NCBI GenBank assembly: GCA_003224055.1
Contig: QHYE01000108.1
Coordinates: forward strand, 1-36,603
Reading direction: 5' to 3'
Origin: Acidobacteriota bacterium
Lineage (GTDB): Bacteria; Acidobacteriota; Terriglobia; Acidiferrales; UBA7541
DNA length: 36,603 nt
Shown here: piece after piece, positions 1-36,603 of the stretch
Position numbering within the stretch: the stretch's first letter is position 1
Layout: each line of letters begins with the position of its first letter
Notes under the pieces: generated by a model
The model's database searches: none
Told to the model about the DNA's origin: nothing
The model's input: the letters and a program-made list of their open reading frames with translations, nothing else
Made by a program: the position numbers and the translations under genes

Positions 1-301
1 GCTTTTGCCTGGATGTTCGACAGAGTGAGCTGCTGTCCTCTGTATACCGGCGTCGACACGAGAATCAAAGCGCCGTGAGCACTGATGGCCCGCGTGTGCG
101 GAAGGCATGAAATTCGGGAGCTTTCGGACAGGGAAGGGCTTCAAACTGAGGAAGTTACAACTCTCCGGCTTGCCCGCCTCTGCATTCGTCCAATCCTCTG
201 GATCTTGCGGCAAAGAAGAGGCTCCAAGGCCCTAGGGCGTACTAAGTAGATCACCGGCAGGGGAATTACAGTCTGTACCGGATGGTCAGCTAGGCTAGCC
301 A
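1..301. other. Left-edge stretch, no supported gene
   Basis: I find no convincing coding region here. Frames open at the left edge close at about 78 and 110 and give unremarkable tails. A 54-codon frame from ATG 85 to TAG 249 has no recognisable content and no ribosome binding site. The stretch probably contains the promoter of the downstream PilZ genes, but I see no clear -35/-10 pair. Confidence 0.4.
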
Positions 302-319
302 GTGGTAGGCAAGTGTGAG

Positions 320-634
320 ATGGGACAGAAGGCTAACACTTCGGGCGCCGATGGCCGATCCGAGAAGCGGATTGCGAGAGAGGTGCCGGTAGATATCTAC
401 CGCCAGGACGAACCAATCCGTAAAGAAAGGGCTTGGACCGAAAACGTTAGTCCTCACGGGGCCCGGGCTCTTGTGGAGCAGGTATGGCGGCCGCGCCAAC
501 ACGTGTTACTTATCTCTCCAAAGGAAGGCGTGCAGTTGAGAGGGCAGATCATTTATTCCCAGCGTTTGACGAAGACCAGGTTTGCTGTCGGGCTGCTACT
601 GTTCTCCCGGGCGGAAGCGTGGGCGAGGGCTTAA
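320..634 (+). CDS. PilZ domain protein (first of tandem pair)
   Basis: Small single-domain PilZ-like protein of about 104 residues. PilZ domains bind cyclic di-GMP and pass the signal to motility, polysaccharide or pilus machinery. The N-terminal RSEKR (residues 13-17) fits the RxxxR half of the binding motif. ENVSPHGAR (about 41-49) fits the (D/N)xSxxG half, and a beta-strand-rich stretch ending in FAVGLLL follows. An in-frame GTG at 302 would add six residues. I chose ATG 320 because the extra residues add no domain, but neither start has a strong ribosome binding site. The next PilZ gene starts 6 bases after this stop, so the two are probably co-transcribed. No effector domain is fused, so the target is unknown. 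Confidence 0.7.
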   Translation: MGQKANTSGADGRSEKRIAREVPVDIYRQDEPIRKERAWTENVSPHGARALVEQVWRPRQHVLLISPKEGVQLRGQIIYSQRLTKTRFAVGLLLFSRAEAWARA

Positions 635-640
635 TAAGCC

Positions 641-1024
641 ATGAAAACCGTGCTCCAAAGTCACTCCTTTTCAAGGCGGCTGAGTTCGCGGGTCGGGACA
701 CCCGAGGACGTGTGGGTCTATTGGCGCTGCAATGCACGTGATGATCTGTCGAGTGTAAGCGATCTCAGCCCTCGTGGTCTGTTTATCGAGACATCAGACA
801 CACGGCCTCTGGGCGCCACGGTCAAGATTGATTTTCTTGTTCAGGAGGGACAGATCAGGGCCGAGGCTATTGTGCGCCATGTCAAGCCCGGCACGGGACT
901 GGGGCTAAAACTCACAGCGCTGGCTGAGCCAGATCGCCCACGTCTCGCCGCATTGATGACAAGACTTTGTCGCTTGCCTCAATTCCCCAGCCACTTGTAC
1001 TTAGAGAATCGGCTATCCGCGTGA
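641..1024 (+). CDS. PilZ domain protein (second of tandem pair)
   Basis: A 127-residue protein with one PilZ-like domain. VSDLSPRGLFIE (about residues 39-50) matches the second cyclic di-GMP binding motif. It is followed by a run of beta strands ending in GTGLGLKL, as expected for a PilZ barrel. The first half-motif is degenerate: RRLSSR near the N-terminus could supply the arginines, so binding is not certain. The ATG lies 6 bases after the first PilZ gene, with GAGGG about 10 bases upstream. The two paralogues differ enough that they are probably an old duplication or independent adaptors. Cytoplasmic; no signal peptide. Confidence 0.75.
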   Translation: MKTVLQSHSFSRRLSSRVGTPEDVWVYWRCNARDDLSSVSDLSPRGLFIETSDTRPLGATVKIDFLVQEGQIRAEAIVRHVKPGTGLGLKLTALAEPDRPRLAALMTRLCRLPQFPSHLYLENRLSA

Positions 1025-1035
1025 ATGCCGGGGTA

Positions 1036-1095
1036 CCGCAGCCTTCGATTTAAAGCGCGTTATTTGCGCTCCGGATGTATTTGCGGAGGCTGCGG
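1036..1095 (+). terminator. Possible terminator structure after the PilZ pair
   Basis: CCGCAGCC (1036-1043) is perfectly complementary to GGCTGCGG (1088-1095), and the latter is followed by GTTTTG. Inside lies a small hairpin, AGCGC-7-GCGCT (1054-1070). It begins 11 bases after the second PilZ stop, which suits transcript termination. The long gap between the arms and the short T tract make it weaker than a classic intrinsic terminator. Confidence 0.35.
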
Positions 1096-1183
1096 GTTTT
1101 GACTTGTTCCCCGCCAGACCGCCCGCCGCCTTGTTTCTTCCCCGTTTATGCGCTGCTCCTCCCGGTTCCTCCCAATTTTTCAT

Positions 1184-1213
1184 TTGACAGTCATATAACT
1201 CATCCCATATAAT
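1184..1213 (+). promoter_or_regulatory. Consensus sigma-70 promoter
   Basis: TTGACA at 1184-1189 and TATAAT at 1208-1213 are perfect matches to the housekeeping consensus, separated by 18 bases. Transcription would start near 1220, only about 12 bases before the terminator hairpin at 1232. The next open reading frame on this strand starts at 1337. Confidence 0.65.
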
Positions 1214-1231
1214 TCTGTCGTTCAGTATTGC

Positions 1232-1260
1232 GCCTCGCTTCCTGCGAGGCTTTTCTTTTT
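1232..1260 (+). terminator. Intrinsic terminator directly behind a promoter
   Basis: GCCTCGC (1232-1238), loop TTCCT, GCGAGGC (1244-1250), then TTTTCTTTTT (1251-1260). This is a textbook rho-independent terminator: a 7-bp GC-rich perfect stem and a T tract. Because a consensus promoter lies immediately upstream, the unit would release an RNA of only about 40 bases. Alternatively it attenuates transcription into the frame at 1337. Confidence 0.75.
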
Positions 1261-1274
1261 GGAGTGCCGGTTTA

Positions 1275-1291
1275 CCCTGAGCCTCGAAGGG
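1275..1291. repeat. Short dispersed repeat CCCTGA..TCGAAGGG, copy 1
   Basis: A 17-base partly palindromic sequence that recurs at 1956-1972 with a single mismatch. It resembles the CCTGAgc...tCGAAGG short repeats that, from memory, are scattered through intergenic DNA of many environmental bacteria. Confidence 0.45.
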
Positions 1292-1336
1292 CCGGCTCTT
1301 TATCAGCAATCTAAATCTAACTTTCTGGAGCCACCC

Positions 1337-1744
1337 ATGTCCTCTCTTCGCCCGGTTGGCCGCTCTGCGGCCACACTCGTTAAAGATCGCGTGTCCTTGT
1401 GCCGCTTCACCTTTGCCGACGGCCGTCAGTGCCGCACTCCCCGCTCCCCCAATCATCCCCACTTCTGCTTCGACCACGCCCGCAAAGAATCCCAGGCCCG
1501 CTCCGCCAATAAGCTCGCCCGCGAACTGTCCTATTTCCTCTCGGGTGAGTACCTCTCCGCCAACGATCTCGGCGCCGCCCTCGGCCCGGCTCTTCCGCCC
1601 CACAGCCTACCTCCCCCGGCGCCCACTCCAACCCAGAGGCAATCCACCAATGACCAGTCCCATCAGCCGTCCCTGCCACCCTCCTCTTCTGCACACTTAC
1701 ACTCTTACACTTTTGCACTCTTGCACTCTCCATGCTCTCCCTAA
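1337..1744 (+). pseudogene. Truncated acidobacterial Cys/His-rich protein (gene remnant)
   Basis: ATG 1337 has GGAG six bases upstream. The first roughly 75 residues look like a well-kept protein: CRFTFADGRQCR, then FCFDHARKE, giving C-x8-C-x11-C-x2-H, which could bind zinc, then LARELSYFLSGEYLSANDLGAAL. From memory this family is multicopy in Acidobacteriota, and its members continue with a conserved helical region of about 50 residues. Here that region is missing. After ALGPAL the frame runs into proline-rich, serine-rich residues and then reads through the octamer repeat (HLHSYTFALLHS), so the C-terminus is almost certainly not native. The function of the family is unknown to me. It is flanked by short repeats on both sides, and the promoter-terminator unit at 1184-1260 lies upstream. 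Confidence 0.55.
1693..1732. repeat. Octamer tandem repeat, 5 degenerate copies
   Basis: Five consecutive 8-base units near ACTCTTGC/ACTCTTAC. The same unit in the same orientation recurs at 2003-2066 and 2593-2608. The array forms the spurious C-terminus of the truncated gene at 1337. Confidence 0.7.
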
Positions 1745-1756
1745 CCCATTTAAATG

Positions 1757-1833
1757 CAACACTTACAAACCATCCCGCAAGTGTTGATTCCAAACAACTT
1801 ACAGCAAACCTAAATCCTCCAGAATCAACACTT
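1757..1833. repeat. Inverted repeats around CAACACTT
   Basis: CAACACTT at 1757-1764 pairs with AAGTGTTG at 1779-1786. The longer arm AAGTGTTGATTC (1779-1790) is a perfect 12-base inverted match to GAATCAACACTT (1822-1833). Thus the middle arm can pair with either side, giving two mutually exclusive hairpins. A purine-rich run (AGGGGGAGGGGG) follows at about 1844. This may be the right border of a repeated element carrying the upstream gene remnant. The rest of 1745-2056 contains only short repeats. Confidence 0.5.
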
Positions 1834-1893
1834 ATGAAAAACATAGGGGGAGGGGGATGTTATGGTTAACTAGATTTCCGACACTGAAATCTA

Positions 1894-1918
1894 TCCTGAG
1901 GAGCATCGCGACGAAGGA
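1894..1918. repeat. Short dispersed repeat TCCTGA...CGAAGGA, copy 2
   Basis: TCCTGAGGAGC then GCGACGAAGGA. This matches the common environmental-bacterial short repeat with CCTGAGC-like and CGAAGGA arms. It lies 38 bases before a further copy. Confidence 0.4.
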
Positions 1919-1955
1919 CCTCTCTTAAATCCGATGAGGATGCTTGTCCTGCTTG

Positions 1956-1994
1956 CCCTGAACCTCGAAGGGAGCGAGCCCAGCGAGTCGAAGG
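1956..1994. repeat. Short dispersed repeat CCCTGA..TCGAAGGG, copy 3 with extra arm
   Basis: CCCTGAACCTCGAAGGG (1956-1972) differs by one base from the copy at 1275-1291. GAGTCGAAGG (1985-1994) follows as a second half-unit. The stretch leads directly into the octamer tandem repeat at 2003. Confidence 0.45.
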
Positions 1995-2002
1995 TTTCTC
2001 TC

Positions 2003-2066
2003 GGACTCTTGCACTCTTGCACTCTTGCACTCTTACATTCTTCGACTCTTCCACTCTTACACTCTT
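2003..2066. repeat. Octamer tandem repeat, 8 copies, covering a stop codon
   Basis: Eight consecutive 8-base units with the core ACTCTT and variable first two bases (GG, GC, GC, GC, AC, CG, CC, AC). One unit has ATTCTT. The array overlaps the last residues (RV) and the stop codon of the marR gene on the minus strand (2057-2059), so the repeat has become part of the gene's 3' end. Confidence 0.8.
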
Positions 2067-2479
2067 CTATCCTCCAGTAAGTCCCCGATGGCCTTCACCA
2101 AAGCAGTGCCATTCGAGCGGAGCTCGCTGATGCGGTGACGCGCCACTTGCTCGAGGAGTTTTTCTCCCTTCGGCAGGAGCGACACCAGTACGCGGCGCCG
2201 GTCGTCCCGCCTGCGGCTCCGGCGCAAGTAGCCATGTACCTCGAGGCGGTCGATGAGCTCGACCATGCTGTGGTGTTTCAGCGCCAAACGGTCCGCCAGG
2301 GCCTGGATGGTGGCCTCTTCGCCTTCGGGCAGCCCGCGAATCGCAAGCAGCAACAGGTATTGCTGCGGCTCGAGGCCCGCGGCGCGCGCCACCGCGTCAC
2401 CTTCTCCGACGAACTTGCGGATGAGGTATCGCAGCTCGGCGAGCGCCTGGTACTCCGCGGAAGTGATCTCCTTCGCCAT
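2057..2479 (-). CDS. MarR family transcriptional regulator
   Basis: Winged-helix repressor of the MarR type, 140 residues, expected to act as a DNA-binding dimer released by small phenolic or lipophilic ligands. Recognisable parts are the N-terminal dimerisation helix (LRYLIRKFVGEGDAVARAAGLEPQQYLLLLAI), the recognition helix region (TIQALADRLALKHHSMVELIDRLEVHGYLRR) and the wing (SRRRDDRRRVLVSLLPKGEKLL). I chose ATG 2479 over an upstream TTG at 2497 because a perfect palindrome (2489-2505) covers the longer start. The gene lies 125 bases downstream of the GNAT gene on the same strand and probably has its own promoter in that gap. The target beyond autoregulation is unknown. Confidence 0.85.
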   Translation of the reverse strand: MAKEITSAEYQALAELRYLIRKFVGEGDAVARAAGLEPQQYLLLLAIRGLPEGEEATIQALADRLALKHHSMVELIDRLEVHGYLRRSRRRDDRRRVLVSLLPKGEKLLEQVARHRISELRSNGTALVKAIGDLLEDRRV

Positions 2480-2488
2480 TGGGAAAGC

Positions 2489-2505
2489 ATATCGCAATGC
2501 GATAT
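2489..2505. promoter_or_regulatory. Perfect palindrome before marR, likely autoregulatory operator
   Basis: ATATCGCA-A-TGCGATAT is a perfect 8-bp inverted repeat with a 1-base centre, 9 bases upstream of the marR ATG. Size and symmetry fit a dimeric MarR operator (typically 16-20 bases), and the place, over or next to the -10 region, suits autorepression. I see no second copy in the window. Confidence 0.65.
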
Positions 2506-2592
2506 ATTCCGCGACCTTCGCGCCACATGATTTTGGAAGTAATTACGTAGGAATTCTCGCTAGGTTCAAAGTGGTTTGCGGGTTACCAGTGG

Positions 2593-2608
2593 CACTCTTA
2601 CACTCTAC
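2593..2608. repeat. Octamer repeat, 2 copies at the GNAT stop codon
   Basis: CACTCTTA CACTCTAC are two units of the same 8-base family found at 1693-1732 and 2003-2066. The second unit contains the complement of the GNAT TAG stop codon (2605-2607). Confidence 0.55.
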
Positions 2609-3057
2609 AGCGGTTTGCGGAAGGACTTCTGCGTCTTGTAGTGCTCGTAGCCGTTCCGTTCGTAAAACTTGTGGGCGCGCTCGCGAATCACGTTCGATCG
2701 CACGGACATGCTTTTGCAGCCGTGCTTTCGCGCCCAATCTTCCGCGGCTGCCAGCAGCCGTGCGCCCGCTCCCGCGCTTCGCTGCCCTTCCGCCACGACG
2801 AGCCCATTCACTTCGGCGCGTATCTCCACTTCCAGAAGCGGTTCTCGACTCACATGCACCCAGCCGATGACTCCGTCCTTTGCAGATTCCGCCACAAGAA
2901 CAGCATGCTGCGAGACGGGTTTGATTCCGCGCAATCGTTCGCGCATCTGGGCCGCGGTTGCCGGATACCCAAGCTGTCCACTGAGCTCCGCAATCCGCTG
3001 CGTATCGGCGCTCTTCGCGCGCCGGATCTTCAGTTCGCTCTTGCTTGCTGCTGCCAT
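2605..3057 (-). CDS. GNAT family N-acetyltransferase
   Basis: About 150 residues with a complete GNAT fold pattern. The N-terminal strand is LKIRRAKSADTQRIAEL. Beta-4 lies at VEIRAEVNGLVVAEGQRSAGAGARLL, whose Q-R-x-x-G-x-G segment is the acetyl-CoA pyrophosphate loop (motif A). The C-terminal motif B is KFYERNGYEHYKTQKSF. These enzymes transfer acetyl from acetyl-CoA to an amine; the substrate cannot be told from sequence. The ATG at 3057 follows the AlkD stop by 5 bases with GAGG just upstream, so translation is probably coupled. An upstream TTG at 3066 is a less likely start. The stop is TAG. Confidence 0.85.
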   Translation of the reverse strand: MAAASKSELKIRRAKSADTQRIAELSGQLGYPATAAQMRERLRGIKPVSQHAVLVAESAKDGVIGWVHVSREPLLEVEIRAEVNGLVVAEGQRSAGAGARLLAAAEDWARKHGCKSMSVRSNVIRERAHKFYERNGYEHYKTQKSFRKPL

Positions 3058-3062
3058 CTGCC

Positions 3063-3836
3063 TCAAGTCGCCTTCCGCCGCAATCGCGCTTGCACCGCTT
3101 CACTCTTCAGCTCACGCAGTGCATCCGCGGCAATCCATCGTGCTGCGCGTGAATTTCGCGCGCGAATCTTTTCCGCTTCGCGAATGGCGGCCCGATTCAG
3201 CCGAACGTTTCGCTTCCCGATGTTCCGCAAAGCCCAATTCACGGCCTTTCTTACAAAATTCCGCTCATCATGGGCTTCCCGCGCAATCATCGGCAATAGC
3301 CGCGAAAACTTTGCATCCGCGGCCGTCTTGTCTCGATAAGCAAGATACGCCATGAGCGCAAACCCCGCCCGCTTGACGAATTCTTCGTTACGTCTGCTCC
3401 ATGCGATTGCCTTCTTCCAAGCGGGTTCCGCAAAAACAAACAGGTGGCAGCACGTACCGTCGCACACATCCCAGTTATCGAAATCATGTACCCAGCGATC
3501 CATTTGCTTCGATGTGACATGCTCTGCAACGTCGATCATTCCCGCCAGAATCCGCGCGTCGTGCACGCCCGTGTCCCACAGTTCCAGCGCCAGTTCGTGG
3601 TCCCGCCCGATTCTGCGCGCCAGCTCATCCATCTTCGGCTTCGCTACGCCATATACGACTTTCGCGCGAATCCCGTACCGCGCCATGCCATCAATATTTC
3701 GTTGTTCTCCCAGGGAGCGCAGCTCGCGCAACGCACGCGCACAATTCCACTTCTTTCTCTGAATATGCGGGACGGAATTCCGCTTAGAATGTTTTGTCGG
3801 AGTCGAGGAGGATTGTGACCGGGCCTTCATTGACAA
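3063..3836 (-). CDS. DNA alkylation repair protein (AlkD-like)
   Basis: HEAT-like-repeat DNA glycosylase of the AlkC/AlkD superfamily, 257 residues. These enzymes remove bulky or cationic alkylated purines such as 3- and 7-alkyl adducts without flipping the base. The signature [13 protein letters not shown] contains the Trp and Asp positions that line the AlkD active site. [18 protein letters not shown] and [18 protein letters not shown] are typical later helical repeats. The start is uncertain: ATG 3836 or ATG 3830 makes the gene overlap the 3' end of dtd by about 50 bases. The basic N-terminus is not part of the fold, but no later start codon fits well. It lies in a run with dtd and the GNAT gene, and mutM (another glycosylase) lies upstream. 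Confidence 0.85.
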
Positions 3837-4233
3837 GCTCCACGGACATCATTGCCTGAAAAACTCCGGTCGCCACAGTCACACCGAGTTTGCGAAGCGC
3901 AGAGCAAAATTCATCATACAAGGCTTTAGCTTGCTCGGGTGGAGCCGCCGCAATAAAGCTCGGCCGCCGCTGCCCGCGTGCATCGCCGTAAAGCGTAAAC
4001 TGCGAGACAACTAGCGCGCTGCCTTTCACGTCCAGCAGCGACCGGTTCATTTTCCCCTGGTCGTCCTCGAAAATGCGCAGGTTCGCGCACTTCTCCGCCA
4101 TCGAGGACGCAACAGCAGAAGTATCCTCGCGCCCCACGCCGAGCAAAATCATCAGCCCGGCGCCGATTTCGCCCGTCACTTTTTCTTCCACGGTCACACG
4201 CGCGCGGCTGACTCTTTGTAGGACGGCACGCAT
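3784..4233 (-). CDS. dtd: D-aminoacyl-tRNA deacylase
   Basis: DTD hydrolyses the ester between tRNA and mistakenly attached D-amino acids or glycine, keeping them out of translation. The 149-residue protein has the usual start [16 protein letters not shown], the hallmark SQFTLYGD motif and the C-terminal NEGPVT motif with the cis-Gly-Pro that enforces chiral selectivity. Length and start match the family. The ATG lies 9 bases downstream of the stop of the M28 peptidase gene, and the 3' end overlaps the AlkD-like gene, so it belongs to a minus-strand transcription unit. Cytoplasmic. Confidence 0.95.
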
Positions 4234-4242
4234 GCGCCCGGC

Positions 4243-5964
4243 TTAGTCGCTTCCCTTTTTCGCGGCCTTGCGTGGAAGCATCTCCGGAAGTTCCGCCACG
4301 TTGTACGCGAAAACCGCCAGCACTTGCGCGCCTTCCGTCAAATCGTCCCAGCGCACTCGCTCGATGGTGTCCGCCTGCGAGTGATGGGTTTTGTCGTAAT
4401 CCGCGGGGTCCTGCACGCACCAGAATCCCGGCACGCCGGCCTCATCAAACGGCACATGATCGCTGCCACCTTCCGTACGCAGCGTCGGCTCCATCAATCC
4501 GACTTCTTTCGCGCGGCCCAGAGGGTACAGCGCGTGGTCGATCGTCTCGCGCGCGGCATAGTTTCCCATCAGGCCGACCGTCAGCACTTTGCCGGTGCCG
4601 CTGTCGTGCACCAGGACGCCTGAAATTTTTCCCAATTCGCTCTGATGCGCTTTCACGTACGCCCGCGATCCGACCAATCCCTGTTCTTCGCCGGTGAACA
4701 GCACGAAGCGGATTGTTCGCTTTGGTTTCACGCCGATTTTCTGCAGCGCGCGCGCGGCGGCCAGCACGGCCATCGAGCCAGTGCCATTATCGGTTGCACC
4801 GGTCCCCAAATCGCATGAATCGAGATGCGCGCCGATAATCACCACCTCATCCAGCTTCTCGCTTCCCGGAATTTCCGCCACGGTGTTATAAACTTCCGCC
4901 GGTTTTCCGCTGAGCTTCCCCTCAATGTTGACTTCCACCTGAACCGGCCCCTCGTCCAGCAAACGCCACAGTTGCCGATAATTTTCACGCGCCACATAGG
5001 CGACCGGGGCGCCCGCCGGCTGATAGTCCCGCGAATACGTGCTCATGTTGAGCAGCCCGTACTCTTTTTCGGAACCAATGAGCACCGCCGCCGGTTTTTC
5101 ACCGGAAATCATTTTCGTAAGCGCCAAGCGGATTTTTCGATACTCGCCCGAAACGTATGGCGCCTCTCCCTTGGGATGCGCAACGGGAATTGTTTCTTCG
5201 CCCCAAGGCGTGGTCATCGGATTTCCCGGAGCTTCCATCTCCCTTGGGTGCCCTAACAAGACAATCGCTCCCTTCAGTTTTCCCCGGTATTTGTCCAAGT
5301 CTTCCAACTTGTCGTACGCCAAACCCATGACCGCTCCGCGAATCGTTCCATTCGTACTGGGAGACCACCCTGCGGTAGCCATCGTGAGTGTCACCTCGGT
5401 TGGAGCGAGAATTCTTCCCGTCGCCGGACCGCGCGTCCAACTATTCGCAATCGTCCAGGGCTCCAGGTGCGCATTCGAAAGTCCCAATTCCTTGAATCGT
5501 TCCAGCATCCAATGGCTGGCGCGATCGAGCTGTGGAGAACCCGTGAGCCGCGGGCCGATACGATCCGTCAGATATTTCATGTTGGATTTTAGTTCAGCCT
5601 GGTCGGACTTCACCTGCTCCAGAATCTTCGTGTCCATTTCCACGATCGGATCCGGCTTTGGCGCTTCGGCCTTCGCCGCATCAGCGGAAGGACGGTACGG
5701 CAGCGCCCGCCGCGGCAACATTTCCTGCAACTGTGCCGTGTTGTACGCCCACGCCGCCAGCACTTGCGCTCCCTCGTTCAGATCGTCCTTCCACACTTTG
5801 TCGAACGTGTCCGACTGGCTGTGATGCGTCTTGCTGTATTCCGCGCCATTCTGAAGCGCCCAGAAGCCCGGCACTCCCGCCTCGTTGAAGGACAGATGGT
5901 CCGTCCCCGACATGTGCATCATCGTCGGCTCCAGCAGCCTCAATTCTTTAAGCGGTGCCAGCAC
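4243..5964 (-). CDS. M28 metallopeptidase, second half of a TAG-split double-domain gene
   Basis: This frame begins directly after an in-frame TAG (5965-5967). Its first roughly 93 residues are the missing C-terminus of the upstream M28 domain, including KTHHSQSDT, which holds that domain's last zinc ligand. After a linker rich in A, K and P comes a complete second M28 domain: LTDRIGPRLTGSPQL, a PA-like insert, AHLDSCDLGTGATDNGTG (metal ligands H and D), GEEQGL (catalytic E), VLVHDSGTG and KTHHSQADT. No signal peptide stands in front of the second domain. A restart at GTG 5964 or ATG 5637 would therefore make a cytoplasmic protein, whereas the intact 981-codon gene would be secreted. dtd follows 9 bases downstream. 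Confidence 0.75.
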   Translation of the reverse strand: MLAPLKELRLLEPTMMHMSGTDHLSFNEAGVPGFWALQNGAEYSKTHHSQSDTFDKVWKDDLNEGAQVLAAWAYNTAQLQEMLPRRALPYRPSADAAKAEAPKPDPIVEMDTKILEQVKSDQAELKSNMKYLTDRIGPRLTGSPQLDRASHWMLERFKELGLSNAHLEPWTIANSWTRGPATGRILAPTEVTLTMATAGWSPSTNGTIRGAVMGLAYDKLEDLDKYRGKLKGAIVLLGHPREMEAPGNPMTTPWGEETIPVAHPKGEAPYVSGEYRKIRLALTKMISGEKPAAVLIGSEKEYGLLNMSTYSRDYQPAGAPVAYVARENYRQLWRLLDEGPVQVEVNIEGKLSGKPAEVYNTVAEIPGSEKLDEVVIIGAHLDSCDLGTGATDNGTGSMAVLAAARALQKIGVKPKRTIRFVLFTGEEQGLVGSRAYVKAHQSELGKISGVLVHDSGTGKVLTVGLMGNYAARETIDHALYPLGRAKEVGLMEPTLRTEGGSDHVPFDEAGVPGFWCVQDPADYDKTHHSQADTIERVRWDDLTEGAQVLAVFAYNVAELPEMLPRKAAKKGSD

Positions 5965-7188
5965 CTAGTCCACAATCTCTCGATCCTGATAATTGTCGTG
6001 CAACGCCAGCGTCAGTACTCTTCCCGTTCCCGTGTCGTGCACCAGCACGCCGGAAATTTTCTCCAATTCGTCCTTGTGTGCTTCCACGTATTTCACCGAG
6101 CCGCACAATCCTTCTTCTTCTCCGCTGAACAAAATGAAGCGGATCGTCCGCTTCGGCTTCAGGTTCAGTTTTGCCAGGACGCGCGCTGCCTCAAGAACCG
6201 CCATCGAGCCGGTCCCATTGTCCGTCGAGCCGGTTCCCAAATCCCACGAATCCAGATGCGCCCCGAGAATCACGACTTCGTCCGACTTTTCGCTTCCCTT
6301 GATTTCCGCGACCGTGTTGTAGACCTCCACCGGCTTGTCGCTGAACGAATTGGTCATCTCGATTTCGACTTGCACCGGGCCATGCTTTTGCATCCGGTAG
6401 AGCATCCGGTAGCCCTCGCCAGTGATGAACGCCGTGGGAATCGCGCCGATGTTGAACTGTTCTCCGCCGATTCCCGTCATGTTCAGCAGACCGTGCGGTT
6501 TGTTCGAATCGCGCAGCACGACCGCCACACCTTCTTGCTTGTAAAACTCCGTCCGTTTCCGAGCTACCGCCATCATCACCGCAAAGGGCGACGGCGCAGC
6601 CGGCTGGCCCTTCAGCGGCGGCGGTGTCTGCATTGGACGATTTACCTCGCTGAATGGTTCGTCTGGCTTTGGCGGCGAAAGACTCGCGGGTTCCTGAGCA
6701 ATCACGATCGCGCCTTTCAGCTTCCCACGATACTTTTCAAAATCTTCATCCGTCTTGATGTCAACGTACGCCACCGAGCCGCGTACGATTCCCGCTGTGC
6801 CCGGAGCCCAACCCGCTGACGCGATCGTCAGTGGATGCTCCGTCGGAGACACGATGCGCGCGTGTGCCGTTCCTCGTGTCCAGGAATGCGCGATGGTCCA
6901 CGGCTCCAGATGCACATTCGTGAGGCCGTACTCGCGAAACTTCACCGCCGTCCAATCATTGGCCTGCTTCAATTGCGGCGAGCCCGTCAGCCGCGGCCCG
7001 ATGGCGTCACCCAGGTATTCGCTGTTCTGCATCACCTCGCTGTGGTCGCGCACCTCGCTCAGAATCTGCGCGTCCGCCGCAGCGAACGCACTCGCATCTT
7101 CCGCCGCAGGCTTCGCCAACCCCGCGCGCACTCCGGCAAATACCAGCACCACCGCACAGAACAACACCGCCACTCGACGTGAGTTCAT
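5965..7188 (-). CDS. Secreted M28 metallopeptidase, truncated by in-frame TAG
   Basis: Zinc aminopeptidase of family M28, expected outside the cytoplasm: an N-terminal signal peptide (AVLFCAVVLVFAGVRAGLA) precedes the mature chain. Conserved parts are GPRLTGSPQL (64-73), a PA-like insert (about 150-290), AHLDSWDLGTGSTDNGTG with H311 and D323, GEEEGL with E357/E358, and VLVHDTGTG with D385. The chain stops at residue 407. The second-domain copy continues colinearly from this point, and the fifth metal ligand (in THHSQSDT) is encoded after the stop. The 407-residue product should thus lack activity unless the stop is read through. GAGGGAG lies 6 bases before the ATG, so the gene is still set up for translation. 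Confidence 0.8.
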   Translation of the reverse strand: MNSRRVAVLFCAVVLVFAGVRAGLAKPAAEDASAFAAADAQILSEVRDHSEVMQNSEYLGDAIGPRLTGSPQLKQANDWTAVKFREYGLTNVHLEPWTIAHSWTRGTAHARIVSPTEHPLTIASAGWAPGTAGIVRGSVAYVDIKTDEDFEKYRGKLKGAIVIAQEPASLSPPKPDEPFSEVNRPMQTPPPLKGQPAAPSPFAVMMAVARKRTEFYKQEGVAVVLRDSNKPHGLLNMTGIGGEQFNIGAIPTAFITGEGYRMLYRMQKHGPVQVEIEMTNSFSDKPVEVYNTVAEIKGSEKSDEVVILGAHLDSWDLGTGSTDNGTGSMAVLEAARVLAKLNLKPKRTIRFILFSGEEEGLCGSVKYVEAHKDELEKISGVLVHDTGTGRVLTLALHDNYQDREIVD

Positions 7189-7303
7189 TCGTTCTCCCTC
7201 AAAGTCTTTAGCAAGATTTCACGGAAAGAATTCATTCGCCTTCGCGCAGCCATCTCCACTCGCTATCGGCGGTGGTTGAGCGGCCCACTCTTCGGCCTTG
7301 TTC

Positions 7304-8242
7304 CTATAGACGTGCAGACGGTCTTCGCGCGTTTCGTCTTTTTACCCTTTTCTTGGTTTCCCCGCGCAACGGGAGGACCGCAAATCCCCGCGGCCCGGGC
7401 TGGCACTTCGGACAAAAATAACTGCTTCGCCCGGCGACAATCGCTCGCCGAACCGAACTCTTACACCGGTAACACGCTTTCCCCTCGCGTCCGTACGCCC
7501 GATGGTGCCGCTGATATTCCCCCGGCTCTCCTTCCGCGTCAAGAAAATCGGAAATCGATGATCCACGCATCACAATCGCTTTCTGCAGGATTTCTTGCAA
7601 CACTCGGCGCAAGGTCTTCGCCTGCTGCTTGCTCAGCTGTGCTCCCAGCCGCGCCGGATGGATTTTGGCCCGCCACAAACTTTCATCCGCATAGATATTG
7701 CCGACGCCGCGCAGCACGCTCTGGTCCAGCAGCAGCGCCTTGATCCGCGCGCGCCTCCCCCGAATGCGGCTCGCAAATTCATCGTCGCTCGCCTCCAGCG
7801 GGTCGGCCCCGAATTCCTTTAGCTCTTCGGCAAGCGGCGCTTCCGTCAGGTACGCGATCCGCCCAAAGCGCCGTACATCCGTGTACCGCAGCTCACGCCC
7901 ATCATCCAACAGCAGGCAGACATGCGTATGTTTTTCACGCGGTTGCGCCGAGGGCATCGGCGCAATTTGACCGGTCATGCCCAAATGCACCAGCAATGCC
8001 GCAGGCGCAGCATCGCCATTCGTGGGGACGCGGTTCAATCCAGCCGCCGCGGAAAGCCGCAACAACATGAACTTTCCAAAACGCTCCACGGCCGCAATTT
8101 GCCGCCCCGGCAAATGCTCTTCCAGGGCCGCGGGATCATCAATGAAATCCGTCTTCCCGAGCGTGACGGAGACAATCCGCCGTCCGAGAATCGCTCGCCG
8201 CAATCCACGCGCTACTGTTTCGACCTCAGGAAGTTCCGGCAT
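7304..8242 (-). CDS. mutM: Formamidopyrimidine-DNA glycosylase
   Basis: Bifunctional glycosylase/AP lyase that excises 8-oxoguanine and formamidopyrimidines in base excision repair. The protein starts with MPELPEVETV, whose Pro-2 and Glu-3 are catalytic. The helix-two-turn-helix region includes DQSVLRGVGNIYADESLW, and the C-terminal zinc finger is CYRC-x16-CPKC. At 312 residues it is longer than the usual roughly 270. Part of the surplus is an insert (about residues 67-83) and part is a 30-residue tail after the zinc finger rich in Arg and Lys (ETKKRVKRRNARRPSARL). That tail is unusual and might add non-specific DNA binding. The gene is alone, 115 bases upstream of the M28 gene. Confidence 0.95.
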   Translation of the reverse strand: MPELPEVETVARGLRRAILGRRIVSVTLGKTDFIDDPAALEEHLPGRQIAAVERFGKFMLLRLSAAAGLNRVPTNGDAAPAALLVHLGMTGQIAPMPSAQPREKHTHVCLLLDDGRELRYTDVRRFGRIAYLTEAPLAEELKEFGADPLEASDDEFASRIRGRRARIKALLLDQSVLRGVGNIYADESLWRAKIHPARLGAQLSKQQAKTLRRVLQEILQKAIVMRGSSISDFLDAEGEPGEYQRHHRAYGREGKACYRCKSSVRRAIVAGRSSYFCPKCQPGPRGFAVLPLRGETKKRVKRRNARRPSARL

Positions 8243-8379
8243 AAGAGAACCAAGTCCTCAAAATAACACACCCCAGAAACCAGCGCTCTTCGCACAGCAA
8301 GTGAACTCCGGCAGTTCAGCGATTTGGTGCGAAAGTTTCGAGAAAAAAAACAACGAGCAATTGGATCAGCTTCATTGAT

Positions 8380-8414
8380 ATTGCAGGGGCGCCGCATTGT
8401 TGCACCCCTGCAAT
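8380..8414 (-). terminator. Strong hairpin after the tricorn-like gene
   Basis: ATTGCAGGGG (8380-8389) and CCCCTGCAAT (8405-8414) form a perfect 10-bp stem with a 15-base loop, 16 bases downstream of the protease stop. There is no U tract on either strand, so this is a hairpin that may stabilise the mRNA end or aid termination, not a classic intrinsic terminator. Confidence 0.4.
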
Positions 8415-8429
8415 GAAAGTCCGGCCCGG

Positions 8430-11400
8430 CTACTTTTTGTGATAATTCGGATACGGCGGATGCCCCGGTATCACAACCGGGTTTTTCTTCAGCGCCTCCA
8501 GCGTGACTTCCACGGCCTTCTCCAATTGCCGGTCGTGCCCCGCAGCAACGGACGCCGGAACGTTTTCGACCTCAATGTCCGGCGAAATCCCGCGGTTCTC
8601 CACTTCCCACTCGCCGTGCAGGCCGTAGATCGCCACGCGCGGCGCGGTCACGAAACCTCCATCCATCAGCGACGGATAGCTGTAAATCCCCACGAGTCCG
8701 CCCCATGTGCGCGTTCCCACGAGCGGCCCGATCTGGTCCTGCTTGAACATCCACGGCAGCGCATCGCCGCCGGATCCGGACATTTCGTTGATGATCATCG
8801 ACTTCGGGCCATAGATTTGCGCCAGCGGTGAACAAAACCGTTCACCCTCGCGCGAAATCGCGCAATTGCGCAACGGCCGCTTCAGCATGTCAATGATGTA
8901 ATCCGCCACTTCCCCGCCGTGATTGTATCGCTCATCAATCACGGCTCCCTGTTTCCCAACCTGCGCAAAGTAGAACCGGTTGAAATTGAGCCATCCGCCA
9001 ACGGCCGTGTCCGGAACGTGCACGTACGCCAGCTTTCCTCCGCTCAGCTCGTCGACTTTCCTCCGATTGTCTTCCTCCCAGGCGCGGTTCCGCAGTGCAA
9101 AATCGCTCGGCAAAGGCACCACCGTCACTTCTCTCGCGTCTTTGCCGTCCGCATTCGGGCCCACTTTGATCCGGATCTGCTTGCCGCCGGTGTTCTCGAA
9201 GAAACTATAAACCTCCGCCGGCGGACGAACCTCCCGCCCCTCCACTTCCAGGAGATAGTCTCCGGCCTTCACGTCCACGCCGGGTTGCGTCAGCGGCGCG
9301 CGCAGGTCGGGATTCCAGTTTTCTCCGTTAAAGACGCGGGCAAACCGGTAGCGTCCGTTCTCGATTTTGTAGTCCGCGCCAAGCAATCCGCCTTTCACCT
9401 CCTTCGGCTTGGGCACATCGCCGCCTGCGATAAACATGTGGCCGATCGTGATTTCTCCCAGCATTTCATCGAAGAGATAGTTCAGGTCCGCTCGTCCGCC
9501 CACAGCTTTCAAGTAAGGCGCGTATTTCTTCTCCGCGGCTTTGAGGTCCAGTCCGTGGTGATTCGGGTCGTAGAGGAAGTCGCGTTGAATACGCCACACT
9601 TCGTGGTACATCTGATTCCATTCCGCTCGCGGGTCCACGCGCACTTCCATCTCGTCCAGCTTCAGTGCTCCATCTCCCGGCTTTACCACCACGGCCGTTC
9701 CCGTAATAAACCACCCCTGCCCCTGGCGGTACAGCACCTTCTCGCCGTTCGCGGAGACCACGAAGGCGTTGATCCCGCCGACGAACGGCTCGGTCTTTCT
9801 CGTCGTCAGATCAAATTTTGAAACCGTAACCGCAGGCGGCTCCGTGAGCCGCGGCACGTCCACAATTTCCGAAAGAAAGAGGGTCCCGGCCTTGCCGGCA
9901 TCCAGGCTCACATAATTCGCAGCCTTGATCGGCAGCGCCACGATCCGCTGGCCAATCCCGTCCAAATCAATCGTGACCTTGACGGGCTCTTCCTTTTTCT
10001 CGCCTTCCTTCCCTTTCTCGCCCTCTTTTCCTTTGCCGCCTTCCTTTCCTTTCTCGCTTTCCTTGCCCTTGTCCGCGTCCTTGCCTTTATCTCCCCCCGC
10101 CGCGTCTTTCTTCTCGTCCGTCGGTTTTTCTTCGTCGCTCTGCGGTTCCACGGGTGAAGGATCGCCCTTCTTCAGCACCGCCGCATAGACGCTCCTCAAT
10201 ACCGGATGCTGAAAGCTCGACAAATCAAGCCAGCCCGTGGAAAGCCCTACGTCCGTGCTGACGGCAAAAAAGAGCGATTTTCCGCCTTTATCGAACACCG
10301 GATAGCGCGCGTCGCTGATACCATCCGTAATTTGCGACTCCTTGCCCGTTTCCAGCGAGTAGACGAACACGGCGCGCATGTGATTTTCCAGCAGCTTGCC
10401 GTAAGCCAGCCATTTGCTGTCTGGAGACCAATTTTCATTGAACGCCGACGTCGGGTCCTCGTAGCGGTCCGTCGTCACCTTCACCGGCGCGCCTTTTTCC
10501 ACGTCCACGTACCACAGATTGAGCCGCTTGTCCGTATAAGCAATTCTCTTGCTGTCCGGCGACCACAACGGCCCGTAGAAAAACGACGGAGGATTCCCCA
10601 GACTGATTTTCTTCACCGTACCGGAGCCGGCCTGATCGCTGATGTGCAACGCATATTCCCCGGACTCATCCGAGAAATAGGCAATCGACTTTCCGTCGGG
10701 GGACCACGCTGGATCGCGCTCCGCCGCTGCGGTCGTCCGCGTCAGATTGCGGATATCGCCCTTCTCGCCCGGGACCGTCAGGATTTCGCCGCGTGCTTCG
10801 AACACCGCACGAGCGCCAGCCGGCGAAATCGCAGCCGCCTGAATCTTGTCGCTCACCTTTTCAAAGTGCGGCCGCGTCGCGGGCAAGTCCCCTGCGATTC
10901 GAACGTCCACTTTCTTTGATTTGCCGGTCGCCGGATCGAAAAGATAAATTCCGCCAAACTGTTCATACACCAGCCTGTCGGGTCCGCCGGATAGCGATTT
11001 GAAATCCAAACCCTTGTTTTCTACCACCTGCTTCACGGTCTTGGCCTTTGTGTCATACGCGAAGAGCGTCACCGGACCGTTGCGGTCCGATAGAAAATAG
11101 ACCGTGTCTCCAAACCAAACCGGCTGCGCATCGTTCGAATTCTCGCGCGGCACTTTTTCCAGCGCCAGATCGCTCAGCCTCACGATGTAAATCGGCGTCG
11201 TTTGCCCGCCGCGATAGCGTTTCCACGACGTCTGCCACTTCAGATTCGGCACGTACGCGAGGCGCGTGCCGTCCGGTGAATACCATGCATCCTCCCCGCG
11301 CCACATCGGCAGAACCTCCGCCGGCCCGCCCTCGACAGGAACGGTGTAGAGACGGTCAAAATCCGCGTAAGCCTCGCGCGGTGAAAAGAAGAGCACGCCC

Positions 11401-11759
11401 TTCCCGTCAGGAGTCCATCCCACCGCAACATCCGGCGCCGGATGCCACGTCAACCTTCGAGGCTCGCCGCCTTCTGCCGCCATCACGAAAACATCGGCGT
11501 TCCCGTCATACTGCGCCGTGAACGCGATCCATTTCCCGTCCGGCGAAAACACCGGCAGCCCTTCGTGTCCGCCGGTGGTCAGTTGGCGCGCATCGCCGCC
11601 ATCGCGCGGAACGCTCCACAAATATCCGCCGTAGGTAAAAACGATCTGCGTTCGGCTCACCGTGGGTGAATGTGCCAGCAATGGCGTTTCTTCCGTCGCT
11701 CTGGTCAGGCCTGCAAAGGCCAGCAACATTCCAATCAGGATTGCCATTCGAAAGCGCAT
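8430..11759 (-). CDS. Tricorn-like protease (S41), secreted
   Basis: Large serine protease of the tricorn type, about 1109 residues. The N-terminus has a signal peptide (MRFRMAILIGMLLAFAGLTRA). Then come WD40/TolB-like beta-propeller blades (repeated FSPDGKWIAF, WSPDGKSIAY, WSPDSKRIAY), a charged low-complexity linker, a helical region with MYHEVWRIQRDFLYDP, a PDZ domain (PGVDVKAGDYLLEVEGREV) and the S41 catalytic part. The last holds NEMSGSGGD with the nucleophilic serine and NRGISPDIEVEN. Tricorn enzymes degrade peptides. The start at 11759 is favoured over 11777 because GGAGGAGG lies immediately before it and the signal peptide begins there. It follows the cyclase gene by 163 bases on the same strand. 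Confidence 0.9.
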   Translation of the reverse strand: MRFRMAILIGMLLAFAGLTRATEETPLLAHSPTVSRTQIVFTYGGYLWSVPRDGGDARQLTTGGHEGLPVFSPDGKWIAFTAQYDGNADVFVMAAEGGEPRRLTWHPAPDVAVGWTPDGKGVLFFSPREAYADFDRLYTVPVEGGPAEVLPMWRGEDAWYSPDGTRLAYVPNLKWQTSWKRYRGGQTTPIYIVRLSDLALEKVPRENSNDAQPVWFGDTVYFLSDRNGPVTLFAYDTKAKTVKQVVENKGLDFKSLSGGPDRLVYEQFGGIYLFDPATGKSKKVDVRIAGDLPATRPHFEKVSDKIQAAAISPAGARAVFEARGEILTVPGEKGDIRNLTRTTAAAERDPAWSPDGKSIAYFSDESGEYALHISDQAGSGTVKKISLGNPPSFFYGPLWSPDSKRIAYTDKRLNLWYVDVEKGAPVKVTTDRYEDPTSAFNENWSPDSKWLAYGKLLENHMRAVFVYSLETGKESQITDGISDARYPVFDKGGKSLFFAVSTDVGLSTGWLDLSSFQHPVLRSVYAAVLKKGDPSPVEPQSDEEKPTDEKKDAAGGDKGKDADKGKESEKGKEGGKGKEGEKGKEGEKKEEPVKVTIDLDGIGQRIVALPIKAANYVSLDAGKAGTLFLSEIVDVPRLTEPPAVTVSKFDLTTRKTEPFVGGINAFVVSANGEKVLYRQGQGWFITGTAVVVKPGDGALKLDEMEVRVDPRAEWNQMYHEVWRIQRDFLYDPNHHGLDLKAAEKKYAPYLKAVGGRADLNYLFDEMLGEITIGHMFIAGGDVPKPKEVKGGLLGADYKIENGRYRFARVFNGENWNPDLRAPLTQPGVDVKAGDYLLEVEGREVRPPAEVYSFFENTGGKQIRIKVGPNADGKDAREVTVVPLPSDFALRNRAWEEDNRRKVDELSGGKLAYVHVPDTAVGGWLNFNRFYFAQVGKQGAVIDERYNHGGEVADYIIDMLKRPLRNCAISREGERFCSPLAQIYGPKSMIINEMSGSGGDALPWMFKQDQIGPLVGTRTWGGLVGIYSYPSLMDGGFVTAPRVAIYGLHGEWEVENRGISPDIEVENVPASVAAGHDRQLEKAVEVTLEALKKNPVVIPGHPPYPNYHKK
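9989..10145 (-). repeat. Lys/Glu/Gly low-complexity linker in the tricorn-like protease
   Basis: This in-frame stretch encodes repeated KGKE, GEKGKEG and DKGKD units, about 50 residues, between the propellers and the catalytic half (roughly residues 540-595). The DNA is correspondingly repetitive (CTTTCC/CTTCCTT on the plus strand) and prone to length change. Confidence 0.75.
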
Positions 11760-11922
11760 GCCTCCTCCGTGAAACAAAATGAAATTACAACTGGGAATAA
11801 ATGCGCTAGCCTGCCGCGCAGCCGCCGTTCACGACATGGTTGGCTTGATGTACCGACCCCGGCACAGAACTTACATTCTGAGACGTAAGAAACCACAAAA
11901 ATGTTTGCAAAAATGAGATGCG

Positions 11923-12723
11923 TCAGGGCAAAAGCGCGAACACACGCACCGGCCCTCCCGAACCGCCCTCCAGCTTAATCGGGGCCGCAATCAGGAACGC
12001 TCCGTGCTCCGGCATTTCACTCAGGTCAGCAAGGTTTTCCAGATGATACAAACCCGCCCCGAGCGCCAAGTGATGCACCGCGAAATCCTCCGATGCTCCA
12101 TAGTCAATGCTCATCGTGTCGCAGCCCAGCCCACTCACTTTTCTTTCGATCAGCAGTTTTGCCGCTCCCGACGAAAACCCGGGAAAATGCATCTTTCCCT
12201 GCGCATCCTGATTGCGGTAACGCTGCGCATCCGGCCAGCGGGACGCCCAACCCGTTCGCAGCAACACGATGGCCCCTTCCGGAATCCGCCCGTGCCGCTT
12301 CTCCCACTCTTCCACGCTCGCCGCAGGAAGCTGAAAATCCGCGTCCTTTGCTCCTTCCGTGCGCACGTCCAGCACGACCGCGGGCCCCATCAGTTGCTTC
12401 GCGGGGATCTGGTCCACCGTCGCTTTCCCCGGCGGAAAATGCGCCGGCGCGTCCAGATGCGTTCCGTAATGTTCGAGCATCCAGAAGCTTCGCGTGAAGT
12501 AGCCATTCTTCTCGATGGTCGCATTCACCTTCGCTTCGAAGAATCTTTCATCCCCGGGCCAGGTCACCAGTTTGTCGTTGATCGTGTAGCTGAGATCGAG
12601 CACTCGCGTCTTCCCCGACGGAATCCCTTCGAGCATCGAATTCTGGCGCGGCTTGTCTGGAAACATTGTTATGAGGGCGGCAATGCAAAGGGCGAGCACA
12701 CCGGAACGGCCCACGGCAGACAT
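11923..12723 (-). CDS. Cyclase family protein (kynurenine formamidase-like)
   Basis: Metal-dependent hydrolase of the cyclase/KynB family, 266 residues. The metal-binding signature is HYGTHLDAPAHFPPG, preceded by the family-typical DLSYTINDKLVTWPGDERF. A later conserved GCDTMSIDYG and a terminal AAPIKLEGGSGGPVRVFAL complete the pattern. A hydrophobic N-terminus (RSGVLALCIAALITMF) suggests export or membrane anchoring, as in several secreted members. I chose ATG 12723, where GGGGGAAAGAA provides a ribosome binding site and the EVE gene ends 19 bases upstream; an ATG further upstream would overlap that gene. Family members act on N-formylkynurenine or other cyclic or amide substrates; the substrate here is unknown. 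Confidence 0.85.
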   Translation of the reverse strand: MSAVGRSGVLALCIAALITMFPDKPRQNSMLEGIPSGKTRVLDLSYTINDKLVTWPGDERFFEAKVNATIEKNGYFTRSFWMLEHYGTHLDAPAHFPPGKATVDQIPAKQLMGPAVVLDVRTEGAKDADFQLPAASVEEWEKRHGRIPEGAIVLLRTGWASRWPDAQRYRNQDAQGKMHFPGFSSGAAKLLIERKVSGLGCDTMSIDYGASEDFAVHHLALGAGLYHLENLADLSEMPEHGAFLIAAPIKLEGGSGGPVRVFALLP

Positions 12724-12742
12724 TTCTTTCCCCCGTTCATCC

Positions 12743-13201
12743 TTACGGCAGCGGGATGCCCGGCGTCGCAACAATCCCGGCCATGCGCAGGATCTCCTGG
12801 TATTCCGTATCGCTGATCATCGAGACAATCAACCGCACACTCTTCAGGAGCTTCATTTTCTTGAGCGCCGGATTGGCGCGGAGCTCCGCCAGCGTTACCT
12901 GCCGCGGCAGCTTTTCGAACGCCCGCAAATCCGCGACCAAGTTTTTTTCCTTGCGATCGTGCGGATCGGGATAAGGATCCCGGGTGACCTCCGCAATCGA
13001 GTACAGGGAGCGCTCGGGTGCCGAGTGATAGCACAGCACGCGGTCGCCTCTGCGCACCTGTTTCAGCGCGCGAATCGCGTCCGGTTTCGAGCTGGCACCG
13101 TGCCACATTTCCTTACCCTTCACAAAGAGGGTGTCCCAGTGATAGTGGTGGGGGTCGGCGGAGAAGATCCAGTAGTGTCGTTGAGCAGTCGGAGTCGACA
13201 T
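12743..13201 (-). CDS. EVE domain protein
   Basis: About 152 residues with the PUA-like EVE fold, related to human thymocyte nuclear protein 1. Typical parts are QRHYWIFSADPHHYHWD near the start, RRGDRVLCYHSAPERSLYSIAEVTRDPYPDP and the C-terminal LRANPALKKMKLLKSVRLIVSMISDTEYQEIL. EVE proteins bind modified bases in nucleic acids; bacterial members sit in housekeeping and in modified-DNA defence contexts. Nothing nearby suggests defence. ATG 13201 is chosen because the fold begins right after it and the 18 residues upstream look like untranslated sequence. The cyclase gene starts 19 bases after the stop. Confidence 0.85.
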   Translation of the reverse strand: MSTPTAQRHYWIFSADPHHYHWDTLFVKGKEMWHGASSKPDAIRALKQVRRGDRVLCYHSAPERSLYSIAEVTRDPYPDPHDRKEKNLVADLRAFEKLPRQVTLAELRANPALKKMKLLKSVRLIVSMISDTEYQEILRMAGIVATPGIPLP

Positions 13202-13362
13202 CGATAGCTTGGAGACGGCAGCAATATACACGCTGACACACAAAAAGCGAAACAAAATGTGGGGGTTAGGCGATTCTGGGGTGCGCCACAGGAAGGCGGC
13301 TCAGATGGCAATATTTTGTCAAGAATACACTATCTCTATTAGTTTCTTATAGATAGAAAGGG

Positions 13363-13668
13363 CTAAGCGGCGTCAACGAATATATCTTCTCCGCGAACCT
13401 CTACGCGGTAGCAATCCACGCCCACGGCTGGGTTCTGGCTGATTTTGCCCGTGGTTACGTCGTATTGCCACCCATGCCAGGGGCATGTGACGACGTTGCC
13501 GTCCATAACCCCCTGGCCGAGCGGCCCACCCCGGTGCAAGCAGGTATTGTTAATGGCGTAGAACTTACCGCCAACGTTCGCCAGGGCAATCGCTTTGCCA
13601 TCTACCTGGAACTCGCGAATCGTTCCCGGAGTAATCTCATTCGTCTTCGCAGCCCGCGCAAGCGCCAT
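13363..13668 (-). CDS. Rieske [2Fe-2S] ferredoxin
   Basis: A 101-residue stand-alone Rieske protein. The cluster ligands are in CLHRGG and, 16 residues after that Cys-x-His pair, CPWHGW: two Cys and two His. Length, soluble character and the missing membrane anchor indicate an electron carrier for an oxygenase or a reductase, not a bc1 subunit. It follows nuoB by 75 bases on the same strand, and the pair probably shares the promoter at 14344-14372. No oxygenase gene is nearby, so the partner is unknown. AAGGA lies directly before the ATG, inside a purine-rich spacer with repeated AAGGAAG. Confidence 0.93.
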   Translation of the reverse strand: MALARAAKTNEITPGTIREFQVDGKAIALANVGGKFYAINNTCLHRGGPLGQGVMDGNVVTCPWHGWQYDVTTGKISQNPAVGVDCYRVEVRGEDIFVDAA

Positions 13669-13743
13669 GGTCCTTTTTCTCTCCCCTTTCTTCTCTGTGC
13701 CCTCTTCCTTTACTTCCTTTACATTCTTTACCTCATTTGCTTC

Positions 13744-14304
13744 CTATCTCGGCGCCGGACTCTGCGCCACCATCACTCCTTGCTTGAACTCGTCCACCAT
13801 CTCCGGCTTCAACCGCACTTCCGTCGGCCGCTTCGCCAGCGTCATCTGGTCAATCTTGTCCTGCAGCTTCAGCAGCGCGAAAAACAGCCCTTCCGGCCGC
13901 GGCGGGCATCCTACAACGTACACATCTACCGGAACGATCTTGTCCACGCCCTGCAGCACCGAATATGCATTGAACGGCCCGCCCACGCTCGAGCATGCTC
14001 CCATCGAGATGCACCACTTTGGGTCCGGCATTTGTTCCCAGACGCGCTTCAGCACCGGCCCCATTTTCAGCGTCACCGTTCCCGCCACGATCATCAGGTC
14101 TGCCTGCCGCGGCGATGGCCGGAACACTTCCGCGCCAAACCGCGCCATATCGAAGCGGGACGTCGTTGACGCAATCATCTCGATCGCGCAGCACGCCAAA
14201 CCAAACGTCAGCGGCCAGATGGCGCTCTTTCGCGCCCAGTTGAACACGTAGTCCACCGAGGTGATCATGAAATTCTTTTCGAACCGCTGGTCCAGTACAC
14301 CCAT
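13744..14304 (-). CDS. nuoB: NADH-quinone oxidoreductase subunit B
   Basis: NuoB carries the N2 [4Fe-4S] cluster of respiratory complex I, next to the quinone site. The cluster cysteines are visible: the adjacent pair in GLACCAIEM, one in [12 protein letters not shown] and one in [11 protein letters not shown]. Length (186) and the ending are normal. It is isolated: neither nuoA upstream nor nuoC/D downstream is present, and only a Rieske ferredoxin follows. A promoter (14344-14372) lies about 40 bases upstream. The gene may be a second copy or part of a dispersed nuo set, which the window cannot decide. ATG 14304 is the first start; ATG 14268 (MITSVDYVF) is an alternative. Confidence 0.93.
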
Positions 14305-14343
14305 AGGCCGCCATTCTCCCCGCAGCTCTGCTATCTTCCGCGG

Positions 14344-14372
14344 AGTATATCAGCACGATTTTATGGGTGCAA
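14344..14372 (-). promoter_or_regulatory. Promoter of nuoB-Rieske pair
   Basis: Reading the minus strand: TTGCAC (14367-14372), a 17-base spacer, then TATACT (14344-14349). The -10 matches 5 of 6 and the -35 about 4 of 6 consensus bases. The predicted start near 14337 gives a leader of about 33 bases before the nuoB ATG. Confidence 0.5.
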
Positions 14373-14393
14373 AGGTCATCACCCTGGGCCGTT

Positions 14394-15890
14394 CTAGAAG
14401 ACCTGAAGAAGGAGCATCCAGTCTCCTGCGCCTGCTGAGTTTTTCCCCGGCGTTTTGAAGCTCTTCGTCCCAACGTTAGGGAAGGGACTCCCGGGTATTT
14501 CTAAGTAACTTGCAGACGTTGGGTCAAACCAGTGGGCGCGAGCAGAACCCCTGAGCGCGGTCATATCCACGGTGAAGCTGGAGGAGCGCGCCGTCCCCGG
14601 TGGTACGTAGGCCAGGAGCACACTACCGTCGCTCGTCGTTGCGGCGGTGACGTAGTCAAGCTGTCCATAGGTACCGCCACCTTCAGTCACGAGCGTCTTC
14701 CTTCCGCCGAGTCCGGAAGGAACTAAGTTGTACCAAGGCAACGGATCGAGGAATCGCCCGAGTCGCGTCATGTCAAATGCGCCGGTCGAATCAAGCGCGG
14801 CCTGCCAAGGACCATGACCGAAGGTATAACCTGACCACCAACTGGACGTGGCGAATTCCCAGATGTCACGGTTGCCGAAGAATGCGCCCGCCGTGGCGCC
14901 TCCCAAGATACTCCAATACTCGTATTTGCGAACCGAGGCCGGGTCACCGGCAACCCAATTCTCATTCTCGTAGCCGGCCTCCTTTAGATAAGCCGGACGT
15001 GGGGGAGAATCAGTGTATGCGGTTCGCGCCTCGCCGTAGGTCGTGCCAGGGTGGTCTGGAATACCGTAGGTATAGACAGCATTAAGATCCATTAGAGAAG
15101 CGAATGCTTTCTCGTCGGTCGAGATGCAAGGGGCTCTCCAATCCCCAGCCCACAACTGCTTGGCCCCGGCATCCCTGACGCCTTCCAGGAATCTCCGAAG
15201 TCGCGTCTCTCCTTCTGATCCTTCTGGGGGCAGATAATCCCCACCGATGACCCACAGAATGTTCGTCCGGCTCTTGTACCTTTTCCCGATATACAAACCG
15301 AAGTTGTAGCAAACGGTTTGCGCATTGACGTCATTAGTTAGCACCTTCCACCAGCCCTCGTCCCCGCCGTTAACACCAAGGTACATCGCCGCAAGGCTGA
15401 CCAGCATCCCTTTCGACGCTGCGAGATCGATGATCGAATCCGCAAAGGCAAAGTAAGCTTCGTTCGGTGTCGAGAGGTCGCCGGGCTTCGTGAAAGGAGC
15501 ATCTCCATTTCTGTTGGCTGGCGCATGGATGGCGAACTTGGCCTCGAGCAGGTTGATGTTAACGGTATTGAATCCCTTTTTCTGCCTGTCTGAGAGGTAT
15601 TTATCTGCCTCCGCATATGTGAGGTTGGCGATCAGGGACTGTGCGGAATCCCCTTGGATGCGGAATGGCTTGTTGTTTTGATCGACAAGGTATCTGCGGT
15701 TCGTCGAGATCTTGAGCGGATAGGCATACGTGGCCGAAGTCGTGACTTGTATCGGCGAAGCTGGAAATCCAGGTGAGCTCGCTCCCGATCGGTTCGCGGT
15801 CGGTGCCCCGGGTGATGATGCCGGTTCATTTGTTGAGCATCCCAGGGCCATATACAAGGAGGTACAAAGGAATAAAGATCTCAATTTCAT
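14394..15890 (-). CDS. DUF4038 glycoside hydrolase-like lipoprotein
   Basis: Secreted protein of about 498 residues with a lipoprotein-type N-terminus (MKLRSLFLCTSLYMALGC). The lipobox-like MALGC is imperfect. A Ser/Pro/Ala linker follows, then a TIM-barrel region typical of DUF4038/apiosidase-like (GH140-related) enzymes: FRIQGDSAQSLIANLTYAEAD, RQKKGFNTVNINLLE and TNILWVIGGDYLP. The C-terminal beta domain (FTVDMTALRGSARAHWFDP through GDWMLLLQV) matches the putative collagen-binding domain usually found behind DUF4038. Such enzymes act on plant polysaccharides. ATG 15890 is chosen because the signal peptide begins there; upstream in-frame residues are basic and not signal-like. It is transcribed alone, with gaps on both sides. 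Confidence 0.85.
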   Translation of the reverse strand: MKLRSLFLCTSLYMALGCSTNEPASSPGAPTANRSGASSPGFPASPIQVTTSATYAYPLKISTNRRYLVDQNNKPFRIQGDSAQSLIANLTYAEADKYLSDRQKKGFNTVNINLLEAKFAIHAPANRNGDAPFTKPGDLSTPNEAYFAFADSIIDLAASKGMLVSLAAMYLGVNGGDEGWWKVLTNDVNAQTVCYNFGLYIGKRYKSRTNILWVIGGDYLPPEGSEGETRLRRFLEGVRDAGAKQLWAGDWRAPCISTDEKAFASLMDLNAVYTYGIPDHPGTTYGEARTAYTDSPPRPAYLKEAGYENENWVAGDPASVRKYEYWSILGGATAGAFFGNRDIWEFATSSWWSGYTFGHGPWQAALDSTGAFDMTRLGRFLDPLPWYNLVPSGLGGRKTLVTEGGGTYGQLDYVTAATTSDGSVLLAYVPPGTARSSSFTVDMTALRGSARAHWFDPTSASYLEIPGSPFPNVGTKSFKTPGKNSAGAGDWMLLLQVF

Positions 15891-15996
15891 TGAAATTCTT
15901 CGGGGGTGTCTACTTCGTGCCATCTTGCGTCCAGCTGTCATTGTCAACCTTCAGCAATAGATTCAATTAAAGCTCTGCGAGATGGAACGCTAGGAC

Positions 15997-16809
15997 TCAG
16001 TCTTTCGCCATGCGCGCCAGCGTCTTCCAGTACGAAGCCGGCCGCAGGCGCTGCAGGATGTCGATCTTGTAGGCATCCGAGCCGATCAGGATGCGCGGCT
16101 CGCGACGCTCAACGCCGCGCAGAATCCGTGCCGCAGCCACTTCCGGAGAAGTCCGGAACAGCTTTTCAAACCGAGCCGCTTTCTGCTCGAGTCCCGTTCG
16201 CTTTACGCCAGCCCCCACGCGCGCCCGGCGGGCAATCGCCGTCTTGATTCCGCCCGGGTGCACGCAAGAAACCTGCACGGGTGTGCCCGCAAGCTCATGC
16301 CGCAGGCATTCCGTAAATCCCCGCACCGCAAATTTGCTTGCGGAATACGCTGGTTGGCCCGGCGGCGCGATCAACCCAAAAACGCTGGAAATATTGACGA
16401 TGTGCGCTCGCTGCTCCCGCTTCAGCATCGGCAGGAAAAACTTCACGCCGTACACCACGCCCCAAAAATTGATATTCATCAGCCAGTGAAAATCATCCAG
16501 CGAGATCTCCTCGAACGTACCCTCCATCGCCACTCCCGCATTGTTGATGAGCAGCGTTACGCGTCCATGCCTGCGGCCGACGTCTTCCGCAAACGCGCTC
16601 ACGCCCGCCTCATCGGCAACATCCAAGATCGTCGCCGTCACCAGCGCGGCTTTCTTACCGAGCAATTGTGTAGTTTCCGCCAGCGCCGCTTCATCAATAT
16701 CGGCAATCGCCAGGGCCGAACCTGCCGCCGCGAGTTGCTGCGCGAGCGCCCGCCCGATGCCGGAACCCGCCCCTGTCACCACGGTGACTCCATGACTCAA
16801 AAATGACAT
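15997..16809 (-). CDS. Short-chain dehydrogenase/reductase
   Basis: Classical SDR oxidoreductase, 270 residues. The Rossmann motif TGAGSGIG (about 12-19) is followed by ADIDEAAL, where Asp suggests NAD(H) preference. NNAG (about 90-93), the catalytic Ser in VNISSVFG and YSASK (about 155-159) complete the active site. The C-terminal extension (RRARVGAGVKRTGLEQKAARFEKLFRTSPEVAA) resembles SDRs of the acyl/ketone-reducing type found beside lipid genes. The substrate is unknown. It is last in a minus-strand run after thiC, DUF1493 and the methyltransferase, 59 bases from the latter, with GAGG about 9 bases before the ATG. Confidence 0.92.
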   Translation of the reverse strand: MSFLSHGVTVVTGAGSGIGRALAQQLAAAGSALAIADIDEAALAETTQLLGKKAALVTATILDVADEAGVSAFAEDVGRRHGRVTLLINNAGVAMEGTFEEISLDDFHWLMNINFWGVVYGVKFFLPMLKREQRAHIVNISSVFGLIAPPGQPAYSASKFAVRGFTECLRHELAGTPVQVSCVHPGGIKTAIARRARVGAGVKRTGLEQKAARFEKLFRTSPEVAAARILRGVERREPRILIGSDAYKIDILQRLRPASYWKTLARMAKD

Positions 16810-16868
16810 TGGAGAACCTCATCGCGCGGCGGCATTCCTCTCGGCGAGGCCGGACGCGGCCACTTGCT

Positions 16869-17561
16869 TCATCCTTTCGCACCGCGTATCAGCAGCGCGC
16901 CTTCCGCTTTGAACGCGCGGAGCTGCTCCGCATCGCGAAACCACCGGCCGGTATAGGTTGCTGGCGTTGGCGATGGATCCACGATTCGTTCGTGCACCAC
17001 ATTTGTGAATCCCGCGTTTCGAAACAACTCCGCCCACTCGTCGCCGGAAAGCAGGTGCGTCGGCACGGCGAGCAACTCACCCCACTGGTGGCAATGCGGA
17101 TTGTCGCGGTAATAGTTGATCAAAATCCAAGCCGACCCGCCGTCGCGCAACACGCGAAAAATATCTTTGATTCCGGCGGCCGGATCCGGCCAGTAGTACG
17201 ACGATTCCACGGAAATGGCGTGTGAGAAAAAATGCGGCTGCCAGGGAATTTCCTTAACTTCGCCTGTCATGAACAGCAGATTGCCGAAGTCCGCGCTGGC
17301 GCGCCGCGCATGGCGGATCATTTCGTCGGAAATATCCATTCCCACCACGCGGCCCTCGGGCACCAATTTCGCCAGCCGCCGCGAGAGCCACCCCGCGCCG
17401 CAACCCACGTCCAGCACGTTGTCCGTCGGTGCCAGCCGCATTTTCTCCAGCACCGGCAGGGTGATTGGCAGGTGGTCCTGCTCCATCTCCGCGCCGCGCC
17501 CCGCCTCCGCCCAGCGGTCAAATTCCTCGCGCAGCTTTCTATCGGGCAATGAATCGATCAT
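16869..17561 (-). CDS. Class I SAM-dependent methyltransferase
   Basis: A 230-residue methyltransferase with motif I VLDVGCGAGWLSR (about 49-61), motif II GMDISDEMI and a post-I acidic region. The N-terminal FDRWAEAGRGAEMEQDHLPI precedes the fold. The family resembles UbiE/type-11 small-molecule methyltransferases; the substrate cannot be assigned. Its start overlaps the last 23 bases of the DUF1493 gene, which points to translational coupling. Cytoplasmic. Confidence 0.88.
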   Translation of the reverse strand: MIDSLPDRKLREEFDRWAEAGRGAEMEQDHLPITLPVLEKMRLAPTDNVLDVGCGAGWLSRRLAKLVPEGRVVGMDISDEMIRHARRASADFGNLLFMTGEVKEIPWQPHFFSHAISVESSYYWPDPAAGIKDIFRVLRDGGSAWILINYYRDNPHCHQWGELLAVPTHLLSGDEWAELFRNAGFTNVVHERIVDPSPTPATYTGRWFRDAEQLRAFKAEGALLIRGAKG

Positions 17562-18045
17562 AGAATTTCGGCTTGTTCATTCGGCGTACAATTTCTTCCG
17601 GGACAGCCTTTGTCCATTTTCCAGAGGAAGCGCTCTGCACGAGGTCCTCCATCGCTATCTGGGCCGTCCGATTCTTGTATCGCCACCTGCTCCACTGCAC
17701 GAGTGCCGCTAACCAAAGCAGAGCGGAGATTCCGAAAGCAACCATCCCCTGCAGGTAAGGAAAAAATCTTTCCAGAAAGAGGGCAAGCACTACCGCTGGA
17801 ATTACGACTAAGAGCGCCGTTGTGAGAGGTACTCCTTCAGAGGAGAAGTAGAATTTCCAATCACGAAAAAGGTCAGTCAGATCAACGGCGAAGTCGGCAC
17901 CGAACTTCTCGAAGAACTCGACCGCGTCGTCCCCTTCCATGCCGAGGTCCCGACTCAGCGTTGTCCCCAGCTGCAGTTTTTCCGACTTCACACCGGTAGT
18001 CCACGAAACCAATGCAAGGATGCGGGCGTGAAGTTCCGTCTTCAC
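17539..18045 (-). CDS. DUF1493-like acyl-carrier-fold membrane protein
   Basis: A 168-residue protein. Residues 1 to about 60 resemble an acyl carrier protein fold of the DUF1493 type: LQLGTTLSRDLGMEGDDAVEFFEKFGADFAVDL. The position where ACP has its phosphopantetheine Ser is occupied by DD, so it is unlikely to be a normal carrier. Two hydrophobic segments follow (TTALLVVIPAVVLALFL and MVAFGISALLWLAALVQW), then a basic cytoplasmic tail. The gene starts 5 bases after the thiC stop and overlaps the methyltransferase by 23 bases, so it belongs to the thiC transcript. No function is known to me for DUF1493 in this setting. The stop is TAG. Confidence 0.75.
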   Translation of the reverse strand: MKTELHARILALVSWTTGVKSEKLQLGTTLSRDLGMEGDDAVEFFEKFGADFAVDLTDLFRDWKFYFSSEGVPLTTALLVVIPAVVLALFLERFFPYLQGMVAFGISALLWLAALVQWSRWRYKNRTAQIAMEDLVQSASSGKWTKAVPEEIVRRMNKPKFYDRFIAR

Positions 18046-18050
18046 GGGCG

Positions 18051-19496
<1,446 letters not shown>

Positions 19497-19568
19497 TCAG
19501 ACCTGCCGACGCGTGCTCCGCGACTCTCAATGAATCTTTCGAACCACGAATCCACACTACGAAGTGGA

Positions 19569-19597
19569 ATTATGGCACCCGGAGATGGGTGCCGCAA
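19569..19597 (-). promoter_or_regulatory. Putative thiC promoter with inverted repeat in the spacer
   Basis: On the minus strand, TTGCGG (19592-19597), a 17-base spacer, then CATAAT (19569-19574; 5 of 6). The perfect hairpin GGCACCC-6-GGGTGCC (19574-19593) fills the spacer. That placement suits a repressor, or a MerR-type activator that twists the spacer. The -35 is poor, as for an activated promoter. Confidence 0.4.
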
Positions 19598-19646
19598 CTT
19601 GCGACCCATTCGAAGAAACGAGCGCGCCGAATGCTAAAAATTGTAC

Positions 19647-19675
19647 TTGACACATGGCGAAACAAAAGCGAAAAT
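19647..19675 (+). promoter_or_regulatory. Promoter of recQ
   Basis: TTGACA (19647-19652, perfect) and GAAAAT (19670-19675, 4 of 6) are separated by 17 bases. Transcription would start near 19682, about 30 bases before the recQ ATG at 19713. This argues against the earlier TTG at 19641, which lies upstream of the promoter itself. Confidence 0.5.
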
Positions 19676-19712
19676 CTGGGCGCCCATCCTCTACTGGGCC
19701 TCGGAGCTCTTT

Positions 19713-21644
19713 ATGGCTGCCGCACCTGGCCTAGCGGATCAAAGCCGCGAAAACGCGCCTTCCTTCGACGACGGCACCCTCCTTTACGAAGCATTGCACC
19801 GCTACTGGGGCTACGAATCCTTCCGCCCGGGACAGGAAGCCATCGTCCGCTGCCTCGCCGCAGGCCACGACGCTTGCGTCATCATGCCTACCGGCGGAGG
19901 CAAATCGCTCTGCTACCAACTTCCCGCCGTGCTCGACGCCCGCACCGCCGTCGTGATCTCCCCGCTCATCGCCCTGATGCAGGACCAGGTCGCGCAACTC
20001 CTCCAGATGGGCATTTCCGCCGCCTGCCTGAATGCCGCCACCCTCCCTGACGAGCGCGCTCACATCCTCCAGCAAGCCGCCACCGGCAAATACCAGCTTC
20101 TCTATCTGTCTCCGGAGCGCATCGCCCTTAGCAACACGATGGACTGGCTGAAGCGCCTCCCCATTTCCTTTTTCGCCATCGACGAAGCCCATTGCATTTC
20201 CGAGTGGGGCCATGAATTCCGCCCGGAGTACCGCCAGCTTAGTCGCTTGCGCGAGATTTTTCCCGACCGCCCCATCGCAGCCTTCACCGCCAGCGCCACG
20301 AAACGCGTTCGCGGCGACATCATCGAGCAGCTCCGTCTGCGCGATCCGTACAAACACATCGCCAGTTTCCGCCGCCCGAACCTGCGCTACATCGTCCGCC
20401 AGGCCAACGCCCGCACACAGGACGAACTCCTCCTTCGCGCCGTGCGGCAAGTCTCGGACGGCAGCGCCATCGTCTATGCGCCCACGATCGCTCGCGTGGG
20501 AGAAACCGTCGATTTCCTCGAAGAAAACGGCATCGCCGCCATCGGCTATCACGGCCAGATGGATAGCCGCGCCCGCCGCGAAAACCAGGAAAAGTGGATG
20601 GCCGACGAAGTGCGCATCCTGGTGGGCACCATGGCCTTCGGCCTGGGCATCAACAAGCCCGCCGTGCGCGCCGTCATTCATCTCGCTCTCCCGAAAAGTG
20701 TCGAGCAGTATTACCAGGAAGCAGGCCGCGCCGGCCGTGACGGCCTCCCCGCCGATTGCTTCCTGTTCTGGCAAAAAAAAGATTCCGGCCTCCACGCCTA
20801 CTTCAACGGAAAAATCGAAGACTATGCGGAGAAAGAACGCGCCTGGCAGCGCTACCGCGAAGTCGAGCAGTTCGTGCAATCCGAAAGCTGCCGCCAGCGC
20901 CACATTTGTATGCACTTCGGCGAAACTCCCAGATGGGAAACGTGCGGCAATTGCGACGCTTGCGCCGCCCCGCCAGACTGGCTGGAAATAGAAGTAGCCC
21001 AAAGGAGGCGAAGCAGCACTGTTTCGCGTCCGCCGAAGCCAGCACTTTCCGGACAGCAGCGAGTCTCAATTCCGGTCGCTAACGCCTCGGTGGATCGAGA
21101 GTTGAATGAGTATTTGCGGGAGTGGCGGCGGAACACCGCGAAGGATAAGGGCGTCTCAGCATTCGTCGTCTTGCACGATTCCGCGCTGGAAGATTTGTGC
21201 CTCGTCGAGCCATCGAACTTGCAGGAGTTGCGGCGCGTGTCTGGCTTCGGCGAAAAGAAAGTCGAAATGTACGGCAAGGAAATCCTGGACGTCCTCCGCC
21301 GCTTCCGCCAGGGCGAACGCGCCACCAACGAAGGCAAACTAAAAGTCTCCTCCCCCGCGAAAGAAACCCTGCGTCTGCTAGAAGAAGGCCGCACCTTCGA
21401 ACAGATCGCCCAAATCCGCGCCCGAACCCTCCGCGCCGTCGTCTCCCTTGTCGCCGATCTCATCGAACGAGGCGAAGCCCAGTTCCAGCCCGGCTGGCTG
21501 GCCTCCGAACGCTACAACCAAATCGCCGCCGCCTGCCGCCAACTCGGCATGGACCGCCTCAAGCCTCTCAAGGAAGCCCTCCCACCCGAAATTCCCTACG
21601 AAGAAATCCGCCTCGTCATAGCCCGCCTCCGCTCCGAATCCTAG
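19713..21644 (+). CDS. recQ: ATP-dependent DNA helicase RecQ
   Basis: 3'-5' superfamily 2 helicase for recombination and replication-fork repair, about 643 residues. It shows Walker A MPTGGGKSLCYQLP, Walker B IDEAHCISEWGHEFRPEY, motif VI QEAGRAGRDG and the RecQ zinc site (SCRQRHICMHFGE then CGNCDAC). After the zinc site comes a linker of only about 45 residues, then an HRDC domain (ELNEYLREWRR to GKEILDVLRRFRQG). A C-terminal helical HTH_40-like domain (SSPAKETLRLLEEGRTFEQIA to the end) follows. The winged-helix RQC module normally between zinc site and HRDC seems absent. ATG 19713 is chosen because CGGAG lies 6 bases upstream and the promoter is at 19647. The stop is TAG. Confidence 0.95.
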   Translation: MAAAPGLADQSRENAPSFDDGTLLYEALHRYWGYESFRPGQEAIVRCLAAGHDACVIMPTGGGKSLCYQLPAVLDARTAVVISPLIALMQDQVAQLLQMGISAACLNAATLPDERAHILQQAATGKYQLLYLSPERIALSNTMDWLKRLPISFFAIDEAHCISEWGHEFRPEYRQLSRLREIFPDRPIAAFTASATKRVRGDIIEQLRLRDPYKHIASFRRPNLRYIVRQANARTQDELLLRAVRQVSDGSAIVYAPTIARVGETVDFLEENGIAAIGYHGQMDSRARRENQEKWMADEVRILVGTMAFGLGINKPAVRAVIHLALPKSVEQYYQEAGRAGRDGLPADCFLFWQKKDSGLHAYFNGKIEDYAEKERAWQRYREVEQFVQSESCRQRHICMHFGETPRWETCGNCDACAAPPDWLEIEVAQRRRSSTVSRPPKPALSGQQRVSIPVANASVDRELNEYLREWRRNTAKDKGVSAFVVLHDSALEDLCLVEPSNLQELRRVSGFGEKKVEMYGKEILDVLRRFRQGERATNEGKLKVSSPAKETLRLLEEGRTFEQIAQIRARTLRAVVSLVADLIERGEAQFQPGWLASERYNQIAAACRQLGMDRLKPLKEALPPEIPYEEIRLVIARLRSES

Positions 21645-21741
21645 GTATGCTGCACCAGCCAGGAGGTGGGAGTTAGGGACGAAGGGCCTTGCGCCGGGCG
21701 CTTTCTAGGGGAAAGGAGTATGTTCTCCGTCCTTGAAAGAA

Positions 21742-21993
21742 TCAGGAGCGTTTCCGCTCGGCGGCAAGTTGCTCGGTGCCGGAAACCTTCAGGCGCCGCT
21801 TGCCGAAGATCTTTTTCTGTCGCGCCAGAAAGTCCGGGAAGCTCGCGGGTGCCGCGGGATCCGGCGGAAGCAGCCTTGCAATGACATGCTTGCGCTTGGT
21901 TATCTGGATTTCTTCGCCGTCGCGGAGTAGGTCTTCCAGGGCGGAGAACCGATAACGTAGATCGTGGATGCTGGCTTTCTTCACGTAATGCAT
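21742..21993 (-). CDS. Phd/YefM-like antitoxin, solitary
   Basis: Small protein of 83 residues with the N-terminal pattern of Phd/YefM antitoxins: MHYVKKASIHDLRYRFSALEDLLRDGEEIQITKRKHVIARLLP. This half usually binds the operator as a dimer, and the C-terminal half wraps the toxin, often a PIN or RelE protein. Here no toxin gene follows: only 97 bases lie between this stop and the recQ stop on the opposite strand, and none lies upstream. It may be an orphan antitoxin or a module that lost its toxin. ATG 21993 is used; the upstream frame has no antitoxin character. A palindrome overlaps the start codon. Confidence 0.75.
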   Translation of the reverse strand: MHYVKKASIHDLRYRFSALEDLLRDGEEIQITKRKHVIARLLPPDPAAPASFPDFLARQKKIFGKRRLKVSGTEQLAAERKRS

Positions 21994-22000
21994 TTTGCAT
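21988..22000. promoter_or_regulatory. Palindrome over the antitoxin start
   Basis: ATGCA-TTT-TGCAT is a perfect 5-bp inverted repeat with a 3-base centre, followed by the overlapping palindrome GCATGC (21998-22003). It covers the antitoxin start codon. Phd/YefM proteins bind palindromes in their own promoter, so an operator role is plausible. Confidence 0.35.
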
Positions 22001-22292
22001 GCACATCTTTTACCAAGCAAGAAAAGTCCCCACTCACAATGTCGACGCGCGCGGCACCCGGCGATTAATATCAGAGCAGTGCGACAGTCTCGAATCCGCC
22101 GGGACCGTTCAGCTTCCAGCGCGACCGTCCAACCCTTATTTTCTCCAGCTCGCTGCTCATTGCTTAAGCATTCCATGCTGGCATGCTATTCTCCCTCGTG
22201 TTTGCCAAACAAAACTTCCGTCGATCCACTTCCCTCGCTTCCGCCGCCCTGCGCTCACCTCGCTTCCTTCACTGCGTCACATCTCCCACCAC

Positions 22293-22321
22293 TGTAAGTC
22301 CTTTGTTTGCCACTCATACGA
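22293..22321. repeat. TTTGCCACTCATA repeat, copy 1
   Basis: TGTAAGTCCTTTGTTTGCC followed by ACTCATACGA. It differs from copy 3 at only two or three positions near the middle. On the minus strand the core reads TATGAGTGGCAAA. Confidence 0.7.
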
Positions 22322-22352
22322 GTCACCCGCAATTCACTGAAAACACAAATAC

Positions 22353-22380
22353 TTCAAATCCTGCATTTGCCACTCATATA
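22353..22380. repeat. TTTGCCACTCATA repeat, copy 2
   Basis: TTCAAATCCTGCATTTGCC followed by ACTCATATA. The core ATTTGCCACTCATA is kept; the left arm has diverged. Confidence 0.65.
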
Positions 22381-22391
22381 GACTTCGCGGC

Positions 22392-22420
22392 TGTAAGTCC
22401 TGTATTTGCCACTCATACGA
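22392..22420. repeat. TTTGCCACTCATA repeat, copy 3
   Basis: TGTAAGTCCTGTATTTGCC followed by ACTCATACGA, nearly identical to copy 1. Copies are spaced about 60 and 39 bases apart, so this is a dispersed cluster and not a head-to-tail array. Confidence 0.7.
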
Positions 22421-22525
22421 AAACAACCGGGGTGTATACCAACTCTTCCCGTTTTGGAACTCGCCCATCCACTCTGCGTTTCCCCGCCCGGACCTTGTCG
22501 GGGTCACTTCCCATCTTGCAACCTG

Positions 22526-23941
22526 ATGCGCTACCCTCTGCGGCACAAATTCGCCGTCTGGATTCACACGAGGCCAGCGAACATTTCCTCCACGCCCAGC
22601 AAACCCAACTCCACGCGCGCGGCCCTGCGCAAAGCCACGCTGCTGCCGTTCGTCTTTGTAATGTACGCCTACGCGACCGGCGGGCCGTTCGGGCTCGAGG
22701 ACATGGTCACCACCACCGGCTCGGGGCTGACGCTGCTCTATCAACTGTTTATCCCGTTTTTCTGGTGCATCCCCGTTTCGCTCGTGGCGGCGGAACTCAC
22801 CACCGCGATTCCTGTCGAGGGCGGCTTCTACCGCTGGGTGCGTGCGGGCTTCGGCGACCTCTGGGGATTTCTGGCGGGCTGGTGGAACTGGAGCGCGTCG
22901 TTCCTTCTCGCCGCCGCGTACGCCGTGTTATTCACGGACTACCTTACAAATTATCTTTCGTTCTACTTCACAATTCCTGGCTGGATGCATTACGCCATTG
23001 CCGTCGCGGTGATTGCGGTGATCGGGCACATCAACGTGCGCGGCATTCAGATGGTGGGCGGAGTTGCCACCATCCTGGAAATTTCCATTCTTGTGCCGAT
23101 CGTCGTGCTCTGCGCCATCGCCGCTACGAAGTGGCACCACAATCCGTTTACTCCGCTGATTCCGCCGCACGTGCCGCCGTTTCAGGTTTTCGGCGTGGGA
23201 CTCGCGCTGGGTCTGTGGCTGTACTCCGGCTACGAACAGGTTTCGAGCGTGGCCGAGGAAGTGGAACATCCTCAGCGGAACTATCCGATTGCTCTCGCGA
23301 TCGTCGTGCCGCTTTCGATGGCGACGTATTTTCTGCCCACCATGTTTTCGCTTGCGGCGCTGGGGAACTGGCAGAGGTGGCACACCGGATATTTTTCCGA
23401 AGCCGCGCATTTGATCGGCGGGCCGTGGCTGGGATTTGCGATGACCATCGCGGCGATGATCACCAATCTTTCGCTGCTGAATGCCACCGTGCTGACCAGC
23501 ACGCGCATGCCCTCCACAATGGCCGAGGACGGCTACTTGCCGCTGGCGCTCGCCGCGCGGCATCCGCGCTACGGCACACCGTGGATCGCTATCATCGCGT
23601 CCTGCATTATCTACGCGCTGCTGGCGCGGAGAACGATGGTGCAGCTTCTGACTGTCTACGTGTGGCTGCGGATCGGCGTAACGATTTTGACGGTGCTGGC
23701 GTCGTGGCGGCTGCGCAAGACTCAGCCGGATCTTCCGCGCCCCTTCCGCATTCCCTGGGGACGCGCAGGTCTGCTCTATGTCATCGTCGCGCCGCTGACG
23801 ATGAGCGTCGTCGCACTCGTGGCCAGCGATCCGTTCGCGCGGAAATGGGGGCCGGTTCCCGTCCTGCTCGGCCCCGTGATGTATTTTGTGTTCCGGAAAT
23901 TGCAAGCTGGAAAAACTGCGATCGGCCGGCAGGCTATGTAA
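22526..23941 (+). CDS. APC superfamily amino acid/amine permease
   Basis: Secondary transporter of the amino acid-polyamine-organocation superfamily, about 471 residues with roughly 12 hydrophobic segments. The first helix contains YAYATGGPFGLEDMV, a glycine-rich unwound substrate site typical of the group. The sequence STRMPSTMAEDGYLP is the conserved loop of LAT/PuuP-like permeases. The oxidase gene at its 3' end suggests an amine such as putrescine as substrate, but that is inference. The start is uncertain: ATG 22526 gives about 30 residues before the first helix and has no ribosome binding site, while earlier in-frame sequence runs into the repeat cluster. The 3' end overlaps the convergent oxidase gene by 8 bases. 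Confidence 0.88.
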   Translation: MRYPLRHKFAVWIHTRPANISSTPSKPNSTRAALRKATLLPFVFVMYAYATGGPFGLEDMVTTTGSGLTLLYQLFIPFFWCIPVSLVAAELTTAIPVEGGFYRWVRAGFGDLWGFLAGWWNWSASFLLAAAYAVLFTDYLTNYLSFYFTIPGWMHYAIAVAVIAVIGHINVRGIQMVGGVATILEISILVPIVVLCAIAATKWHHNPFTPLIPPHVPPFQVFGVGLALGLWLYSGYEQVSSVAEEVEHPQRNYPIALAIVVPLSMATYFLPTMFSLAALGNWQRWHTGYFSEAAHLIGGPWLGFAMTIAAMITNLSLLNATVLTSTRMPSTMAEDGYLPLALAARHPRYGTPWIAIIASCIIYALLARRTMVQLLTVYVWLRIGVTILTVLASWRLRKTQPDLPRPFRIPWGRAGLLYVIVAPLTMSVVALVASDPFARKWGPVPVLLGPVMYFVFRKLQAGKTAIGRQAM

Positions 23942-25232
23942 AGAAATCGAGAATTCTGTACCACGCACCGGCGAGAGGAAGCGCCCAGGTGTTCCCGCTG
24001 CGAAGACCAAAGGGCGCGGCCGGAAATTTGATGCCGTCGAAGGGAATGTCGTTCGGCTCGCCGCAAATCACTCCGGCGAGTTTCGCGCCGAACCAGGTTG
24101 CGGCCGCGACGCCGTGTCCCGCAAAGCCTGCCGCGAAATACATGTCGTCGATTTTCCCCGCGTGTGGCATCACGTCCAGCGTGAAATCCAGTGTGCCGCC
24201 CCAGACGAATTCAACTTTTGTGTCGAGCAGTTGCGAGTAAACGTCAACCATGCCCCGCCGCAAAATTTCAGCGCTTTGCCGCACAGTGTTTTCGGTTTCG
24301 GGAAAAAACGCCGCGCGGCCGCCGAAAAGCATGCGGTTATCCGGCGTGAGGCGGTAGTAGTAGAGGAAATGTTTCGAGTCGTAGATCATGCGGTTGCGCG
24401 GGCTGAGTTCGCGCGCAAGATCGGCAGGGAGAATTTCCGTGGCGATGATGTATGAACCGATGGGAATGATTTTCTTGCGCAGCGCCGGAGTAGCTTCGGT
24501 GGTGTAAGCGCCGCTGGCGAGAATCACTTCACGAGCGGTGAGCGCGCCTTTTGGAGTGACCACACGGAATTTGCGAGCGCCGTTTCTTGTTTCTGGCTCA
24601 ACCGATGTGACACGCGTGTGATCGAAAAGGCGCGCGCCCGCGCGCTGCGCCGCACCAGCGAGGCCCGCGACGTATCGTGCGGGATTCAACCCCGCGCTGG
24701 CCTCGTCCACCATGCCGCCAAAATAAATGTCCGAGCCGATTTCCGCGCGCAGCTCGCTCTTCGGAATGATGCGCAGCTCGTGATGGAATTCGCGCCGGGT
24801 AAGCGCGGCGGTTTCTTCGTAGCTATCGAAGTGAGCTTGCTTGCAGGCCACTTCGAGGTGGCCGCAGCGCGAAAAATCGCACTCGATCTTTTCTTCGTGG
24901 ACGATTTGCTCGACGCAATCCATGGTTTCGAGCGAAGCGGCGTACATCTTGCGCACGGTTTCGATGCCATAGCGCCGGATGAGCGTCGGCGCAGGAAGCT
25001 TCATCCCGGTAAGGACCATGCCGCCGTTGCGCGAACTCGCTCCCCAGCCGAACGTTTCGGCTTCGAGCACGGCCACGCTCACGCCGCGTTTCGCCAGCGT
25101 GCGCGCCGCGGAAAGACCGCAGTAGCCCGCGCCGATTACGGCGACGTCAACGGAATTGGGGAATTCCGGCGCGGCGGCGAGAGTTGATGAAGCGACAGTG
25201 GTCCCCCAGTAATTCTTTTCTTGGATGGGCAT
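23934..25232 (-). CDS. FAD-dependent amine oxidase (PuuB-like)
   Basis: Flavoprotein of the DAO family, 432 residues. The FAD-binding motif VIGAGYCGLSAARTLAKRG (about 32-50) is followed by LEAETFGWGASSRNGGMV, typical of gamma-glutamylputrescine oxidase and related amine oxidases. The C-terminal GFAGHGVAAATWFGAKLAGVI is the second flavin-contact region. The reaction expected is oxidative deamination of an amine with release of hydrogen peroxide. It faces the permease gene tail to tail with 8 bases overlap, which links uptake and oxidation of one substrate. Convergent overlap means both transcripts run through each other. The minus strand shows TAGAAT about 30 bases upstream as a possible -10. 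The stop is TAG. Confidence 0.88.
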   Translation of the reverse strand: MPIQEKNYWGTTVASSTLAAAPEFPNSVDVAVIGAGYCGLSAARTLAKRGVSVAVLEAETFGWGASSRNGGMVLTGMKLPAPTLIRRYGIETVRKMYAASLETMDCVEQIVHEEKIECDFSRCGHLEVACKQAHFDSYEETAALTRREFHHELRIIPKSELRAEIGSDIYFGGMVDEASAGLNPARYVAGLAGAAQRAGARLFDHTRVTSVEPETRNGARKFRVVTPKGALTAREVILASGAYTTEATPALRKKIIPIGSYIIATEILPADLARELSPRNRMIYDSKHFLYYYRLTPDNRMLFGGRAAFFPETENTVRQSAEILRRGMVDVYSQLLDTKVEFVWGGTLDFTLDVMPHAGKIDDMYFAAGFAGHGVAAATWFGAKLAGVICGEPNDIPFDGIKFPAAPFGLRSGNTWALPLAGAWYRILDFFT

Positions 25233-25303
25233 CGACGGAGCTGGCGTGAGGAGATTCTAGCATTGACGGCGGCCGGAAAAACAATTGCGGTAATCCGTGC
25301 AAC

Positions 25304-25346
25304 AAGAAAAAAAGGGACGGCAGCGACATTGATAGCCTGCCGTCCC
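25304..25346 (-). terminator. Intrinsic terminator of the TIGR03118 gene
   Basis: GGGACGGCAG (25314-25323) and CTGCCGTCCC (25337-25346) form a perfect 10-bp GC-rich stem with a 13-base loop. Read on the minus strand, it is followed at once by TTTTTTTCTT. It lies about 42 bases after the stop at 25388. Confidence 0.85.
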
Positions 25347-25387
25347 GGTCCGTACCATTAGTCTTTGTTAGACGGAAATTGCGGTGT

Positions 25388-26572
25388 CTATTCCTCGTCG
25401 CCGTCGAGGCCGTCGACGGGAGTGATGGTGCCAAAGAGGCCGTCCTGCTCACCGTTAATGCCGGCGGTGAAAAACAGAGTGTTGGCTGGTCCAGCCCCGT
25501 TTTTAGGGGGAGCGGGGTCGCCATCGTTGCCGAAGGTGAGGGACCAGAGTCCATCAATGGTGAGGATGGAATCGTCGGGATTCTTCACGAAGCCCAAGAA
25601 CTTGTACGTGAAGCCGTTGAACGCGGCGATGCGGCCGCTACCGAAATTGCCGACGAGAATGGCATTGCTGAACTCGCCGAAATCGCGAGTGGTCCATACG
25701 ACGCCCCAGGGCGAGTTGAGCCACGTGCCATGCTGGAGGTGCCCGATGTGCTTGCCGGAAGTCGTGAAGATTTCAACGAAACCGAGACCGTCGCCGGCCA
25801 CGTCATCGTGGCGGGCAGCGTTCTGCTTCGCATAGGTGACGAAAAGCGTGCCGCCGATGTTCTGGATATTGAAAGGCGCGAAGCCGCGCGGGATGCGCTC
25901 CCCACCGCGATCGTCATGGCCGTGACCCTCATCGCCATCGGGATCGAATGCATCGTCGCCAAGGCGCTTGGGCATGAAATTGGTGTCGTAGACTTCGACG
26001 CGAGCCTTGCGGAAATTCGTGACGTAGAGGAAGCGGTGTCCATCGATTTCACCGCTCGTCATGCCTTTATAGACGGCGCCATTCGCGGAACCGTTATCGG
26101 AATTGTCAACGACGAGGACGGCGTTCTGTCCGCTATTCCAGCCGGAGATCGTTCCATCTTCCGTGGCAAAGATGAAGTGAGCGGATTTGCCGGGAGCAAC
26201 CAGAAAATCCGTGGGGCTGCCATTGAAAACGACGCCTGTGGGAGTCGACTGGGTTCCCGCCGGCGAGCCATTCGGAGGCGGAACGGTGACGTTGCCAGTG
26301 CCGTTAATGAGAACGGCACCGCCCGTGCCGTTGTAGAGGGTGGACGTACCGGAATTGTTGTTGGCGACCCACCAGGGGCTTCCGCCCGGGGAACGAGTCA
26401 GTCCCCAAGGGTTTTTCAGATTGGGGTCGGTAGGGTTCGGGGTGGAAATCGAAGCCAGATTCGAAACCAGGTTCGTTTGTTTGTAGTGTTGCGCCTGGGT
26501 TACAGGGGGGAGCAAGAAAAGCGAAAGGGCGACAACTGGAAGAGACTTCCAGGGCTTACTTGTGGACAACAT
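25388..26572 (-). CDS. TIGR03118 family secreted protein
   Basis: Exported protein of 394 residues. A signal peptide (SLPVVALSLFLLPPVTQAQ) is followed by LVSNLASISTPNPTDPNLKNPWGLTRSPGGSPWWVANNNSGTSTLY, the opening typical of TIGR03118. The repeated blocks have NHL/beta-propeller character (LYVTNFRKARVEVYDTNF, AILVGNFGSGRIAAFNGFTYKFLGF). A charged insert, DPDGDEGHGHDDRGGER, may bind divalent cations. The biochemical function of the family is not known to me. GGAAGGA lies 7 bases before the ATG, and a terminator follows the stop, so it forms its own transcription unit. Confidence 0.88.
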   Translation of the reverse strand: MLSTSKPWKSLPVVALSLFLLPPVTQAQHYKQTNLVSNLASISTPNPTDPNLKNPWGLTRSPGGSPWWVANNNSGTSTLYNGTGGAVLINGTGNVTVPPPNGSPAGTQSTPTGVVFNGSPTDFLVAPGKSAHFIFATEDGTISGWNSGQNAVLVVDNSDNGSANGAVYKGMTSGEIDGHRFLYVTNFRKARVEVYDTNFMPKRLGDDAFDPDGDEGHGHDDRGGERIPRGFAPFNIQNIGGTLFVTYAKQNAARHDDVAGDGLGFVEIFTTSGKHIGHLQHGTWLNSPWGVVWTTRDFGEFSNAILVGNFGSGRIAAFNGFTYKFLGFVKNPDDSILTIDGLWSLTFGNDGDPAPPKNGAGPANTLFFTAGINGEQDGLFGTITPVDGLDGDEE

Positions 26573-26867
26573 TTGAGAATCCTTCCAAAGCGAGATTTTC
26601 GACGCGAAACACGTCCCATGCGTTCGCAGACGAACTTCTGCCGATTGGACTCATGGGTGGTTGCTGCAAGCCGGATTCCAAGCTGGAATGTGCGAAGGTG
26701 AATCGCCCCCAGATTGAGAACAGGGAACTTGCACATTCGAACGCCAAACGGAGAAGGGCCCACTCCAAAAAACGGAATCTGGATACCGGTGTGTATACCA
26801 AAGACGGGAGATATTTATTCCACGATTCGAAGAGGATCCTCAGACTTGCCTAGGGGGGAGCGGCTGA
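26573..26867. other. Gene-free stretch upstream of the TIGR03118 gene
   Basis: Nearly 300 bases without a supportable gene. It holds the ribosome binding site of the TIGR03118 gene at its left end. Near 26787 lies CCGGTGTGTATACCAA, which shares 15 of 16 positions with a motif at about 22428-22443. An intrinsic terminator for the metallophosphoesterase gene was sought and not found. Confidence 0.4.
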
Positions 26868-28256
26868 CTAAGCGCGGCGAAGGACGAGCAGAGAGATTTC
26901 CGGAGGGACCCCGAGGCGGACGGGAGCGCCGACGGTGCCCAGGCCGCAATTCACGTAGATGCGGGCCATGGAAGAAGAATGCATGGTCACCGGCGGCTTG
27001 TCACTGGCTGCGGAAGCGCGATCATTGACTGCTGCGCTAAAGAGCGGGCGCTGGTAGAGGCCGGCGATATAGTCGGTGATGAAGCGCGCGGGGCTGAGGC
27101 GATGGTCGAGAATTTCCACCTGAATCTGGCCGCCGTGGGTGTGGCCGGCGAGAGAAAGCTCGATGCCCAGCTCCGCGGCACGATTAAAACTATTTGGATT
27201 GTGCGAAAGAAGAATATTGGGCATGTCGCGGCGGACGAGCGGCTCGACGCCGGCCAGCGTTTGTTGTCTTTGGCCGCGGGAAGTGCGCTCGCGCTGGTAG
27301 TCTACGCCGATGAGATTGAACCGCGCGCCTTTGAAAGTAATTTGCGCGTTCTCGTGGCGCAGGAGCTTCATGCCGGCCTGCGAATAGCGATAAGCCGCTT
27401 CGTCTTCCACACGCGCGTAAATCTCGTGATTGCCGTTGCAGCCCCACGTGCCAAGGGGCGCGTGCAAACGGCGAACTTCTTCGATGCAATCGGCAATCGA
27501 ATCGCCCATGCCGGTGATGAGGTCGCCGGTGACGACCGCAAGATCGGCGCCGAGATCGTTGGCCATGTCCACGGCGCGGCGCACCTGCGCTCGCGACATG
27601 TAGCTGCTCAAGTGAACGTCGCTGATCTGCACGATTTTCATGCCGTCGAGCGCAGGGGGCAAATTGTGCATGGGAATTTCGACGCGGCGAACCTGGTAGT
27701 TCAGGCGCTCGGCGGCAAAACCGTACATGGCGCCTAGAAATGGAGCGGCGCCGGCGGCGGCGGTGGCGGCGCGGAAAAAGTAGCGGCGGCCGGGGTCAGC
27801 AAGGGTCTCGGCGACAGCAGGGATGGGCCAGGCTTGCGCCAAAGTCTGCGGAGGGACAGCTGCTTGCGAAGCGGTCACGTTTCGCGTCCATCTCCAGATT
27901 CGTTCCAGCCCATGAACCATCTTGACCGCGAGATACGAAAAGAGCGCGCTGAAAAACCAAAGCCCCGTGAGAACCCCAATCAGGGAGGCGCGAGGAATAA
28001 TGCGCCCGCGGCCCAGACTAATGGCTTCGATCAATGTGGCGATGACGATCAGCAGGATCGATACGTAAGCGAGTCTTGCACCGACGCGGAGCCAGACCTG
28101 GCCCCAATTCGAGGTCATGCGCCAAAGGGAGCGGTACCAGAAACGCTGCGAGAGAAAGAGCAGCGTCAAAATGCTCAAACCGATGGCGATGCGCAAGAGC
28201 AAAAATGCCCAATTCAAAAGTGAAGTCCCCCAAGCTGTAAAGATCGAGTCTAGCAC
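26868..28256 (-). CDS. Membrane-anchored metallophosphoesterase (YaeI/YkuE-like)
   Basis: Calcineurin-like phosphoesterase of about 462 residues. The N-terminal third has three or four hydrophobic helices (LLNWAFLLLRIAIGLSILTLLFL, YVSILLIVIATLIEAI, SLIGVLTGLWFFSALFSYLA). Then comes a twin-arginine-like RRYFFRAATAAAGAAPFLGA, and finally the catalytic domain: ISDVHLSS (D-x-H), VVTGDLITG, GNHE, LSHNP and GHTHGGQ supply the two-metal site. Related YkuE/YaeI enzymes act on UDP-sugar or lipid precursors at the membrane; the substrate here is unknown. The start is unsure: GTG 28256 places the first helix near the N-terminus, while GTG 28334 would extend into the divergent promoter region. I prefer 28256. 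Confidence 0.87.
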   Translation of the reverse strand: MLDSIFTAWGTSLLNWAFLLLRIAIGLSILTLLFLSQRFWYRSLWRMTSNWGQVWLRVGARLAYVSILLIVIATLIEAISLGRGRIIPRASLIGVLTGLWFFSALFSYLAVKMVHGLERIWRWTRNVTASQAAVPPQTLAQAWPIPAVAETLADPGRRYFFRAATAAAGAAPFLGAMYGFAAERLNYQVRRVEIPMHNLPPALDGMKIVQISDVHLSSYMSRAQVRRAVDMANDLGADLAVVTGDLITGMGDSIADCIEEVRRLHAPLGTWGCNGNHEIYARVEDEAAYRYSQAGMKLLRHENAQITFKGARFNLIGVDYQRERTSRGQRQQTLAGVEPLVRRDMPNILLSHNPNSFNRAAELGIELSLAGHTHGGQIQVEILDHRLSPARFITDYIAGLYQRPLFSAAVNDRASAASDKPPVTMHSSSMARIYVNCGLGTVGAPVRLGVPPEISLLVLRRA

Positions 28257-28442
28257 GCCCGAACGTATGGAATTTTGGTGTGACGCATGGCCGTTTCCTG
28301 CGTAAGATGGTCCCCCACGGAACGCCAGCCACACGCAAATCCGGTCGTTGGAAACGCTTGGCGCGGTGGTCCGTCTGAAGGAATGAGCGCCCTGCCCGGT
28401 TCAGTACAGCGGGAGAGGCGGGGGCAACTGAGGAGAGAAGAA

Positions 28443-29018
28443 ATGAAGAACCTGAAGTGGGTGGCGGGAGTGGCTCTGGCAGTGGGGTTGGCCGCATTGC
28501 CGGTGCTGGGGCAGGAGGCGGCGAAGAAAGAGCCGCCGAAACCGGCGCCGGGACCATCGGAAGCGGTGCTCGAACAATGGAATGATATCGGCAGGAAGCT
28601 GATTGCGATTGCGGAAGACCTGCCGGAAGACAAGTACGACTATAAGCCGAATCCGGATTCACGGACGTTCCGGGCGATACTGCTGCACGTTTCGGGTTCC
28701 ATGTACTACTTCACGGATTCGGCGCAGAAACAGAAGCCGCGCTACCCGGATGATCCCAAGCCCGCAGACCTAAAAATCAATAGCAAGGCGGACCTGGTAG
28801 CATTCGTGAAGCAGTGCGTGAAAGACGGTGCGGATCTTATCAAAGCTAAAGGCGACAAAGGGCTGAACGAAAGTGTGAATGATGGCGGGCCGCGGCTGAT
28901 CCGGCTGGGCAACTTGGCGTACGGCCTGATCGAGCACTCCGGGGAGCACTACGGCAACCTGGTGGTGTATTACCGGATTAACGGGATGGTGCCGCCGGAA
29001 TCGCGGCCGAAGAAGTAA
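28443..29018 (+). CDS. Secreted DinB family protein
   Basis: A 191-residue protein with a signal peptide (MKNLKWVAGVALAVGLAALPVLGQ) and a four-helix DinB/YfiT-like domain. Histidines for the metal site are in LLHVSGSMYYF and the C-terminal EHSGEHYGNLVVYYRINGMVPPES, which closes with the typical H-x3-H and GMVPP. DinB members are metal-binding and often thiol-transferase-like; exported versions are frequent in Acidobacteriota and their role is unknown. AGGAG lies 7 bases before the ATG. It is divergent from the metallophosphoesterase gene and followed by a short heptamer repeat and a terminator. Confidence 0.88.
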   Translation: MKNLKWVAGVALAVGLAALPVLGQEAAKKEPPKPAPGPSEAVLEQWNDIGRKLIAIAEDLPEDKYDYKPNPDSRTFRAILLHVSGSMYYFTDSAQKQKPRYPDDPKPADLKINSKADLVAFVKQCVKDGADLIKAKGDKGLNESVNDGGPRLIRLGNLAYGLIEHSGEHYGNLVVYYRINGMVPPESRPKK

Positions 29019-29022
29019 GAGC

Positions 29023-29050
29023 GACTGGTGACTCGTGACTGGTGACTGGT
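29023..29050. repeat. Heptamer tandem repeat after the DinB stop
   Basis: Four consecutive 7-base units: GACTGGT, GACTCGT, GACTGGT, GACTGGT, starting 5 bases after the TAA stop at 29016-29018. The unit differs from the octamers at 1693-2608, but the position at a gene's 3' end is the same. Confidence 0.65.
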
Positions 29051-29103
29051 GAGAACCCTCCCAACGCGAGTGCGGTGCATCTGATTTAGCAAAGGCAACT
29101 TCA

Positions 29104-29141
29104 GGGCGCGGTGCGCGAGCACCGCGCCCGCATTTGTTTGT
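29104..29141 (+). terminator. Terminator after the DinB gene
   Basis: GGGCGCGGTG (29104-29113), loop CGCGAG, CACCGCGCCC (29120-29129) make a perfect 10-bp stem followed by GCATTTGTTTGT. It lies 85 bases downstream of the DinB stop, between two convergent genes, and the T-rich side is on the plus strand. Confidence 0.65.
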
Positions 29142-29159
29142 GGAAGAAAATTGAATCGG

Positions 29160-31292
29160 CTAGGAAGTGGCGGCGCCAGCGACTCCGTTTTCGAGGAGGG
29201 CGATCAGTTGGGAGGGGTCGCCGGTGGGGGGAAGGCACGCTTGGCCGGAGCAGACGACGGCGAGAGCTTTGCCGGCGGGGAGATGGGGAAGAGTTTCCTT
29301 GAGGGCGCCGGCGAGATGTGTGAGCGAGGCGCCGGGGGTGATTCGAATGACGGATTTGCCGAAGCGGAAGACGCGGTGGGCGGCGGCTTCGAGGGCTTGG
29401 GAGGCGGGATCGTTCGAATTGCCGGTGATGACGACTTGCAGCGGATGATGGGCGAAGAGCGTGGCAGCAAGGCCGTAGGTGGCGGCGAAGAGGCCGTACT
29501 GCGGGGCGATGCCGGCGAAGGCTTCGAGCGTTTTTTTCGCAAAATCGTAATAGCGATTGTCGCCGGTGAAGGCGTGCATTCGAATCAGCGCGATGGCGGC
29601 GACGGAATTGGCGCTGGGTGTGGGCGAATCCTGGAAGGGTTTGCGGCGAACGTCGAGGCCGCCCATGGGTGCGGCGTCGGAAGGACGATCGAAAAAGCCG
29701 CCGCCTTCCGCGTCGCCGTAACGGGCGATGGCGAGGTCCATCGTTTTTTGCGCGGCGGTAAAATAGCGCGGATCGAGTGTCGTTTCGTAGGCGTCGAGCA
29801 GCGCGAGGACGCTGAAAACTTGATCGTCGAGCGAGCCTTCGAGCGCGGGGCCGCCAATGCGGTGACCGAAGCCGCGGGATTCGGTCCAAACTTCTTTCAA
29901 CATGCGGTCGAGGGTTTTCAGGGCGAATGAACGGCATTCCCGACCGATTCGGTCATCAATCAGTACGCGAGAGGCTTCCAGATACGCAGAAACAAACATC
30001 GCGTTCCACGAGACATACATCGTTTTGTCGACAAAGGGCGTGGGACGTTCGCGGCGCGCTTTCATCATCTTGGCTTCCGCGTTCAACTTTATCGTGACAA
30101 TATCATCCGCCTCGCGCCCCAAAGTTCGCGCAATTTCCTCAAAACCCCGTGCGATCCAAAGCACGTTCTTGGCGGCATTGTGATGCATTTCGCCGTGGGT
30201 CTCGATGTCGTAGTACAGCTCGATAGCGCGCGATTCTTCGGGCGTCAACACGCTACGTGCTTCGTCAAGCGTCCAAGTAAAGTAATCACCATCGTCGTCG
30301 AGCGAATAGTCTGCATCCTGGCTGGCATAAAATCCGCCGTTTTCTTTGTCTGACAAGACTTCGTTCACCCAAAGCACGATGCTTTGCGCCGTGTCGTCGA
30401 AGGACGCTTCCCAATCGTGTTTCGTGCTGATCTGTGAAGCATGAAGGTAATTCTTCAGAAGTTCTGAGTTGTCGTAGGACATTTTCTCAAAGTGGGGGAC
30501 GAGCCAGCGTTCATCGACGGAATAGCGGTGAAAACCGCCGGCGAGCTGATCGTAGACACCGCCGCGGGCCATTTTTTCGAGGGTGGTTTCGGCCATGGCG
30601 AGGAGATGTTTTTCCTTCGTTTGCTGGTAACGTTCAAGGATTAGGTCGATGGCGGAGGCGTGGGGAAATTTCGGCGCACGACCGAAGCCGCCGTTTTTTA
30701 TGTCGAAAAGTTGCGTGATGGAATCGATTTGGGCGGCGACAACACCGGGATCAAATTCAGCACCGGCGCGGATGAAGGCTTCCGCGTGTGCGACGTCTTC
30801 AGAGATCGCATCAGCCGCGCGTTCGAGCTCGGCACGTTTGTTGCGGTAGGAATCGGCGACGGCGAGCAGCACACGGCGGAAGCCGGGACGGCCCATCTGA
30901 TCATCGGGCGGAAAATACGTACCACCGAAAAACGGTTTGCCGTTCGAAAGCAGGAATCCGGTGAGCGGCCAGCCGCCCTGTTTAGAGATAAGGCTGATCG
31001 CGGATTGGTAGCGAGAGTCCACATCGGGGCGCTCGTCGCGGTCCACTTTGATGGCCACGAAATTGTCGTTGATGATTTTCGCGATTTCGGGATTCTCGTA
31101 GCTTTCGCGGTCGATGACGTGGCACCAGTGGCACCAGACAGCGCCGATGTCGAGAAGGATGGGTTTGTCTTCGGCCTTGGCGCGAGCAAAAGCGGCATCG
31201 TTCCATTCGTGCCAGTCAATCGGCTGGTGTGAGGCGGAGCGCAGGTAGGGGCTGGCGGAATCTTTCAGACGGTTTTCAGGATGGTCGCTCAA
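29160..31292 (-). CDS. Thioredoxin-domain protein, YyaL/SPATA20 family
   Basis: A 710-residue protein of the DUF255/YyaL family. The N-terminal thioredoxin-like domain starts with the diagnostic NRLKDSASPYLRSASHQPIDW and has the CHWC redox motif (C54-C57) in AVWCHWCHVIDRESYE. The rest forms an alpha/alpha-six-barrel resembling glycoside hydrolases or N-acylglucosamine epimerases (GGVYDQLAGGFHRYSVDERW, YASQDADYSLDDDGDYFTW). Its reaction is not established. The start codon is TTG 31292: a TGA lies two codons before it in frame, and the next ATG would remove the thioredoxin motif. DUF2203 lies 27 bases upstream on the same strand, so the two are probably co-transcribed. Confidence 0.92.
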   Translation of the reverse strand: MSDHPENRLKDSASPYLRSASHQPIDWHEWNDAAFARAKAEDKPILLDIGAVWCHWCHVIDRESYENPEIAKIINDNFVAIKVDRDERPDVDSRYQSAISLISKQGGWPLTGFLLSNGKPFFGGTYFPPDDQMGRPGFRRVLLAVADSYRNKRAELERAADAISEDVAHAEAFIRAGAEFDPGVVAAQIDSITQLFDIKNGGFGRAPKFPHASAIDLILERYQQTKEKHLLAMAETTLEKMARGGVYDQLAGGFHRYSVDERWLVPHFEKMSYDNSELLKNYLHASQISTKHDWEASFDDTAQSIVLWVNEVLSDKENGGFYASQDADYSLDDDGDYFTWTLDEARSVLTPEESRAIELYYDIETHGEMHHNAAKNVLWIARGFEEIARTLGREADDIVTIKLNAEAKMMKARRERPTPFVDKTMYVSWNAMFVSAYLEASRVLIDDRIGRECRSFALKTLDRMLKEVWTESRGFGHRIGGPALEGSLDDQVFSVLALLDAYETTLDPRYFTAAQKTMDLAIARYGDAEGGGFFDRPSDAAPMGGLDVRRKPFQDSPTPSANSVAAIALIRMHAFTGDNRYYDFAKKTLEAFAGIAPQYGLFAATYGLAATLFAHHPLQVVITGNSNDPASQALEAAAHRVFRFGKSVIRITPGASLTHLAGALKETLPHLPAGKALAVVCSGQACLPPTGDPSQLIALLENGVAGAATS

Positions 31293-31319
31293 AGTCGCTC
31301 ACAGTTTGAGCTTGCGAAG

Positions 31320-31802
31320 CTATTGGACGGTGTCGCCGGGGGCGAGGTCGCGCGGGTCGAGCGGCTTGCGGCCGGCGAATCCTTCGTCCTGACGATGATA
31401 AAAACGAATGCGGTCCTCGCCGAGCTTCCAGCAAAGATAAACCTCTTCATTGCCGATGACCGACGGAAAGTCGAGCAAGCCGACTTCGAGATCCTTGATG
31501 ACGCAGCCGGTTTCCAAGATGCGGTCGAGCGAGGTCTTCAGCGTTTCCGCGAGCTGCGTATGCTCCATGCGGACGGCGGCCAGCTTATCGTACGGCACAA
31601 TCACGCCGCCCATCATCATGATGCGCGCGGCTACGGCGGATAACTCGTTCTCCAGGCCGCTAAGTTTTTTGCGGCAGCTCATGGCTTCGACCAGGAAGGG
31701 CTCGAGTTCCTGGCATGCACGTTCCGCTTCCTTAAGAGTGAAGAGGCGCTGCTCCGGCTCGGGAGCATCATCCTGGTGCTGGTCGTCGTCTTCGTCTGCC
31801 AT
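31320..31802 (-). CDS. DUF2203 family protein
   Basis: A 160-residue protein with the DUF2203 pattern: an acidic N-terminus (MADEDDDQHQDDAPEPE), a helical middle (RLFTLKEAERACQELEPFLVEAM, LENELSAVAARIMMMGG) and the conserved C-terminal half CVIKDLEVGLLDFPSVIGNEEVYLCWKLGEDRIRFYHRQDEGFAGRKPL. The function is unknown. It is the first gene before the YyaL-type gene (27 bases). An 8-bp inverted repeat lies 40 bases upstream of the ATG. Confidence 0.88.
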   Translation of the reverse strand: MADEDDDQHQDDAPEPEQRLFTLKEAERACQELEPFLVEAMSCRKKLSGLENELSAVAARIMMMGGVIVPYDKLAAVRMEHTQLAETLKTSLDRILETGCVIKDLEVGLLDFPSVIGNEEVYLCWKLGEDRIRFYHRQDEGFAGRKPLDPRDLAPGDTVQ

Positions 31803-31841
31803 GAGGTTCCGTTTCGGCGGAATCTACGCTCGCCCAAGAGA

Positions 31842-31862
31842 GAACAGACCAAAAGTCTGTTC
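31842..31862. promoter_or_regulatory. Inverted repeat between moaA and DUF2203
   Basis: GAACAGAC-CAAAA-GTCTGTTC, a perfect 8-bp inverted repeat with a 5-base loop. It may be an operator for the DUF2203-YyaL unit or a weak terminator for moaA; on the minus strand the hairpin is followed by TCTCTT, a poor U tract. Confidence 0.35.
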
Positions 31863-31938
31863 TACTGTGATGCTAACGCAAACTCACCGTGGGGTCGATG
31901 CAAGATTCAATTTTTTTCGCGCTTCGGTGAGATTCTCC

Positions 31939-32922
31939 CTAGCCTCCGATAAAAACCATGGTGCGCGAGGGGGGGACAAAACCGGGCTCATTGATGCGGT
32001 GGCCTTCTTCTTTTTCCATGACGATGGAGGTGATGTAGGCGATCAAGTCCTCGTCGGAGGCGCCTTCGCGCAGCATGGAGCGCAAGTCGTGATCGTCCTT
32101 GCTGAAAAGGCAGGTGCGAAGCTTGCCGTCGGCGGTAAGACGGATGCGCGAGCAGTGGCCGCAGAATGGTTGCGTTACAGGAGCAATGAGGCCGATTTCG
32201 CCGGGGGCGCCATCCGCGAAACGGTATTTGCGCGCGGTTTCGCTGCGCTCGTGGGGAATTTGCTCCAGGGGCCAACGGGCGTGTATGCGTTTCTGGATTT
32301 CCGCGGCGGGGACGACGAGATCACGCGTCCAGTGGCGGTCGGCATCGAGGGGCATGAATTCGATGAAGCGCATGATGACACCGCGGTCGCGGGCAAATTG
32401 CGCGAAGGATTCGACTTCATCGTCATTGAGTCCGCGGACGAGGACGGCGTTCACTTTGGCGGGCGCGAGGCGCGATTTTTGGGCGGCTTCGATGCCGCCC
32501 ATGACCTTGGTGAACGATTTGGTACGCGTGATGCTTTCGAATCTGGCAGTGTCGAGCGAATCGAGGCTGATGTTGATGCGACGTAGACCGGCGGCGATCA
32601 GGCGATCGCAGCGCTCGGCGAGGAGGTGGCCGTTGGTGGTCATTGAGAGGTCTTCGACGCCGAGGGCATGAAGACGGGCGATATAATCTTCGACGCCGTC
32701 GCGGACGAGCGGCTCACCGCCGGTGATGCGGATTTTGCGAATGCCGAGGTGCAGGAAGACGCGAGCGAGGCGGTCGAGCTCGGGCCAGGAGAGGATTTCA
32801 TCGTGGTCGCGATAGTTTTCCGGGTCGGCGGAGCGGCAGTAGACGCAGCGGAAATTGCAGCGGTCCGTGATGGAGATGCGCAGGTCGGTGATCTGCCGGC
32901 CGAATTTGTCGTGAAGGGTCAT
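31939..32922 (-). CDS. moaA: GTP 3',8-cyclase
   Basis: Radical SAM enzyme that performs the first step of molybdenum cofactor synthesis, converting GTP to 3',8-cyclo-GTP, which MoaC turns into cyclic pyranopterin. The 327-residue protein has DRCNFRCVYCR with the radical SAM cluster (C22, C26, C29), the TGGEPL motif, and the second cluster site FCGHCSRIRLTADGKLRTCLF (C-x2-C-x13-C). ATG 32922 begins the conserved MTLHDKFGRQITDLRISITDRC; the frame continues upstream but only across the structured leader. No other moa/moe gene is in the window. A long leader with a terminator and riboswitch-like block (32978-33165) precedes it. The stop is TAG. Confidence 0.96.
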   Translation of the reverse strand: MTLHDKFGRQITDLRISITDRCNFRCVYCRSADPENYRDHDEILSWPELDRLARVFLHLGIRKIRITGGEPLVRDGVEDYIARLHALGVEDLSMTTNGHLLAERCDRLIAAGLRRINISLDSLDTARFESITRTKSFTKVMGGIEAAQKSRLAPAKVNAVLVRGLNDDEVESFAQFARDRGVIMRFIEFMPLDADRHWTRDLVVPAAEIQKRIHARWPLEQIPHERSETARKYRFADGAPGEIGLIAPVTQPFCGHCSRIRLTADGKLRTCLFSKDDHDLRSMLREGASDEDLIAYITSIVMEKEEGHRINEPGFVPPSRTMVFIGG

Positions 32923-32977
32923 GGCTTGCCGCAGTACTTTGATGCCGCTCCTCGGGTTTCGGGCGCAAGAAGCCTCG

Positions 32978-33015
32978 AAAACAAAACCGCCCGATCCATG
33001 GCTTGGAATCGGGCG
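32978..33015 (-). terminator. Leader terminator before moaA (attenuator)
   Basis: On the minus strand CGCCCGAT (33008-33015) and ATCGGGCG (32988-32995) form a perfect 8-bp stem with a 12-base loop. The downstream sequence is GTTTTGTTTTCG, a U-rich tract. It lies inside the moaA leader, about 55 bases before the ATG, so it would stop transcription ahead of the gene. A loop segment, TTCCAAGC (33001-33008), is complementary to GCTTGGAA (33052-33059) in the upstream riboswitch-like block, which offers an anti-terminator. Confidence 0.65.
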
Positions 33016-33017
33016 CA

Positions 33018-33041
33018 GACGAAAAAATATATATTTTCGTC
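33018..33041 (-). other. AU-rich hairpin between aptamer and attenuator
   Basis: GACGAAAA (33018-33025) pairs with TTTTCGTC (33034-33041), 8 bp with an AT-only 8-base loop. It sits exactly between the riboswitch-like block and the terminator hairpin. It would be the hairpin enclosed by the proposed anti-terminator helix, bringing its two arms together. Confidence 0.55.
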
Positions 33042-33165
33042 GGTGGCTCCTTTCCAAGCGGGAGGCCTGGGCGTTTCCACCCAAACCCTCAGTCCCGAGA
33101 GTTCGCGGGACGTCGCCCCTGTCGCCGTGGGATGTCTCTCCCGTAGGCCGCAGAGGTCGGAGTTA
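33041..33165 (-). ncRNA. Candidate Moco riboswitch in the moaA leader
   Basis: The minus strand here is GC-rich and full of helices: GTCCCG-8-CGGGAC (33092-33111), GGGTG-GAAA-CGCCC with a GNRA tetraloop (33069-33082), and possible pairing of ACTCC near the 5' end with GGAG near the 3' end. The 3' part reads GCCTCCCG (33059-33066), CT, TGGAAAGG (33049-33056). From memory, the E. coli moaA leader, the type example of the Moco riboswitch, has the same two blocks separated by four bases, and also shares CCTCTGC near the 5' side. The position before moaA fits. The global fold could not be checked here, so the identification is tentative. Confidence 0.55.
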
Positions 33166-33172
33166 CAGCGAT

Positions 33173-33201
33173 AGTCTACGCCGCCTGCCCGAAGTGCGCA
33201 A
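33173..33201 (-). promoter_or_regulatory. Putative promoter of the moaA leader
   Basis: On the minus strand TTGCGC (33196-33201), a 17-base spacer, then TAGACT (33173-33178; 4 of 6). The predicted start near 33166 coincides with the beginning of the riboswitch-like block and gives a leader of about 245 bases before moaA. Confidence 0.4.
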
Positions 33202-33266
33202 TTGGGGCAAATTAAAGCCAGGGCTGAAGGGAGTGCTGTGGATTGTGATAGAGTTTTTGCCACGCC

Positions 33267-34448
33267 ATGCGGATCTTCGTTTTGGGAGCCGGAGCAACCG
33301 GTTCCCTTCTCGCACAATTGCTGGAGCGGCAAGGACATACGGTCTGGTGCGGCGACCGCGACCCAGAGCGCGCGCGGCGCTTCCTGGGCAAGAAAAGCAC
33401 CATTGCCGTCACGGAAGTGAACGCGCGGAATTTGCGCGGAATCGTAAAGGCGGCCAAGGGCTGCCACCTCATCGTCAACGCCTCGGCATCGCTTTTTAAC
33501 GAGATCGTGTTGCGCGCGGCGCTGCGGCTGCGGGCGCATTACATGGATCTGAGTTCCCACCTGACGCGGCATCCGTTCCGAGCGGAGCAATTTCGTTACG
33601 CAAAGAGATTCGAAGAAAAAAACCGCACGGCGCTGATCAATGCCGGAGTAGCGCCGGGGCTGACCAATCTGCTGGTGAAGCGCGCGGCCGAGATGCTTGA
33701 CGAGGTCGAGGCTGTGCACATCCGGCTGTATGAAAGCACGGAAAGCGATGACCCGATTTCGCAGTGGTCGCCGGAAGTGTCGTTTGACGAAGCGATTTCG
33801 CATCCGCAAGTCTATCGAAATAGAAAATTTCAGCTCGGAAAGCGTTTTTCGGAAGTCGAAAAGTTTCGCTTCCCCGAGCCGATTGGGACGGTAAGCGTGG
33901 TGCTCGCGGCACAGGATGAAGTGGCCACGCTGCCGCGCTACATCCCGATGCGCGAACTCGATGTGAAAATCGGCGGGAATGAAATCGACCGGCTGAGGCG
34001 GTGGCACAAGCAGGGGAAACTATCGAAATCCCGCGGGATGGCAAAATTGCGATTTCCTCAAACGTCTTCACCGCGGATGATCGCGAAACTGATTCGGCAA
34101 GGAGTCTTGCAAAACGCGCGATTCGCAGCAGTGGTACTGGTGCGCGGGAAGAAGCGCGGCAAGAAGGAGGATTTACACTTGCTGATCCGCAGCGACTGTT
34201 TGTTTCCCACGCTTTATCAAATTCGGCGGAAAGGACTATTCACGACGCCGGTAGCATTCGCCACGGCTCATGTGGCGGCACTCTTCATCAAATTTTTCCC
34301 GCGGGAGCTCGCCGGCGTGTTCGCGCCGGAGATGCTGCCCGCGGAAACGCGCCGGGCCATTCTAGCCGGGATTCGCAATAACAGCATTCACATTACGCAC
34401 AAGACGACCGTGCTGAAACACCACGGCGAAGACGACGAAGAGTTGTAG
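33267..34448 (+). CDS. Saccharopine dehydrogenase-like NAD(P)-binding protein
   Basis: A 393-residue oxidoreductase-like protein. An N-terminal Rossmann motif, FVLGAGATGSLLAQLLERQG, is followed by CGDRDPERA, matching the saccharopine dehydrogenase NADP-binding domain. The middle shows NASASLFNEIVLRAALRLRAHYMDLSSH and NAGVAPGLTNLLVKRAAE, typical of the saccharopine/carboxynorspermidine dehydrogenase superfamily. The C-terminal half (EVEAVHIRLYESTESDDPISQWSPEV) fits its catalytic region. Substrate and pathway cannot be told; lysine or polyamine metabolism are possibilities. ATG 33267 begins exactly at the Rossmann strand but has no clear ribosome binding site. It is divergent from moaA and convergent with the DUF1326 gene (12-base gap). 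The stop is TAG. Confidence 0.85.
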   Translation: MRIFVLGAGATGSLLAQLLERQGHTVWCGDRDPERARRFLGKKSTIAVTEVNARNLRGIVKAAKGCHLIVNASASLFNEIVLRAALRLRAHYMDLSSHLTRHPFRAEQFRYAKRFEEKNRTALINAGVAPGLTNLLVKRAAEMLDEVEAVHIRLYESTESDDPISQWSPEVSFDEAISHPQVYRNRKFQLGKRFSEVEKFRFPEPIGTVSVVLAAQDEVATLPRYIPMRELDVKIGGNEIDRLRRWHKQGKLSKSRGMAKLRFPQTSSPRMIAKLIRQGVLQNARFAAVVLVRGKKRGKKEDLHLLIRSDCLFPTLYQIRRKGLFTTPVAFATAHVAALFIKFFPRELAGVFAPEMLPAETRRAILAGIRNNSIHITHKTTVLKHHGEDDEEL

Positions 34449-34460
34449 CCCAAGTAAGGA

Positions 34461-35207
34461 TTAATCCGCCGAAGCGGCCTTGGCATTCCCTGAAAAGTGA
34501 ATGGTAATCAGGAAGCCATTCGTTCCATCATAGGAGAACTTGTGGCCGTCTCCTTCGAAGGCTTCATGCTTGTTCTTCCACATGCGGAAGCCGTCGTTGG
34601 ACTGCGCACTCCAGTATTTCAAGTTGTGCATGACAACTTCGTGATTGGAATTATCGCCCTTCACGCGCTCAAGGATTACTTCGCCCTTGCCGCTGTTCAT
34701 CTTGGCGTGCGCCACGCCAGTCTTCGTGTCCACGTTCCAGGAAAATGCGGCAGTATCCACGGCCTTTTTCTGCCAGGGAATCGCCGAATAGAGCTGGGGG
34801 AGTATGTCACCGAATGCGGCCTGCTGCTCCTTACTGACGCTGGGATCGAAGTTCATCACCAGCCAGGAGTCTTTACCAGTGCTCCAGTCGCTGCCTAGGT
34901 CGGCCGCAAGCCAGACCTTGGCGCCATCCAGCTTGGTGTCCTTGTAATAGCCCTTGTCCACTTTGAGAACGAGGTTGGCGCGGCAAAAATGTTCATCCAT
35001 ATGATGCTCACCCATGCTCATATGATTCGTGGAGCGGGTGTTGAAGTAGCAGGGACAGAACATGTCGCAACTGCAGGCTTCGATGTAGCTGGCGGTCATA
35101 TCGAAGTCAGGTTTGGAAGATTTCTCCTGTGCGTAGGACGTGAAATAGATAATGCTGGCGGAAAGCGCTAGGAGAGGAAAGAGAAGCACGCGAGACGTAC
35201 GTAGCAT
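34461..35207 (-). CDS. Secreted DUF1326 protein with His/Met-rich insert
   Basis: A 248-residue exported protein: signal peptide LLFPLLALSASIIYFTSYAQ, then DUF1326 core. The DUF1326 signature EACSCDMFCPCYF supplies four Cys (C45, C47, C51, C53). It is followed by NHMSMGEHHMDEHFC (61-75), which adds four His, three Met and one Cys within 15 residues. This composition resembles copper or other soft-metal binding sites. From memory, ordinary DUF1326 members lack such a stretch. The remaining half is beta-rich and well formed (FSWNVDTKTGVAHAKM, FLITIHFSG). Function unknown; metal binding outside the cytoplasm is my inference. GGAGGG lies 4 bases before the ATG. Confidence 0.85.
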   Translation of the reverse strand: MLRTSRVLLFPLLALSASIIYFTSYAQEKSSKPDFDMTASYIEACSCDMFCPCYFNTRSTNHMSMGEHHMDEHFCRANLVLKVDKGYYKDTKLDGAKVWLAADLGSDWSTGKDSWLVMNFDPSVSKEQQAAFGDILPQLYSAIPWQKKAVDTAAFSWNVDTKTGVAHAKMNSGKGEVILERVKGDNSNHEVVMHNLKYWSAQSNDGFRMWKNKHEAFEGDGHKFSYDGTNGFLITIHFSGNAKAASAD

Positions 35208-35359
35208 TTATCCCTCCGAAATAGTGATGTCTGACAGGGCCCTGCCGGGATTAGCGCGAGTGTACTCCCGAAGATTGGCGGACACAAGATTCGTGTTCAA
35301 CGTCTAGGGGGCAGCGAAGACGAGGGTGAGGTCCGGCGTCTCCGCCAAACCTTAAAGCT

Positions 35360-36418
35360 TCAGGGCCGCGCTTCGAAGATCAAATTGAACGGCGTTTGCG
35401 TGGCGCGGCGGAATTGGGAAAAGCCTCCAGCGGTAACGACTTCGCGGAGGCGTTTCTCTCCGGCCTGTGCGCCGAGCGCCAGGCCGACTTCCTGGGATAG
35501 CGAAGCCGGCGTGCAAATAAGCGCGGAGGCGCCGTAGAAGGCGCGGCCAATGGGGTGCAAGTTCTCCTCCAGCTTATCTCCAGCGAAGGGCTCGACGATC
35601 ATCCATGTTCCGTCTTTTTTCAGAGTACTGTGGACGTGCGCCGAAGCACCGGCTGGATCGCCCATATCGTGGAGGCAATCAAAGAAGGTGACGAAATCAT
35701 AGTCTTTGCCGGGATATTCCTTCGCTTTGGCGACTTCAAAACGGATGCGATCGCCGACGCCGGCATCTTTCGCGCGCTCCTTCGCCGTCTCGATGGATTT
35801 GCCATGATAGTCGAAACCGATGAATTCGGATTTTGGATAGGATTTGGCCATGAGAATCGTGGAAGCGCCGAGGCCGCAGCCCACGTCGGCAACGCGTGCT
35901 CCGCTCTTCAGTTTCGCGTCAACACCGCTCAGAGCAGGAATCCAGCTGGCGATCAGGTTGGCGGCGTAGCCCGGACGGAAGAAGCGTTCGGTGCCGACAA
36001 AAAGTTCGTGATGATGTTCGTGCCAACCCAGGCCTTCTCCGGTCTTGAATCTTTCCGTCAATTGCTCCTCGGCTTTCGTCGCAGCCAATGCGCACTGAAA
36101 AGCTCCCGGCAGGAAAACGGGACTGCTTTCATCGGCCATCGCGAAGGTCTGTTCCTCGCTCATATGAAACTTGCCGGTCGCCGCGTCATAGTTCACGTAG
36201 CCGCCCGCGGCCTGGTTCGAGAGCCATTCCCGGACGTAGCGCTCGGTGGTATTCGTTTTGCGGGCGAGCTCCGCGGGAGTCTGCGGCCCGCCGGAAGCCA
36301 GGGCTTTGTACAAGCCGAGTTTGTCGCCAATGCGGATTAAAGCGGCACTGAACACAGCGCCGAAATCAACAATGGCCTTGCCGAGAAATTCATGGAGCTT
36401 GTCCTGATTGATCGCCAT
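35360..36418 (-). CDS. Winged-helix class I methyltransferase
   Basis: About 352 residues. The N-terminal domain is a winged helix (LIRIGDKLGLYKALASGGPQTPAELARKTNTTERYVREWLSNQAAGGYV), followed by a Rossmann methyltransferase with motif I VADVGCGLGASTILMA, motif II FIGFDYHGKSIE and DFVTFFDCLHDMGDP. This architecture resembles Mycobacterium Rv2258c and plant O-methyltransferase-like proteins, where the winged helix serves dimerisation or substrate lid rather than DNA binding. The substrate is unknown. ATG 36418 is chosen because GGAGG lies 8 bases upstream; a GTG two codons earlier is too close to it. It stands alone between DUF1326 and the truncated edge gene. Confidence 0.88.
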   Translation of the reverse strand: MAINQDKLHEFLGKAIVDFGAVFSAALIRIGDKLGLYKALASGGPQTPAELARKTNTTERYVREWLSNQAAGGYVNYDAATGKFHMSEEQTFAMADESSPVFLPGAFQCALAATKAEEQLTERFKTGEGLGWHEHHHELFVGTERFFRPGYAANLIASWIPALSGVDAKLKSGARVADVGCGLGASTILMAKSYPKSEFIGFDYHGKSIETAKERAKDAGVGDRIRFEVAKAKEYPGKDYDFVTFFDCLHDMGDPAGASAHVHSTLKKDGTWMIVEPFAGDKLEENLHPIGRAFYGASALICTPASLSQEVGLALGAQAGEKRLREVVTAGGFSQFRRATQTPFNLIFEARP

Positions 36419-36505
36419 GCTCACTGCCTCCGTTCGTATGAGAAAGCCGGGTTCAAGTCGAATCGGATTGTATGGCGGGTGGATGGCAGCGGCAAGAAAA
36501 GAGTT

Positions 36506-36603
36506 TCAGCAGCAGCGGTTGGGACGGGAATAGCGGCGGTTGAGCTGCTGGACGTAAAACTCCTCCGGCGAAAGCGCGGGGCGAGAGCTGGATTGCGTGC
36601 GTG
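36506..36603 (-). CDS. C-terminal fragment of a gene cut by the window edge
   Basis: An open frame enters from the right edge and stops at TGA (36506-36508). Its 31 residues, including ALSPEEFYVQQLNRRYSRP and ending NRCC, have protein-like composition, and the other two frames on this strand do not look coding. The gap to the methyltransferase ATG (87 bases) is normal. The family cannot be recognised from the tail alone. Confidence 0.4.
   Translation of the reverse strand, partial: RTQSSSRPALSPEEFYVQQLNRRYSRPNRCC

Follow-up and report, generated by a model that had tools for sequence, protein, structure and literature searches.

How Moco riboswitches act on their genes is thinly documented in the literature consulted: for E. 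coli the reported control was translational, and signs that transcription is terminated came later. E. coli moaA has been modelled as translational (PMC3280964), Rho-dependent 3' ends have been described at that gene (eLife 2021, PMC7815308), and the E. coli Moco riboswitch was inferred by TaRTLEt (2025, PMC12121620) to modulate termination. Moco aptamers upstream of intrinsic terminators, alongside translational ones, are described in Regulski et al. (2008, PMC2408646), whose text, as far as consulted, gives no antiterminator pairing or covariation for the terminator-type RNAs. The same paper associates the presence of stem P3 with Moco rather than tungsten-cofactor metabolism.

The leader considered here precedes moaA on the minus strand of a 36,603-nucleotide stretch of DNA from an Acidobacteriota bacterium, the whole of which is called the window. 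It shares aptamer class and gene with the E. coli moaA leader, and with the terminator-type RNAs in the text of Regulski et al. it shares an aptamer followed by an intrinsic terminator. The E. coli aptamer match (L031 913-1057) overlaps the moaA start at 1045, whereas in the window a spacer hairpin and a terminator lie between the two. The host group of the window is outside the list in the abstract of Regulski et al., and "acidobacter" occurs 0 times in its main text. The evidence below makes it very probable that the window leader is a Moco riboswitch that attenuates moaA transcription as an OFF switch, its response to ligand being predicted. An initial annotation had proposed a transcriptional rather than a translational version of this riboswitch; the terminator layout is indeed conserved, but it is not new in kind, given the terminator-type Moco RNAs described in PMC2408646.

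The moaA leader of the window

The RF01055 (Moco/Tuco riboswitch) model matches positions 33031-33173 of the minus strand over its full length (model 1-135) with 62.8 bits (E 5.7e-13 for the window) against a gathering cut-off of 36, i.e. above the gathering score and not merely at a relaxed threshold. It is the sole gathering-level Rfam match in the 36.6 kb window; a relaxed Rfam scan of 32850-33300 gave two extra matches, both far under their cut-offs, and the source genome holds one RF01055 copy. The leader has the aptamer sequence and structure of the full model and the moaA target, and scores lower than the E. coli RNA (62.8 vs 103.6 bits). The class is marked by stems P1-P5, with a GNRA tetraloop in P4 and a receptor in P2; here every stem of the model aligns, as does the GGAAAC loop, and the P2 receptor side is only partly consensus. 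P1 is formed by CUCC at 33159-33162 and GGAG at 33047-33050, and an optional Rfam stem (GUCCC...GGGAC) at 33092-33111, supported by alignment and fold, is taken to correspond to the P3 of Regulski et al. The leader folds with a z-score of -4.0, and 0 of 200 shuffles were equally stable.

The controlled gene at 31939-32922 (minus strand, ATG at 32922) encodes a GTP 3',8-cyclase that matches the NCBIfam equivalog TIGR02666 with 377 bits (cut-off 284) and carries the Pfam domains Radical_SAM and Mob_synth_C; it is a genuine moaA, and the Moco riboswitch identity proposed in the initial annotation is supported by the RF01055 match. The next genes on the minus strand encode a DUF2203 protein and then a DUF255/thioredoxin-like protein, and Mo-cofactor family matches numbered 0 among the six other neighbouring proteins scanned.

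The minus-strand order that had been read from the window (promoter pair, structured block, AU hairpin, GC hairpin with U tract, moaA) stands. By direct reading a promoter occupies 33173-33201, with a -35 TTGCGC (33201-33196), a 17-nt spacer and a -10 TAGACT (33178-33173). A strict sigma-70 consensus scan found 0 promoters in the window and did not recover this pair; the looser pattern TTG-N19..22-TANNNT immediately precedes the aptamer in 60 of the 61 family leaders with sufficient sequence, one of the 62 being too short to count, vs 42 of 1220 mononucleotide shuffles. RNA polymerase would then start at about 33167-33164, just 5' of P1, and the transcript would begin almost at P1. Beyond the aptamer the fold places an AU-rich spacer hairpin, GACGAAAA...UUUUCGUC, at 33018-33041, followed by an intrinsic GC terminator hairpin (32988-33015, -16.9 kcal/mol, terminator scan) and the U tract GTTTTGTTTT (32978-32987, direct reading and terminator scan).

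Closer to the gene, a GCATC(N)AA-like element begins 24-25 nt 5' of moaA in 11 of 30 long leaders, and is possibly a second promoter beyond the terminator. At the element position in the window (32938-32946, minus strand) the reading is GGCATCAAA, the leader there reading GCATCAAA; GCATCYAA occurs twice in the window (2.3 expected), and at no place in the moaA leader.

Conservation in the acidobacterial family

The nearest named MoaA relatives (at most 91% identity) are Acidobacteria MAGs, several of them gp2, Candidatus Acidiferrum, or Acidiferrales/Acidoferrales; one relative at 85% identity (L083) is in a record titled Betaproteobacteria. RF01055 was found at E <= 0.001 in 60 of 89 family genomes (58 above the cut-off), at 62 places in total. 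At 59 of these loci a co-oriented moaA lies directly downstream, at a distance of 59-201 nt from the aptamer match, and at the remaining three the contig ends about 90-115 nt past the aptamer. Across the family the leaders keep the order aptamer, spacer hairpin, terminator; both the RF01055 match and the conservation of the leader, on which the proposal of a riboswitch hung, are thus found in the relatives.

The riboswitch is not universal in the family, 29 of the 89 genomes giving no match. The moaA upstream regions from 20 of these 29 gave no RF01055 match at E 0.1, two of the 20 (L186, L187) being uninformative with only about 100 nt upstream. Four genomes (G054, G062, G063, G066) have a MoaA above the NF001199 cut-off and more than 600 nt of upstream sequence with no RF01055. 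For four genera of the family (g6, g10, g12, g13) every MoaA match listed scores under the NF001199 cut-off and the RF01055 search was also negative, which suggests that their moaA belongs to another lineage lacking the switch. Two genomes have two RF01055 copies each, i.e. G022 (L005, L032), where both precede a moaA, and G055 (L024, L038), where the L038 leader segment is the same as in L037 of genome G065.

Within the window region the terminator is weak on its own, with one terminator-like site found against 0.6 expected in shuffles. A hairpin of -10 kcal/mol or stronger with a U tract follows 60 of the 62 family leaders vs 53 of 310 dinucleotide shuffles, which rules out a chance terminator despite the weakness in the window alone. 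Canonical terminators follow 59 of the 62; L051, though in the energy count of 60, is without the usual 5' arm, and L003 and L004, from one genus (g7), have no strong terminator. In these last two leaders moaA is downstream of the aptamer, and a TTCTCCCTTTCC-like pyrimidine tract near its start appears by eye almost complementary to GGAAAGGAGAA. The terminator stem shows compensatory change in 30 cells among 58 relatives, vs 10.9 in shuffles. For the spacer hairpin, 22 cells are changed on both sides among 32 leaders of the closest genus (9.4 in shuffles, reached by 0 of 500), and the number of pairs with such change (4) is equalled or passed by 179 of 500 shuffles.

The antiterminator pairing

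The aptamer segment GCTTGGAA (33059-33052) is perfectly complementary to TTCCAAGC (33008-33001) in the terminator, as the initial annotation had pointed out. In the minimum free energy fold of the window leader the two form an antiterminator, whose 5' strand GCUUGGAA (33052-33059) overlaps the conserved aptamer core UUGGAAAGGAG and whose 3' strand UUCCAAGC (33001-33008) overlaps the terminator 5' arm and loop; both strands are also supported by covariation. In the predicted fold of the window leader only, an extension at 33011-33050 encloses the spacer hairpin and adds pairs onto the terminator 5' arm (33050-33049 with 33012-33011; 33047-33044 with 33013, 33014, 33016 and 33017), burying more of that arm. 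Among 20000 shuffled terminators, 60 contain an 8-nt complement to the 20-nt aptamer core and 1118 contain one to the aptamer at any position; on the window sequence by itself the pairing is no more than suggestive, and the case is made by the relatives.

For 59 of the 62 leaders (L003, L004 and L051 dropped), a 13-nt aptamer segment, consisting of GGAAA and the 8 nt before it, was paired with a terminator stretch made up of the 5' arm, the loop and four 3'-arm bases. The mean duplex energy was -12.93 kcal/mol with the leader's own partner vs -10.13 with swapped partners, a difference reached by 0 of 5000 permutations. The count is likewise 0 of 5000 for the 32 leaders of the closest genus, for the 27 others, and for a set of 29 in which each distinct segment is represented once. 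A cruder measure, the longest run of pairs, was equalled in 0 of 5000 permutations for all 59 leaders, 11 in the closest genus, 94 outside it and 8 for the distinct segments. The preference for the own partner is confined to one of 14 leader segments (z -9.6, the other 13 lying between -1.6 and +2.6), and L010/L057 have runs of 9-10 bp between the aptamer segment (X) and its terminator partner (Y).

Column shuffles ignore relatedness, and crossing nearest relatives is the better control. When 54 of 55 leaders were paired in this way into 27 disjoint pairs, the own partner was better in 21, equal in 2 and worse in 4, for which a one-sided Wilcoxon test gives p 1.6e-5. When the segment was shifted to any of seven control offsets, the own partner was preferred in 9 to 16 of 27. 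Together with the swap permutations and the single-segment specificity this rules out a chance complement, weak as the case is in the window alone, and the covariation proposed for 33052-33059/33001-33008 is supported by the relatives in duplex swaps and crossing, only modestly in branch-wise counting.

The 58-leader alignment also omits L038, whose segment equals that of L037. In it 81.5% of cells are paired over the eight X-Y pairs, and 24 show both-sided changes, where shuffles give 7.9 and 0 of 500 reach the observed count; with the partner shifted one column, pairing falls to about 50%. The number of X-Y pairs with both-sided change, three, is equalled or passed by 102 of 500 shuffles. 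Column pair 7/83 occurs as C-G, U-A, A-U, G-C and U-G. Branch-wise counting over 55 of the 58 leaders (three are without moaA sequence) found both-sided change in this pair on 5 of 108 branches (P 0.014), modest support, and gave no significance for pairs 6/84, 8/82 and 9/81; one slid control pair reached 0.008, but never kept pairing. The RNAalifold consensus of the 32-row alignment recovered neither the antiterminator nor the spacer hairpin.

Folding and proposed mechanism

Folding of the window leader at increasing transcript length gives the aptamer, then the antiterminator, then near-balance with the terminator, in line with the alternative states proposed for it. P1 has a probability of 0.87-0.90 at 127, 143 and 150 nt, falling to 0.29 at 130 nt; for the antiterminator the value is 0.97-0.98 at 173-184 nt. 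At 186 nt the free fold has -85.0 kcal/mol vs -83.6 with P1 and terminator forced, a gap of 1.4 kcal/mol, and by 204 nt the terminator prevails (0.91). Such a series could fit a kinetically controlled OFF switch. In equilibrium folds of 59 leaders at least four expected X-Y pairs form in 24, and the terminator is favoured in 33 of the other 35.

On comparative and folding evidence the antiterminator is conserved in the relatives and exclusive with aptamer plus terminator, and an intrinsic terminator follows the aptamer, both as in attenuating riboswitches. The window leader genuinely matches the Moco riboswitch and is laid out for transcription attenuation, its ligand binding and termination being predicted; comparative support for its way of switching is good. 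In the proposed sequence of events P1 of the aptamer would fold first, as the truncated transcripts predict. With Moco bound, GCUUGGAAAGGAG would be held in the aptamer, the terminator 5' arm would be free, and the terminator would form and stop transcription before moaA. When Moco is lacking, GCUUGGAA is predicted to leave the aptamer and to pair with UUCCAAGC, a fold supported by covariation; this pairing excludes P1 and terminator together, and moaA would be transcribed. The spacer hairpin, present in both predicted folds, probably brings the antiterminator strands together. The OFF direction, i.e. cofactor binding that frees the terminator and shuts moaA off as originally suggested, is supported because the predicted folds are mutually exclusive and because it agrees with E. 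coli biology.

Moco RNAs elsewhere in the phylum

RF01055 occurs in 57 of 396 sampled genomes of the phylum, at 80 places including that of the window. Among 42 of the 79 other matches that were examined, all outside the family and two of them, kept in the 42, without a recognised core, 24 show a reading frame that begins 4-15 nt past AAAGG and stays open for 40 codons or more. In one of these (L174) the GTG start seems by eye to fall within a hairpin, which makes it doubtful; the translational, E. coli-like layout, with the core directly before the start codon, is therefore counted for at least 23 of the 42. Terminators with an arm or loop perfectly complementary to the core over 7-10 nt occur in L151 and L156, which share a genus, and in L180, from another family; the same switch logic was perhaps reached there separately from the window family.

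It is somewhat likelier than its contrary that the window family (Acidobacteria gp2, Candidatus Acidiferrum and Acidiferrales/Acidoferrales records) moved from the translational layout to attenuation, the core GGAAAGGAG, elsewhere a ribosome site, being reused as an antiterminator strand, and that the same solution, a terminator UUUCC complementary to the core, arose in the two other families (L151/L156; L180), perhaps independently.

Two further observations concern other leaders. In L174 and L175 (another family of the same class) the core is followed by a near-complement (CCTTCCAGTGG vs CCACTTGGAAAGG) in an apparent anti-aptamer hairpin, seen by eye and with no U tract, which is perhaps a further type of expression platform. 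A TPP riboswitch lies within about 1.5 kb downstream of moaA at 5 of 20 loci scanned (L115, L116, L117, L118 and L120), all in Acidobacteria records.

Alternative interpretations

The mechanism could be as described and the ligand a tungsten cofactor or another molybdopterin form instead of Moco, which would be compatible with attenuation. RF01055 spans both Moco and tungsten-cofactor ligands, and the exact Moco-associated metabolite has not been identified according to PMC10845959; nevertheless the stem taken as P3, the feature that the text of Regulski et al. (PMC2408646) links to Moco, is present in the window leader, and a different ligand is considered unlikely. Still less expected is that the covarying stretches make a loop-loop (kissing) contact between the aptamer P5 loop and the terminator loop, with aptamer and terminator coexisting and the contact coupling ligand to termination. 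Such a contact would yield identical covariation, and these two loops do hold the most variable paired positions. However, the complement extends into GGAA/UUCC, i.e. into the aptamer core and the terminator stem; 56 of 59 terminators retain UCC, although in 25 of them the terminator fold leaves one or more of its bases unpaired, a point that partly fits kissing too; and nested folding alone gives a balanced two-state switch, a comparison in which ViennaRNA cannot score kissing.

A Moco aptamer followed by a constitutive terminator or read-through site, the real control being translational, as reported for E. coli, or exerted by Rho, would find its parallels in the 23 or more of 42 examined RNAs that look translational elsewhere in the phylum and in the Rho-dependent ends that PMC7815308 describes in the E. 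coli moaA leader. Against it, GGAAAGGAG is not positioned as a moaA ribosome site in the family because moaA starts 59-201 nt after the aptamer match, and the co-varying antiterminator would be left to explain; this reading is highly improbable. Attenuation through the antiterminator is the preferred interpretation.

Implications

A literature search that lacked most subscription journals found no report of Moco riboswitches in Acidobacteria or of such an antiterminator. The novelty is modest: what was not found in the literature searched is a comparatively supported switch pairing and its near-uniformity in the family (59 of 62 leaders). With its covariation-supported antiterminator, this compact switch exists in dozens of natural variants across the family, which makes it a good basis for in-vitro work; the family also provides an example of one aptamer core that has apparently switched jobs, from ribosome site to antiterminator.
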